Shown here in pieces: positions 1 to 48,606 of a stretch of 48,606 bases of DNA (positions are counted from its first letter, which is position 1; every line of letters begins with the position of its first letter). The position numbers and the translations under genes are program-made. The notes under the pieces were generated by a model that had not been told where the DNA came from, made no database searches, and saw nothing but the letters and a program-made list of their open reading frames with translations. The DNA comes from a virus. The stretch is taken from the IMG/VR virus record IMGVR_UViG_3300047586_000069, positions 1-48,606 of that record; one strand, given 5' to 3'.

Positions 1-126
1 GAACAGTGGATACAGAGTGCGGAGCCGTTTTGCGAAACAGTACTGTGACGATAGCGGACTTCTATGATCCGACACAGTTTCCGACGAGCGCGTTCTATAG
101 CGGTTCAACAGCGATAGTGAGATACT
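1..126. repeat. Terminal direct repeat, left copy
   Basis: These 126 bases are identical to 48458-48583; identity ends at base 127 (T here, G at 48584). The repeat lies inside one reading frame that continues sensibly across the joined ends, so it marks a circular or circularly permuted molecule, or the k-mer overlap of a circular assembly. The unique length is about 48,457 bp. Confidence 0.9.
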
Positions 127-317
127 TCGAAACCGTTTTGCATAACGCATCGACACTTGTCATCAAGTGTACTGAGTCGGTAGCGCACTCGATCCTGGTA
201 TGGGCGCTGGTGGATACGGACGCCGTAAACGCTGTCGTAGACGATTATGAAAAACAGACCGTCACATTTGTTGGTACAACAGATGCAGACGGAAATCAGT
301 GGGCGCATCAGTGGTAA
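1..317 (+). CDS. Tail-tube-like protein 3, C-terminal part (gene spans contig ends)
   Basis: This is the 3' end of the gene that starts at 48073. Joining base 48457 to base 1 gives an uninterrupted 233-residue protein. The GTG at base 6 is an internal valine codon, so this segment is not a separate gene. The segment is rich in beta-prone Thr, Val and Ser, and ends just before the tail assembly chaperone, the usual place for a tail tube subunit. The two preceding genes (47100 and 47608) are tail-tube-like with a related layout. The function is inferred mainly from order and composition; it could instead be a tail-tube-associated minor protein. Confidence 0.7.
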   Translation, partial: TVDTECGAVLRNSTVTIADFYDPTQFPTSAFYSGSTAIVRYFETVLHNASTLVIKCTESVAHSILVWALVDTDAVNAVVDDYEKQTVTFVGTTDADGNQWAHQW

Positions 318-324
318 TAACCAA

Positions 325-858
325 ATGATGAGGGCTCAGAACGATCGACGTCTTAAACTAGAACATGAGAACAGGGCGCCGAAGAAGTTGAATTCTAGAG
401 AATGGTGTGATTTTGAAATGAAAACCGAAACAATTGAGAGTGAAGGAATAGCGGGTGAATCTGTTACAAAGACAGCAGCACGAAAATTGACGTCGCGCGA
501 AGAAATATTGAACGCAGAGGATATGCGTCAAGAACAGGTTGACGTAAGCGAGTGGGGATGGGCGAAGAGCGCTGGTGGAAAAGTCCTCGCAAAGTGCCTG
601 ACAGCACTCGAACGTTCGACTCTTGCTCACATGAGCACCTTCAACATCGACGGTGAACTGATGAGTGAACAGACGTCCGTTGATACGGTGATCCTGGGAA
701 CGTACGATCTAAACAACCCAATGGAAAAGCTGTTTAAACTGACCGACCGGGACGCGCTCCTCGAGCATAACTCAGCTCCGTTTGAAAAGGTTGCGGGAGT
801 CATAAACAAACTCAGTGGAATATCGTTGGAGAGCAAAAAGAAGATAGAAAAAAACTGA
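325..858 (+). CDS. Tail assembly chaperone (zero-frame product, gpG-like)
   Basis: Predicted 177-residue charged, mostly helical protein between the tail-tube genes and the tape measure, exactly where gpG-type chaperones of long-tailed phages sit. The gene ends at a TGA directly after an A AAA AAC slippery heptamer (849-855), and an open -1 frame continues to 1091. In phage lambda the equivalent pair, gpG and gpGT, bind and pace polymerisation of the tape measure. I start it at ATG 325, eight bases after the upstream stop; no clear ribosome-binding site is visible, and ATG 418 is a possible shorter start. The call rests on position and the frameshift architecture, not on sequence motifs. Confidence 0.75.
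   Translation: MMRAQNDRRLKLEHENRAPKKLNSREWCDFEMKTETIESEGIAGESVTKTAARKLTSREEILNAEDMRQEQVDVSEWGWAKSAGGKVLAKCLTALERSTLAHMSTFNIDGELMSEQTSVDTVILGTYDLNNPMEKLFKLTDRDALLEHNSAPFEKVAGVINKLSGISLESKKKIEKN
849..855 (+). promoter_or_regulatory. Programmed -1 ribosomal frameshift site, A AAA AAC
   Basis: In the chaperone's reading frame the bases read A-AAA-AAC followed at once by TGA. This is the canonical X-XXY-YYZ heptamer for tandem -1 slippage. After slippage the next codon is CTG at 855 and translation would continue for 78 codons. I did not identify a downstream pseudoknot. Confidence 0.8.
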
Positions 859-1091
859 AAGACAGTTCAGAACTCTATTTTGAATTCCTGCTGGCGCGAC
901 ATGTCTTTCATATTCCGGTCAGCGAATTACGACGAAGACTTTCGAGTTATGAAGTCTCTCAGTGGGCGGAATTTCTCAAAATAGAAAGACAAAGAGAAGA
1001 GAAGCGAAACGAGGAACAGAGGAATAAATTAGAAACAACGAAAAAGAGTAAACCCGAACCTTCAAACGCACCCACATTTGGGGGTCGGTGA
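855..1091 (+). CDS. Tail assembly chaperone -1 frame extension (gpT-like)
   Basis: Open frame without its own plausible start codon, reached by -1 slippage at 849-855; it would give a fusion of about 255 residues (177 + 78). The extension contains a well-formed helical stretch (ELRRRLSSYEVSQWAEFLKI) and then a charged low-complexity tail ending in APTFGGR. It stops 37 bases before the tape measure start. The family precedent is lambda gpGT, where the T domain binds the tail tube and G binds the tape measure. Confidence 0.75.
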   Translation: MKDSSELYFEFLLARHVFHIPVSELRRRLSSYEVSQWAEFLKIERQREEKRNEEQRNKLETTKKSKPEPSNAPTFGGR

Positions 1092-1128
1092 ATTTTTTTT
1101 GTTATTTGTAATTGTGAGATAAACGAAA

Positions 1129-4100
1129 ATGGTCGACATTGCCGAGATAATGATTAAGCTTAAAGGCGACGCCTCCGACTTGGAGAGAGCGTCGAGTCAG
1201 GCAAAGTCGAGCTTTTCCGGCTTACAGTCTGGACTTGCGGGGATCGGAAAAGGATCGATGGCAGTTGGTGCGGCACTTACTGCCGGGATCACGGTGCCGC
1301 TTATGGCTATCGGGGCACTTGCTCTAAAATCATCAAGCGATATAGGCGGCGCTTTCCGTGTAATTACTCAGCAAACTGGTGCAACTGGTGCAACACTTGA
1401 AAGCCTGAAAGGCACGTTTAAAACTGTTTTTTCCACTGTCCCCGTTGATGCGAATGCAGCTGCACAATCCATTTCATACCTCCATCAAAGACTCGGTGAT
1501 CTTGGACCAACCTTAACAGCGCTTGAAACGGAAATGGTGAACCTAAGCAGGATCACCGGCACGGATCTCGTTGCCAACACGAAAAGCGTTGCTGATGCGT
1601 TTGCTTCCTGGAAGATAAAGACTGCTGATCAGACGTCTACTCTAAATGAACTTTACAAGGTCAGTGTGGTTGCGGCAATTCCATTTCAAACGTTATTGGA
1701 CGCTTTACAACAATACGCTCCAGTATTACAGGCAATGAACCTCTCCTTCACGGATAGCGCATTATTAATCGGAAACTTAACAAAGGCAGGCATTGACTTT
1801 ACGCCCGTTTTGAGCGGCCTTAGAACATGGATGGGGAAGGTTGCACAGGAACAAAATAAAGCAAATGCGGCAATGGACGGGACCGCAAAGGGGGCTGAGA
1901 AGGCACAGGAGATTCTAAGCAAGGTTCCCACGAGTTTCGAGACATTATATAGCTCTATAAAGAATGCGACAACGTATCAAGAAGGATTTAATAAAGCCGT
2001 TGCTGCATTCGGTCCGAGATCGGCTGCGGTTATGACAAAGGCGATCCGTGAAAATGTTTTGAATCTCACGGAATTTAAAAAGTTGGTTGCTAGTAGTGGA
2101 TTGGATATCAACACGATGGCAGCGAATACCACCACGCTGTCCGACGCAATGGTACTATTCAAGCAAAAGGTAGAACTCGCCTTTGCGCCACTCGGCACAA
2201 CAATCGGAAGTGCGCTTAAAGGAGCGCTGGGTTCGCTTGATCCATTTTTAGTCATTCTACAAAAACTTGGAACCGCGTTCGATATGCTTCCAGCGCCCGT
2301 GAAAAATGCTATCGTTCTTTTTGGCGCGATTGCAGCAGCGATTGGTCCGACCGTCTTATCAGCCGGAGGATTTATCTCCGCTATAGTTCAGGTAACCTCG
2401 GTGGTTGGCGGGGCGGTCGGTGGCGTCGGTTTATTAAGTAGCGCGTTTAGCCTGCTCCTGCCAGTGATCCTAATTCTCGCAATCCCTCTCGCTTCACTTA
2501 TGATTTCTGTAGGGTTATTGGCCGCAGGGTTCATCGTCGCGTATCAATCGTCTGCAACTCTTCGTGAGATTATATCCACGCTATCCGACGCATTTACTAC
2601 CTTTGGAGCGAGCGCATCGAAGGCGGCGGGTTTGTTCCTCGCTGGTAAATGGAATGAAGGTTTCGCGGAGATCGGAAAAGGAATAAACGGGCTATTAGTC
2701 ACTTTGGGTACTATTGATTGGAACATAATCGGTAGTACGATAGTCAATGAGATCCGAAACGGAATAACAAATCACAAATCGGCTATCTTAACCGCGTTTG
2801 ATAATTTTGCTACCGATGCGGCCAAATGGATCCAGTCACAAGACTGGGGCATGATCGGCCAGTCTATCGGGCACCTTATTGCCGGCGGCCTTCATGTCAT
2901 CTTGACCGGAAGCACGACAGGATTACAAAGTATATTAGACGAATTTTTGGGTTCGTGGAAAACCAAGAAGGCTGCTGCGGCGGTCGGTGTAGAAACTACC
3001 GGAACACAAAACCAACCTACCGGCCCCTCGGACTTAACAACCGTAGGAAACGCCGCTGTAACATCATTTATCGCTGGATTTAAAGCGGGATTGGCGGCGG
3101 AACCATGGGAAGCAGACATTAAAAGTGCCATAAAAGTTGCCGGACCGGTTTCTATCGATATTCTCGCTGATGTCACAGTGAAATGGCCTACTGATGCTCT
3201 TTTTCAAAGTTTACTAGGCAGTGCGAAAAGCGGCGATATCGCCGGTGGAATTACGAAATCAATAGCGTTCGAAATCATATTGCCCGGTATGGAGGGATTA
3301 CAATTATTATATGATATTTTGAAATGGGTCATAGATAATTTCAGCGTTCATGATGTTGGTTTCAATATAAATATGGGCGATACTGCAGGGTTGAAGGACT
3401 TTCATGACACACTAAAATGGATTGTTAACAACTTTAGCGTCCACGAAATCGGATTTAACATTTCAATATTTGGGATGGATAAACTGAACGGTGCGATTGA
3501 CACATGGAATAATTTCAACATTCATGCAGGATTAGGCCCTTGGGATATTGGAGGGCAAAAAATCCCGTCAATAGGCTGGGGCGGAGCGACTATCCCTAGT
3601 GTTGGTTGGAACGGATTCACGGTGCCTTCTGTTGGTTGGAACGGATTCACGGTGCCTTCTGTTGGTTGGAACGGATTCACGGTGCCTTCTGTTGGTTGGA
3701 ACGGCGCGACTATTCCTAGTGTTGGCTGGGGCGGAGCGACTATTCCATCAGTGGGTTGGAACGGCGCGACTATTCCTAGTGTTGGCTGGGGCGGCACCTC
3801 ACTCGGCGTCCCCGGTTTCACTATCCCCGGATTTGATGCTGGGGTATTAGGAAAATGGGACGGTTATACTTGGGGAGGTGTAAATGTCGCTGTGCCTGGG
3901 TTCAACACGCCGACGTGGAACATTCCAGGGTTCAGCACAGGCGCACATACTATCCCTGGATTCAGCACCGGAACCCACGCGATTCCAGGGTTCAGCACAG
4001 GCGCACATACTATCCCTGGATTCAGCACCGGAACCCACGCGATTCCAGGGTTCAGCACAGGCGCACATACTATCCCTGGATTTTCCACTGGTGCGCTTAC

Positions 4101-4407
4101 TATCCCCGGATTTTCCACTGGCGAACATTCGATTCCACAAGTGCATATCCCGGGCTTAAAACTTGATTGGGATTCGCCCGATATTCCACATTTCAGATCC
4201 GGCGGATATGTTGACAAAGAAACCTTGGCGGTTGTTGGTGAACGACCGGAATACATTGTTCCGGCGGATCAAATGCGCGGCAACGTTACGAACACGTACA
4301 TCACAAACAAAAATTACTACATCAACGGCATCAAAATGGACGAGGTCGTCGATGAACTCAAAAAGAAAGACAAACAAGATCAGTTGATGGCTGGAGATTG
4401 GGGCTAG
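1129..4407 (+). CDS. Tail tape measure protein
   Basis: At 1092 residues this is the second-longest gene of the window, placed after the chaperone pair and before the distal tail protein. The N-terminal 330 residues resemble the phage tape-measure domain: a helical start, a hydrophobic AVGAALTAGITVPL segment and long amphipathic helices. Residues about 355-470 hold several strongly hydrophobic segments typical of tape measures. The C-terminal quarter is unusual: eight decapeptides of IPSVGWNGAT type (about 812-891) and seven of IPGFSTGAHT type (about 932-1001). The last about 70 residues form a mixed tail. Tape measures set tail length and are ejected ahead of DNA, so these repeats should sit at the tip-proximal end. 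Confidence 0.9.
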   Translation: MVDIAEIMIKLKGDASDLERASSQAKSSFSGLQSGLAGIGKGSMAVGAALTAGITVPLMAIGALALKSSSDIGGAFRVITQQTGATGATLESLKGTFKTVFSTVPVDANAAAQSISYLHQRLGDLGPTLTALETEMVNLSRITGTDLVANTKSVADAFASWKIKTADQTSTLNELYKVSVVAAIPFQTLLDALQQYAPVLQAMNLSFTDSALLIGNLTKAGIDFTPVLSGLRTWMGKVAQEQNKANAAMDGTAKGAEKAQEILSKVPTSFETLYSSIKNATTYQEGFNKAVAAFGPRSAAVMTKAIRENVLNLTEFKKLVASSGLDINTMAANTTTLSDAMVLFKQKVELAFAPLGTTIGSALKGALGSLDPFLVILQKLGTAFDMLPAPVKNAIVLFGAIAAAIGPTVLSAGGFISAIVQVTSVVGGAVGGVGLLSSAFSLLLPVILILAIPLASLMISVGLLAAGFIVAYQSSATLREIISTLSDAFTTFGASASKAAGLFLAGKWNEGFAEIGKGINGLLVTLGTIDWNIIGSTIVNEIRNGITNHKSAILTAFDNFATDAAKWIQSQDWGMIGQSIGHLIAGGLHVILTGSTTGLQSILDEFLGSWKTKKAAAAVGVETTGTQNQPTGPSDLTTVGNAAVTSFIAGFKAGLAAEPWEADIKSAIKVAGPVSIDILADVTVKWPTDALFQSLLGSAKSGDIAGGITKSIAFEIILPGMEGLQLLYDILKWVIDNFSVHDVGFNINMGDTAGLKDFHDTLKWIVNNFSVHEIGFNISIFGMDKLNGAIDTWNNFNIHAGLGPWDIGGQKIPSIGWGGATIPSVGWNGFTVPSVGWNGFTVPSVGWNGFTVPSVGWNGATIPSVGWGGATIPSVGWNGATIPSVGWGGTSLGVPGFTIPGFDAGVLGKWDGYTWGGVNVAVPGFNTPTWNIPGFSTGAHTIPGFSTGTHAIPGFSTGAHTIPGFSTGTHAIPGFSTGAHTIPGFSTGALTIPGFSTGEHSIPQVHIPGLKLDWDSPDIPHFRSGGYVDKETLAVVGERPEYIVPADQMRGNVTNTYITNKNYYINGIKMDEVVDELKKKDKQDQLMAGDWG
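3562..3801 (+). repeat. Eight 30-bp coding repeats (IPSVGWNGxT) in the tape measure
   Basis: Period is exactly 30 bp. Each unit encodes [I/V]PS[V/I]GW[N/G]G[F/A/T][T/S]. Units near 3601-3690 are almost identical at DNA level, indicating recent tandem duplication. The open frames seen here in other frames are shadows of this periodicity. Confidence 0.9.
3922..4131 (+). repeat. Seven 30-bp coding repeats (IPGFSTGxHx) in the tape measure
   Basis: Units alternate between AHT and THA endings, giving a 60-bp higher-order repeat. Bases 3961-4020 and 4021-4080 are identical. The last two units have diverged (TGALT, TGEHS). The exact identity suggests active expansion and contraction. Confidence 0.9.
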
Positions 4408-4416
4408 TTGTAAAAG

Positions 4417-5256
4417 ATGACTGAACAAATATACTGGGTCGACCCTGATGGTGGAACGCTCTGTTTGAGTGATGATAATCCGTATCGAGTCAGGATGGGC
4501 GTCGACGGTCGGTTTATGCCTCCTTTCAGTTACACGTCAGAATCGATCTACGGAATTTCGGGAACGGTAAGACGTTCTACGCAACTCAAGGAACGGTCTA
4601 CGACGTATCCGCTTCTGGTGTGGGGGGAAGATCGGGATGATGTACATGTTAATCTAAGAAAACTTCTTTATGCGACCAATCCATTGCGCGGACAGGGCCG
4701 CCTGCAGGTCATAACGAATGACGATAAAACCTTTGTTTTGAATTGCTATTTAGATTCTATGCCCTTGCCTGAGACGGCGGAAACAATCGGGATAAACTTT
4801 CAACTCTTGGCTGCCACGTTTGTCAGTCATGACGTCTATTGGTGGGACCCAGTAGAAAATGATGTATTTGTTGATAACGTGGGTGGCTACGATCTTCGAG
4901 CGCCATTTTCTCTTTATAACGCAGGTGACGCTGAAGCATGGCCTATATGGACGATCACTGGTCCCATGACATATACATCCCCTACGCCGGCTCTCACCCT
5001 GAAAAACGAGACGATAGGAGAACAAATGGTTATAAGCCTAAGTTTGGCCGCCTCGAATCGTTTATATATTGATACCAGACCTTTGATAGGAACAGTCCTA
5101 AAAAACCATAACACGGATGAGATGACTACCTTTTCAGCAGACTCAACGCCCTTTTCACTTGTTCCGGGATTCAATAAGATAAGCACCTCTTTTGTTGGTG
5201 ATACATCAGGGACGAGCGTCCGGGCGCGATGGGTTAACCGATATCTAGGAGTGTGA
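4417..5256 (+). CDS. Distal tail protein (Dit-like)
   Basis: The 279-residue protein directly follows the tape measure and precedes the hub, the standard place of Dit (phage tail component, Gp19.1-like). The N-terminal half carries the expected pattern: a short beta segment, a central VRRSTQLKERSTTYPLLVWG stretch, then a region with small and aromatic residues (GRLQVITNDDKTFVLNCYL) like the belt domain of Dit. The C-terminal half, with WPIWTITGP and a later VPGFN segment, fits the galectin-like domain of large Dit proteins. Dit forms the hexameric ring connecting tail tube and tip. The start at ATG 4417 lies ten bases after the previous stop. Confidence 0.75.
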   Translation: MTEQIYWVDPDGGTLCLSDDNPYRVRMGVDGRFMPPFSYTSESIYGISGTVRRSTQLKERSTTYPLLVWGEDRDDVHVNLRKLLYATNPLRGQGRLQVITNDDKTFVLNCYLDSMPLPETAETIGINFQLLAATFVSHDVYWWDPVENDVFVDNVGGYDLRAPFSLYNAGDAEAWPIWTITGPMTYTSPTPALTLKNETIGEQMVISLSLAASNRLYIDTRPLIGTVLKNHNTDEMTTFSADSTPFSLVPGFNKISTSFVGDTSGTSVRARWVNRYLGV

Positions 5257-5260
5257 ATTG

Positions 5261-7207
5261 ATGACCGCTGATGAGCAAACGAGATATTCGATCTGGTCGA
5301 GGAACTCCGCAGATTATCCTGATGGTGGCTCATTTCAAAGGATCAGCAGAGTTAATGATTGGCAAAAACTCAATGTTAGTCTCAAATGGAGTGATATGTC
5401 CACATGGTCGTTAACGCTGCCCTGGGACGAGTTTGTCAAGCGATGGAAAGTAACACTTCCAACTGAGACCCTTATTTCAGACGGATACGGTCTCCGAGGA
5501 GTCCTTATCTTTAGGGATGGCGGCGTGTGGCCTAATGTACCCGACGAAGTTCCCCCAACTCCGCCTGTTTACGATAACGGGAATCTCCTTCTTAGTGGCG
5601 TGATAACCAATGCGAAAAGAGAATACACTGATTACGGAAAAACGGATTTGGTAACGCTTACTGGATCTCAGGACACTTGGTTCCTCACAAGTCGAAAGGT
5701 AGTGCCGAGCAATGACCATTTTTTCAGCAAAGCACAAACTCCTAAGAATTATTGGTGGATTAACGAGCATGCGTCTCCGCCTGAGACGAAGGCTATGAAT
5801 GCAGATTGGAATAACGGCTATGCTTCTTATGACGCCAAAACGATTGAATCGGTCGTCCGTCTTTTGGTATATTACGCAATGGGCGCTGGGACTCCTCATG
5901 GAATTGATGCAGAACTTGAGGCAAGAGAACTGCCTTACTTTAACACCGGAACGGATTACGAACGCGGAGACCTTGTCTCATATTTTACTCGGTTTGAGTC
6001 ACTCTATGACATGGTAAAGAACGTCATCAACATGCACGTAGCAGATCCAAATTATTATTCTGTTGACATCGTGCAAGTTTCGGACACTGCTGAGGACACT
6101 AGATTATTAATGCGTTTTATGGAACCGAGGGATATGTCCACCGGTGTCGTGTTCGGGACCAACCTTAAGAATATTAAAAGCTTTGAAGTTGAAGAAAAAG
6201 CTCCTGAATACACGTACTTATGGGTGGCGGGTCCAGAATGGAAGGGCGTTTCTACCGCATACAAAGCGACCGAACTTGCAGCGCAGGCTTCTATAGGTGA
6301 CTTTACGATCACGGTAGATGAAACTTCGCCTTTTAAGGCTGGGGCAGCTTTTATTTTAACTGGTTTGAATGGTAGCGATATTTGTCAAGTAACAATAATA
6401 AATCCGTTCACCAACATCGTAACTTTCACATGTCCGAACTCACCCACTGGGTTAACGCACGATTACCCCATAAACGGCACTGTCATAGTACCCGCAAAAG
6501 ATAGCGGTTCGCAAACGTCGGCGACGACATTTGATTACAAATATACGACGTATTGGGGCGGAGGAACTATCTCTACTTATGTCAACGCAGCTGCGCACAT
6601 CAATGATACTTCCGTAACTGTAAACGATGTGACAGGTTTTGCTGTGTTTGATGTCGTTTTTTTGAAAGGAACAAACGGTACAAATCAGTTCACTGTGACG
6701 GGGGTTGACGTAGATAATAACGTCTTATCCTTTTCGTCAGTTCAAAAGTTGACTCATGAGTACGCAATAGGTTCTATCGTAAAGCAATTGAATGGATCGC
6801 AACTCAAATACGGACATATAGAGGGATTTGAAACATTTACGAATTCAGACACTGACGGCCTTGCTCCCACACTGTTACAAATTCATAACGATATGGTAGC
6901 CCTGCTCAATAAAAAACTTAGAGAGATGGCATATAATCAAGCTGGAACTGTTGAACTAGGTCCTGTTCAAACGAATTGGTTTATGTCCAAGTTTAGACTT
7001 GGCGATCTTGTTACGGTTAATTTGTCGGGACACAAATGGGTTGACTATATTCGGGAGATAGCGACTGAAGTAACAGAAAACGGTGAAGTCGTAACGCCCA
7101 CGGTATGTGATCCTGCAAAGTTCCGCTGGAAGGGCGGACCAACATTTAGGATAGCGAGAGAATACGCTAAACTGCTAGAACGAGCGCGGCGAATAAGTTG
7201 GAATTGA
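5261..7207 (+). CDS. Tail hub / Gp37-like baseplate protein
   Basis: This 648-residue protein lies directly downstream of Dit. It resembles the ReqiPepy6 Gp37-like hub family: an N-terminal beta domain (about 20-160), an aromatic-rich middle with LYDMVKNVINMHVADPNY near 245, and a C-terminal part ending in the family-like FMSKFRLGDLVTVNLSG. Such proteins close the tail tube and carry fibres. Residues about 340-510 contain two similar beta insertions, around IGDFTITVDETSPFKAGAAF and NDTSVTVNDVTGFAVFDVVF, which look like duplicated repeats. ATG 5261 follows an AGGAG site at 5247; a TTG lies one codon upstream. Confidence 0.7.
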   Translation: MTADEQTRYSIWSRNSADYPDGGSFQRISRVNDWQKLNVSLKWSDMSTWSLTLPWDEFVKRWKVTLPTETLISDGYGLRGVLIFRDGGVWPNVPDEVPPTPPVYDNGNLLLSGVITNAKREYTDYGKTDLVTLTGSQDTWFLTSRKVVPSNDHFFSKAQTPKNYWWINEHASPPETKAMNADWNNGYASYDAKTIESVVRLLVYYAMGAGTPHGIDAELEARELPYFNTGTDYERGDLVSYFTRFESLYDMVKNVINMHVADPNYYSVDIVQVSDTAEDTRLLMRFMEPRDMSTGVVFGTNLKNIKSFEVEEKAPEYTYLWVAGPEWKGVSTAYKATELAAQASIGDFTITVDETSPFKAGAAFILTGLNGSDICQVTIINPFTNIVTFTCPNSPTGLTHDYPINGTVIVPAKDSGSQTSATTFDYKYTTYWGGGTISTYVNAAAHINDTSVTVNDVTGFAVFDVVFLKGTNGTNQFTVTGVDVDNNVLSFSSVQKLTHEYAIGSIVKQLNGSQLKYGHIEGFETFTNSDTDGLAPTLLQIHNDMVALLNKKLREMAYNQAGTVELGPVQTNWFMSKFRLGDLVTVNLSGHKWVDYIREIATEVTENGEVVTPTVCDPAKFRWKGGPTFRIAREYAKLLERARRISWN

Positions 7208-7257
7208 TCCAAAGTTGAAAAATCTAAATCTAAATCTAACAGAAATGAGGTTATTCG

Positions 7258-8550
7258 ATGAGCATAATCGCAAGGACGAACGATTTCAGTTTTAACCGGC
7301 CGCCGATGGAATTCGGGATACGCTGGGACAGAACCATAGCCGATCCCGTCGATGCACTGACACGGCTTGGCGACGGTGTCGGGATGCTTGTCGACACTTC
7401 CGATTCACCTCACATATCCGATTTCTCATCATATATGCCGTTTAAGGGGATGGAACGGTGCAATTTGAACGGCACTGGCGATATAATGTCAGTTCATGGT
7501 GAGTCTCAGTTTATCGAATCGGCGTACAGGACGATGGTTCGTATGCCTTATTTCTTTTGCAAAGTTGTGCCTCCAGGGACGGATGTTACAGGCCCTTGGG
7601 AATATTGGATTAGTCCGTATCCCCTAAAAGGCTACAAGATTCACCCCGCCTTCTTGCGCTGGAATTACACAGGCGATACAATGCGAATCACTGACGTCTT
7701 TGTCGGCGCGTTTGAAGCTGAAACAGTTACCTCCGAGAAAAGCATTGCAGGGGTCGCCCCGAAGACAAATTATTCGCGCACAAATTTCCGCGCCAACTTC
7801 GCCGCGCTCGGTGCCTACGGTTATTTACCGATGGATTGGATATCATGGAACGCTCTTCAATGGCTCTATTTCATCGAATACGGTTCTCTGAAGTGTCAGT
7901 CACCGTCAGGCTCAACCGCGAGGGGTGGTTTAAGCACGGGAATCACGAACGGAACGGCTGCTGAGAAAACGGGGTGGACGTCCGACGTGGATGTAAACGA
8001 GCACGGTTTTCACAGCGTCGACCTCGGAAACCTGAGCGGTCAAGTCCGGTGTAATACGCACAGTGGACTTCCCGTTTATGCAATGAGCTATCGCGGAATT
8101 GAAAACCTTTGGGGGAATTTGTACACGGCCATAGATGGCGTCAATATAGACACGGATATGCAGTACTGGATCGCCACCACAACAGCGTTCGCCGACCAGA
8201 CTGGCGGTGCTTTTGCGTACCCATACGAGCCAGTTGGGGCCTATGCGACAACAGGTGGAGGATGGCTAAGATACCCGTCATGGTACAATATTCCCAATTT
8301 TGCTGCTGATTGGTTCTTTGGTTCACACGGATGGGACTTAGATGCGTCGGGAACTACGTATTGCTGTGATTATTCCGACTGGGCCGAAGATTTCACCGTA
8401 CCAAGGTACCCTGTGGTCGGTGGCGTTTATGACACCCCCGGCGGTGGAATATGGCACTTCTATTGCGGTTTCACGTATGATTCTATATCTCTGAATGTAG
8501 GATCGCGTCTCATGCAAATCCCGCTTGACATTGATTTCTGGAGGTGTTGA
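7258..8550 (+). CDS. Receptor-binding protein with C-type-lectin-like fold
   Basis: A 430-residue protein following the tail hub, with start ATG 7258 after a GAGGTT site. It is paralogous to the product of 41979-43118: both share SxAGVAPxT, an ALQ(W/L)L-EYG segment, the exact stretch AMSYRGIEN and a C-terminal VGSRLM/VGTRLM motif. This layout (WxA..L......A.sYRGIEN.wGN...G......RL) is that of Mtd-like and formylglycine-generating-enzyme-like lectin folds used as phage tropism determinants. In some viruses such genes are diversified by a DGR, but no reverse transcriptase or template repeat is present here. It probably binds the host surface at the tail tip. Confidence 0.75.
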   Translation: MSIIARTNDFSFNRPPMEFGIRWDRTIADPVDALTRLGDGVGMLVDTSDSPHISDFSSYMPFKGMERCNLNGTGDIMSVHGESQFIESAYRTMVRMPYFFCKVVPPGTDVTGPWEYWISPYPLKGYKIHPAFLRWNYTGDTMRITDVFVGAFEAETVTSEKSIAGVAPKTNYSRTNFRANFAALGAYGYLPMDWISWNALQWLYFIEYGSLKCQSPSGSTARGGLSTGITNGTAAEKTGWTSDVDVNEHGFHSVDLGNLSGQVRCNTHSGLPVYAMSYRGIENLWGNLYTAIDGVNIDTDMQYWIATTTAFADQTGGAFAYPYEPVGAYATTGGGWLRYPSWYNIPNFAADWFFGSHGWDLDASGTTYCCDYSDWAEDFTVPRYPVVGGVYDTPGGGIWHFYCGFTYDSISLNVGSRLMQIPLDIDFWRC

Positions 8551-8575
8551 TTCAGGAAGGGGGTGATTGAACGAA

Positions 8576-8902
8576 ATGGATCAGGCAGAATCAAATATGC
8601 TGGACGAAGTCTTAGCACAATTAAAGTTTCAAGTGATTCCTGCGCTAAAAGACATAAAAGACACCGCAGATAAACAGGAGGAACATTTGGATAAATTAAA
8701 TGGTACAGTAGCGGTGTGTTTGCGGCACGACGCCGTTTTAACGACGAAACTGGAAACACTTGAAAGTAAGACCAATGAAACTGCTAATAAACAAACCACA
8801 ACTGAAGAAAAGATTACAAGAACGATTATTACATTGGGTTCATTGATTATCATTGCTCTTGTCGCTGCGATTTTGGATTTACTTTCAAAGGTTAGGATTT
8901 AA
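8576..8902 (+). CDS. XhlA-like membrane protein
   Basis: A 108-residue protein with a long charged coiled-coil-like region (about 10-80) and one C-terminal transmembrane segment (GSLIIIALVAAILDLL) followed by a short basic tail. This is the layout of XhlA/haemolysin-type proteins encoded beside endolysins and holins. ATG 8576 lies about ten bases after an AGGAAGGGGGTGA site; TTG 8567 is too close to that site. It opens the lysis module with the cysteine peptidase and holin-like gene downstream. Its function in an archaeon is inferred. Confidence 0.65.
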   Translation: MDQAESNMLDEVLAQLKFQVIPALKDIKDTADKQEEHLDKLNGTVAVCLRHDAVLTTKLETLESKTNETANKQTTTEEKITRTIITLGSLIIIALVAAILDLLSKVRI

Positions 8903-8915
8903 ACCGAAGTAGAGA

Positions 8916-9662
8916 ATGAATGACCGACAACATTGCACCTTAAAAACTCCCGAAACCAAGATACAAATGAAGAACCCTCCAAATTATAAAGCGAAATTGT
9001 GCGCCCTTTGCGACGTAAAATATAACCCGCGTAGTTCACGATCTAAATATTGCGATTCATGCCGCCCGATAGCGAAGAGTGCGTGCGATAGACAATGGAG
9101 ACTTCAAAATAAGGAAAAAATCAATAAACTCCGCAGACAACGGAGAAAAGAACATCCAGAAGCAGACAAAGAAGCTAGAAGACGGTGGAATGCTACACAT
9201 CCCGGATATTATCGTAACGAAAAAAAACGTGAAGCTGCCAGATTGTACTATCAAAAGAACCGTGATCGCATAAATGCAGCAATACGACAGCGAAGGAAAG
9301 AGCATCCTGAATATCTCAAAAATTATAAAAAAGAACATCTGCTCGAACATAGGACATATGAACATAAGCGCCGTTCTAGATCAAATGAGAACGGCGGCGT
9401 TCACACCGTTGAAGAGTTAAAACAATTATTTGAAACCCAGAACGGTCTATGTTTCTATTGTGGACAGTTACTTTATAAAGATTTTAAGGATACCTACCAC
9501 ATAGACCATAGGATCCCCTTATTTCGTGGAGGAGGCAATGAAATCGATAACATCGCATTAGCTTGCGCGAGTTGTAATAAGAAAAAACACACAATGACGG
9601 CAGAAGAATTCATTAAAAAGATTGAAATGCCGCCAATTGAGGTAGCGTGCCTTGGGAAATGA
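8916..9662 (+). CDS. HNH endonuclease with N-terminal zinc ribbon
   Basis: A 248-residue protein. The N-terminus has a CxxC...CxxC ribbon (LCALCDVKYNP...KYCDSC), the middle is very basic with repeated RRQRRKEHPE-like segments, and the C-terminus has a complete HNH nuclease: LCFYCGQ, HIDHRIPLFRGG, DNIALACASCNKKK. Two CxxC pairs frame the His-Asp-His core. Free-standing HNH enzymes of this size are often homing endonucleases that spread between viruses. This gene interrupts the lysis module between the XhlA-like gene and the peptidase, which fits an insertion. A packaging-associated HNH role is unlikely at this distance from the terminase. Confidence 0.9.
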   Translation: MNDRQHCTLKTPETKIQMKNPPNYKAKLCALCDVKYNPRSSRSKYCDSCRPIAKSACDRQWRLQNKEKINKLRRQRRKEHPEADKEARRRWNATHPGYYRNEKKREAARLYYQKNRDRINAAIRQRRKEHPEYLKNYKKEHLLEHRTYEHKRRSRSNENGGVHTVEELKQLFETQNGLCFYCGQLLYKDFKDTYHIDHRIPLFRGGGNEIDNIALACASCNKKKHTMTAEEFIKKIEMPPIEVACLGK

Positions 9663-9820
9663 AATGCGGCACAGTGGATGGAGACAAGATTGCATGCTGT
9701 TCATGTGGAAAGCCATTGTTAATGCGGCAGGCAGCCTACGATTACGTTCTCTGCGTCTGGTGCATCACAAAAAATATTCTGATTATCCAAACCTGGATTA
9801 TTCGAAATGGATACCAATGA
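9659..9820 (+). CDS. Small zinc-ribbon protein
   Basis: The 53-residue protein overlaps the stop of the HNH gene in an ATGA junction, implying translational coupling. It contains CCSCGKPLL and LCVWC, two CxxC knuckles about 18 residues apart, then a hydrophobic C-terminus. Its zinc motif makes this frame more credible than the overlapping open frame beginning at 9652. Function unknown. Confidence 0.6.
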   Translation: MKCGTVDGDKIACCSCGKPLLMRQAAYDYVLCVWCITKNILIIQTWIIRNGYQ

Positions 9821-9857
9821 GACCGAAAAATGACTAAAATAAAGGAGGATTTTAAAA

Positions 9858-10604
9858 ATGTTTAGGTTCGGCAAACATCCAGCTAGAAGTGATTATCGGA
9901 CGTTACGGTTAAAGGATTACCTCGCGTCGATAGATGCGCCGCCCCAAAAGGTTGACGTCCTCTCTGAGATGGCAACGAAATTGCATTATACAACTTTGGC
10001 AAATCTTCCAATCGCAACCCTTTTCCCGATGGATGGAAATGATACTTACGGCGATTGTACGATTGCGGCCCTTGCACATGCAATAACGGCCTTTCATGGA
10101 CTGATAGGTAAAAAGCATGTCCCAAGCAAAACGACGGTCACAAAACTCTATTTCAAATTAACTAACGGTGTAGACTCTGGACTCGATCCATTGACAGTTA
10201 TCGACTACTGGCGAAAACATTCAGTTTCGGAAGATAAGATCCTAGCCTATGCGAAAATCAATCCGCTGGATCACACGACGGTTAAGCAAGCCGTGAGGTT
10301 GTTCGGCGGGATCTATACAGGATTTCAAGTGCAGAAGAATTGTATCGAAGACTTTGAAAAGAGAAAGACGTGGGATGTCGCTCCGCTTACAAACGATGGA
10401 CACATGGTTCAAACCGTCGCCTATGATCCCAATGGCGTGAGTGTCCTCACGTGGGGAAATACACAACGGGGAACATGGGCATGGTGGGATGAATGTGTCG
10501 ATGAAGCGTATGCAATCCTCCCACCAGAGGCAAAGACAGCAGGATTCACACCGGGATTTAACTTTGATCAACTTAAGGCGGACTTGAGTGTGATCGCCGA
10601 GTAA
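9858..10604 (+). CDS. Papain-like cysteine peptidase, probable lysin
   Basis: A 248-residue protein with an AAAGGAGG site before ATG 9858. Papain-like features: YGDCTIAALAHAI with Cys67 at the start of a helix, DGHMVQTVAYD with His182, and TWGNTQRGTWAWWDECVDEAYAIL with Asn201, the pattern of a catalytic Cys-His-Asn triad and conserved Trp-rich strand. No signal peptide is visible. Between an XhlA-like protein and a holin-like protein it is most simply the enzyme that cuts peptide bonds in the host envelope (S-layer or pseudomurein-like peptide). It is not recognisably a PeiP/PeiW enzyme. A non-lytic proteolytic role cannot be excluded. Confidence 0.7.
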   Translation: MFRFGKHPARSDYRTLRLKDYLASIDAPPQKVDVLSEMATKLHYTTLANLPIATLFPMDGNDTYGDCTIAALAHAITAFHGLIGKKHVPSKTTVTKLYFKLTNGVDSGLDPLTVIDYWRKHSVSEDKILAYAKINPLDHTTVKQAVRLFGGIYTGFQVQKNCIEDFEKRKTWDVAPLTNDGHMVQTVAYDPNGVSVLTWGNTQRGTWAWWDECVDEAYAILPPEAKTAGFTPGFNFDQLKADLSVIAE

Positions 10605-10610
10605 AATAAA

Positions 10611-10682
10611 GGAGGTGATGCGACGCAGCCGGTTTATCCCCCGGTAACGATAAAAGGGTTGAAGGGTGGGAAATTGGACTAA
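10611..10682 (+). other. Strong ribosome-binding site and possible ACG-started 19-residue ORF
   Basis: GGAGG at 10611-10615 is followed after seven bases by ACG (10623) and an open frame of 19 codons ending at TAA 10680-10682. The ATG at 10618 is too close to the Shine-Dalgarno to be ideal and would give a nine-residue peptide. The same SD-ACG arrangement occurs at 19595-19611. Whether any peptide is made is unknown. Confidence 0.3.
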
Positions 10683-10708
10683 AGCATTAACAGGAGGTGA
10701 AAAACAAA

Positions 10709-11008
10709 ATGGATGAAATATTGTTGACTTATATCCCAGTTATTGCGGTATTTCTAGGCGCGGTATTAGGAAGTTGGTTTTCGTCAATAGCATCGTCTAC
10801 ATCCGCTCCTGCAGAACAGACTGCCGCATTTGACAAACTTCAGAAAATAGTCGGTATCATCATGCTCGCACTGACCATAGTGAGTGCCATCGGTGCGGCC
10901 GGCCAGATTGTCATTCCTGTGACGTTTGGTCTGTTCTTGACTGGCTATATCGCCGGAGTAGGTGGGTCATACGTTGCAAAATCGCAGAAGAAAGTTCCGG
11001 TTGAGTGA
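10709..11008 (+). CDS. Holin-like protein, three transmembrane segments
   Basis: A 99-residue protein started at ATG 10709, eight bases after AGGAGGTGA. Three hydrophobic segments are visible: ILLTYIPVIAVFLGAVLGSW, a second around IVGIIMLALTIVSAIGAAG and a third around IVIPVTFGLFLTGYIAG, with a basic C-terminus (KSQKKVPVE). Size, number of segments and position after the cysteine peptidase match class I holins, which release or activate the lysin by perforating the membrane. Sequence alone cannot separate a holin from another small membrane protein. A strong terminator follows directly, so this is the last gene of the late operon. Confidence 0.65.
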   Translation: MDEILLTYIPVIAVFLGAVLGSWFSSIASSTSAPAEQTAAFDKLQKIVGIIMLALTIVSAIGAAGQIVIPVTFGLFLTGYIAGVGGSYVAKSQKKVPVE

Positions 11009-11052
11009 TCCTAATTTCAGACCAAAGGATCACTCGTTTTCTTTTTTCTTTT
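11003..11052 (+). terminator. Hairpin plus T-rich terminator of the late operon
   Basis: GAGTGATCC (11003-11011) pairs with GGATCACTC (11027-11035) and is followed by a T-rich run to about 11052. The stem overlaps the holin-like gene's stop codon. T-rich tracts terminate archaeal RNA polymerase; the stem resembles an intrinsic bacterial terminator. Confidence 0.8.
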
Positions 11053-11285
11053 CGACCAATCAAACATTAATTCTGGTCAGCATGTGCTATCGAATTGTAC
11101 ACTTGTCTTAACATTATCCTAAAAATCGTCGGTCACATGAGGACAACCGCAAAAAAGGCAGTCGAAGCGCATTTCGGGTTCCGATATGATACAAAACATA
11201 GGTTTTGTTTACCAAGAGTTCGCAAAATGTCGATTTTACGAAGTGCAAATTGCCCAAAATGTATGAAAACGGCAATAATAAACGA
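11053..11285. other. Intergenic stretch without a supported gene
   Basis: A plus-strand frame at 11095-11328 contains a CPKC motif but has no ribosome-binding site and runs into the convergent lipoprotein gene. I see no RNA gene or clear repeat. Confidence 0.4.
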
Positions 11286-11834
11286 TCACGCTTGCTTCGT
11301 TTGGACGTCCAGCACGACAATAAATTGATCGAAAGGAATCGATAGACCGGACAGACAAATCGTGTTTGGATCGCAACCGCCCATCAGTATTTGATGATCA
11401 CCGGTGGAATCACTTTCGATATACGTTCCAGTCATATTTCTAGGAAATGCGTAACCTTGCTTGGAATAGATCGTTGCTAGCTGACTCACTCTTTGCCTTG
11501 TCTCTGTTTTATTTTTCATTAACTCGATTGTGACGTTGTGCTGGAAAGGAACGAGGTGCGTCGCGTTTTCCTCTTTGATGATGCCAGCATAAACAACATT
11601 TCCATATTGATTTATGGCTTTCATGAAAGGTTTAATGATCGTATAACCATTCGACGCATAATCATTTGTGATCTCCTTACTCACATCGTTTGTCTGACTA
11701 CTTGGTGGAAATTGAATTTGATTTGACGAACTGTTGTTAGTGTTGGTGACTGTGCACCCAGCCACTAAAACCATCGCGACCAACGTAACTGACAGCAAGA
11801 TCACCTTTTTCTTTTTGGTCTGAATCTGAATCAT
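11286..11834 (-). CDS. Surface lipoprotein, probable moron
   Basis: A 182-residue protein on the minus strand. It starts with a basic segment (TKKKKVILLS), a hydrophobic core and a lipobox VAGC, then a Ser/Asn/Thr-rich linker and a folded domain of about 140 residues with several N-glycosylation sequons (for example EENATH, HNVT, KNKTET). The mature protein should be lipid-anchored outside the membrane. It is one of two minus-strand genes and has its own promoter region at 11835-11935, the pattern of a moron expressed from the resident genome. Phage lipoproteins of this kind can block superinfection, but the domain is not one I recognise. Confidence 0.7.
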   Translation of the reverse strand: MIQIQTKKKKVILLSVTLVAMVLVAGCTVTNTNNSSSNQIQFPPSSQTNDVSKEITNDYASNGYTIIKPFMKAINQYGNVVYAGIIKEENATHLVPFQHNVTIELMKNKTETRQRVSQLATIYSKQGYAFPRNMTGTYIESDSTGDHQILMGGCDPNTICLSGLSIPFDQFIVVLDVQTKQA

Positions 11835-12114
11835 CTTTGAGTTTATGATATAACTGAACTGATATTTAAGACTGCGTTATATTAGCCCCGTCACGTAGAT
11901 ACCCCAAGAAGAATAACATTGGTTTATAAACCAAGACCGCATAAGCACTGAATCGTCGAAATGGCTTATTAGAAAAGGAGAACGAAGCGAGGTTCTCGGG
12001 ATTTGTCCATATCGCTCTGCCTTTCTTTGATTTTACTTTGATTTAAGTGCAAAGGTATATGTAGTGGTAACGTAGTATAGTAGTATTGTGGAATACATAA
12101 GAAGGGATGAAAAA
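11835..12114. promoter_or_regulatory. Divergent promoter region with 16-bp palindrome
   Basis: Between the minus-strand lipoprotein gene and the plus-strand accessory operon. It holds the perfect palindrome TTGGTTTATAAACCAA (11919-11934) with a TATA-like core, a short hairpin GAGAAC/GTTCTC (11978-11983 and 11992-11997), and a BRE/TATA-like box AAAGGTATAT (12051-12060) about 55 bases upstream of ATG 12115. The palindrome is a candidate operator. Confidence 0.5.
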
Positions 12115-12399
12115 ATGGCAATTTGGATTGATGAAGAAGAGAACGAACGATATCGAATTAGTATCAGTGATGCACTAGATTACGTACAGCAGATTCGATT
12201 GAATCACCCGAACGCAAAAATTAGAATGCTGACAAATCCTTACAACAGGCACGTTGTAAAGATTGGTGTGATTGAATACGACGAAAGTTACGGCACGGAA
12301 GTTGGAAAAGAGGTCGCGACTGTTGAGCAGCTGACCGAACACACCGAGGCGATCTTGCTGAAGACTGGGGACTACGCGGAAGATGGAAGATTCTGGTAG
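12115..12399 (+). CDS. Unknown 94-residue acidic protein
   Basis: Starts at ATG 12115 after GAAGGGATGA; a GTG nine codons upstream is less likely. The acidic protein opens with MAIWIDEEENERYRISISDA, followed by a helix and a beta-rich middle. First gene of the accessory operon after the promoter box at 12051. No family recognised. Confidence 0.6.
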   Translation: MAIWIDEEENERYRISISDALDYVQQIRLNHPNAKIRMLTNPYNRHVVKIGVIEYDESYGTEVGKEVATVEQLTEHTEAILLKTGDYAEDGRFW

Positions 12400-12408
12400 G
12401 ATGGAAAG

Positions 12409-12564
12409 ATGGCACAAAAGACTATACCGCTATCAAATGAGACATATTGGCTCTTACACCGAGCAAAGCAAGAACTGAGCGAACAACTTGACAGACACGT
12501 AACCTATGATGAGGTGATAATGCGATGGCAAACATTAGCAGCGAAGTGCGAAGAGAAACATTAG
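12409..12564 (+). CDS. Orphan VapB-like antitoxin
   Basis: The 51-residue protein begins MAQKTIPLSNETYWLLHRAK, closely following the archaeal VapB/DUF217 antitoxin pattern (tktIplsdetyelLkklK) with a C-terminal helix. In that family the N-terminal strand forms a ribbon-helix-helix or AbrB-like DNA-binding unit that represses its operon. No PIN-domain toxin is adjacent; the next gene is an HNH nuclease whose start overlaps it by 40 bases in another frame. It may be an orphan that neutralises a host toxin, or a simple repressor. Confidence 0.55.
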   Translation: MAQKTIPLSNETYWLLHRAKQELSEQLDRHVTYDEVIMRWQTLAAKCEEKH

Positions 12565-12947
12565 AACGTGACCATTATAGATGCCAGGAATGTGGTAAGA
12601 GGGTATCGCTTGAAGCCAGAGGATATGCTCTTCATCATTTGCGTTATGGTGAAAACGATGATCTTCCTGAGAATCTTGTCACTCTATGCCCTTCTTGTCA
12701 TAGGTGGCATCACCTCAAAAAAGACGCACCAAAGAGATATCTTACGTGGAAAAATGAATATCATGCCGGACAATCGGCTCATGATTACTGCAAAACATAT
12801 CGCTTGACACATGGAAACCCACCGAAAGAACTTGTAGCCGCACTCAAAAAGGCGCTCGAATCCGCGGATAACCCTGCAGTCGTTATGATGTTTTACCGGG
12901 TGCTGCAGAATGCGTGCCCGGATGCCCTGGGGGATTTTGGTGAGTGA
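12525..12947 (+). CDS. HNH endonuclease, compact
   Basis: A 140-residue protein with CQECGKRVSLEARGYALHHL, LPENLVTLCPSCHRWHH: two CxxC zinc knuckles around a His-His catalytic segment, an HNH fold close to restriction/McrA-type nucleases. GAGGTGATAA precedes ATG 12525. The C-terminal half is helical, with no recognised targeting domain. It overlaps the VapB-like gene and is followed by a Cys-rich gene after three bases. It could be a homing enzyme or act on host DNA. Confidence 0.85.
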   Translation: MANISSEVRRETLERDHYRCQECGKRVSLEARGYALHHLRYGENDDLPENLVTLCPSCHRWHHLKKDAPKRYLTWKNEYHAGQSAHDYCKTYRLTHGNPPKELVAALKKALESADNPAVVMMFYRVLQNACPDALGDFGE

Positions 12948-12950
12948 ACT

Positions 12951-13202
12951 ATGTCCGATTATCGTATAATTTCACCTCATGATTCGGGTTTCATCGAATG
13001 TGCCAATGCGTATCATGACTCATTCAGTTATTACGACAGAGAATGCGAACGTCAAAGCGAATACATCTTCAAATGCGGAATCGGCGGAATCGGTAAACCG
13101 TGTCCGAAACTGCGTGGAAAAACATGTAAACAATTCAAGCAACGTGATTTCGATGCTGAAGCACAAGAAGATACAAAATGGCGCCAGTTTTGGGATTTAT
13201 GA
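12951..13202 (+). CDS. Cys-rich small protein, family A
   Basis: An 83-residue protein with ECANAY, then FKCGIGGIGKPCPKLRGKTCKQFKQRD. The pattern ECANAY...CPKL..K.C.QF.QRD recurs in the next gene (13217-13693), and a reduced form appears at 14676-14750. Spaced cysteines suggest a small zinc- or iron-binding domain. Function unknown; part of a run of tiny overlapping genes. Confidence 0.65.
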   Translation: MSDYRIISPHDSGFIECANAYHDSFSYYDRECERQSEYIFKCGIGGIGKPCPKLRGKTCKQFKQRDFDAEAQEDTKWRQFWDL

Positions 13203-13216
13203 TGAAGGTGGGTAAA

Positions 13217-13693
13217 ATGGCTTCCATAAAAACAAAAATGGTATACGGATCCGGTAAGGATTGCCCATCACTGGGTGGCATTCCTGGCGAAATCGATTTT
13301 CTAAACTGCCCCTGCCAACATTACGATCATTGCCTACAAGAGGCGATCGTGCCGGTCTGCATTGTCTGTACGGGAAAACATGTTTGTAAGTTACAACCGA
13401 CGCAGTCCTGTAGTCTATTTATCGATGAACGGCTCGGCGATGCTTCTTTCGAGTGCGCTAATGCGTATTCGATAGTTCCGTTGGGAGTGCTACCGATAGT
13501 AGCTCGCTGTCGTAACAATATTTTAAAGTGCCCAAAACTTGACGACAAAGACTGTCCTCAGTTTGTGCAGCGCGATCACGAAGCAGAGCATCGAGGATCT
13601 CAGTCTCGGAAGAACAAGAAACGGGCGACTGCACGCATGCCCACTTCTTTACGCTACCTGAAGCACCGGGAACGCCATTCGGGCACGAGTTGA
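13217..13693 (+). CDS. Cys-rich protein with family A repeat
   Basis: A 158-residue protein. The N-terminal half has Cys-rich segments (DCPSLGG, LNCPCQHYDHC, CIVCTGKHVC); the C-terminal half repeats the family A pattern (ECANAY, CPKLDDKDCPQFVQRD) and ends in a basic tail. It looks like a duplication and extension of the upstream gene. I chose ATG 13217, five bases after AAGGTGG; ATG 13199 overlapping the upstream stop is possible. Likely metal-binding; role unknown. Confidence 0.6.
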   Translation: MASIKTKMVYGSGKDCPSLGGIPGEIDFLNCPCQHYDHCLQEAIVPVCIVCTGKHVCKLQPTQSCSLFIDERLGDASFECANAYSIVPLGVLPIVARCRNNILKCPKLDDKDCPQFVQRDHEAEHRGSQSRKNKKRATARMPTSLRYLKHRERHSGTS

Positions 13694-13785
13694 TGGAGTC
13701 TGGATGTTATTGTGAGATTGTAGACGGGGAACCGGATCACGAAGAGTGTTTAGTCTGTGAATCGTTTAAGCGAGAAGAGGTTTGA
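13693..13785 (+). CDS. 30-residue Cys-pair microprotein
   Basis: Starts in a TGATG overlap with the upstream stop. Contains CYC and CLVC, enough for one zinc site, in an otherwise acidic peptide ending SFKREEV. Overlap of both ends with neighbours supports translation, but the length makes the call tentative. Confidence 0.45.
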   Translation: MESGCYCEIVDGEPDHEECLVCESFKREEV

Positions 13786-13790
13786 AAAAA

Positions 13791-14141
13791 ATGATTACGT
13801 TTGAATTCTGTAAAACGTGCGAGAAACAACAAGAGTGCGCAACTTTTCCAGAAGATACGCTTTTACGGCGCTGTGAATATTACAAGGATGCCACGGACTC
13901 CATCGCGAACAAAAAGGATGATCGTTTTGAAATCAAATTTCACAATGGTATGCCTGAAATTATAACGACACAAAAGGAAGATGAATCAGAAAAAGTCGCT
14001 TGGTGTCTGACTCGCCATTCAAGCAAAGGCACGATAACCAAATTTCATATAGTAGAAATGAAGTTGCACACTGACGGGAATAATGTATTTTATGGCCAGA
14101 TTGACAGAGCAATCCGTTTAGACAAAGATCGGCAATGTTAA
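13791..14141 (+). CDS. Unknown protein with N-terminal Cys cluster
   Basis: A 116-residue protein started at ATG 13791. It begins FEFCKTCEKQQECATFPEDT, a four-Cys cluster, followed by a beta-rich region (FEIKFHNGMPEIITTQK, GTITKFHIVEMKLH). It overlaps the next gene by seven bases. The N-terminal cluster resembles other family members in this region and suggests metal binding. Function not recognised. Confidence 0.6.
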   Translation: MITFEFCKTCEKQQECATFPEDTLLRRCEYYKDATDSIANKKDDRFEIKFHNGMPEIITTQKEDESEKVAWCLTRHSSKGTITKFHIVEMKLHTDGNNVFYGQIDRAIRLDKDRQC

Positions 14142-14476
14142 ATAATTATTTAACTCTTGATTATTGTCGCATGCTAGACTATGAGTATCCAGATCCCAAG
14201 GCAATAATCCGGGGCACTGTATATGTCGTCAATGATCAGATCGAATACATGCACTTTCTGGAATATTATAGGCTGAATAAACAAATACTGGAGAAACAGC
14301 AACCTCGCAACGGCTTGACAAATCAACTGTCCGAAGCAAAAGAGAAAATATTCAACGATCCGCGATTATGGTGCGATGATTGCCAAAAGTGGCGGTTTTT
14401 CGATAAAAATTGGCTGTGCACCAGATGCAGCAAACACATTCTTCGTAATCGTATCTCGCTAGAATTTCTAAAATAG
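14135..14476 (+). CDS. Protein with C-terminal zinc ribbon
   Basis: A 113-residue protein. The N-terminal two thirds is helical without known motifs; the C-terminus carries LWCDDCQKWRFFDKNWLCTRC, a CxxC-x14-CxxC zinc ribbon. Start ATG 14135 overlaps the upstream stop. Possibly nucleic-acid binding. Confidence 0.6.
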   Translation: MLNNYLTLDYCRMLDYEYPDPKAIIRGTVYVVNDQIEYMHFLEYYRLNKQILEKQQPRNGLTNQLSEAKEKIFNDPRLWCDDCQKWRFFDKNWLCTRCSKHILRNRISLEFLK

Positions 14477-14483
14477 GGGTATT

Positions 14484-14672
14484 ATGAACGATAAAGCATC
14501 TTTTCGACGTTATAAGGGGCATAGCAAACTTAAAACTACATCACGCTTTTTACAGAATCGCGTACGCTGGAAGATACTATTGTGGCGAATCGACACGAGA
14601 CTCAAGTTAGGGATTAGGGAGTTGAGGAAATTTGCTAATGAATATTTTTCTCAATATAAAAAAGGGGGTTAA
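14484..14672 (+). CDS. Small very basic protein
   Basis: A 62-residue protein, rich in Lys and Arg throughout (RRYKGHSKLKTTSRFLQNRV, then an amphipathic helix). Begins eight bases after the previous stop. Probably binds nucleic acid or membrane; no family recognised. Confidence 0.5.
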   Translation: MNDKASFRRYKGHSKLKTTSRFLQNRVRWKILLWRIDTRLKLGIRELRKFANEYFSQYKKGG

Positions 14673-14675
14673 ATT

Positions 14676-14750
14676 ATGGCCTTATGTCCTGTGTGGGAGA
14701 TAGATAATGTGTTGGCAGGTAAGAAATGTTCACAATATAAAGAAAAATAG
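14676..14750 (+). CDS. 24-residue Cys microprotein, family A-like
   Basis: Preceded by AAAGGGGGTT. The peptide (MALCPVWE then AGKKCSQYKEK) matches the second half of the family A pattern CPKL..K.C.QF found at 12951 and 13217. Probably a minimal relative. Confidence 0.4.
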   Translation: MALCPVWEIDNVLAGKKCSQYKEK

Positions 14751-14761
14751 GACTAAAAACA

Positions 14762-14923
14762 ATGTTAGAAATATCAGAACTTAATTTTGTGCTGGTTGTA
14801 ATCATAGGTTTCTTCTCAATACCAGCTACATTCGGTTTCATAGTTTTCATGAACCGGTTGAAATGTTTGATTAGAGGTTTGAAAAATGACTTGTTTAATA
14901 GCACCTTATACAGTACAATATAA
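14762..14923 (+). CDS. 53-residue single-pass membrane protein
   Basis: Hydrophobic segment FVLVVIIGFFSIPATFGFIV near the N-terminus, then a basic, helical tail. Overlaps the next start by 38 bases in another frame. Function unknown. Confidence 0.45.
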   Translation: MLEISELNFVLVVIIGFFSIPATFGFIVFMNRLKCLIRGLKNDLFNSTLYSTI

Positions 14924-15068
14924 TACAACTGTTTATTGGTTTAACCTCCTAGAATCAATTAAAACATTTTCTATGAATGTGACGTGCTGGTATAAAAATT
15001 GGCTTAAGTCCGTAGGAAACTTATTTTTAAGTTTGGCGGATTGGATAGACTGTGGGGAGGAAGACTAA
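14886..15068 (+). CDS. 60-residue protein of unknown function
   Basis: ATG 14886 follows an AGAGG site within the preceding gene. The sequence is rich in Trp, Tyr and Asn, with an amphipathic C-terminus (NLFLSLADWIDCGEED). No motif recognised; could be membrane-associated. Confidence 0.4.
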   Translation: MTCLIAPYTVQYNTTVYWFNLLESIKTFSMNVTCWYKNWLKSVGNLFLSLADWIDCGEED

Positions 15069-15070
15069 AA

Positions 15071-15394
15071 ATGACTGATTGCATATCGGTTTTAAACGCG
15101 CTTCGAGACTGTGTCAACGAACCGCCGCGCAACAAATATACGGATTACTACGACCGGCAAGCATACGAATTAGCATTCGAACATGTGAATGACGTTATGG
15201 TAAAGAGAGGACACAGCAAGAGATGGTCGTCCTGCGAGACGCAATTAAAATCAATTAAGAATTATATCTTGAAGGGTATTATTAGTGCCAAACGCGCCTG
15301 CAAAAATCGTTCCGACTTCACAGATTTGGCCGCCTATCAGTCAGCACTTGAATTTATCCAAAACAAGATAGTAGAGTGGGAAGAAGCAACTTAA
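15071..15394 (+). CDS. 107-residue helical protein
   Basis: Starts at ATG 15071, a few bases after GGGGAGGAAG. It contains repeated helical elements ending YDRQAYELAFEHVND and LAAYQSALEFIQNK, which look like an internal duplication of a helical pair. Last gene of the accessory operon; it meets the minus-strand RHH gene tail to tail 18 bases later. Function unknown. Confidence 0.6.
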   Translation: MTDCISVLNALRDCVNEPPRNKYTDYYDRQAYELAFEHVNDVMVKRGHSKRWSSCETQLKSIKNYILKGIISAKRACKNRSDFTDLAAYQSALEFIQNKIVEWEEAT

Positions 15395-15412
15395 CGAAGT
15401 AGCGATAATATT

Positions 15413-15796
15413 TTAGATTTGACGCTTCCTATTGAACATCATCTTAAAACGGATCCACCAGGGCGTCTTAATTTTTGTAATAGAGATTGAGATTTCGTAG
15501 GATTCTTTCAATTTTTGATGTTCCTCGAGGAGTTTCTGATACTGCAGCTGCGCTTCTTCAAGTTGAATTTTGAGTGATTGTCTTTCTATGATTGAATCAA
15601 AGCCTGCTTCTATATCCTGTGAAGTATATACTGTTAGGGATTGAGCATCAGTACTGATGGTTGGTTCTAGTGCTAATGAATAGTACTTATCAAGAGCCTT
15701 CTCAACAACCTTATGCCTCGACGTTCCGCTGCTTATTGTCTCAGTCTCTATCTTCTCAGCGAGATCGTCATTAAGATTGACTCTTATTTGAGGCAT
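15413..15796 (-). CDS. Ribbon-helix-helix (CopG-like) regulator with coiled coil
   Basis: A 127-residue protein. The N-terminus MPQIRVNLNDDLAEKIETET, with SSGTSRHKVVEKALDKYY, is a typical RHH DNA-binding domain (beta strand, helix, turn, helix). The rest is a long coiled coil with a basic C-terminal tail (RFKMMFNRKRQI). It is divergent from orc1/cdc6 across a 409-bp control region. The palindrome at 15868-15885 lies in its likely 5' leader, so autoregulation or control of replication is plausible. It could act as the immunity or copy-control repressor. Confidence 0.75.
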   Translation of the reverse strand: MPQIRVNLNDDLAEKIETETISSGTSRHKVVEKALDKYYSLALEPTISTDAQSLTVYTSQDIEAGFDSIIERQSLKIQLEEAQLQYQKLLEEHQKLKESYEISISITKIKTPWWIRFKMMFNRKRQI

Positions 15797-15867
15797 GCTT
15801 TAATAATCACAAGAAGAGATGATAAGACTTGCTTTTTGAATTCAATTCTAATCAATTTCAAATAAAT

Positions 15868-15885
15868 CCTTAACCGCGGTTAAGG
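15868..15885. promoter_or_regulatory. 18-bp palindrome, site 1 (candidate parS/ORB/operator)
   Basis: CCTTAACCGCGGTTAAGG, a perfect palindrome. A 31-bp stretch containing it (15861-15891) is identical to 18627-18657, although these regions are otherwise unrelated. Conservation limited to the motif implies a protein-binding site. Confidence 0.7.
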
Positions 15886-15929
15886 TGTTAATGATTGACA
15901 CGGTAAGCGTGTCCAAGAATCCTTGAAAG

Positions 15930-15943
15930 TATATACCTTTTTG
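15930..15943 (-). promoter_or_regulatory. BRE/TATA box for the RHH regulator
   Basis: Minus-strand AAAAAGGTATATAC, the same core as the rightward box at 16125. A start site about 25 bases downstream would give an RHH leader of roughly 100 bases that includes palindrome site 1. Confidence 0.5.
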
Positions 15944-16086
15944 TCACTTGTATTTTTAAAAAAAGAGAAGTCAGAAAAATAGGATGGATAAACTAAACAG
16001 AAAAATACTGTCGCTTTATGCATGGTAATCACTATATTTAACCTTTGTTCTCACGGAAGATATCTCTAGATATATATCAAGCACGA

Positions 16087-16110
16087 AAAAACGCTGATAT
16101 CAGTGTTTTT
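16087..16110. promoter_or_regulatory. 24-bp imperfect inverted repeat upstream of orc1/cdc6
   Basis: AAAAAC-x-CTGATATCAG-x-GTTTTT with one non-matching pair, centred at 16098/16099. It ends 15 bases before the orc1/cdc6 TATA-like box, a position suitable for an operator; it could also be an initiator site. Confidence 0.5.
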
Positions 16111-16124
16111 GAAATACAACTGCT

Positions 16125-16139
16125 AAAAAGGTATATATG
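16125..16139 (+). promoter_or_regulatory. BRE/TATA box for orc1/cdc6
   Basis: AAAAAGGTATATATG, with BRE-like purines followed by TATATA. A second AT-rich element (ACTATAATAA, about 16169-16178) lies about 30 bases before ATG 16206 and could support a leaderless transcript. Confidence 0.5.
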
Positions 16140-16205
16140 TCCCGCTCATTTTTCAAATGTTCAAATGACAAACTATAATAACCAAAAAACAACACTAGTA
16201 TATTT

Positions 16206-17360
16206 ATGTCACCAAGTCCAGACAGCAGACTTGATGCGTTATTTAGTCGTAATTCTGTTTTTAAGCAATTGAATGTCCTGGATACTCGATATATTCCCGA
16301 AACAATCATCGGTCGGGATGAACAGTTGGACGAAGTATCTGCGAATGTGCAGAGCATCATTGACAATTATGCTCCCAGCAATATGTGGCTTACTGGTCCT
16401 CCCGGGACTGGAAAAACGCTGGTCATCCGCTATATAATGGATTATCTGCAAAAGCGCGCTAAGTTTCAGTATGCTTATGTTATCGCTACGGGATCACCGC
16501 ATCCTCTTATACGGAACATCACTTTACAATGCGGTTGTCGACTCCCTGTTGGTTATATGCGAAGCATTAGTGATATGCGGGGATATTTTGAATTCTGGTT
16601 GGAGAAGAATCAATCAAATGCGATTATCGTGGTGGATGAAGTTGATTTGCTCATTGACAGCAATGCCGAGCAACTTTATGACTCACTAGCCAGGACTCCA
16701 CACGTTTGTGTGATAGGTATTTCAAATAAAGAAAGCAGTATCTTGAAAATAGAAAATATCAAGTTGGATTCTTCACTGCAGCCGATACCTGTGAGATTCC
16801 CACCATACACTCAGCATGAACTTGAAGATATTTTAGCACATCGCGCGAGTCTCGCATTCAAGGAAAACGTCATGGATCCTATTCTAGTGAAGCAGTTTGC
16901 TGCCATAGCATATCAGCACGGTGGAGATGCACGCTTCGGCCTTGCTCTTCTTAAGGAAGGTGGCATGCTCGCTAATATGGCACAACGAGGCGCAATAACC
17001 CACAAGGATCTTGACGAAGCAGAAAGAAAACTTGACAGGGAAAGCATTATCATACCACTTTTGTTCCTTCCAAATGTCGAGAAAAAATTGTTATATCTCT
17101 TATTGAAACACGGAGAAACTGAGAGGCTACGCCTTTACGAGTGGTATAAGAAATTTTCACAGGAGCATTATGGACGTGTATATAGTCATTCTACTATCAG
17201 AAGCCATCTAACACGATTGGAAGCTCAAAATTATATCGTCGGCTGGCCGGTCGGACGTGGCAGGGCCCGGGGGATCAAGAACATGGTAAAAGCTAGTGAG
17301 GAGGTTCCGAAAGAGGACGCCATTGAGGCGTTAGAAAAGTATTTGGGCCTTTCTGAATAG
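16206..17360 (+). CDS. cdc6: Orc1/Cdc6 replication initiator
   Basis: A 384-residue AAA+ protein of normal length for archaeal Orc1/Cdc6. Visible motifs: IIGRDEQLDEV near 34, Walker A GPPGTGKT (64-71), Walker B IVVDEVD (about 141-147), a sensor 1 region GISNKES, and the arginine-rich lid with GGDARFGLALL. The C-terminal about 100 residues form a winged helix (LRLYEWYKKF, TIRSHLTRLEAQNYI). It should bind the origin, unwind DNA and recruit the host MCM helicase; no viral helicase or polymerase gene is present, so the host replisome is presumably used. The adjacent control region and palindrome make 15797-16205 the likely origin. Confidence 0.93.
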   Translation: MSPSPDSRLDALFSRNSVFKQLNVLDTRYIPETIIGRDEQLDEVSANVQSIIDNYAPSNMWLTGPPGTGKTLVIRYIMDYLQKRAKFQYAYVIATGSPHPLIRNITLQCGCRLPVGYMRSISDMRGYFEFWLEKNQSNAIIVVDEVDLLIDSNAEQLYDSLARTPHVCVIGISNKESSILKIENIKLDSSLQPIPVRFPPYTQHELEDILAHRASLAFKENVMDPILVKQFAAIAYQHGGDARFGLALLKEGGMLANMAQRGAITHKDLDEAERKLDRESIIIPLLFLPNVEKKLLYLLLKHGETERLRLYEWYKKFSQEHYGRVYSHSTIRSHLTRLEAQNYIVGWPVGRGRARGIKNMVKASEEVPKEDAIEALEKYLGLSE

Positions 17361-17400
17361 ATTCATCAGCTTTTTATAGGTCAAAAGAAATAACGTAACC

Positions 17401-17433
17401 TTAAAGTATGAAGTAACGTAATATAACAGTGCT
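17401..17433 (+). promoter_or_regulatory. Promoter of the parB-ASCH gene, probably leaderless
   Basis: TTAAAGTA (17401-17408) is centred about 30 bases before ATG 17434, which has no ribosome-binding site, as expected for a leaderless archaeal mRNA. Two direct repeats of TAACGTAA type occur near 17392 and 17414. Confidence 0.4.
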
Positions 17434-18513
17434 ATGGCCGCTGATACACCTAAAACACCAAAAGATAATGAGCAGGCCCTCCCGAAAGAACATATGGCAG
17501 CTCTTATCCCAACAAAACTCATCAAATCCAATCGTTTTGCAGTGCATGAGTTTGATACGGAAATTTCAGAAAGTGACCGGGAACTTTATGAGAATGTCAA
17601 AGTTCGTAATAAGGTGGAAACGCCGATCCAAGTCCGACCAATAGAAGAAGACGAAGAAGAGCATCTTTATGAAGTATATGACGGATCCCGAAGGTTGGCA
17701 GCAGCAAAGAAAGCAAAGATAGCCGCAATACACTGCCTTATAGAAGCAAAAACAGACAATGAAATGATTGAACTTGGTTTGGTATCAGACATTCGCCGGA
17801 CTCACGATGCCATTCAACAAGGTCATTGGATCTTTAAACTCTTAAATGATTTCCCTCTTGAGTATCCAACAAAGGCTAAGGTCGCGAGAAGATTAACCAA
17901 GTCGGAAGCAAGGATTAAACAACTTATTAACCTAGTGACAGTCGTTGATAAAAGAGTGCAAAAGAAAGTGGCTCCTGCGGATCCGAAAACAAAGCGAATC
18001 CCTGAAGGTTTTATCGACGATCGTTTGGCTACTGAAATTGGCATGATCGAAGATAAGGACCGACAATGGGAGCTCACTGATGAAATTCTTGCTCATCCAG
18101 AACTAACGTGGAATGAGAGGAGGACCAGCGTAGCGGATGCGAGGGAAAATCCGGAAGCGACACCATCCGAGATAGTGGAGCGGAGAATCAAGCATCATAA
18201 AGAGCAACACCCCAAGTTCACGATGTCTGCCAAGGATTATGAAGAACTCCAGGCCGGCAAGAAAAAGGCGATTGTAGAACTGAAACTCAGACCTGGTATG
18301 CGCGAAGATACCGTGATTGACCCGCTTATTAAGATGGATGCTACCTTAAAACTAGCTGATGTGTTCCCTCGTCCTCTCGGTCGGTTTAAAGAGATGGATA
18401 TGGAAGCATTGGGATACTCAAGTCTTGAGGAATTCAAAGCGGACTGGATCAAAAAGCATGAAGTGTGGAGGGACGAACAAATCGTTTACATCTATCGTTT
18501 TAAATCTGATTAG
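17434..18513 (+). CDS. ParB-like protein fused to an ASCH-like domain
   Basis: A 359-residue protein. Residues 20-105 match the ParB N-terminal domain, with VRNKVETPIQVRP and the box YDGSRRLAAAKKAKIAAI (about 82-98). A helix-turn-helix follows (AKVARRLTKSEARIKQLINL, about 150). The C-terminal 80-90 residues look like an ASCH RNA-binding domain: LKLRPGMRED, LGRFKEMDMEALGYSSLEEF, and final VYIYRF. ParB proteins load at palindromic centromeres and partition DNA. No ParA is encoded, so it may use a host partner or act as a regulator. Palindromes at 15868, 18634 and 19558 are candidate binding sites. The ASCH assignment is by pattern only. Confidence 0.8.
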   Translation: MAADTPKTPKDNEQALPKEHMAALIPTKLIKSNRFAVHEFDTEISESDRELYENVKVRNKVETPIQVRPIEEDEEEHLYEVYDGSRRLAAAKKAKIAAIHCLIEAKTDNEMIELGLVSDIRRTHDAIQQGHWIFKLLNDFPLEYPTKAKVARRLTKSEARIKQLINLVTVVDKRVQKKVAPADPKTKRIPEGFIDDRLATEIGMIEDKDRQWELTDEILAHPELTWNERRTSVADARENPEATPSEIVERRIKHHKEQHPKFTMSAKDYEELQAGKKKAIVELKLRPGMREDTVIDPLIKMDATLKLADVFPRPLGRFKEMDMEALGYSSLEEFKADWIKKHEVWRDEQIVYIYRFKSD

Positions 18514-18515
18514 AA

Positions 18516-18571
18516 GGTTAACCGATGCCCCTTTCGGTTAACCCCACACTTTCATTTTCCGTCTCTTTTTT
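18516..18571 (+). terminator. Terminator of the parB-ASCH gene
   Basis: GGTTAACCGA (18516-18525) pairs with TCGGTTAACC (18534-18543) over an eight-base loop, followed by a T-rich run ending near 18571. Each arm contains TTAACCG, the half-site of the nearby palindromes, so the hairpin might also bind the same protein. Confidence 0.65.
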
Positions 18572-18774
18572 TACTTACGCAGCGTGATAGCAATCGCTTT
18601 ATACTAAGAAGTTAGTATAGGAATATAATAAATCCTTAACCGCGGTTAAGGTGTTAAGCTTTGACATGGTCGGTTAATTGATTCAGAAAAAGAAAAACTC
18701 TATCGTTTGCGAGCATGAACGACGAGGGGACTCAAAGCAGAGATCGAACTGTTGAGGCTATTAGGGAATGAAAC
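18544..18774. other. Intergenic region with palindrome site 2
   Basis: AT-rich gap between the parB-ASCH gene and the zinc-ribbon operon. It contains the terminator T-run, palindrome site 2 and an 18-codon open frame (18715-18771) without a convincing ribosome-binding site. Probably holds the promoter of the downstream operon. Confidence 0.4.
18634..18651. promoter_or_regulatory. 18-bp palindrome, site 2
   Basis: CCTTAACCGCGGTTAAGG, identical to site 1 including the surrounding bases 18627-18657. It lies 120 bp downstream of the parB-ASCH gene. Confidence 0.7.
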
Positions 18775-18930
18775 ATGAACGGCACTTGTAAGAGATGCGG
18801 CGTTGAACTTCAAGGTGAAGGCATCTGGGGAATACAGACTAGATATTGTGGGGCTTGTAGTGATGAGGTAAACTATGGACTAGCACATCCGAGCGGAATC
18901 AGAATAACTCGGAGTGATGACGAATCGTGA
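18775..18930 (+). CDS. 51-residue zinc-ribbon protein
   Basis: Contains CKRCGVEL and YCGAC, a CxxC-x16-CxxC ribbon, followed by a polar tail. It overlaps the next gene's GTG start. First of three consecutive tiny zinc-binding proteins in an overlapping chain. Function unknown. Confidence 0.6.
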   Translation: MNGTCKRCGVELQGEGIWGIQTRYCGACSDEVNYGLAHPSGIRITRSDDES

Positions 18931-19070
18931 AAGTCAAACAATGCCGGACCTGCGGACATTCTTCACCCCAAATCATGGCAGGGGGTCATTATATATGGTG
19001 CAGTCCGAAACGTGCGGCATTTCCAATATTTCATACCTGTGACGACTGGACAGAGCGAGGAACCAAATGA
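18927..19070 (+). CDS. 47-residue Cys-rich protein
   Basis: Starts with GTG overlapping the previous stop. Contains CRTCGHSS, WCSPK and CDDW; these cysteines could form one metal site. The pattern of CxxCG, Cys, Cys-Asp-x-Trp resembles the short Cys proteins at 28288 and 12951. Function unknown. Confidence 0.55.
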   Translation: MKVKQCRTCGHSSPQIMAGGHYIWCSPKRAAFPIFHTCDDWTERGTK

Positions 19071-19216
19071 TTAACGATGGGGATCATTGCGTCAGATGCG
19101 GCGTTAGACTTGAAGAAGACGATTATTCGCGAGAATGTCAGCGATGTCTCAATGAAGTGTGTCAAGCCTTAACTTTTCCGGGCCGATGTACGTGTGACGA
19201 TTGTCTAAGGGGGTGA
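19067..19216 (+). CDS. 49-residue zinc-ribbon protein
   Basis: ATG 19067 overlaps the preceding stop codon. Cysteine pairs: CVRCGVRL, ECQRC, CTCDDC, enough for one or two zinc sites. It resembles the protein at 18775 in its N-terminal half. Role unknown. Confidence 0.6.
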   Translation: MINDGDHCVRCGVRLEEDDYSRECQRCLNEVCQALTFPGRCTCDDCLRG

Positions 19217-19220
19217 AAAA

Positions 19221-19376
19221 TTGACAACCGAAAAAGTACTCCGACTGACAAAGCGACGAATACTCATACCACTATCATGGGTTAAATTGATGAGGCTATG
19301 GTGGACATTGCTAGGCAATGGCGTGGCAACCGTTCTTGTAATCTACGGATTGTATTTGATTGTGATACATCACTAG
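19221..19376 (+). CDS. 51-residue basic membrane protein, TTG start
   Basis: AAGGGGGTGA precedes a TTG start. The N-terminal half is basic (LRLTKRRILIP) and the C-terminal half is hydrophobic (GVATVLVIYGLYLIVI). Likely a single-pass membrane peptide. Function unknown. Confidence 0.45.
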   Translation: MTTEKVLRLTKRRILIPLSWVKLMRLWWTLLGNGVATVLVIYGLYLIVIHH

Positions 19377-19385
19377 GAGATTTAA

Positions 19386-19547
19386 ATGAACGAAAAAGAA
19401 GAACATGAATTTCAACACCAGCAAATCTTTAAAGAAATGGATGAAGTCTCTGAAATATTAAAACAATGTGAAAAAACTGATAGCGAACTATTAAAACGAA
19501 TTGAAGCATTGGAGAATAGAGATCAGTTAGAAAATGAACCGTGTTAA
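19386..19547 (+). CDS. 53-residue acidic coiled-coil protein
   Basis: Predicted to be almost entirely helical with heptad-like leucines (VSEILKQCEKTDSELLKRIE). ATG 19386 is a few bases after GGAGATTTAA. Possibly an oligomerising regulator; not recognised. Confidence 0.45.
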   Translation: MNEKEEHEFQHQQIFKEMDEVSEILKQCEKTDSELLKRIEALENRDQLENEPC

Positions 19548-19557
19548 AAGATAGCAT

Positions 19558-19573
19558 CTTAACCGCGGTTAAG
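19558..19573. promoter_or_regulatory. 16-bp palindrome, site 3
   Basis: CTTAACCGCGGTTAAG, the same core as sites 1 and 2 but without the flanking bases. It lies just upstream of a winged-helix gene, in a promoter-proximal position. Confidence 0.65.
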
Positions 19574-19608
19574 AATTTTCAGAGAATTTGGAATAGGAGG
19601 TAAAAGCC

Positions 19609-19869
19609 ACGCCTAAAATTCACAGAAGCCACAGCATTCATTACGGAGAGTGGGGTCTCGACGGCCTCGATACATTAATTTTGGAGTATATCAAAAAGAA
19701 CCCAGGAACAAGTGTAATCAATGTCTGGCGGGGAGTTCCTGTGGACGCAACCATCCAGACTGTAAGATTTAGAATTAAAACACTTGCAAACGCTCAATTT
19801 ATAGTTACAGAACAGGTAGGCAACGAACGCCGTTGTAAACTTACTCTCAGTATCGACAAAGGAGATTAA
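19609..19869 (+). CDS. Winged-helix protein with apparent ACG start
   Basis: The frame is open from 19597. AGGAGG (19595-19600) is followed after eight bases by ACG, giving 86 residues; the first conventional start (TTG 19681) has no ribosome-binding site and would cut into helix 1 (GLDGLDTLILEYIKKNPGTS). The pattern of helix, short turn, TIQTVRFRIKTLANAQF recognition helix and beta wing (VTEQVGNERRCKLTLS) fits a winged helix-turn-helix. It sits right after palindrome site 3 and may regulate its own operon. ACG initiation is rare; a sequencing error of ATG is the simplest alternative. Confidence 0.55.
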   Translation, partial: TPKIHRSHSIHYGEWGLDGLDTLILEYIKKNPGTSVINVWRGVPVDATIQTVRFRIKTLANAQFIVTEQVGNERRCKLTLSIDKGD

Positions 19870-19871
19870 AG

Positions 19872-20075
19872 ATGGGAATTATTTGTGACATCTGTAACGG
19901 TTCAAATCCATTAAAAGTATGGGTAGAGGTCCATTATGATAAACCGAATTCCAAAGATGAGGATGAGTACGTTGAGTACATTGAGACAATTAAAGCGGGA
20001 TGGCGCTGCGAAAATCACACTGATGAGATTATTGAAGGTATAAATAAACTAATATCTTTGCCAAAAGAGGGGTGA
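19872..20075 (+). CDS. 67-residue zinc-finger protein
   Basis: Starts MGIICDICNG and later has WRCENHTDE, a CxxC...CxxH arrangement for one zinc ion. The middle is acidic (DKPNSKDEDEYVEYIE). It follows the winged-helix gene after two bases and precedes the ASCH gene by one base, so it is co-translated. Function unknown. Confidence 0.6.
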   Translation: MGIICDICNGSNPLKVWVEVHYDKPNSKDEDEYVEYIETIKAGWRCENHTDEIIEGINKLISLPKEG

Positions 20076-20076
20076 G

Positions 20077-20454
20077 ATGAAACAGTTAGCATTTCTTCCT
20101 CGTTTCAGGATTCCAATTCTCAACGGAATTAAGACACAAACAGCGCGAATAAGCCGGCATGGAATTGAACAGGGAGATGAAATTCTGGCCGTATCGAACA
20201 AAAAACCGTTTGCGAGACTCAGTATTAAAAACATCGAACGGCGAACATTAGGAAGTTTCGATGATGACGATGCATATCGCGAAGGGTTGCCATCTCTTGC
20301 CGAATTTGTCTCCGTTTGGAAACAGATCCATCCTCGTAAAGGATTTGACCCGAATCAGAAAGTCAATGTCCTGCATTTTTTTGTTAGTTTGTTTCCGCTT
20401 AATTCAAATGATTTAGGAGATAAGGAGGGGTACATATCGGCTACAAAAACCTAG
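20077..20454 (+). CDS. ASCH-domain protein
   Basis: A 125-residue protein. It shows the ASCH pattern: FRIPILNGIKTQTAR at the N-terminus (start and conserved TxR), GDEILAVSNKKPFARLSI strand, DDDDAYREGLPSLAEFVSVW helix and a closing VNVLHFF strand. ASCH domains resemble PUA domains and are thought to bind RNA or modified nucleotides. The parB product appears to carry the same domain at its C-terminus. The last 20 residues overlap the next open frame. Confidence 0.75.
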   Translation: MKQLAFLPRFRIPILNGIKTQTARISRHGIEQGDEILAVSNKKPFARLSIKNIERRTLGSFDDDDAYREGLPSLAEFVSVWKQIHPRKGFDPNQKVNVLHFFVSLFPLNSNDLGDKEGYISATKT

Positions 20455-20588
20455 CTGAACGCAACGAAGAACTAGAACTTACAAAGAATCCACAACTACT
20501 CAGCCGCGACACACTCTGTATTCTAAAGGCATTGGAAGATGTTTCTGAGGAATTGTATATGCTCCGCATTGGGGATCGGGAAAAATGA
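20436..20588 (+). CDS. Helical 50-residue frame with no standard start codon
   Basis: AAGGAGGGG (20422-20430) is followed after five bases by ATC (20436) and a frame encoding GYKNLAERNEELELTKNPQL and LEDVSEELYMLRIGD. Composition looks coding, and the ribosome-binding site is strong, but there is no ATG, GTG or TTG at the proper spacing. It may use ATC, be a remnant, or be non-coding. Confidence 0.35.
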   Translation: MGYKNLAERNEELELTKNPQLLSRDTLCILKALEDVSEELYMLRIGDREK

Positions 20589-20662
20589 GACTTAGAATAT
20601 CTTTACGACCTAGTCACCGATCACAATCAACGCGTGATAAGCCGGAAGGAGGTGAGAATATA

Positions 20663-20869
20663 ATGACTACTAAAAAAGAACTTGCTAGATTGTGCAGGAA
20701 GGAAGGAGCGAGACAAGTTAGTGAAGAGGCTATTGAGCGAATGAGCAACTTGGTAGCCGACTTTGCAACTATGCTTACTCTTGTTGCCGTTAATGAAATG
20801 AAAGCAAGCAAACGAGTAAGGGTCGAACCTAGAGATGTGCTTGATTTTGAAGTACATTGGAAGCGTTAG
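20663..20869 (+). CDS. Archaeal histone-fold protein
   Basis: A 68-residue protein, the length of archaeal HMf-type histones. ATG 20663 lies nine bases after GGAAGGAGGTGA. Alignment by eye with HMfB: helix 1 ELARLCRKEGA, loop RQVSEEA, long helix 2 through ERMSNLVADFATMLTLVAVN, loop with KRVRVEPRDV (corresponding to RKTIKAEDI), and a short helix 3 ending in VHWKR. The Arg/Asp pair in the second loop and loop Arg/Val-Arg residues are retained. It should dimerise and bind or wrap DNA. It could compact the viral genome or alter host chromatin. Upstream in-frame codons to 20585 are less likely to be translated. Confidence 0.85.
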   Translation: MTTKKELARLCRKEGARQVSEEAIERMSNLVADFATMLTLVAVNEMKASKRVRVEPRDVLDFEVHWKR

Positions 20870-20900
20870 GCATGTTTCTACCTAAAGAGGTGAAATAAGA

Positions 20901-21065
20901 ATGGAGACATTAAATCGAAAACATTCTAAATTGGACTATGTCGGACTCCAGGATAAACTCAAAGAGTTAGCCGCTGATGGCGACCTTGAAGGTTTTGACG
21001 AGTTCTCAGTTGTTGTGACCGCGAAAGAAGTCGCACCAAAGAGTCAGACGAAATTAGATCTTTAA
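20901..21065 (+). CDS. 54-residue protein, paralogue of 24503-24724
   Basis: Starts METLNRKHSKLDYVGLQDKL and contains DEFSVVVTAKE. The pattern ME.L.R.H..L.Y..L....L...A.D...EFSV recurs in the 24503 gene, so the two are paralogues. GAGGTGAAATAAGA precedes the ATG. No known family. Confidence 0.6.
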   Translation: METLNRKHSKLDYVGLQDKLKELAADGDLEGFDEFSVVVTAKEVAPKSQTKLDL

Positions 21066-21259
21066 GATGGGCGCGGAAATCAAGAGCGGAGTTGAGTTGG
21101 GTAGAACAGGATAGCATGGGATCCCGGGTATTGGATAGGATTCGACATGCATTCTAGACTAAAACATTGGCCATATTTCACCGTGAGTCACCTAAAATAA
21201 AACAAACTCTACTCTTGACCGCTTTGCCTAAATCTTAAAGAAAAAGAAGGCGTAAAAAA
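21066..21259. other. Intergenic stretch, nothing recognised
   Basis: Holds only a 15-codon frame and no obvious repeat or RNA gene. May contain a promoter for the following small genes. Confidence 0.35.
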
Positions 21260-21325
21260 ATGGTTGAAACTAAAGAAGTAACGGACGAACAAGTCAAGGC
21301 ATATCTGGAAAAGCAAAAAGCATAA
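21260..21325 (+). CDS. 21-residue peptide
   Basis: Charged helical peptide (MVETKEVTDEQVKAYLEKQK). A GAAGG element precedes it. Very tentative as a gene. Confidence 0.25.
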   Translation: MVETKEVTDEQVKAYLEKQKA

Positions 21326-21351
21326 ACATTGAGATACCTATGCTCGGTGAA

Positions 21352-21408
21352 ATGAGACTTAACTGGGACGGCATATATCACATTCAACTCAGGAAAGGTG
21401 ATAAATGA
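21352..21408 (+). CDS. 18-residue peptide
   Basis: Peptide MRLNWDGIYHIQLRKGDK, preceded by CGGTGA and followed by the next start within a few bases. Very tentative. Confidence 0.2.
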   Translation: MRLNWDGIYHIQLRKGDK

Positions 21409-21412
21409 CGCA

Positions 21413-21583
21413 ATGAAACAAAAGGAGAAGTTGCAGATCCGTGATTGTCTGATGTGCGATTACTTAGGAACAACGGCTTGTAACTGCCCTACTAAACCAT
21501 TTGAACAGAAAGAAAAGAGGCGACTTGTAAATGTCATTCGCAGACTCATCAGAAAAATCAGAAAAAGAACCGAAGAAATGTAA
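21413..21583 (+). CDS. 56-residue Cys-rich basic protein
   Basis: ATG 21413 after AGGAAAGGTGATAA. Contains CLMCDYLGTTACNC, a cysteine knuckle close to those in family A, then a strongly basic helix (KRRLVNVIRRLIRKIRKR). Probably zinc- and nucleic-acid-binding. It overlaps the next gene by 53 bases. Confidence 0.5.
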   Translation: MKQKEKLQIRDCLMCDYLGTTACNCPTKPFEQKEKRRLVNVIRRLIRKIRKRTEEM

Positions 21584-21674
21584 AGACTGCCTTGAGCATT
21601 TCGAGGCCCGAACTTCAAACGATTGCGCTAAATGCCGGGGTCTGTTTAGCATACCTTTAGCGCTTCATTATTAG
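21531..21674 (+). CDS. 47-residue zinc-ribbon protein
   Basis: Contains CKDCLEHFEARTSNDCAKC, a compact CxxC-x13-CxxC ribbon, after an acidic Ser-rich N-terminus. It starts inside the previous gene and ends 12 bases before the radical-SAM-like gene. Function unknown. Confidence 0.55.
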   Translation: MSFADSSEKSEKEPKKCKDCLEHFEARTSNDCAKCRGLFSIPLALHY

Positions 21675-21686
21675 TTTAGGTTAGAG

Positions 21687-22190
21687 ATGAAACCAAAATT
21701 CAATCGCACGAATAAAAATGTTGATTGGGCGCGATGGACGTGGAATCCCGTCTATGGTTGTAAACACGGTTGTGAGTATTGCTACGCCCGGGATATAGAT
21801 AAGAGATTTTTCGGAGGTCGGTTCGATGAACCGCGACTTTATGAAGAACGTTTAAATGCGCCGTTCAATACACCATTGCCTGAAACTGATGATATATGGG
21901 ATAAATTAGTGTTCGTTTGTTCTATGAGCGACTTGTTCGGTGAATGGGTCCCCCAGGGGTGGATATACAAGGTGCTTGAAGTGATTGCGCAGGCTAAAGA
22001 TTGGACGTTCTGTTTGCTGACAAAAAACCCGAAACGAATGACCGAGTTTCAGTTCCCCCTTAATGTATGGGTCGGTGCAACGGTGGATATACTGAGCCGA
22101 ACATCTGTGGCAGAACACGCACTTTATGAAACGAATGCGGCCGTTAAATTCATTAGTTGTGAACCACTCTTAGAAGCAATCTTAAGGTAA
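21687..22190 (+). CDS. Gp37/Gp68-like (DUF5131) radical-SAM-type protein, shortened
   Basis: A 167-residue protein. The N-terminus DWARWTWNPVYGCKHGCEYCYARD carries the CxxxCxxC iron-sulfur motif typical of phage Gp37Gp68 proteins, with later family-like segments VFVCSMSDLFGEW, FCLLTKNPKRM, VWVGATVD and FISCEPLLEAI. Usual members are about 230-260 residues and continue with a GGESG motif and a C-terminal Trp/Gly-rich part; here translation stops right after SCEPLLEAILR. The chain is therefore truncated, probably naturally, and may have lost part of its active site. Phage members are co-encoded with modification genes, but their reaction is unknown. Confidence 0.75.
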   Translation: MKPKFNRTNKNVDWARWTWNPVYGCKHGCEYCYARDIDKRFFGGRFDEPRLYEERLNAPFNTPLPETDDIWDKLVFVCSMSDLFGEWVPQGWIYKVLEVIAQAKDWTFCLLTKNPKRMTEFQFPLNVWVGATVDILSRTSVAEHALYETNAAVKFISCEPLLEAILR

Positions 22191-22211
22191 GACTGAAGGA
22201 GAGTGATATAG

Positions 22212-22670
22212 ATGAGTGATGAATCAAAAAATCCAGATGAGATCAACGCAGAACTGTTTCCTGTGGCTCCGAATTATATTTGCCCCGATCCATGCGTACC
22301 AAACGACGCAGTCAAGTGGAATCCGTGGACTAAAGTAGTTCACTGCCATAGGTGCGGGCATGTTTATGAGAGCCGACCAAAACGGGTGGCGTACAAAGAA
22401 CCCGATTTACAATCCGTGAGCAATTTAGACAGAGCACTTACCTATTGGTGGCGCACGTGGACGAAGAAGATCTGCCTTCAAGGCTTTGTAGAAAAATGGG
22501 AAAACGAGAAAGATCAAGCAAGAAAGAACGAGATGATTCACCTTCAATTGTCAGATATGATTCATGACCTAGAATGTGAACTTTTCCCGATGCGTTGCGA
22601 ACTTGATGAAATGAAGAAACTGAAGTATCATTTTGAGTTGCTTGCACATGCGTTCAAACTCTTCTTTTGA
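22212..22670 (+). CDS. 152-residue protein with Cys-His zinc site
   Basis: The N-terminal half contains YICPDPCVPNDA and VVHCHRCGHVY, four cysteines for a zinc ribbon; the rest is a charged helical domain (ENEKDQARKNEMIHLQLSDM). A GAAGGAGAGTGATATAG leader precedes ATG 22212. It is separated from the next gene by about 80 bases that probably hold a promoter. Function not recognised. Confidence 0.6.
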   Translation: MSDESKNPDEINAELFPVAPNYICPDPCVPNDAVKWNPWTKVVHCHRCGHVYESRPKRVAYKEPDLQSVSNLDRALTYWWRTWTKKICLQGFVEKWENEKDQARKNEMIHLQLSDMIHDLECELFPMRCELDEMKKLKYHFELLAHAFKLFF

Positions 22671-22751
22671 CTGGTAGAGTCCACAAATAGTAACCTTGTG
22701 GCAACATTTTTTACAAATTGATTTCAACTCGAAGAAGAAGGAGACTAAAAC

Positions 22752-23825
22752 ATGACAACACAGATAGATTACCATTTCAGTTTGACGCCCTATGACGTAA
22801 ACGATGGCGTCACGATTCCATATTTTAAGGCACATAACTTCAATACAGCGCAGTTGATCGTGCCGGATACGGGCATTTACAGTTACGAAATCAACAAAAT
22901 AAAATCGCTAGGAATCCCAAATGTTATTGTCGACATTGAACAACCGATTTGGACGGGAGGCGCCCAGCAAGGAACACCGATCTCAAATTTCGCTAGCTAT
23001 CTTGCGCAACTCAAGAGCGTTGGAGTAACTAAGGTCGCATCAGAAGGGGGACGTCCCGGCGATCTCGATTTCATAGCCAAGTACTTCCCGAAAGGTTATA
23101 TGAACTACAACTGCGATCAATGCGGCCTCTGGAAGGATTTTTACAAGCACCCCACAACGTTCGCGAATTCTTGGGAATCATATTATACATGGCAATGGCC
23201 TGCAATTCAAAAAGGAGTGCAGGAATCAGCGCCGCTCGGTATAAAGAACGGAATCCTTGCTGGAGTTTGGGGCGGCTCAGAGAATCCAATATTAGCCGAC
23301 ACTAAAGCTGGTTCGTCAAACGTCACATATTTCAGCGAAGCAGATTGGATCAATACACACGGCGGCCTAGACCATTTCGCAGTATGGGGCGGTTTGAATC
23401 CTTACATGCTTGGTAGGTACAAAGATTTAGAATTCGAGGCGATCGTAGCGAAGATGCAATCAGTATATCCACCACGAGGAACACAACCAACACAGCCAAA
23501 AATAGAAACAAAAGCATTACTAACAGTATCGAACCCCGATCCGATGTTCAACGAGCAGGTAAAATTTATAGCCACTATCAGTGATAAAACGAATAAACCA
23601 CTCGCAAAGCCTATTCAGATTTGGCACACGCTTTGCGAACCAGCCAAGGGTAACGTCCGGTATAATGATGTCACAGGTCAGACCGATATAACAGGTCATG
23701 CAGTATTTAACCAGACCTTTAAAGCAGGTCACGCAGAGCGCGGGTATTATGTAACTTTCGAAGGAGACTCGACACATAAGGAATCAACGAGTCCTAAACT
23801 TGCTGTTTACGTGCACAGGAAATGA
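22752..23825 (+). CDS. TIM-barrel glycosidase-like protein with Ig-like domain
   Basis: A 357-residue protein; no signal peptide. Residues 1-240 show alternating strands and helices of a TIM barrel, with NVIVDIEQPIW (Asp-x-Glu at a strand end, as in GH18/GH25-type enzymes), VASEGGRPGD, MNYNCDQCG, WQWPAIQ and DHFAVWGGL. Residues 260-357 form an Ig-like domain (ALLTVSNPDPMFNEQVKF, VTGQTDITGHAVFNQTF). This suggests a surface or cell-wall glycan-active enzyme, or a fibre-like lysin. It lies amid early-type genes and not with the lysis module. Catalysis is inferred from fold pattern only. Confidence 0.55.
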   Translation: MTTQIDYHFSLTPYDVNDGVTIPYFKAHNFNTAQLIVPDTGIYSYEINKIKSLGIPNVIVDIEQPIWTGGAQQGTPISNFASYLAQLKSVGVTKVASEGGRPGDLDFIAKYFPKGYMNYNCDQCGLWKDFYKHPTTFANSWESYYTWQWPAIQKGVQESAPLGIKNGILAGVWGGSENPILADTKAGSSNVTYFSEADWINTHGGLDHFAVWGGLNPYMLGRYKDLEFEAIVAKMQSVYPPRGTQPTQPKIETKALLTVSNPDPMFNEQVKFIATISDKTNKPLAKPIQIWHTLCEPAKGNVRYNDVTGQTDITGHAVFNQTFKAGHAERGYYVTFEGDSTHKESTSPKLAVYVHRK

Positions 23826-24065
23826 CTCCTGACGATTATCTTAAGATCGTTCGGCGGACTAGTTAGAGAAGGAGGGCCATGCACGCGCGAGGAAGTGAGC
23901 GCCATTGCCAAGAGGAGCAGGTCACAGACGGCGAAGGCACTCAAGAAACTCTGCGAGCGAGATGACCTTGGAAGGATGTACACAAAATGCAACTGCAAGA
24001 TAGTCTATTATTTTTTAAAGGAGGCTAAATCAAATGAAGATGTCAGCAGGCCCTTCTCGGTTTAA
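23822..24065 (+). pseudogene. Winged-helix gene broken by a +1 shift (or shorter ACG-started gene)
   Basis: ATG 23822 encodes MTPDDYLKIVRR and then stops at 23864. The overlapping frame from 23859 encodes LVREGGPCTREEVSAIAKRS... and ends KIVYYFLKEAK, matching the intact paralogue at 25161 (...LDSPCTAKELAEAANKAI...IRYYLKDIK). Removing one base near 23858 would join the halves at the expected place. The downstream frame also has GGAGG plus seven bases plus ACG (23883), so a shortened product cannot be excluded. A sequencing error would also explain it. Confidence 0.5.
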
Positions 24066-24393
24066 GACACGGATAATTAAAGACGAGACAGACCAAAACG
24101 GAGAACCAAAAGTTCTAGTGGTAAGGGACCATTCACCAGATGCGCGTTATCCTATAGAACTCGACGTCGCCGATTCGCCAAACAAGTTGATGGCTATGAA
24201 GTATGATGCTGTCTTTGGAGCATTGCATTATCTGGAATTCCGGCGCAAGTGGTGGATTGAACATATTGGGATCCACCTTCGTAAGATTAAGGATATAGAA
24301 GTGCTTGATGAAATCTTTGTAGTTGAAGGCAGAATAAAAAAGGAGATAGATGCCTTTAGCAAAAGCAAAATGATAAAGGAGGTTAAAAGATGA
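24034..24393 (+). CDS. 119-residue protein of unknown function
   Basis: ATG 24034 follows AAAGGAGGCTAAATCAA. N-terminal beta segment (RFKTRIIKDE, PKVLVVRDHSPDARYPIELD) and a C-terminal charged helical half (RRKWWIEHIGIHLRKIKDIE). It overlaps the broken winged-helix gene and the next gene. No family recognised. Confidence 0.55.
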   Translation: MKMSAGPSRFKTRIIKDETDQNGEPKVLVVRDHSPDARYPIELDVADSPNKLMAMKYDAVFGALHYLEFRRKWWIEHIGIHLRKIKDIEVLDEIFVVEGRIKKEIDAFSKSKMIKEVKR

Positions 24394-24494
24394 TTCCCGA
24401 GTTATTATTTTGGCCTGTGATTCAATACCTCCCGACTGAGTTAATTATAAAGTGGATAGTGGTCTTTCTCTGGTTTCTCTCGTTTTGGAAGTGA
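24390..24494 (+). CDS. 34-residue membrane microprotein
   Basis: AAAGGAGG precedes ATG 24390. Nearly all hydrophobic (LLFWPVIQYL, IIKWIVVFLWFLSFWK). Overlaps the end of the previous gene. Probably membrane-inserted; function unknown. Confidence 0.45.
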   Translation: MIPELLFWPVIQYLPTELIIKWIVVFLWFLSFWK

Positions 24495-24502
24495 TACAAA
24501 AA

Positions 24503-24724
24503 ATGGAAATCCTCAAACGCGAACATAACGAACTCAACTATCTGGAACTGATTGAAACGCTTGAGGCTACAGCAAAGGATCCAGAGTTCCCGAGATTTAG
24601 TGAATTCTCAGTCATAATCATCGCGCAAAAGCCTAAAGAAAAAGAACCTAGAACATTTCAAAGATTTAGAGGCGCAGAATCGGAATTAGGATCAGAACCA
24701 AAGACGTTTGGCAAAACTGACTAA
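24503..24724 (+). CDS. 73-residue protein, paralogue of 20901-21065
   Basis: Starts MEILKREHNELNYLELIETL and has FSEFSVIIIAQKP, parallel to the 20901 gene; the C-terminus is extended by a charged tail. ATG 24503 is chosen by homology to the paralogue's N-terminus; an upstream GTG at 24452 is in frame. Function unknown. Confidence 0.55.
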   Translation: MEILKREHNELNYLELIETLEATAKDPEFPRFSEFSVIIIAQKPKEKEPRTFQRFRGAESELGSEPKTFGKTD

Positions 24725-24738
24725 ATTAGCAAAAGCAG

Positions 24739-24876
24739 ATGAGAAAAAATAAACCCAAACCCAGAAAATACAAGATCGATTGCTTTGATCCGATTCTTTG
24801 GATATTAGTCGTCTGGCTAGTCAGCACAATATCGGTTCTCAATATTTTGGGGTCCGATAGCGTCAGGCGTGGTTAA
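24739..24876 (+). CDS. 45-residue single-pass membrane protein
   Basis: Basic N-terminus (RKNKPKPRKYK) then a hydrophobic segment (ILWILVVWLVSTISVLNIL). Its 3' end overlaps the next hydrophobic frame by eight bases, so the two may be coupled or derive from one two-segment protein. Confidence 0.4.
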   Translation: MRKNKPKPRKYKIDCFDPILWILVVWLVSTISVLNILGSDSVRRG

Positions 24877-24940
24877 CGTAATTATAGCCATCGGACTCGT
24901 GATCTTGATAGGCATCCTGATAAGAACTAAGAAGAGGTGA
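24869..24940 (+). CDS. 23-residue hydrophobic peptide
   Basis: GTG start overlapping the previous gene; VVNVIIAIGLVILIGILIRT followed by KKR. A typical one-segment membrane peptide. Whether separate or joined by frameshifting to 24739 is unclear. Confidence 0.3.
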   Translation: MVNVIIAIGLVILIGILIRTKKR

Positions 24941-24949
24941 TCGGATAAG

Positions 24950-25126
24950 TTGCTCGACGCGCCAATACATTGTCCAAAGTGCGGAAAGTCGATACGAGCC
25001 AAATATCACTTGATTGAAAAGAATGGGGCATATATACTTTCACTAACCTGTCCGTTTTGCATTTTTAAAGGCGACATCGACCTAAGTCGAAAAGAGAAGT
25101 TACAAAACGAGGAACTAGAAAAGTGA
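24950..25126 (+). CDS. 58-residue zinc-ribbon protein, TTG start
   Basis: AGAAGAGGTGATC precedes TTG 24950. CPKCGKSI and CPFCIFKG form a ribbon with about 28 residues between pairs; a charged C-terminal helix follows. It resembles ribbons of transcription-related proteins, but function is not clear. Confidence 0.6.
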   Translation: MLDAPIHCPKCGKSIRAKYHLIEKNGAYILSLTCPFCIFKGDIDLSRKEKLQNEELEK

Positions 25127-25160
25127 GTCAAGAAAATTTAGAAGATTCTTAGAAGAGTAA

Positions 25161-25379
25161 ATGACAACACGCAAACTCGAGAGTTACATAAACGTGATGC
25201 GGCAACTTGACAGTCCTTGCACAGCGAAGGAACTGGCAGAGGCGGCGAACAAAGCTATTCCCGCAACTCGACTCGCTCTATTTAAACTCTGCAAAAACGG
25301 TTCTGTCGGACGGAAACTGATGCCGGGGAATGGGACTCGAATAAGGTACTACCTCAAAGACATCAAGGAAAACAAATGA
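25161..25379 (+). CDS. Winged-helix DNA-binding protein
   Basis: A 72-residue winged helix: helix 1 KLESYINVMRQL, PCTAKELAEAANKAI helix-turn, recognition helix ATRLALFKLCKNG, wing GNGTRIRYYL. It is the intact paralogue of the broken gene at 23822. It overlaps the start of the YkgJ-family gene by four bases. Probably a repressor or other transcription factor of the virus. Confidence 0.7.
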   Translation: MTTRKLESYINVMRQLDSPCTAKELAEAANKAIPATRLALFKLCKNGSVGRKLMPGNGTRIRYYLKDIKENK

Positions 25380-26248
25380 ATTACGGCGAACTGTTTAGCA
25401 TGGACGATAACAACTCGGCATTGCGCAAAGCGCTACTAAAGAAGGTCATAGAAGAACTGAAAGATCAGAATCTCGATGAATCAATTCTTTCAAAGGTTCC
25501 AGAGTTCGTTAATCAACATATAACAAACGGCGTGCCTGAATATATGCTAATCGATTTTCTTGAAGGTTCGGGACCCAACCCAGGCGCAAAAAAGACGACT
25601 TTGGATTATTGCGCGGATTGTCGCGACGCGCCTTGCTGCACTCAGAACGATCCGATCGCGGTTTCTTATGATGACGTCAAACGGTTAGCAAAAGGCTTTA
25701 GGAAATCGTCGAAGTATGTCATCAAGAAATATTTAATTCACTACAATCCGATGGAGGTCCCGAGCATCACTCATAAGATAAAAAAAGCGCGTCCTTGTCA
25801 GTGGTTATCCAAATCTAAATCTAAAGACAAAGACAAAGACAATAAATGCACCGTTTACGACTCGCGACCCAATGTATGTCGAATTTATCCCTTGTCTCTC
25901 AGGCTAGCGAAATCCCCAGCAGGTAGGATAGAACTCGCTGCAGGCGTTTCAAGTTACTGTAACGTAGCGTTTAACATGATGAAATTCGGCGTCGAGCGGA
26001 TGGTTATACGTGAAAACTTTAAGATCGCGCATCCTGAAGAATACGCTGTTTTAGAGAGCACTGCAGCATCGATATTGCCAACTCAGAAAGGTCTTGAGGC
26101 TATGGGGCAGATGGACAGGGCGCGATTACTCAGAACGGCGAATGAGATTTTTTTCAATGGACTAGCAAAATGGTTAGAAGAGACGAACACAGTATTTGAT
26201 TATGCTGAGAATATTAACGAACGATTAGAATTGAGAAAGGAGGCTTGA
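25376..26248 (+). CDS. YkgJ-family Cys-cluster protein
   Basis: A 290-residue protein. Cys pattern of the YkgJ/FliB-like family: YCADCRDAPCC (about 79), then PCQWL, then NKCTVYDSRPNVCRIYPLSL and a later CNVAF. Known or proposed members bind metal or an iron-sulfur cluster, and FliB methylates flagellin lysines; the reaction here is unknown. N-terminal 70 residues are helical and not part of the family core. The Lys/Ser/Asp-rich linker KSKSKDKDKD reflects a simple DNA repeat. It may modify a surface or virion protein, but this is speculative. Confidence 0.7.
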   Translation: MNYGELFSMDDNNSALRKALLKKVIEELKDQNLDESILSKVPEFVNQHITNGVPEYMLIDFLEGSGPNPGAKKTTLDYCADCRDAPCCTQNDPIAVSYDDVKRLAKGFRKSSKYVIKKYLIHYNPMEVPSITHKIKKARPCQWLSKSKSKDKDKDNKCTVYDSRPNVCRIYPLSLRLAKSPAGRIELAAGVSSYCNVAFNMMKFGVERMVIRENFKIAHPEEYAVLESTAASILPTQKGLEAMGQMDRARLLRTANEIFFNGLAKWLEETNTVFDYAENINERLELRKEA

Positions 26249-26251
26249 ATA

Positions 26252-26563
26252 ATGGGTAAAACGGATAACCAGTATTCATTGCTCGCACTACTTGAAGATC
26301 CCCCGCAGAAAGGACACTGTTACTATTTTGGTAGCAGCACTTTTGTAGGTCGCTGTCTTAATTGTACAGAGTCGGTGATAACAAAACATGATGGAAAAAC
26401 ATACATGGTCTGTTTCGCATTCGACAACAATTATAAACAGTTTAACGCAATGGTGGCTAGAGAGTTAGAAGTCAGTGAGGAATCGTTTAAGGCATACGAA
26501 GCATGGCGCTATTTTTGGGCGGTAAAAGAACCTGCGGATTTGAAGAATGGAAATATCATTTGA
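26252..26563 (+). CDS. 103-residue protein with Cys pair
   Basis: Contains HCYYFGSSTFVGRCLNC and MVCFAFDN; the cysteines and histidine may bind zinc. The C-terminal half is helical (EVSEESFKAYEAWRYFWAVK). It starts three bases after the previous stop. Function unknown. Confidence 0.55.
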   Translation: MGKTDNQYSLLALLEDPPQKGHCYYFGSSTFVGRCLNCTESVITKHDGKTYMVCFAFDNNYKQFNAMVARELEVSEESFKAYEAWRYFWAVKEPADLKNGNII

Positions 26564-26577
26564 AGGAGGTTTAATTA

Positions 26578-27057
26578 ATGGACAATGGAATGAACACTAA
26601 AACCGAAATAGGAACAGAAATAGAACCGGAAGCACCGAAGTTGAACAAACTCTTAGTTAAGATCATTGAGGGAGAAGTAGTTCAACTATATCAGATCGAC
26701 TTGGAGCCGTCTGACGAAGGAAAAGGCAGGCGCATAAAGAATTACGTAAATAGAACGATAGATTATGAACATTGGACTGAACCGCATAACCTTTGCTGGA
26801 AAGTGCCGGTGGGGGACTATCTCGTAGCACAGGGCCCTGACCTTTGGCTTGTCAACGTGAGAGAAACTAAAATCAAATGGCGAAATATGAAGGGCATTAT
26901 GCAAAACGTCACGGCGAGATGGAACAAACTCGTCGTAACCGATAAAGCGCCTGTTCTCATGCCGAACACCGAGGAAACCGGCATCTTGCAGGATGCAATT
27001 CAAAAATCAAAATCAGATTCACTCGGCAAAAAACGTTCGTCGAGGAAAAGAACATGA
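26578..27057 (+). CDS. 159-residue unknown protein
   Basis: AAGGAGGTTTAATTA precedes ATG 26578. Acidic N-terminus followed by a beta-rich domain (KLLVKIIEGEVVQLYQIDL, NLCWKVPVGDYLVAQGPDLW) and a basic Ser-rich tail (SDSLGKKRSSRKRT). No family recognised. Close to minor head genes, so a structural role is possible. Confidence 0.5.
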   Translation: MDNGMNTKTEIGTEIEPEAPKLNKLLVKIIEGEVVQLYQIDLEPSDEGKGRRIKNYVNRTIDYEHWTEPHNLCWKVPVGDYLVAQGPDLWLVNVRETKIKWRNMKGIMQNVTARWNKLVVTDKAPVLMPNTEETGILQDAIQKSKSDSLGKKRSSRKRT

Positions 27058-27275
27058 GTATATCTATGTTATGTGAATCCTGTAAAAATTGGGTCCTCAA
27101 ACAAAAAGTCAAACGATCCAGCACTACTATAACTGCCTCTTATTATGGGGGCAGTATGACGACACAACGCCCTAGTTTCACAGAGGATACAATGGACTGC
27201 GTTAAGGATTATGAATGGTTGATCAACAACGAATGCGACGATTACAAAGAGAAGGAACGAGTAAATAATGACTGA
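27054..27275 (+). CDS. 73-residue protein with CxxC
   Basis: Overlaps the previous gene by four bases (ATGA). Starts MSISMLCESCKNWV, with later single cysteines (MDCVKDYEW, NNECDDYK), similar to other small Cys proteins of the genome. Function unknown. Confidence 0.5.
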   Translation: MSISMLCESCKNWVLKQKVKRSSTTITASYYGGSMTTQRPSFTEDTMDCVKDYEWLINNECDDYKEKERVNND

Positions 27276-27543
27276 AGAGAAAATCGTTAAAAAAGTTTGC
27301 GTGGACGTAGAAGTGCCAGTGAAAAAGTCCAGAGAGTGTCAGTTGTGTGGGGATCGGCTTACCAAACAAAATCGCGTAGAACTTTATGCTAAATTGCATG
27401 ATGGTGAGCTATATCTAGCCGGACAACTTTGCTTTTCTTGTTGGGAGCACTTGTTAACATCATCGGGAAAACGCGCAGCAGATTTTAAACACAACGCGAT
27501 TGAACAGAAAAAAATATTAGTAAATGCCAAAGCAGAAACTTAA
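27268..27543 (+). CDS. 91-residue zinc-ribbon protein
   Basis: CQLCGDRLTK and LCFSCWEHLL form a zinc ribbon about 30 residues apart, with a beta-rich middle. It overlaps the minor head gene by 20 bases, suggesting coupled translation. Function unknown. Confidence 0.6.
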   Translation: MTEEKIVKKVCVDVEVPVKKSRECQLCGDRLTKQNRVELYAKLHDGELYLAGQLCFSCWEHLLTSSGKRAADFKHNAIEQKKILVNAKAET

Positions 27544-28291
27544 ACCCTGGACTAAACAGCATCAACAGGTCGTCGAGAGACTGATCGCTCGGCATACAGA
27601 CATAATCAGAACGAACGTTTATGATCGCGAACTCTCTCCGACAGAAAAACTCATTAGAGACGTAGCAGTCGGGGCGACATTCGCGACCATAGTCGGAGCG
27701 ATCATTCTCAAACTTCCAACGCTAAACCCGAGATTTGCTGCTCTCTGGTACCCGGCCTTAAGAAACGTCTACGAGGGGACTGTCACCCAGGCGTCAGTTC
27801 TCGTTAGCGACATCGTCGGAGTGAAACCGCCCTTAGACATCCAAACTCTCGTCGATATGTACCTAAGGGATCAGGGAGCGCAGAACATCAAAGGAATACT
27901 CGAGGAAGACCAGAGATGGATGAGTGCAGTGCTTAGAAACGGTGCGCAGGAAGGCAAAGAAACAAGCGAGATCATCAAGGACATAACGACTCACTTTCCT
28001 GATTATAGCGAAGGCAGGGCCGGCACGATAGCGCGAACAGAGATTCACGCAGCTGACGGATACGCTTCAAATGAGATGATGAAAGACGCGGCTCCTGGAA
28101 TGCAAAAAAGGTGGATTTGTATGTTTCAGAATAGTCGCGACGCGCACATGGACGCGGACGGCCAGACGGTCGACCTTGAGGACGATTTCGAGGTCGGTGG
28201 AGAATCAATGGCGTATCCGGGCGGCGGTGACGATCCAGAAAACAATATAAATTGCCAGTGTATCGTCGAATACATTCCGAGAGGATCATGA
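27524..28291 (+). CDS. Minor head protein (SPP1 gp7/F-like)
   Basis: A 255-residue protein. Its C-terminus carries the phage head morphogenesis pattern: ARTEIHAADGYASNEMM, RWICMFQNSRDAHMDADGQTV, then GESMAYPGGGDDPENNINCQC with conserved Cys and Asn. An N-terminal hydrophobic stretch (AVGATFATIVGAIILKL, about 48-64) is unusual for the family. Minor head proteins sit near the portal and aid DNA entry or ejection. Normally this gene follows the portal gene; here it precedes the terminase by more than 700 bases including a tRNA. Confidence 0.8.
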   Translation: MPKQKLKPWTKQHQQVVERLIARHTDIIRTNVYDRELSPTEKLIRDVAVGATFATIVGAIILKLPTLNPRFAALWYPALRNVYEGTVTQASVLVSDIVGVKPPLDIQTLVDMYLRDQGAQNIKGILEEDQRWMSAVLRNGAQEGKETSEIIKDITTHFPDYSEGRAGTIARTEIHAADGYASNEMMKDAAPGMQKRWICMFQNSRDAHMDADGQTVDLEDDFEVGGESMAYPGGGDDPENNINCQCIVEYIPRGS

Positions 28292-28425
28292 CGAAACGTT
28301 CTAACGACTGTACACCTTGCAGATATTACATAAATGATCACTGCGAGAAGCAAGAAGTCGTTGACGCTCTCGGCTGGTGTCCAGAGTTCGCGAACCACTA
28401 TATCGAGAATATTCTCAAAAGGTGA
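28288..28425 (+). CDS. 45-residue Cys-rich protein
   Basis: ATG overlaps the minor head stop. CTPCRYYINDHCEKQE, with later WCPEFA, gives four cysteines spaced as in the family A proteins at 12951 and 13217. Function unknown. Confidence 0.55.
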   Translation: MTKRSNDCTPCRYYINDHCEKQEVVDALGWCPEFANHYIENILKR

Positions 28426-28428
28426 AAA

Positions 28429-28587
28429 ATGTTTAATATGTTATTTCTGCGTGGTCGGATGTATGCGATAGATCCGTTTTTACCCCACCACCGGCGGAGT
28501 AAGGTTAAAAGGGATGGTAATTTTAGAACTCATTATGCAAAGTATAGGTTTAAGGGCAGGATGTTGAGGTACCCCAAGTGGGTGTAA
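28429..28587 (+). CDS. 52-residue basic protein
   Basis: Begins three bases after the previous stop. Rich in Arg, His, Lys and Tyr (PHHRRSKVKRDGNFRTHYAK). Possibly nucleic-acid-binding. No family. Confidence 0.4.
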   Translation: MFNMLFLRGRMYAIDPFLPHHRRSKVKRDGNFRTHYAKYRFKGRMLRYPKWV

Positions 28588-28650
28588 AAAAAATAACTCT
28601 CGAACCGAGGTAACTGTAACTCGCAAAAAGCATCGTGAGAATACTGGCAT

Positions 28651-28741
28651 GGGCCTGTACCATAGTCTGGTCAAGTGGGACTGCCTCCAGAGCAGTTGAT
28701 GGGTCTCCATCACTTGGGTTCAAATCCCAACAGGCCCGCCA
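28651..28741 (+). tRNA. Class II tRNA, anticodon CCA, encoded CCA end
   Basis: Acceptor GGGCCTG/CAGGCCC (28651-28657, 28731-28737), D arm CCAT/GTGG with CTGGTCAA loop, anticodon stem ACTGC/GCAGT with loop CTCCAGA (anticodon CCA at 28687-28689, codon UGG), long variable arm TGATGG-GTCT-CCATCA (28697-28712), T arm TTGGG-TTCAAAT-CCCAA, discriminator G73 and an encoded CCA (28739-28741). All stems are complete. The anticodon is tryptophan's, but the long variable arm and G73 are those of archaeal serine tRNAs. CCA differs from the serine anticodon CGA by one base. Charging identity is therefore unclear. Confidence 0.85.
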
Positions 28742-29061
28742 ATAGTTTTAAAAATGCATCACAAAGATATATAAATTACCCTTTTTGTCAAGGTATAGTT
28801 GATTTTATAACAAGAAAAAATGTTCGGTTAGAGACACGTTCCGTTTATGTTTACTAAATCAAAATCTGATTATTTTTCGGTTTGAAGTCTTGGTAGGCTT
28901 CGTTTTGGGTAGTTTCTTATGGGTCAACATCGCGGCATTCACATTACACCAATAAGAAACTTGCTAATCTTCCTCCTTTAAATACTTTCAACCGCTTTAT
29001 TTTAAGCAAATATATATTAACTCTTAAATGAGCGTAGCTATTTTTTAATTTGTGCAAACGG
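28742..29061. other. Intergenic region between tRNA and terminase, with promoter
   Basis: AT-rich and without a supported gene. It contains the inverted repeat AGTTTCTTA/TAAGAAACT (28911-28919 and 28953-28961) and a TATA-like box AAATATATATTAA (about 29008-29020) some 45 bases before the small terminase start. This is probably the promoter of the packaging and head operon. Confidence 0.5.
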
Positions 29062-29526
29062 ATGACTGAACCTGAACCATGGCATCGCTTACCGAATGAA
29101 CGCTCTAAAGCATACCATCTTTTCTGTCTATATCGCGATATGGGGCCGCTTCGTTCACTCGAAAAACTCAGGCGGTCTATAGGGAAACAACAGGGTTACG
29201 CTTGGAATCTACAAAGATTCAGTTCTCGACATAGTTGGCAAGTACGGGTTCGGGCTTTTGATGACTACATTCTCAAACTCGAAGAAGTAGAGGCAATCCA
29301 GCGCATCAGGGACTTCAACAAGAAGCGTGCTGAACAAGCCGTAACGATGATGGATCAGGGGTTTGGCGTGATGGAAGGCGAATACTTGCAATCGGCCAAG
29401 GACAAGAACGACAGGTTCAAGTTGGGTTTCGACACGTTCCGCGCGATCCATAAACTAGATAAGGAGAAAGTCGAGCATAGCGGATCCGTTACCGTTGTTT
29501 TTTCTGACGAGGTGAAGGACGCTTGA
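29062..29526 (+). CDS. terS: Terminase small subunit
   Basis: A 154-residue protein directly upstream of, and overlapping, the large subunit. N-terminal HTH-like region (SKAYHLFCLYRDMGPLRSLE, KLRRSIGKQQGYAWNL with WQVRVRAFDDY) and a helical C-terminus, the usual layout of phage small terminases. It should recognise the packaging site. ATG 29062 is preferred; TTG 29050 is in frame. Identification is by pattern and position. Confidence 0.75.
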   Translation: MTEPEPWHRLPNERSKAYHLFCLYRDMGPLRSLEKLRRSIGKQQGYAWNLQRFSSRHSWQVRVRAFDDYILKLEEVEAIQRIRDFNKKRAEQAVTMMDQGFGVMEGEYLQSAKDKNDRFKLGFDTFRAIHKLDKEKVEHSGSVTVVFSDEVKDA

Positions 29527-30857
29527 GCGCTTCCGCTTCCGATGTCCTTTCGTCATTCGCTCCAATTAAAATAATACAACCAAAAAACTTTCCCCAGGAT
29601 TCTTTTATCAAACTCTTCAATTCCCGGACCCGTTATCTCGTCATATACGGAGGAGGCGGAGCGGGAAAGAGCATCGCAACGGCCCAGAAGATGATATTTA
29701 AAGCCCTGAAATACCCCAGAAGTCGCATTATAGTGATACGCAAATGGGGACCGCAGCTTAGGCACATCACGTTCCAGATGCTCATCGATATCATAGATAA
29801 GCATGAGATCCCGTGTTACGTCCAGAAATCCGAGATGATCATCCGCTTTGATAACGGCAGTGAAATCCTTTGCGTGGCAATCGTCGACACCGCCCGTGCA
29901 GAAGCTGCCTCGAGAATCAAATCGCTAACTGACATCACCGACATCTGGATAGAAGAACCCAATGATCTGACCCTGGATGAATTCGAAATGATCAAGTTGC
30001 GATTGAGGGGAGAGGAATTAGAAAGCGGTTACAGGCAGATAATCCTGACATTTAATCCAGTGAACAAAACCCACTGGCTTTATGAAGAGTTTAACTTCGC
30101 TGGAAAAGCACCTCCCGGCGTTGAAAGGCAGCATTACACTTATGAAGACAATGAGTTCGTGGACCAGGCCTTTAAGGAATATCTGCGTACGGGTATCAAG
30201 GATAAGAATCGCCATAAGGTTTATGCTTTGGGAGAATGGGGTGAGTTAGGAGAACTCGTCTATGAGAACTATACAGACAAGATTTTCGGTTACACATACG
30301 ATTACTTCGACGTCCTGATCGCCGGCGTGGACTTTGGTTTTTCAAATAGTCCCAATGCGTTCGCACTGTTTGGAATGATGGAGGATTCTTTCGAACTGTA
30401 TGTGATCAATGAGGTCTATGAGTTCGGAACGATGACAAGGGACTTCATTGATTCGATAAAAACGCAACTTAAAGATTACATCCCTGAGCGGATGATAAAA
30501 GAAATTCCTATGTACTGTGACTCTGCACGGCCTGAGGCAATCGAAGAGATGAGACGGGCGGAATTAAACGTTTTTCCCGCAAAGAAGGATGTACTCGACG
30601 GCATAAACACGGTAAGGCAATTTCAGATTTACGTGCATCCCGATTGTCCGAGTTTCCTGCGGGAGATCCAGGGATATGTTCGACAAAAAGATGCCAAAGG
30701 CAATGCCCTAGAAATGCCTGACAAACAGGCTGGGTTCGACCATCTTTGCGACTCGTTACGTTACGCATGTCACTCTTGGATGATGTCGAAAAAGAAACAG
30801 ATCAGCGGAGTCGTGCCGATAATGGGAAAGATCGCAACCCGTGAGAGGATGTATTGA
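29523..30857 (+). CDS. terL: Terminase large subunit
   Basis: A 444-residue protein of PBSX/Terminase_3-like type. ATPase motifs: YGGGGAGKS Walker A (42-50), IRKWGPQLR, DITDIWIEEPNDL Walker B region (137-149) and LTFNPVNKTHW motif III (175-185). Nuclease: AGVDFGF (Asp270), YCDSARPEAI (Asp333) and DHLCDSLRYA (Asp406/410). It translocates DNA into the prohead and cuts it. The start TTG 29523 overlaps the small subunit stop (TTGA). With these residues intact it should be functional. Confidence 0.93.
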   Translation: MSASASDVLSSFAPIKIIQPKNFPQDSFIKLFNSRTRYLVIYGGGGAGKSIATAQKMIFKALKYPRSRIIVIRKWGPQLRHITFQMLIDIIDKHEIPCYVQKSEMIIRFDNGSEILCVAIVDTARAEAASRIKSLTDITDIWIEEPNDLTLDEFEMIKLRLRGEELESGYRQIILTFNPVNKTHWLYEEFNFAGKAPPGVERQHYTYEDNEFVDQAFKEYLRTGIKDKNRHKVYALGEWGELGELVYENYTDKIFGYTYDYFDVLIAGVDFGFSNSPNAFALFGMMEDSFELYVINEVYEFGTMTRDFIDSIKTQLKDYIPERMIKEIPMYCDSARPEAIEEMRRAELNVFPAKKDVLDGINTVRQFQIYVHPDCPSFLREIQGYVRQKDAKGNALEMPDKQAGFDHLCDSLRYACHSWMMSKKKQISGVVPIMGKIATRERMY

Positions 30858-30871
30858 TTAGATTGGTGCAT

Positions 30872-30967
30872 ATGAGATTAACACAAAACGAGAATTTGAC
30901 CTTTCTTGAAAAAACAAAAGGCCGAGATTTTGTCTCACCAGTTGCAGACTTTGGACAAGTAGGCTAA
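30872..30967 (+). CDS. 31-residue peptide
   Basis: Small frame (MRLTQNENLTFLEKTKGRDF) between terminase and portal genes, without a strong ribosome-binding site. Tentative. Confidence 0.25.
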   Translation: MRLTQNENLTFLEKTKGRDFVSPVADFGQVG

Positions 30968-30968
30968 C

Positions 30969-31049
30969 ATGACGGATTTCAAAGAATGTGATGACTGTGG
31001 CGGATGCTATGGCTGGGGAGGACTCGAAGAGATTGCGTTTAAATTTTGA
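30969..31049 (+). CDS. 26-residue Cys-rich peptide
   Basis: ECDDCGGCYGWGG contains three closely spaced cysteines, enough to suggest a metal site, and follows the previous frame by one base. Tentative. Confidence 0.3.
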   Translation: MTDFKECDDCGGCYGWGGLEEIAFKF

Positions 31050-31070
31050 AAACTTAGGGGGTGAGTCTAA

Positions 31071-32549
31071 TTGCCGGGGATGAAAAAGCAGGGGACTAAA
31101 ACGACTAAAAACAAGGTCGACACATTCGCCGAAGTCGGGACAATCGGGTTACGTCAGTCTGGCGGCATAATCGAGGAAGAGTGGTTGCGTGAACTTCAAG
31201 GCGAGCAGAAAATTAAAACGCTCAAGACTATGGAGGCCACGGAAGCGATCGCGTTTGCTGGTATATTTATATCCAAGATGGCGATCAAGCAGGTTAAATT
31301 CTGGTTCAACGAGGCAGGCGATACTGAAGCAGATGCACAGGCGAAAATCTTTGCTGAACAATGTCGCGAGGATCTGGAGGACGCATGGGGCCGTTACACT
31401 GACGAATGGATGACGTGTATAGCGCTCGGTTACTCTGTCGCTGAAACTGTTTATAAATTAAGGGTAGGGCCCGACGAGGAAGACCCATCGCGCAGGAGTC
31501 TCTACGATGACGGAAAAATAGGCTGGAGGAAGTTCGCGTTCCGCCCCCAGGAGACGCTCGATCACTGGGAGTTCGACCCTGATAATGGCGAGTTGCTCGG
31601 GATGTGGCAGCGCGACCCGATCAAAGGCGAGTCATATTTCATTCCAAAAACAAAGATGCTTCATTTCGTGATGAACTCGACTAAAGGGAACCCGGAAGGG
31701 TTGAGTCAGTTAAGGGGTGCGTATCCTGCTTATTACAAAAAACACAAACTCGAAGAAGCCGAACTCGTTCACATAATACGAAACGTAGCGGGGATCCCCG
31801 AACTCAAGATTCCCTCTGTTGAGTTCAAAAAAGACAAGGACGGAGGCAAAAGTCCGGCCCTCCAGACATTCGAGGACATTGGCAGGGACTTCTACAAAAA
31901 CGAGGAATCGTATTTCATCATCCCATCGGACGTTTATCAAGGAACGCAGGTCCCGATGTATCATGTCGGCCTCACTGCTGACCAACAGCCGAGCGGATCG
32001 CTGCCGACCACTGAGCCAATCAATCGCTGCCGGACAGATATCGCTCTCGTCCTTAACCTGACGTTCATGCTGCTGGGATCAAATACCGTCGGGTCACATG
32101 CTCTCGCAGAAACGCAGGCAGACTTCTTTGTCATGTTCATCGAAGGCATTTGCGATATGATCTGTGAGGTGTTTAACCGGCAGGCGGTCCCTCAGCTTTT
32201 CAAACTCAATACGTGGGAAGGGCTGACCGGACTTCCTAAGTTGGTTCATGATAACGTAGCGAAGACAGACGTTGCTAAACTAGGTGAGATATTGCTTAAC
32301 TTGATGCGGGCCGGAGTTCAGGTATTCCCGAACGACGAACTTCAGGAGCATATCTATGAAGAACTAGGAGTTCCGAAAGGCGAAACCATACCGACGCAGG
32401 AACAGCAGATAGCAGAAACGACTGCGGGGGGCAAGCAGACACCGCTCCAACAGACGCCGCTCCAACAGACGCCGCTCCAACAGACGCCGCAACCGTCTCA
32501 GCAAACAACGCAGAAATCCAACCGTTCTCGCAGGAGGCAGAAACAATGA
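31071..32549 (+). CDS. Portal protein (DUF935-like)
   Basis: A 492-residue protein after the terminase. AGGGGGTGA is followed after six bases by TTG 31071; ATG 31080 is an alternative. Portal features: an early AFAGIFISKMAIKQVKFWFN, then a wing and a clip region with WRKFAFRPQETLDHWEFDP and MLHFVMNSTKGNPEGLSQLRGAYPAYYKK, a typical portal sequence. The C-terminus has GVPKGE and ends in a Gln-rich tail with three TPLQQ repeats encoded by 15-bp units (about 32437-32490). The dodecamer forms the DNA entry vertex of the head. Confidence 0.9.
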   Translation: MPGMKKQGTKTTKNKVDTFAEVGTIGLRQSGGIIEEEWLRELQGEQKIKTLKTMEATEAIAFAGIFISKMAIKQVKFWFNEAGDTEADAQAKIFAEQCREDLEDAWGRYTDEWMTCIALGYSVAETVYKLRVGPDEEDPSRRSLYDDGKIGWRKFAFRPQETLDHWEFDPDNGELLGMWQRDPIKGESYFIPKTKMLHFVMNSTKGNPEGLSQLRGAYPAYYKKHKLEEAELVHIIRNVAGIPELKIPSVEFKKDKDGGKSPALQTFEDIGRDFYKNEESYFIIPSDVYQGTQVPMYHVGLTADQQPSGSLPTTEPINRCRTDIALVLNLTFMLLGSNTVGSHALAETQADFFVMFIEGICDMICEVFNRQAVPQLFKLNTWEGLTGLPKLVHDNVAKTDVAKLGEILLNLMRAGVQVFPNDELQEHIYEELGVPKGETIPTQEQQIAETTAGGKQTPLQQTPLQQTPLQQTPQPSQQTTQKSNRSRRRQKQ

Positions 32550-32695
32550 AACAGAGATGTCGGGAATGCAGCGATGTATTCGATGCTAGTCAGGAAGACG
32601 TCTATATTTTGACTCCCGACCCCTCGCAACCTGATCAAGTGCAGATGGCTCCGTTTTGTAAGAGTTGCCAAAAAGCGGCAAGGCAGGCGTGTTAA
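32546..32695 (+). CDS. 49-residue zinc-ribbon protein
   Basis: ATG overlaps the portal stop. RCRECSDVF and FCKSC form a CxxC...CxxC ribbon. Its position between portal and fusion protein suggests a head role, but nothing proves it. Confidence 0.5.
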   Translation: MKQRCRECSDVFDASQEDVYILTPDPSQPDQVQMAPFCKSCQKAARQAC

Positions 32696-32696
32696 A

Positions 32697-35600
32697 ATGC
32701 CAGGAGTCGACTTTCATCTCGCTACTCTTCGAAAAGTAAAAGTGTATCTTCCCGAGTGGGCCTTAAAGGAGATACACTCGAGGGCCTTTGCCAAATCAGG
32801 CGGAAAAGCTAGATGGCGACAAGGCGAGGCAGAACGATACGGTCCCGAAGGAATCAGCAAAGAATATCTCGAAGCGACCTACGACGTCGTGAGCGAACAT
32901 AAGGACTTGATCCCCGCGTGGCTCTTTAATAAACTTCATGAGATGGCATTCCCATCATCGGGAGGAATAGCGAAGGCTCGAAAATATAAAGCAGGTAAGA
33001 AAGAACCGCTCGCAAAAACGTCACTCGCTGAGATGACCCCTGACAAACTCAAGAAACTCCCGGATGCTGAACTCGGTCAGGCATGGTTCAGAGTCAATGA
33101 ATGGTATGTCGGAGCCAAGAAGAATGGAAAGGCGGTCGAAACGTTCATCAATGCTGGATCGTTTGTCTATGATGAGATGAAAGCCCGAAAGTATCACGTC
33201 AACGACAAACTGGATCTGGTTAAAGCTATCAGGAAGTTGCGTTTACAGGCTTTAAAGCAGGATTACTCGAAGGATGAAAGCGACACCGCCGGAAAGGGCT
33301 CCACTGCAAGCTTTAAATCGGAAAAAGAAACAGTGAAAAAACAGTCTGATTCGCTATCCATCGACCTCAACGCCTTATTCGATAATGCGCCCGATGACGT
33401 GCTTCTTGTGCCCGATTTCGTCGATTTCGTCGGGTCATCTGTAACTGGCCATCAACCGAACGATCTTGACATTTTATTCAGGGCCGATGAGAAGAATCAG
33501 AACTTCCTACTTCAATCGGAAAACATTCAACTCAGGATTCAGCAGGTGCTCGATCCTGAGAAGAAAGGGTTATTGCATTATGTCAACAATCCTCAAGGGA
33601 GTCATGCCGATTATGTTCCGTTATATGATTTAAGACTCGTTAAGGTAAACAAGTTTGGCAAAACGTTGGTAAAGTCAGATGAGATTCGTCCTGGCGCACA
33701 CTTCAGTCCAGAGAAACCAAGCATGGCCGGCGTGACTGAATACTTCAACACCTCAGAACTGTGGAGTGAGTGGGCCAAAGATAAACTTATCAAAGGCGCT
33801 AAACTTATTGGGGAGGTTAAATATGACGGATTCCGCTGCATCGTTACAAAGCAGGGTCAATCGGTAACAGTTTGGTATGAGGACGCTGAGGCAGATCGTT
33901 CAAAAGCAATTCCCGATTTTATTGCTGCAGTTAAGAAGGCCCCATTCGATTCATTCATTTTGGATGGCGAGATGCTTGCCAAATGGAATGATAAACTCGT
34001 TCCGAGGACACAGACGCTTGGACTACTAAGTGATAAACCATTCGAATTTGAACCTTATCTTTACATTTTCGATTGTTTGTATCTGAATGGTGAGGACCTG
34101 CATGGAAAGTCGCTTGAAGAACGGCACCAATTGGCAGCAAATGTAGTTAAACGTCTCGATCCTACGTTTTTCACTCACTCGACGCCCAAAGTAATCACCG
34201 ACGAGAAGTCACTTCAGATCATTGGAAAGTGGGCAGCTGCCCAGGAAGGATCTGAGGGATTGATGGTCAAGGATGCTACCAAACCATACCAGTTCGCCGC
34301 GTCTGAGGATTGGGCCAAATATAAAACGATAGTCGAAGAAAAATGCTGCGTCCTTTCTCGCGATCGTAAACAAAATGGCTATTCTTATCGATGCGGACTG
34401 CGTGATGACGGTACCTATACTAACAAAACAAAGTTAGGAAACCAGTCTTATATCGATCTGGGCAACACGTTCGTCCTGCCGCAGAACATAGCGAATGTTG
34501 GCGACACGATAAACGTGCAGATCGAGGAACTCATAATCCAGCGCGCGGACGACGGATCTCTGTCACTTGCTATGGGGAAACCAACGGTCCGCGGCCCCGA
34601 TAAGTCCCGGCCGGCGTATACGGCATCCCAGGCGGTTCAAGTCGCCCGCGCTGGACACATTCTAAAAGAGGAAGTAAAGAAGATTGATCTCTATCCGAAT
34701 CGGCCACTATTAAAAGAAGATATGCCGCTCATTGCATTCGTAGGCGGTTCACCCGATCCTCTTGAGATTGCGCGTGAAGAGTCGATGGTCAGTGTTCACG
34801 GTAGGATGTTTAAGGAAGAATATCTTGATCCATTGGGTCTTGAGAAAAACGAAGTGGCGTTGCTTAATATCGTGCCGCTTGTATTACGGGATCCAGAGGG
34901 GCACGTTCGCGGTCCGAATCAATCGGAAGCGGCAAAGTGGTTGCCCTGGGTCAATGAAGAGCTCGAAAACCTTAATCCAGATTTTACGATTGCCCTCGGT
35001 CATGCCGCCGCAAACACGCTTTCAACCGCAATTGACATGGTCCTGCCCCATCCAAAAGCATTGACCCACTCCTCGAGGCCGGAACTGAATCGAAAAATAA
35101 AGCAGTTTCAACGGATGCTTATTAAGCAAGCGTCTATGGAAGAGCAAGAGACGCGGGGTCAAGCCGCTGAACAGTTCTGGCACGACAACTGGTTTAAGGA
35201 ATTTCCAGTATCAGGATCCGGGAAATTTGTCATTCACGAACACTGGAGAGGACTCACGAAAGACGAGTTGACCGCGTCGCGTGACGAGTTAATCAAATCA
35301 GGTCATTCAGTCCACAGTGATCTCAGATTGCAGAGCGACGCTAAAGAACTACACGGTTGGACGATCTTTCTGGGACCTGCTGACAAAAATCAGACGAACC
35401 GCTTTATCGATCTTCCGCCGACCGACAACCTGCAGGTCACACCTAAACAGTTGGAACCTATTTCATGGTTGACTTATCATGGCGCATCTGAACCTGGAGC
35501 AGTCGGAGCGACGTCACAGAAATTCGCGAGATTCGACATCGTGGATCACGGCACGTACCGTATCGGCGTTTGGCGAGAGCATTATTTCGAATATTTCCTG

Positions 35601-36455
35601 AGCGGGGAGAAAGTAAAGGGCCGTGTTCAGGTTCAATACGCGCCGATGGGCGGAACTGGTCAGAATCGTGTTTGGCTGATTGGCAGGCCACAGGATCAGA
35701 AACCTTACTCAGACTCACATAAACTCGCTGACGTCATTAAGGAGCTGAAAGACAAAGATCAGCAATACCTCGTCTGGTGTGATGGAAAATCAAAACCCGA
35801 CGCTTTGGACCTAACTAAGCCGATAGAGATTAAAGGTCTTCCTTGGTACGATAAGATAATAACCAAAACAAAGAAGGATGCGAAACTTACGGCTTTATAT
35901 AAAACAAACACACCTTATAACTTTGATCACACGTTCGAGTTGTTATCAGCCGATGACAATGAAAATCGCCTTGTGACCGGAGTCGTTTACAAACCTAACG
36001 AACTTGACACCCAACGCGAATGGGGCCCGCCTGATGAACTGGAAAAGGCGGCCCGTTGGTGGATGGAACACAGTCAGGCGACAGGCGTCCGGCACGTACG
36101 GCGGGCTGAAGCTCGCGTGACGCAGAGCTACATAGCTCCGCAAGACATTACGATAGGAAACAGACTCGTTAAAGCTGGCAGTTGGATCGTTGAACTCCGC
36201 ATCCTTGCCAAGAGGTTGTGGCAGGAAATCAAGACGGGGGTTTATAACGCCTTCAGCATGGGCGGTTACGTTACTCGCACTCCGGGAATATTGCCGCCAG
36301 GGTTGAGCAAAGCGAAAGCAGGCGATCGGTCGACGATCAATAAACTGAGCGACATACAACCGCTGGAGATCACGCTTTGCGCGAGTGGGGCCAATAAAGA
36401 AAAACGGTTCCCGCTCTTAAAGTGCGATATGTGTCCAGCATTGGGATACAGCTAA
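32697..36455 (+). CDS. NTase-DNA ligase-UDG-like-3'-phosphoesterase-XkdF protease fusion
   Basis: A 1252-residue multidomain chain. About 10-110: duplicated helical unit with (L/I)P-W....LHEMAF..SGG. About 225-330: nucleotidyltransferase-like, GSSVTGHQPNDLD (246-258). About 340-640: ATP-dependent DNA ligase with EVKYDG (Lys375), ILDGEM (423-425), SEGLMVKD (519-526), WAKYK (539-543) and OB fold. About 675-790: UDG-like, FVGGSPDP (682-688), ALGHAAANTL, HP (785). About 840-970: LigD-type 3'-phosphoesterase, His847/His849 and HSDLR (873-877). About 1085-1245: XkdF-type prohead protease, VTGVVYKP, His1133, AFSMGG (Ser1187). Between portal and scaffold it occupies the protease slot. The ligase and protease calls are strong by motif; UDG is the weakest. 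Confidence 0.85.
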   Translation: MPGVDFHLATLRKVKVYLPEWALKEIHSRAFAKSGGKARWRQGEAERYGPEGISKEYLEATYDVVSEHKDLIPAWLFNKLHEMAFPSSGGIAKARKYKAGKKEPLAKTSLAEMTPDKLKKLPDAELGQAWFRVNEWYVGAKKNGKAVETFINAGSFVYDEMKARKYHVNDKLDLVKAIRKLRLQALKQDYSKDESDTAGKGSTASFKSEKETVKKQSDSLSIDLNALFDNAPDDVLLVPDFVDFVGSSVTGHQPNDLDILFRADEKNQNFLLQSENIQLRIQQVLDPEKKGLLHYVNNPQGSHADYVPLYDLRLVKVNKFGKTLVKSDEIRPGAHFSPEKPSMAGVTEYFNTSELWSEWAKDKLIKGAKLIGEVKYDGFRCIVTKQGQSVTVWYEDAEADRSKAIPDFIAAVKKAPFDSFILDGEMLAKWNDKLVPRTQTLGLLSDKPFEFEPYLYIFDCLYLNGEDLHGKSLEERHQLAANVVKRLDPTFFTHSTPKVITDEKSLQIIGKWAAAQEGSEGLMVKDATKPYQFAASEDWAKYKTIVEEKCCVLSRDRKQNGYSYRCGLRDDGTYTNKTKLGNQSYIDLGNTFVLPQNIANVGDTINVQIEELIIQRADDGSLSLAMGKPTVRGPDKSRPAYTASQAVQVARAGHILKEEVKKIDLYPNRPLLKEDMPLIAFVGGSPDPLEIAREESMVSVHGRMFKEEYLDPLGLEKNEVALLNIVPLVLRDPEGHVRGPNQSEAAKWLPWVNEELENLNPDFTIALGHAAANTLSTAIDMVLPHPKALTHSSRPELNRKIKQFQRMLIKQASMEEQETRGQAAEQFWHDNWFKEFPVSGSGKFVIHEHWRGLTKDELTASRDELIKSGHSVHSDLRLQSDAKELHGWTIFLGPADKNQTNRFIDLPPTDNLQVTPKQLEPISWLTYHGASEPGAVGATSQKFARFDIVDHGTYRIGVWREHYFEYFLSGEKVKGRVQVQYAPMGGTGQNRVWLIGRPQDQKPYSDSHKLADVIKELKDKDQQYLVWCDGKSKPDALDLTKPIEIKGLPWYDKIITKTKKDAKLTALYKTNTPYNFDHTFELLSADDNENRLVTGVVYKPNELDTQREWGPPDELEKAARWWMEHSQATGVRHVRRAEARVTQSYIAPQDITIGNRLVKAGSWIVELRILAKRLWQEIKTGVYNAFSMGGYVTRTPGILPPGLSKAKAGDRSTINKLSDIQPLEITLCASGANKEKRFPLLKCDMCPALGYS

Positions 36456-36555
36456 TCCAGCAAAACCAAACAGACTAATCGATTCGTTTTCTGTCGAATT
36501 GGAATTTGAATTACGCTTTACTAGACGAGACGAGACGAAACTATGGAGGAATTTC

Positions 36556-37359
36556 ATGGAAATGGATGAAGATATTCTTCAGGCCGTTTTCGATACGCCA
36601 TTGCAGACGCAGGAGTTCATCGACGCTTTAGGCAGGATGGAAAAGGCGGCTATGGACCCGAAGGCCCAGAAGCAGCTTGAGGGGGCACTCAAACTCATCG
36701 AATCGAGTTCGGATGTCCCAGAGGTCGCCAAGATTGTCGACCTGATTAAAAAGGCTCTAAGCGGCTATGGGTATCCGGCTCCTTCTGGAACTGGAAAGTC
36801 TGCTGACGCAAACAAGATCGAAAAAAAGGACCTGAAGAAAGAAGACACTAAAGATTCAAAGGACGCTGATAAAGGCAAGGACAAACTCGTTAAGAATGGC
36901 GATCCTGCGCTAGATGCCAAACTCGAGGAGTTCTACAAAGAACATGAAGCGCAAGGAAAGATGCTCAAGGAAGCCAATAAGCAGATCGAGGAGCTAAAGA
37001 AAGTCGAGAAGATGCGCGGCTACATGACGAAGGCCTCAGAGTTTGACGCTCTACCTCAAGACGGTCTGCCTGAGATGCTTATGGAAGTCGGTGAGACCAA
37101 CCCTGATTCCCTTGCGAAGTTCGAGGCGATTCTTACCAGTGCGAATGAGGCGAACAAGCAAAGCAAAATCATGCAGGAGATCGGGACGTCTGAACTCCCG
37201 AAGGGTATTCTTGGAGAAGTCGACGCAGGTGTCAAGGAGCTTATGAAGAAGTCCGGCGACCTGACGGAAGCGGCGGCTCGGGTCCAGTTCATAAAGGCCC
37301 ATCCCGAGAAGTACGACGAACTCGAACGGGATCGCATGAGAACGGCAAGGGGGTCGTAA
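36556..37359 (+). CDS. Scaffolding protein
   Basis: A 267-residue protein between protease and capsid genes. ATG 36556 follows GGAGGA. Highly charged, with a Lys/Asp-rich linker (KIEKKDLKKEDTKDSKDADK) and a coiled-coil stretch (KLEEFYKEHEAQGKMLKEAN), which is the usual profile of capsid scaffolds. It would guide head assembly and be removed by the XkdF-type protease. The assignment rests on position and composition. Confidence 0.7.
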   Translation: MEMDEDILQAVFDTPLQTQEFIDALGRMEKAAMDPKAQKQLEGALKLIESSSDVPEVAKIVDLIKKALSGYGYPAPSGTGKSADANKIEKKDLKKEDTKDSKDADKGKDKLVKNGDPALDAKLEEFYKEHEAQGKMLKEANKQIEELKKVEKMRGYMTKASEFDALPQDGLPEMLMEVGETNPDSLAKFEAILTSANEANKQSKIMQEIGTSELPKGILGEVDAGVKELMKKSGDLTEAAARVQFIKAHPEKYDELERDRMRTARGS

Positions 37360-37362
37360 ATC

Positions 37363-38142
37363 ATGACAGCGACAAAAGTAGCTTACGAAAACGATTCTGA
37401 CACTTTGGTCAAACCTGCGTACGCTGATTATTCCACGAAGCAGTACTATGCAATGTATCTCTACAGCGACGGCAGGGCGAAGATCTGCGGTGCGAACGCT
37501 GACATGACGGGGATACTCGAAAACAAACCGAATGCACAGGATCAGGACGCTGAACTGAAGGTTCGAGGAATCGCTAAGGGCGTATTGGGTTACGCCGTTA
37601 CGGTTGGAAACGCGCTCTCTACCAGATCGGATGGAACGTTTGGACCTCAATCATCCACCTATCCCAAAGTCGGAACGGCATTGGACTCGGGTTCAGCAGG
37701 AGACATTATTTCAATTCTACTCGGCGGCGGCGGTGTAACGGAGACCGGTCTGACAGCACCCCCTCCCGGAATGCCCCCAGTGTACCTGAAACTAACAGAC
37801 ATCACTACAGCGGCGGCGGTCTTCGGGCCTGTCACGATGCAACAGGCGGGGAAAATCCTCGACATGTTCGCTCACGTAATAACCGCTGATGACAAATCAG
37901 GAAAGGCAGCAACGCTCTATGCGAAGATCAACACAACTGCAGTAACCGGAGCAGAGGTTCCACTCACATCAGCGACGTGTATTAAGACGACAGCAGCGGC
38001 AGCGATAATTCCGTCGAGCGCAGCAGCTTCTGCGAACGACACTTTCGCCGCAGGAGACACGATCACGATCTTTGCGAAAGACGTGACTTCGTTTGCCGGC
38101 AGTGCTGGCGTGATTAATCTCTACATAATGACGTCGGCCTGA
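37363..38142 (+). CDS. Head decoration protein with extra beta domain
   Basis: A 259-residue protein immediately upstream of the major capsid gene. The N-terminal about 115 residues resemble the DUF2190 capsid cement family (GIAKGVLGYAVTVGNAL, VGTALDSGSAGDIISILLGG). The C-terminal about 120 residues form another beta-rich domain that recurs at the C-terminus of the 39641 protein (TFAAGDTITIFAKD...GVINLYIMT versus TFVAADTLKIHYTQ...GVLWVFIVT). It should stabilise the capsid and display the second domain outside. Confidence 0.75.
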   Translation: MTATKVAYENDSDTLVKPAYADYSTKQYYAMYLYSDGRAKICGANADMTGILENKPNAQDQDAELKVRGIAKGVLGYAVTVGNALSTRSDGTFGPQSSTYPKVGTALDSGSAGDIISILLGGGGVTETGLTAPPPGMPPVYLKLTDITTAAAVFGPVTMQQAGKILDMFAHVITADDKSGKAATLYAKINTTAVTGAEVPLTSATCIKTTAAAAIIPSSAAASANDTFAAGDTITIFAKDVTSFAGSAGVINLYIMTSA

Positions 38143-38159
38143 TAGGAGGTGAAAGAAAA

Positions 38160-39137
38160 ATGCCACAACCAGTATTAAGCGATCTGTATTACAGTCAGAT
38201 CCAGCAAGACGTCAGCGTGATGAATCTTCAGAAACCTGATGATTTCATCGCTGACAAAGTCCTTCCCCGCCTGATGGTCGACAAGTCGAAGGGAATATAC
38301 TACATCTACGACGACGCGTATTTCCACACGGCCGGAGCCAGGAAAAGGTTGCCCGGAACGAAATCCAACACAGTCGGATTCACCGCTTCCCGGGCTAGTT
38401 TCTCGATCGATGAATGGGCTCTAAACTCGATCATCCCGGAAGAAGACTATGAGGAAGCAGATTCAGTGTTCGACCTCGACGCCGACCACACGACGATGTT
38501 GACTCAGAACATGAAAGTCTCGATGGAGGCAGAATTCATCTCCAATGTCATGGCCGCAGGGAAGTGGACGACGACCCTTTACGGTGAGGTCCACGGAGGT
38601 GGAGGTGGCGCGAGTTACTTCGACTACTGGTCAGACACGACCAACGGCGCTCCAATCACCGACATAAGGAGCGCCAAGAACACCATAGTTAAGGCCACTG
38701 GCCAGCGACCGAACAAATTGGTTCTCGCTCCTGAAGTGTACGACGCGCTCTGCGAGCATCCCGACATCCTGGCGAGATACACGCCGACGACTTCCAAGAC
38801 CGTCGATCAGACAGACCTCGCAAGATTATTTGGGGTTGACGAGGTTCTCGTTCCGTACGCGATCGCGAACACTGCCGCAGAAGGCCAGACCTACACGCCG
38901 AACTACATGCACAGCAAATACGCTCTGCTTCTCTACGTCACGGATGCGCCCGGAAAGCGGGTGCCAACCGGAGGCTACACCATCACGAAGAGACAACAGG
39001 GCGCGCAGCCGGTGACGGTGCGGAAAGGCCGTGAAGAGTTCCTGAAGCGAGCCAATATAATCGAGGTCGCGTCCTCGTGGAGCTTCAAGATCGTTGCTCC
39101 AGCGATGGGCGTGTTCTTCAGCGGGGCTGTAGCGTAA
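38160..39137 (+). CDS. Major capsid protein, HK97 fold
   Basis: A 325-residue protein with a GATAGGAGGTGAAAGAAAA leader, the strongest type of ribosome-binding site, as expected for an abundant product. It resembles gpE-like capsid proteins: IADKVLPRLMVDKSKGIYYI, a central TGQRPNKLVLAPEVYDALCE followed by HPDILARYTPT (P-domain helix and A-domain), RLFGVDEVLVPYAI, and a C-terminal RANIIEVASSWSFKIVAPAM. It builds the icosahedral shell. Confidence 0.9.
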   Translation: MPQPVLSDLYYSQIQQDVSVMNLQKPDDFIADKVLPRLMVDKSKGIYYIYDDAYFHTAGARKRLPGTKSNTVGFTASRASFSIDEWALNSIIPEEDYEEADSVFDLDADHTTMLTQNMKVSMEAEFISNVMAAGKWTTTLYGEVHGGGGGASYFDYWSDTTNGAPITDIRSAKNTIVKATGQRPNKLVLAPEVYDALCEHPDILARYTPTTSKTVDQTDLARLFGVDEVLVPYAIANTAAEGQTYTPNYMHSKYALLLYVTDAPGKRVPTGGYTITKRQQGAQPVTVRKGREEFLKRANIIEVASSWSFKIVAPAMGVFFSGAVA

Positions 39138-39215
39138 TCTGGGCAGAGAAGACGGGAGGAACAAAAAAAGAAACCGAAGAGGGGGCGCTGCAATAGATTA
39201 AGTAGCGACGATAAA

Positions 39216-39602
39216 ATGGCATGGACTTATAGCGGGGATCCGACAGACTCTCCACTCGACAAAGTGCGCTCCCTCATCGGTGACGTTGATGCGAACTATC
39301 CACTTCTTTCGAACGAAGAGATCGAGGCTTTTATCGGCACTGTAAGCGACCTCGACTTGATGGAATCTCCCGCCATCGATGCCTGCCACGCTATTATAGC
39401 GAAGTTCTCCAAGTATTCGCAGGGATCTCTCGGCGACTTTAGCATGAGTCCTGCTGATATCATTGCGCACTATACTATGTTAATTCAAAAACTCAGCACG
39501 CAGGGAGTAACGATTAGCGCAGGAGGACTTGCGACAAGGCATCATCACGGCGGACGCAGAAAACCATTTTTTGAAGGAATGCTGGAGGATCGCGAATACT
39601 GA
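39216..39602 (+). CDS. Head-tail adaptor (gp6-like)
   Basis: A 128-residue protein after the capsid gene. Helical, starting WTYSGDPTDSPLDKVRSLIG, with LLSNEEIEAFI and a central DACHAIIAKFSKYSQGSLGD; this matches the first head-completion protein (gp6/gp15-like) that docks beneath the portal. The last residues are His- and Arg-rich (RHHHGGRRKP). Confidence 0.75.
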   Translation: MAWTYSGDPTDSPLDKVRSLIGDVDANYPLLSNEEIEAFIGTVSDLDLMESPAIDACHAIIAKFSKYSQGSLGDFSMSPADIIAHYTMLIQKLSTQGVTISAGGLATRHHHGGRRKPFFEGMLEDREY

Positions 39603-39640
39603 TCAGATTTCTCCCAGGGAGGATTAGGGGGTTAAAAACA

Positions 39641-40267
39641 ATGTACAAATTCTTACTTCACGGTTACGAAAAAAACACAAACAGCAATAATCCTGTCGCA
39701 GTGGATACTGACGGCCTTCTAAAAGTCGCCGACATAGATGACGTAATTTCTGGATTATCAGACGTCGTCGATGCTATTGCCGCTATGGAAATCTCGCTTG
39801 ATGTAATACCGGCGGGTTCGATCACCGGAGAAATGATTGCCGCTGCAGCAGGCATAACCGGAGGGCAACTTGCCGCAGGCGTGAAAGGAAACCAGATAGG
39901 ACCTTTTCCGATAATACAATCAGGACTTACAGCGAGTAAAGACGTCATCACGCCAATACCACTCGGATTCATAGGCTCAATAGTTGGCGTGTATGCGATT
40001 TACACGGCCGCGGCCGGTACTAGTTCAGGCGTCGGAACGTTGGATTTCATTCTCAGCAGTTCAGGACAAGTGCAATCAACAGGACCCGCGACGGTCACGC
40101 TCACACTCAGTCATACGGCAGCGTTAAACTCGATCGTCAATCAGTCAGCAGCTCCGACGTTGCAAAACACATTCGTCGCTGCCGATACGCTCAAGATACA
40201 CTACACGCAGACGACGACGTTCGCGAGTGATACAGGCGTACTGTGGGTATTCATCGTAACGAACTGA
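39641..40267 (+). CDS. Head decoration or fibre-like protein
   Basis: A 208-residue protein. Short N-terminal beta motif (NNPVAVDTDGLLKVADI), an Ala/Gly-rich helical bundle-like middle (GSITGEMIAAAAGITGGQLA) and a C-terminal beta domain shared with the 37363 decoration protein. It may be a capsid-attached spike. Ribosome-binding site GGGAGGATTAGGGGG precedes ATG 39641. Function inferred from the shared domain. Confidence 0.6.
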   Translation: MYKFLLHGYEKNTNSNNPVAVDTDGLLKVADIDDVISGLSDVVDAIAAMEISLDVIPAGSITGEMIAAAAGITGGQLAAGVKGNQIGPFPIIQSGLTASKDVITPIPLGFIGSIVGVYAIYTAAAGTSSGVGTLDFILSSSGQVQSTGPATVTLTLSHTAALNSIVNQSAAPTLQNTFVAADTLKIHYTQTTTFASDTGVLWVFIVTN

Positions 40268-40297
40268 TCGAAGATATAAGTCAAAAAGGTCAAATCT

Positions 40298-40765
40298 ATG
40301 GCCGGAAGTTGGTTTGCGCATGGCGCTCTCCTGCTATCAACAGGGGGGTTGGACTGGCCGGATGATATAACAGCAGAGTTTATCATCGCTGTACTGACGA
40401 CCAGCGCCTACGTGCCGAGCAAAGCAAACGATCAGTATCTCAGCGACATCTCTCATGAGTTGGTTGATGGCGTTGCTGGTTATGAGCGTTTAGTACTGAC
40501 GTCAGGCACAGCGACGATCATCACCGACGGCGGCAACACCTACATTCTGCTCGACGCGGCTGATCTCGTCTGGCATCTCGCCACTTTTACTGCCCGGAAT
40601 CTGATCATAGCGAAACTGGGAACGACCGATGCCGATTCCCCAGTGCTCTGTTACCACGTTTTCAAGAACGACAGCACAGGATTGCCGGAGGATAAAACAG
40701 GCGGAGGCGACGACTTCACGTATAAATTCACTGCAACGGGGGGGGTAGCGCGACTGAAGTGCTAG
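40298..40765 (+). CDS. Head or fibre-associated beta protein
   Basis: A 155-residue protein, beta-rich, beginning AGSWFAHGALLLSTGGLDWP with later YERLVLTSGTATIITDGGNT. It shares a general pattern with the 44442 gene (hydrophobic start, GY.....L, W..A.FTAR..IIA/AKIYN..). Such proteins are common near phage head and fibre genes but without known function. It overlaps the next gene by seven bases. Confidence 0.55.
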   Translation: MAGSWFAHGALLLSTGGLDWPDDITAEFIIAVLTTSAYVPSKANDQYLSDISHELVDGVAGYERLVLTSGTATIITDGGNTYILLDAADLVWHLATFTARNLIIAKLGTTDADSPVLCYHVFKNDSTGLPEDKTGGGDDFTYKFTATGGVARLKC

Positions 40766-41580
40766 TCAACGGCGAGAACATCACCGCAGAAGCCGAAGTG
40801 ACTGAAGGGTCGTGCGTCTATGGAATGATAGTAAATGGTGAGAATATCACTGCTGACGGGGAAGTGATCGACGGAATGCCGATCGGTCTAGTGACTACTT
40901 CCAACCCTAACGCAGTCTTTACAGGCCCCATGCCAATGCCGATAAGTTCGATGCTCAGACGCGAGTTCACACTGGAACGCAGAGGCATTGAGCTCATCCC
41001 CGACACAAATCCCTATTACCGACAAACGTGGACGGAAGTGCAAACGCTTTACGGTCAGACTAAGTCGCTGATCGGGACGTGGCCCAAATACAGAACGAAT
41101 CCAAACAACTCTCATGTGTTCTATTGCGAGTACGATCCAAATATTCAAGAGGGAGATCGGCTTTGCGAGAGCGGGACAAGCACAGGTCCTACACTCTACA
41201 TCGCATCAGTCAACAATCCCGCTGGGATGAATCACCATCTCGAAATTCAATGCTTTCAGATGCCCGATGAGTTAGATTATCAGAAAAATACTGTGACAAC
41301 TGACGTTATTGGCGGAGAAACAGTACCGACTTGGGCGTCGTATCTTACCGATATCGCTGCGCGAATCGACGTTCCCAGCGCACAGAGCATCGTCCAGGCA
41401 GATAAACTCGGCCTGAATGTTCAATATGAAATCACGATTCACGCGACTGCTCTGATCAATTTTACAGGTCGTTTCGCATACATAGATCAATTCGGTACGG
41501 CGAAGTATCTGAAAATAAACACGATCAGGCAACCGGATATAGACAACCCCTGGATGATAATAGGCGCGGAGGATCTTTAG
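40759..41580 (+). CDS. Head completion/stopper-like protein
   Basis: A 273-residue protein, GTG start overlapping the previous stop. N-terminal tandem repeat (MLVNGENITAEAEV, MIVNGENITADGEV). Central part rich in aromatic residues; the C-terminus (ARIDVPSAQSIVQADKLGLN, YEITIHATALINFTGRFAYI) looks like SPP1 gp16-type head closure proteins, which cap the portal and bind the tail. The N-terminal repeats appear to be an added domain. An ATG at 40828 lies within the second repeat. Confidence 0.6.
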   Translation: MLVNGENITAEAEVTEGSCVYGMIVNGENITADGEVIDGMPIGLVTTSNPNAVFTGPMPMPISSMLRREFTLERRGIELIPDTNPYYRQTWTEVQTLYGQTKSLIGTWPKYRTNPNNSHVFYCEYDPNIQEGDRLCESGTSTGPTLYIASVNNPAGMNHHLEIQCFQMPDELDYQKNTVTTDVIGGETVPTWASYLTDIAARIDVPSAQSIVQADKLGLNVQYEITIHATALINFTGRFAYIDQFGTAKYLKINTIRQPDIDNPWMIIGAEDL

Positions 41581-41599
41581 GGGTTTAGGTTAAATCAAA

Positions 41600-41953
41600 A
41601 TGAAAATATGGGCTGAGGTCAGTGGAATTGAAGCAGCAAACGCCCTAGTTGACGGGAAATTTGGGGCGGTTCGTGGAGGGTTGACAGATGCGCTACTTGG
41701 AGGCGGAAAAATCTTTGAGGAAGGTTGTAGAGAACATTGCCCTGTTGATACGGGAACTATGCGCGATTCGCATGATACGGTCGCGGTAAGCGACGATGAG
41801 GTTCATGTCGGCCCGCATACGGATTACGCGATACACGTTCACTTTGGAACCTATAAGATGAGCCCGAATCCGTGGATGCGCTTTGGATATGAAACGAAAC
41901 GGTCTGAGGTTATCACTTACATTCAAAGTAAATTGGCTGCATTGATAGCATGA
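41600..41953 (+). CDS. Neck/tail completion protein (HK97 gp10-like)
   Basis: A 117-residue protein with the HK97-gp10 pattern: N-terminal strand-helix (MKIWAEVSGIEAANALVDGK), KIFEEGCREHCPVDTGTMRDS, VGPHTDYAIHVHFGTYKMSPNPW (the hallmark Tyr-x-x-x-His-Gly-like loop) and a final helix. These proteins sit in the neck where tail joins head. It is normally followed by the tail terminator; here five adhesin-type genes intervene. Confidence 0.8.
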   Translation: MKIWAEVSGIEAANALVDGKFGAVRGGLTDALLGGGKIFEEGCREHCPVDTGTMRDSHDTVAVSDDEVHVGPHTDYAIHVHFGTYKMSPNPWMRFGYETKRSEVITYIQSKLAALIA

Positions 41954-41978
41954 TTGAGCGGGGAGGAAATTACGTAAA

Positions 41979-43118
41979 ATGACAGTGGTTGGCTTACAAT
42001 GGGTCAAATCGACTGACGTTTATACGCGACTCGGAGCACTTGCTGGCATGACAGTATCGCAGGCGATAGCCGCATGTAATTTTATTGATCCATGGATGAG
42101 CATGGTCCGTTGTAATCTTTCGGACGGAGGAGTTGTAACAGCGACGGGCGAAAATACCAATACAGGTGCTCCTGCAACTTACTGTTACACCGACACCGGC
42201 GTTGCGAGAGTGGGTCAATGTGCCGTTCCGATTAAAAAGTTTTGGTACACAACTGACCTCACAACATCAGGAACTTACAAATGGTGGATTAGCGATACTG
42301 GAGAAGATGCTTTACCGGTCGGAGCCGACCACGCATGGGCCGGTCACCTAGCGTTTATCCGAAATGGCGTGACGAAAGACCAGATTTACCTCGGCGCTTT
42401 TGAGGCTTATTTGAATGCTACAAAACTTGAATCAAAAGCAGGCGTCGCACCAACGTGTTTAAAAACGAGAGACCAATTTCGTACCGCCGCGCAAGCGAGG
42501 GGAACAGGATGGGAACAGAATGACTGGCTTGCGATAAGCGCGTTACAACTGCTTGCCCTTTTAGAATACGGAACGTTCAACTCGCAACTCGCGATAGGCA
42601 ACGGAATATCAGATGATACAGGTGTAAAGGCCACCGGAGCGACAGGATCGACCGGAACGGATCGCGGGAATGCGTCTTACGGGACGGTTGCCGACGCAAT
42701 AACAGCCATGAGTTATCGTGGAATTGAGAACGTATATGGTAATTGTTCTAAGTTTTTAGACGGTATCAACGTAACAAGCTCTGTCGCGTGGGTTGCGGAT
42801 CACGGTTTTGCTGATGATACCTACTCAGGCGCATATGAAAGTACATCTTTCAGCATCCCTGCTGCGGTTGATGCCTTTGTCAATGATATCCATGCAAGTG
42901 GAACTTACGATTATAGTTTCATACCAAAAACAGCGAGCGGCGGGAGCGCATCGACATATCTATGCGATAAGACACTCACAGGTCCGAGCGGCACGGTAGT
43001 TAATTACGGTGGTTGCTATTGGGATGGAACTGGCGCGGGCATGTTCAAATTTGATTGCTCAAATATATCAAATTGGGCTAACGCGGACGTAGGAACGAGA
43101 TTGATGTATGTAGGCTAA
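41979..43118 (+). CDS. Second C-type-lectin-fold receptor-binding protein
   Basis: A 379-residue paralogue of 7258-8550, sharing SKAGVAPTCLKTRDQFR, ISALQLLALLEYG, AMSYRGIENVYGN and VGTRLMYVG. N-terminal about 100 residues differ, containing WVKSTDVYTRLG and a beta domain (CYTDTGVARVGQCAVPIKKF). The fold is that of Mtd-type lectin receptors. Having one copy near the tail tip and one beside neck genes suggests two separate host-binding structures, or an expandable set of specificities. Confidence 0.75.
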   Translation: MTVVGLQWVKSTDVYTRLGALAGMTVSQAIAACNFIDPWMSMVRCNLSDGGVVTATGENTNTGAPATYCYTDTGVARVGQCAVPIKKFWYTTDLTTSGTYKWWISDTGEDALPVGADHAWAGHLAFIRNGVTKDQIYLGAFEAYLNATKLESKAGVAPTCLKTRDQFRTAAQARGTGWEQNDWLAISALQLLALLEYGTFNSQLAIGNGISDDTGVKATGATGSTGTDRGNASYGTVADAITAMSYRGIENVYGNCSKFLDGINVTSSVAWVADHGFADDTYSGAYESTSFSIPAAVDAFVNDIHASGTYDYSFIPKTASGGSASTYLCDKTLTGPSGTVVNYGGCYWDGTGAGMFKFDCSNISNWANADVGTRLMYVG

Positions 43119-43146
43119 TTGGAAGGGGAAAAATAGGAAAATTAAG

Positions 43147-44394
43147 ATGACACATGGATTTTTCGATGGTGGGCCGAGCGATATAACACTATACACGTCA
43201 AAAGCAGCATACTTCGCTGAAAACGATTGGTATTATATCCATAGTCTGTCGCTAGACGACTCAAAAAGCGTGCCATTAGCGCAAGCCGTAATTGCGGCTC
43301 TCGCCCCCCTCAAAGACGCCGGAATATCGATTTATATCTGTTGGGATAATGCATTTTATAGCACCCTTATAAACGGCGTACCCGCAGCAAGCGCGACCGT
43401 ATCCGATTATGAGCACGATTTTGGCGCGGTGATGGATCTCTTTGAAGCTGAGGGGTCATATATCGTTGGGTACACCACAGAGACAGACCACCTCGCTGCT
43501 ATACAGTGGCTTGACGAACAAAAAGCATCAACTAGGAAAATTCATTTCCACTGGTATCCTATGGTCACTGCGGCTACAATGCCCACTCCCCGCACAGACT
43601 TCATTCCGTATCTTGATGAAGTGGTGTTTGAGTTATATGTCATTTCTGATATGGATACAACGACAACGCAGGGCGCGGCTGAGGTATTGACCTACTTCAA
43701 AGATCATACCTCCATTCCCTACGGGATAATCACTAATGTCTGGGACGATCCCTATACACTATTACACCCCGAAGCTTTTGAACATGCGTGGTGGAATGAT
43801 GGCGATCCAACGCAGTACACCGTGTGGTCGCTCATGAATCAAGCGCAACTCCCGCTCGAAGAACAACGGAAAAGGATGGCAGTGTATCTCAATGAACTAA
43901 AAGATGAGTTGGGTCCACTCCCTCTCGTCGAAACGATGCATCCATATCATTGGTTTTCAGAAATACAAACAGACGTTCGACAGACGTGCGATTATCTTAA
44001 GTCGTTGAATCTCGATGGGATTGGAACTAGAAAAGTAGATTCCTCAAGTTCGACGGGAACCACTCTGTATTATCGGGGCGCGTCCCGGTGTAAATACAGT
44101 GCGACTGCCCCTCACTTCCCTGTCGACACGTTCGTAAACACCGGCCGAGAACTGCTTTTCTTAAAATCGACCGGCCCGGGTTGCCGCCTCCATGATATAA
44201 CGGTAACTGGCTTCGATAGAGGCGGCAGGACGACGGAGAAGGCGTATAACGAACTCCTGCTCACCGCAGATTATGGTAGACCCATAGGGCCGTTCCCGAT
44301 AAACAAATTTGGAGCATTGCCTCAGATTATCTACGACTCCACTGATCTCGATGTTACCGTCTTAAAAGTGACGCCGTATTCACAACAGGCTTGA
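43147..44394 (+). CDS. TIM-barrel fibre protein with C-terminal attachment domain
   Basis: A 415-residue protein. Residues 1-300 alternate strands and helices like a glycosidase barrel: YYIHSLSLDD, ISIYICWDNAFY, SYIVGYTTETDH, IHFHWYPMV, EVVFELYVISDMD, YGIITNVWDDP and TVWSLMN. Residues 310-415 resemble the C-terminal domain of the 44915 protein (ELLFLKSTGPGCRLHDITVTG, IGPFPINKFG versus FGPFDMTKYA). It may be an adhesin or glycan-cleaving fibre held by the shared domain. Catalytic residues cannot be assigned. Confidence 0.55.
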   Translation: MTHGFFDGGPSDITLYTSKAAYFAENDWYYIHSLSLDDSKSVPLAQAVIAALAPLKDAGISIYICWDNAFYSTLINGVPAASATVSDYEHDFGAVMDLFEAEGSYIVGYTTETDHLAAIQWLDEQKASTRKIHFHWYPMVTAATMPTPRTDFIPYLDEVVFELYVISDMDTTTTQGAAEVLTYFKDHTSIPYGIITNVWDDPYTLLHPEAFEHAWWNDGDPTQYTVWSLMNQAQLPLEEQRKRMAVYLNELKDELGPLPLVETMHPYHWFSEIQTDVRQTCDYLKSLNLDGIGTRKVDSSSSTGTTLYYRGASRCKYSATAPHFPVDTFVNTGRELLFLKSTGPGCRLHDITVTGFDRGGRTTEKAYNELLLTADYGRPIGPFPINKFGALPQIIYDSTDLDVTVLKVTPYSQQA

Positions 44395-44441
44395 AAAAAT
44401 TAAGATTATTAGACTAGACGAGAAGGAGGTTGGAACTAAAA

Positions 44442-44876
44442 ATGACAAATGTTGGAAAATTGTACTACAAGGGCGCCAAGCGCCTTTCAATGGGACTGAT
44501 TCCGTGGGTGTCTGGAGCAACTACGTTGTATATGGCGCTCTATGATAGCAATTTAACACCTGTCCAGGCGACTGAAGAAACGTATGACACTACGCATGAA
44601 CTCCCTACAGCGAACGGATACACGCAAGGCGGAATCGCACTTACGAGTGTTGTCGATCCGGTTATCTCTGGAAGCAACGTCATATTAGCATCCGCAAACG
44701 CAGAGTGGGCGAGTCCCTGCACGTTTACGACGGCGCGATGCGCTAAAATCTACAATAACACCGGCTCAAAATATTTGTTGGGTTACATCCTGTGGGATGC
44801 AGATAAACCGTCAGTGGGCGGAAGATTCCTCGTTGATTGTCCCGCGGTGGGATGGTTTGAGTGGACAGTACCTTAG
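44442..44876 (+). CDS. Small fibre-associated beta protein
   Basis: A 144-residue protein. AGAAGGAGG precedes ATG 44442. Starts with VGKLYYKGAKRLSMGLIPWV and TTLYMALYDSNLTP, then beta-rich segments (NGYTQGGIALTSVVDPVISG, CTFTTARCAKIYNNTGSKYL). Similar in outline to the 40298 protein. It probably belongs to the fibre cluster. Function unknown. Confidence 0.5.
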   Translation: MTNVGKLYYKGAKRLSMGLIPWVSGATTLYMALYDSNLTPVQATEETYDTTHELPTANGYTQGGIALTSVVDPVISGSNVILASANAEWASPCTFTTARCAKIYNNTGSKYLLGYILWDADKPSVGGRFLVDCPAVGWFEWTVP

Positions 44877-44914
44877 AATCGTAACTAAACAAAAAACCGA
44901 GAGATCGAATTAAA

Positions 44915-46267
44915 ATGACGCTCTACGAAACGGGTTGTACTCATAAGTGGGACTTCCAGAGCGGTAGCTTACTTGACCAGGTCGGTTCGATGAACCTGAC
45001 CAATAATGGGGCCACACTAAACACCGCACCCTCTCAGGCGAAGTACTACACGTTCGACGGCACCGACGACTACATGACAAACGCGTCGCCCGTAAATTTG
45101 AACAGTTCCGCGTGGACGATTGAATTCGCAATCAAAAATCCTAGCGTTTCGGGGTGGAAGTGCGCTCTTTATAACACAGAATGGTTGGTATATAACAATA
45201 ATGCCACTTCCTATTACTTCAACTGCGGGTCATGGAATGCATTATCCCAATTATTTACACTCGGCGCAGTTGACCACTGGGCTATTACGTGGGACGGCTC
45301 GAAAATAAGATGGTACAAAAACGGCGTTTCTGATGGCGGAACAAGCCAAACAGGAAACCCTCCTACGGGAACGTCTGCGTTTAACTTAGGCTTCACTGAC
45401 TTTTTGGGATTCGATTGTTATTTCCTACGGGTATGGATAGGTACGTGTTTAACAGACGCGCAGGTTTTGGGTAACTGCAACGCAGAAAAATGGCGTTGGC
45501 TTGACGCTGAATACGCCGGTGTCACAGCGACCGCTACGATTGCAGGAAACGCCGCTCTCGCAAGTAACAGCATCGGCGGAGTTACCTCAGTCGCGAGCAT
45601 CGATGCTAGTGCCCCAAATCCGTCTACCAGCGCGCCCGGGATTGCTGCTGCGGCTAACCTAACTGTGAACGTGCCGACAGTAGCTGTTAGTGTCGCCGGA
45701 ACGACGGGTGCGGCTAGTATCGCGGCTAACGCTGCGAATGCTTCTGTCAGCGCAAAAGGGGAGGCAGCGGAAGCAAGTATTGCTGCTAGCACTCCGAATC
45801 CATCTGTCAGTGCGCTTGGGGTTACTGCTGTGGCAATTATCCAATCAAATATAGGGCTGGTCTATCCCCAAGTACTTGCCTATGATAATGCGATTCCAAC
45901 ATATTACCCAGCCCGGGGATCTGACTACATTTTGCTTGATTACCTCACTTTCGTCTATATCTATAATGGCTCCGCGTTTGATGACATTGTCTCGTTTAGT
46001 GCATTGGACGGTGGGGAATTATATACAGAATCAGTGTTAGCTGGCCAGGAACGAGCTTTCGGGCCGTTTGATATGACAAAATACGCTCCGATGCTGTTAA
46101 TTGGACACAGTGAGATCACCGACGTTCTCATGGCTGTCGTAACAACGTTGCCGCATTATGATTACGGCGAAATCGAGCTCGAGGGGGCGGTGTTCGATCA
46201 GGAAATCGGTCTGACTGGCGGGGTGTTCGATCAGGAGGTAGTTCTTGAAGGAGGAGCGTACCCATGA
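44915..46267 (+). CDS. LamG-like adhesin with Ala-rich repeats
   Basis: A 450-residue protein. Residues 1-200 are a LamG/concanavalin-like domain (HKWDFQSGSLLDQVGSMNLT, YYTFDGTDDYM, WTIEFAIKNP, HWAITWDGSKIRWYKNGVSD). Residues 205-300 are about four Ala/Ser-rich repeats of the type AASIAA..PNPSVSA.G. Residues 310-400 form the domain shared with 43147 (DYILLDYLTFVYIYNG, AFGPFDMTKYAPML). The tail has short repeats (GGVFDQEV). A glycan-binding head or tail fibre is likely. Confidence 0.7.
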   Translation: MTLYETGCTHKWDFQSGSLLDQVGSMNLTNNGATLNTAPSQAKYYTFDGTDDYMTNASPVNLNSSAWTIEFAIKNPSVSGWKCALYNTEWLVYNNNATSYYFNCGSWNALSQLFTLGAVDHWAITWDGSKIRWYKNGVSDGGTSQTGNPPTGTSAFNLGFTDFLGFDCYFLRVWIGTCLTDAQVLGNCNAEKWRWLDAEYAGVTATATIAGNAALASNSIGGVTSVASIDASAPNPSTSAPGIAAAANLTVNVPTVAVSVAGTTGAASIAANAANASVSAKGEAAEASIAASTPNPSVSALGVTAVAIIQSNIGLVYPQVLAYDNAIPTYYPARGSDYILLDYLTFVYIYNGSAFDDIVSFSALDGGELYTESVLAGQERAFGPFDMTKYAPMLLIGHSEITDVLMAVVTTLPHYDYGEIELEGAVFDQEIGLTGGVFDQEVVLEGGAYP

Positions 46268-46611
46268 GCAATGATTTTTCGATGAACGCTGGGGATTCAA
46301 AACTTATTTACTTTCCTATCCTTGATCGCACGGGCGCGCCTGTGGACATTAACAGCGCTATTATTACATGGAAATTGAGCAAAAGCAATGTCGGGACAGG
46401 GAAGACCGCACTTGCTTCGAGGTCCTCTGACGACTTGACAATCCTTCTCACAAATCCCTCTTATAACGGATGCACTATCGTTTTGGAACTGGAGAACACA
46501 AACACACTTAATGGTCGGTATTATCATGAAGTTCGCGTGGTGATCGACGGAGTGGAGGAGACCTACTGGGGCTATGCTACGATCCACGGAACCACTACTT
46601 GTGGAAGTTGA
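46264..46611 (+). CDS. BppU-like baseplate/receptor-binding N-domain protein
   Basis: A 115-residue beta protein with the pattern of BppU N-terminal domains: NAGDSKLIYFPILDRTGAPV, DINSAIITWKLSKS, LTILLTNPSY and YYHEVRVVIDGVEETYWGYA. These domains anchor receptor-binding proteins in baseplates. It overlaps the previous gene by four bases, linking it to the fibre genes. Confidence 0.65.
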   Translation: MSNDFSMNAGDSKLIYFPILDRTGAPVDINSAIITWKLSKSNVGTGKTALASRSSDDLTILLTNPSYNGCTIVLELENTNTLNGRYYHEVRVVIDGVEETYWGYATIHGTTTCGS

Positions 46612-46626
46612 GATGTGTGTAGGAAA

Positions 46627-47052
46627 ATGACGCGGGGAACCTCACTTATAGCAGTTCAGAGTGCGATTGTAGCTGCGCTGAAAAACGATCAGACGCTCAT
46701 GGGCATAATCACGGAAGTTTATGACGCTCGCGCACCTGAAACTGCTGTTTTACCATACATCACGATCAATGCTCCCAGCGAAACGTCCTGGGATACATTC
46801 GGAAAACTTGGTCAAGTGGTGAAATACCAAATTAACGTTTGGTGGGACAGCGTCAAGGATGCGAACAGTTCTCTCGCCGTGAAAGAAATAATCGGCATGG
46901 TAAATGATATTCTCGACGACGCGACGTTGGCCGTCACAGGTTACGATAACAGCGTTAAGGTCGCTAATACGATGAGCACTGACATGCCCGATCCTGATGA
47001 TGAACACTGGCATGGGATCATGATGTTCGAGATACACGTCACACAATCCTAG
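46627..47052 (+). CDS. Tail terminator (DUF3168-like)
   Basis: A 141-residue protein upstream of the tail-tube genes. The pattern VQSAIVAALKNDQTLMGIIT, VYDARAPETAVLPYITIN, WWDSVKDANSSLAVKEIIGM fits the DUF3168/tail completion family, which caps the growing tail. ATG 46627 is used; GTG 46615 is in frame and equally possible because no strong ribosome-binding site is seen. Confidence 0.75.
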   Translation: MTRGTSLIAVQSAIVAALKNDQTLMGIITEVYDARAPETAVLPYITINAPSETSWDTFGKLGQVVKYQINVWWDSVKDANSSLAVKEIIGMVNDILDDATLAVTGYDNSVKVANTMSTDMPDPDDEHWHGIMMFEIHVTQS

Positions 47053-47099
47053 TCGAGTTTAAAAATTAAAAAAAGCAAGGAGGGAGGTCTAAAAAAAGA

Positions 47100-47522
47100 A
47101 TGACAAAAACGAAGGGCAATGTAGCCTGTATGAAAATCTCAACTACTGCCGGAGGCGCTAGTGGTTACAACGCGATTGAACTTATGACCAAGATGGGCGG
47201 ACCGGAAAGCGTTGACACGGTCGATACTACTATGTTCAACTGCACGACGCCGCCGACCTACAAGGAGAATAGTCAGACGTTGAACAGCGCTGACTTTGTT
47301 GGTGAATGCTTCAGCGATTATGCTAATGCAACGAATCAGAGAAAGTTATGGGACAATCTCGAGAATGATATTGAAACGTGGATTCAGTGGTATTACGATG
47401 GCGTTCATTATCGCAAGGCGAGGGTTGAGGTGGCTGATATTACGTTCACCGTCAAGAAGAACGATTTCAATCGAATCGCCTTCAATGCGAAATCCACGGG
47501 GACGATTTCATACGGAACGTGA
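47100..47522 (+). CDS. Major tail-tube protein 1
   Basis: A 140-residue protein with an AAGGAGGGAGG leader. Starts MTKTKGNVACMKIST and shows a beta-sandwich pattern (YNAIELMTKMGGPES, VDTVDTTMFNCTTPPTYKEN, WIQWYYDGVHYRKARVEVAD) typical of siphovirus tail-tube subunits. The next gene shares the opening MTKTK.N.A and segments ...TYKE... and FYDG.HY, so the two are tandem paralogues. One may be the main tube subunit and the other a minor form. Confidence 0.75.
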   Translation: MTKTKGNVACMKISTTAGGASGYNAIELMTKMGGPESVDTVDTTMFNCTTPPTYKENSQTLNSADFVGECFSDYANATNQRKLWDNLENDIETWIQWYYDGVHYRKARVEVADITFTVKKNDFNRIAFNAKSTGTISYGT

Positions 47523-47524
47523 TT

Positions 47525-47549
47525 CTTAACCGAAATAGTGTCCGCGGTT
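47525..47549. promoter_or_regulatory. Split version of the TTAACCGCGGTTAA motif
   Basis: CTTAACCG (47525-47532) and CCGCGGTT (47542-47549) are separated by nine bases in the gap between tail-tube genes. Together they resemble the two halves of palindromes 1-3, but the match is loose. Confidence 0.25.
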
Positions 47550-47607
47550 GACATCTGATTTGACTATAAGTCTAACCTAAAAAACAAAACAAACGGAGGT
47601 AAAGAAA

Positions 47608-48024
47608 ATGACAAAAACAAAAAGCAACCTTGCATACATTGAAGCAAGTGCGAACAACACTGATTGGAGCGAAGTAGGCGAGCTCACGAAGATAGCGCCC
47701 ACAGATAACGGAAATCCTGTAGACGTCACTACATTTCTACACGCAACCAATCCGACGTACAAGGAGTTCGCTTTATCAGCAATAGCAGAATGGGGTCTGA
47801 AACTGGACGGATTTTGGGACGAAAACAATGCTGGACAAGCACTTATACTGGCTAACAAACGTTCTGGAGCGGCCTTGTATATCAAGTTCTTTTACGACGG
47901 AACGCATTACATGACCGGCGCTATGGTGTGTGGTGAAACAGTTCCGGTTCCCGAGCTCGGTGCTCCTTATGTAACAACGAGTTTCGACCTCAAGTGCGCT
48001 GGCAACATGACATTGGGACCGTGA
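47608..48024 (+). CDS. Major tail-tube protein 2
   Basis: A 138-residue paralogue of the previous gene, beginning MTKTKSNLAYIEASANNTDW, with DVTTFLHATNPTYKEFALSA and YIKFFYDGTHYMTGAM. AACGGAGGTAAAGAAA precedes ATG 47608. The beta pattern is that of tail-tube subunits. The identity between the paralogues is modest, so they are an old duplication. Confidence 0.75.
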   Translation: MTKTKSNLAYIEASANNTDWSEVGELTKIAPTDNGNPVDVTTFLHATNPTYKEFALSAIAEWGLKLDGFWDENNAGQALILANKRSGAALYIKFFYDGTHYMTGAMVCGETVPVPELGAPYVTTSFDLKCAGNMTLGP

Positions 48025-48072
48025 TCTAGCAGAAGAATATGAAAGGAATATGGATAAAAAGGTGATACAAAA

Positions 48073-48597
48073 ATGACCGCTCCTGCTAAAATAGCTGGCC
48101 GCGGGGCCACGGTCTACGTAGGCGGTCCGAGCACTGCGTTGACTACGTCGAACGGAGCGATGACGCTTGCTACGGATCGCCTCAGCGCTACGATCACAGC
48201 CGCATCGTATAAAGTTCTCGACCCGACTGCTGTGATACTCCTTGAGGAATCGACGAACAGCGGATCGTCATGGCATACCTACGCAGCGACAGCATACACT
48301 CTGAACCGACTGCTCGGCAAAGTGACGTTCCCAAGCGCACGCACGTCTGGGTATCTGTATCGCGTGAGCGGTTATTACATTCCGATAGCGGCACTGCTCT
48401 ACGCAGAATCGTTTGAATTCAAACCGGCTAAAGATTTGAAAGACACGACACCACTGGGAACAGTGGATACAGAGTGCGGAGCCGTTTTGCGAAACAGTAC
48501 TGTGACGATAGCGGACTTCTATGATCCGACACAGTTTCCGACGAGCGCGTTCTATAGCGGTTCAACAGCGATAGTGAGATACTGTGTCGGATCATAG
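48073..48597 (+). CDS. Tail-tube-like protein 3, N-terminal part (gene spans contig ends)
   Basis: Starts MTAPAKIAGRGATVYVGGPS with an AAGGTGATACAAAA leader. It continues through the terminal repeat into 1-317, giving 233 residues. Beyond 48583 the window sequence is a fold-back copy, so the apparent stop and last residues (CVGS) are artefacts. The protein is longer than tail-tube proteins 1 and 2 and contains an extra N-terminal beta region (ILLEESTNSGSSWHTYAATA). Classified as tail by position before the chaperone. Confidence 0.65.
   Translation: MTAPAKIAGRGATVYVGGPSTALTTSNGAMTLATDRLSATITAASYKVLDPTAVILLEESTNSGSSWHTYAATAYTLNRLLGKVTFPSARTSGYLYRVSGYYIPIAALLYAESFEFKPAKDLKDTTPLGTVDTECGAVLRNSTVTIADFYDPTQFPTSAFYSGSTAIVRYCVGS
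48458..48583. repeat. Terminal direct repeat, right copy
   Basis: Identical to 1-126. Merging the copies restores an intact tail gene. Its length of 126 bases is close to common assembly k-mer overlaps, so a circular molecule explains it best. Confidence 0.9.
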
Positions 48598-48606
48598 AAG
48601 TCCGCT
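48581..48606. repeat. Terminal fold-back inverted copy
   Basis: These 26 bases are the reverse complement of 53-78 (equivalently 48510-48535), so the right end folds back on itself with a 45-base loop. It interrupts the tail gene's frame. Chimeric reads or assembler end errors commonly produce this; a real hairpin end is unlikely because 1-126 continues correctly at its other copy. Confidence 0.75.

Follow-up and report, generated by a model that had tools for sequence, protein, structure and literature searches.

A DNA Repair Enzyme Fused to a Prohead Protease

In the 48,606-nucleotide stretch of viral DNA analysed here (the window), a gene on the plus strand (positions 32,697–36,455) encodes a 1252-aa protein in which a multidomain DNA repair enzyme and an XkdF-type prohead protease form one polypeptide, an architecture that we regard as close to certain. 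The presence of a repair toolkit and a maturation protease in one protein suggests that DNA-repair machinery is packed into the virus particle. The reading that we favour, with a probability of roughly 0.55, is that of a packaged repair enzyme, freed by the protease, that heals or seals breaks or ends in the viral DNA.

The gene starts with ATG and runs as a single intact frame, in which an N-terminal region is followed by a nucleotidyltransferase (NTase)-like domain, an ATP-dependent DNA ligase, a UDG-superfamily domain, a LigD-type 3'-phosphoesterase (PE) and the XkdF-type protease. The characteristic motifs lie at aa 246–258 (GSSVTGHQPNDLD), 375–378 (KYDG), 423–425 (DGE), 519–525 (SEGLMVK), 541–543 (KYK) and 873–877 (HSDLR), with the protease residues at His1133 and Ser1187; the coordinates that the initial annotation had given for the NTase-like domain, the ligase, HSDLR and the two protease residues were all verified on this frame. 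Its reading of the gene product as a DNA-end repair enzyme joined to a capsid protease also holds, since the two folds on which it depended, ligase and protease, were confirmed by profile, and the PE by a structure model. Pfam, PDB-profile and Foldseek matches rule out chance motif matches for the ligase, UDG, PE and protease domains.

Domains of the Fusion Protein

The ligase catalytic domain and the region following it (aa ~348–619; 33,738–34,553, plus strand) contain the nucleophile Lys375 within the KxDG signature, along with adenylation motifs III, IV and V. Pfam DNA_ligase_A_M matched aa 366–543 (E = 1.6e-24), and the ligase profile matched PDB structures at 7.6e-30, being closer to archaeal and LIG1-type structures than to LigD. 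Across the family, the lysine was kept in 36 of 38 sequences, the EG pair in 35–36 of 36 and the first lysine of motif V in all 35. The protease domain (aa ~1085–1194; 35,949–36,278, plus strand) was matched by Pfam Peptidase_S78_2/XkdF at aa 1082–1191 (E = 1.2e-22, above the cut-off), with both the His and the Ser present in 24/24 family members; these residues, together with the location of the gene between portal and capsid genes, identify it as XkdF-type.

The UDG-superfamily domain (aa ~678–809; 34,728–35,123, plus strand), described before as a UDG-like fold, was recognized by Pfam UDG at aa 679–794 (E = 3.1e-10), and its profile matched a solved UDG at 4.7e-18 as well as family-4 UDGs. 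Domain-wide similarity, a motif 1 and the HP of motif 2 (kept as LPHP) place it in the superfamily as a family-4-like member. The window has GGSPD as motif 1, where many relatives have GASPG; because the motif is atypical, the glycosylase activity of the domain is uncertain.

For the PE domain (aa ~837–1039; 35,205–35,813, plus strand; His849, His873, Asp875, Arg877), Pfam gave no LigD_N/PE match on the window protein itself, and the predicted fold is confirmed by three other results: LigD_N matches in 16 of 28 relatives (best 5.8e-7), a family profile with only five PDB matches, all to LigD PE structures (best 3p43, E = 9.6e-8), and an AlphaFold model (pLDDT 94.6) whose seven significant Foldseek PDB matches were all LigD PE structures. 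The H, H, D and R columns are invariant in 28 sequences, and the His-x-Asp-x-Arg motif is kept in 30–31 of 33 family members. By inspection, the invariant residues correspond to His42/48, Asp50 and Arg52, the metal-binding His/His/Asp and the Arg whose roles in LigD PE have been described (PMC8656161). Alignment columns judged by eye suggest that His84, of the His84/Tyr88 anion-binding pair, has been replaced.

The N-terminal region (aa 1–100; 32,697–32,996, plus strand) consists of two related stretches with S-G-G-x-A-type motifs and is common to the related records L004, L006, L007 and L017–L025. It is followed by a helical domain, NT2 (aa ~109–178; 33,021–33,230, plus strand), with Glu160 and Arg164 invariant in the family; in 6 of 29 relatives it weakly resembles Pyr_excise (T4 endonuclease V family). 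The NTase-like domain (aa ~234–316; 33,396–33,644, plus strand; GSS...NDLD) owes its name to the Pol-beta-type G[GS]...DxD motif, of which the G and both Asp are present in 44/44 records. At the level of this motif, the earlier assignment stands; the fold is tentative, with weak profile matches (NTP_transf_2, 0.0011; DNA_pol_B_palm, 0.011; Pol beta, 0.05), a structure model of low confidence and zero Foldseek matches for that model. Src constructs, the top PDB matches of the NTase profile search, were discarded, as they seem to match expression-tag sequence.

A Virus-Specific Family with Shuffled Domains

The window protein alone, used as a query, retrieved only the deleted relative L004/L005, as did the alignment A3; the family was reached through an alignment with a protein of the ANMV-1 virus and then through an NTase-domain alignment. 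It comprises 44 non-redundant virus records, 20 of which combine NTase, ligase, PE and XkdF domains in one ORF. Ligase and PE occur together in 32, and in the remaining records domains are shuffled, split or lost. The same fusion in many independent contigs rules out an assembly join of two genes, which the initial annotation had expected to appear as relatives always encoding them separately, and an arrangement shared by tens of divergent virus contigs is far beyond chance. No family member turned up in either of two scans of 84,980 prokaryote genomes, and the family is virus-specific. Regarding the host, a search for MCM gave no hint, and Cdc6/Orc1 was found in the window only, among 27 records. 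The window virus is most likely a tailed virus of an archaeal host, and at least some of the viruses with the fusion gene may be archaeal.

Several lineages have lost part of the enzyme set. In L004/L005, the NTase and PE are gone and the ligase is reduced to a relic (GETQSDGFR, without the Lys), whereas UDG and protease are kept, and no other ligase was found in the record; in L007, the ligase is degenerate, with PE and NTase motifs intact, and L006 lacks the PE. Some lineages can thus do without the enzyme set, which does not amount to a strict kit. That the ligase is missing from L004 and decayed in L007 could be taken to mean that the domains are inactive filler with a scaffolding or DNA-binding part in the head, but the catalytic residues are kept and dN/dS is low family-wide, which makes this highly improbable. 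Values of dN/dS, calculated on close pairs with unsaturated dS, were ~0.02–0.19 in every domain; the comparison of related pairs shows purifying selection on every part of the protein.

Other relatives have gained domains: a methyltransferase in many of them, a metallo-beta-lactamase in L013 and ChaB in L012. Such strong shuffling and accretion would be expected of an early effector or anti-defence protein of the polyvalent type, injected together with the DNA to undo host-nuclease breaks or to target the nucleic acids of the host, in which these additions would be alternative effector parts; moreover, packaging in virions and injection have been predicted for polyvalent proteins that occur as MuF and portal fusions (PMC5512222). 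We consider this improbable, as it is NTase, ligase and PE that recur as the core, in place of the polyvalent hub domains of that work, in whose text XkdF and ChaB are absent.

Position of the Gene in the Head Module

The neighbouring genes named here are on the plus strand, like the fusion. The terminase small and large subunit genes (29,050–30,857) precede the portal protein gene (31,071–32,549; phrog_113, 7.7e-65), which lies immediately upstream of the fusion. Immediately downstream is a scaffold-like protein gene (36,499–37,359), assigned by position and composition, whose product had no database matches, and then the major capsid protein (MCP) gene (38,160–39,137; phrog_1005, 3e-64). The placement of the gene between portal and scaffold, as proposed initially, was thus verified, the scaffold by position. 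A MuF-like head morphogenesis gene (27,524–28,291) is found upstream of the terminase in the window, unlike in many relatives, where it adjoins the fusion gene. The order TerL-portal-(MuF)-fusion-scaffold-MCP is seen across divergent contigs, and almost everywhere in the family the fusion gene comes after the portal, or portal and MuF, with or without a protease domain. Protease-less members that follow a portal gene include L034, L036, L042, L051, L052, L043 and ANMV-1, in addition to L010 and L013, where the portal matches are weak and, in L013, one small ORF intervenes. Since protease-less members too follow the portal gene, the head-module position is independent of the protease. The initial annotation, made on one genome, had not recognized the virus-specific family or its position, which persists in members that lack the protease.

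This position bears on the view of the protein as a cytoplasmic replication or repair ligase, released outside the capsid, with the protease fusion setting only its amount or timing. No DNA ligase besides the fusion was found in the window or in 15 of the 16 other ligase-bearing records checked, and the domains of the fusion are split over separate genes in L030, L031, L038, L043 and L052, both of which fit such a role; however, a post-portal location among head genes, even when unfused, is unexpected for a replication enzyme, and we hold this explanation to be rather unlikely.

Proposed Function and Significance

We infer both the virion location and the activity of the fusion protein. By analogy with prohead proteases, it would be co-assembled into the prohead, where the protease would cut the enzyme part free during maturation, leaving it in the head beside the genome. 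There, the PE would heal 3' ends of the viral DNA, the NTase would fill or tail short gaps, the UDG-like domain would remove damaged bases and the ligase would seal nicks or ends, most likely as the genome enters a new cell or once a particle has been stored for a long time. Such a mode would mix the end healing of LigD with the virion-packaged base-excision repair (BER) of some large eukaryotic viruses, without Ku. In favour of this reading are the domain set, the extent of the family and its absence from the prokaryote genomes scanned, the head-module position even of protease-less members, the kept catalytic residues, the low dN/dS, the finding of no second ligase in nearly all records checked, and the viral precedents compared below (packaged BER enzymes and a PolX-ligase fusion); against it stand the low-confidence NTase model, the atypical motif 1 of the UDG domain and the losses in L004/L005, L006 and L007. 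A more specific form, to which we give slightly less than even odds, is a Ku-independent, virus-specific break-repair polyenzyme of interchangeable modules, installed and released by the protease and injected with the genome for repair or joining at entry.

The analogy with non-homologous end joining (NHEJ) drawn initially was upheld for the pairing of a ligase with a LigD-type PE. NHEJ as such is unsupported, and so is NHEJ with a viral Ku, since no Ku was detected in 24 records (which may be fragments, and whose hosts may provide Ku) and no AEP-type LigD polymerase domain in Pfam scans of the window protein and its relatives. The same absences weigh on the idea of a packaged enzyme that closes the linear genome into a circle upon entry, by NHEJ-like joining or cohesive-end sealing. 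For that idea speak the LigD end-healing pair (PMC8656161), the head-module position of the gene and the precedent of mycobacteriophages Omega and Corndog, reported in a paper citing Pitcher et al. to encode their own Ku and to use the host LigD during infection (PMC7719229); nevertheless, L004 lacks the ligase and the UDG domain would be superfluous, and we judge it unlikely, though the least so of the alternatives. With its added NTase and UDG-like domains, and a methyltransferase in relatives, the protein suits a role in single-strand-break or base-excision repair no less well.

The individual domains are all members of known families; the apparent novelty lies in the fusion, its position in the capsid module and its spread. 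No system of this type was known to the initial annotation, and our search, limited to the open-access literature, found no description of such a fusion. If the packaged-enzyme reading is true, DNA repair can be made part of capsid assembly in tailed prokaryotic viruses; to our knowledge, it is large eukaryotic viruses, with their packaged repair enzymes, that have so far provided the known cases. On this reading, particles should contain repair enzymes, and the protease should yield a defined product. In addition, with this family the LigD-type phosphoesterases and ligases gain a large branch, unannotated and confined to viruses.

Comparison with Known Systems

Among the systems most like it is the ATP-dependent DNA ligase AJP62006 of the ANMV-1 virus (KP703175), which also joins NTase-like, ligase and LigD-type PE domains in one protein encoded directly after the portal gene, but has neither UDG nor XkdF protease, is annotated as a ligase only and shares 24% identity with the window protein over the matching stretch. 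Bacterial LigD and archaeal NHEJ systems share the ligase and a PE of the same superfamily, with its catalytic His/His/Asp/Arg (PMC8656161), whereas the window fusion has no AEP polymerase, lacks Ku and is joined to a capsid protease. Viral multi-activity DNA repair is also found in the PolX-ligase fusion of PgV, which acts in BER (PMC5537341), and in African swine fever virus (ASFV), whose BER enzymes are packaged in particles (PMC12172490); these are large eukaryotic viruses, however, the PgV ligase is NAD-dependent, the ASFV proteins are separate and no capsid protease is fused.

Like the polyvalent proteins of phages and conjugative elements (PMC5512222), large multidomain proteins of which some are encoded alongside virion genes and expected to be injected, the members of the fusion family are multidomain proteins encoded with virion genes. 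Their domain set is different: none of the hub domains MPTase, ArdC, ART and PBECR was found by name in Pfam scans of the family proteins, and the text of that paper contains no ligase/PE/XkdF fusion. Finally, with XkdF-type prohead proteases (Peptidase_S78_2, phrog_3017), the window protein shares the domain, its His and Ser and the head-module position. In the XkdF proteins of a Lactococcus phage and a Halorubrum virus, the match starts close to the N-terminal end, the protein is much shorter and no repair enzyme domain matched, whereas in the window the XkdF domain is C-terminal, behind ~1000 aa of enzyme domains.

Domain composition of the fusion gene

The fusion gene (32697–36455, plus strand) is a single intact frame of 1252 codons. 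The initial annotation had proposed here a DNA-end repair enzyme fused to a capsid maturation protease, and each of its motifs was found at the residue assigned to it. Three domains matched Pfam profiles above the curated cut-offs: an ATP-dependent DNA ligase (aa 366–543, E 1.6e-24), a UDG-superfamily domain (aa 679–794, 3.1e-10), and an XkdF-type prohead protease (aa 1082–1191, 1.2e-22). PHROGs was concordant, matching a head maturation protease at 1.9e-28 and a ligase at 4.7e-17.

For the 3'-phosphoesterase (PE), Pfam LigD_N gave no match to the window protein itself but matched 16 of 28 members of the fusion family individually (best 5.8e-7). The profile of these 28 members, with matches counted at E up to 5, recovered five PDB entries, all LigD phosphoesterase structures (3p43, 3p4h, 5dmp, 3n9b, and 2lj6; best 9.6e-8). 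The AlphaFold model of the window PE segment (pLDDT 94.6, pTM 0.90) was used in Foldseek, where the seven significant PDB matches were all LigD PE domains and only one viral protein in BFVD was matched significantly. The His, His, Asp, and Arg invariant in the alignment appear to be counterparts of the metal- and phosphate-binding residues described in P. aeruginosa LigD (PMC8656161), whose His84, in contrast, seems by inspection not to be conserved in the family.

The Gly and both Asp of the G[S/G]...DxD motif were present in 44/44 copies of the domain carrying it, which is likely a nucleotidyltransferase (NTase). Its profile matches were weak (NTP_transf_2, 0.0011; DNA_pol_B_palm, 0.011; Pol beta, 0.05), and the segment gave a poor structure model, with which Foldseek found no match. 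The UDG profile matched UDGs of known structure (4.7e-18) and enzymes of family 4 (about 1e-13); glycosylase activity is nevertheless uncertain, as motif 1 reads GGSPD in the window and GASPG in many relatives. Preceding the NTase, a helical domain (33021–33230) with invariant Glu and Arg (42/42 copies) showed weak similarity (best 6.8e-4) to the T4 endonuclease V family and may be a DNA-binding remnant of a glycosylase.

Relatives and age of the fusion

A search of IMG/VR with the NTase alignment yielded 41 loci which, with the window, the ANMV-1 virus, and earlier loci, make up a family of 44 non-redundant records, a few of them close variants of one another. No member was found in 84,980 bacterial and archaeal genomes (two scans). 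In domain scans, 33 of the 44 records had NTase and ligase combined in a single ORF, 32 had ligase together with PE in one, and 20 had all four of NTase, ligase, PE, and XkdF in one. The domain order of the window was identical in locus L017, and recurred in L018, L021, L022, L024, and L025 with a methyltransferase inserted between NTase and ligase. Domains were differently ordered in L019 and L044–L050 (the latter with a second PE-like stretch), split in L030, L031, L038, L043, and L052, and devoid of protease in L034, L036, L042, L051, L010, L013, and ANMV-1.

Methyltransf_11 (SAM-dependent), absent from the window, adjoins the NTase in many relatives (L008, L009, L011, L016, L018–L022, L024, L025, and L029, among others), mostly between NTase and ligase. 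In L030 (5211–8808), the gene is broken inside this domain into two overlapping frames, by either a programmed frameshift or a sequencing error. L013 (6069–10580) encodes 1504 aa without protease, starting with a metallo-beta-lactamase domain and ending in two PE-like stretches, and a fused ChaB domain precedes the NTase-ligase part in L012 (3383–5119).

In the ligase tree, all 22 protease-fused rows and three unfused ones (L010, L051, and L020, which runs off its contig) fell on one well-supported side, with eight unfused rows opposite, a split consistent with an old fusion. Close pairs gave dN/dS values of about 0.02–0.19 in every domain with unsaturated dS, and catalytic residues were conserved (ligase Lys, 36/38; protease His and Ser, 24/24 each). 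The nearest relatives by protease sequence, L004 and L005, are 90% identical across that domain; they no longer have the NTase or the PE, and almost the entire ligase is gone, save a relic without the nucleophile Lys. No second ligase was found in the L004 record (30 kb). This relic suggests that the fusion predates the split of the window from L004/L005, and that the enzyme part can be lost.

Genomic position and host

In most records, window-derived profiles detected a portal or portal-plus-MuF before the gene; in those that continue past it, a scaffold-like gene and then the major capsid protein often come next. Among records missed by these profiles, PHROGs placed a portal just upstream in L012, L043, L047, and ANMV-1, where it identified the annotated MutT-like phage hydrolase (L002:1913–3193) as a portal (2e-30); the match was weak in L010 and L013. 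As portals also precede the gene in records without protease, the head-module position is independent of the protease. Beside the ANMV-1 ligase gene lies a cysteine-rich repeat protein (L002:5868–9368, 1166 aa) whose C-terminus resembles a MuF-type motif. By eye, an apparent intein-like insert with a homing-endonuclease-like region interrupts the portal gene of L006 (5351–7870), and the window carries a tRNA-Trp gene (28651–28741) between its MuF-like and terminase genes.

The window virus, and the claim is limited to it, likely infects an archaeon, given its Cdc6/Orc1-like initiator gene (16206–17360), its siphovirus tail genes, and the uncultured archaeon from which ANMV-1 derives. The Cdc6/Orc1 family matched only archaea among 14 control genomes; the gene was detected in none of the other 26 records searched.

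Proposed function

Both annotation and gene position mark XkdF proteases as head proteins, so the C-terminal domain could plausibly carry the N-terminal enzymes into the prohead as cargo and then cut them free; the set of enzymes implies that the released cargo would act on DNA. We infer virion location, cleavage, and activity from these features, and hold this functional reading with moderate confidence. The combination of ligase and LigD-type PE was upheld, but not its reading as canonical non-homologous end joining: Ku was found in none of 24 records and no AEP polymerase accompanies ligase and PE. The set therefore bears a closer resemblance to the repair of single-strand breaks, or to base-excision repair, combined with LigD-type cleaning of ends. 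Circularisation of genome ends by the enzyme is a possible alternative, in whose favour one report describes Ku-encoding mycobacteriophages using host LigD in infection (PMC7719229). Functional precedents exist in African swine fever virus, which packages base-excision repair (PMC12172490), and in the form of a PolX-ligase fusion (PMC5537341).

Comparison with known systems

Such a fusion was not found in the open-access literature, including polyvalent-protein, jumbo-phage, ANME-1-virus, and archaeal Caudoviricetes papers. Each single domain is a member of a known family; no system known to us or found in that literature matches the complete fusion, its location among the capsid genes, and its occurrence in tens of virus genomes.
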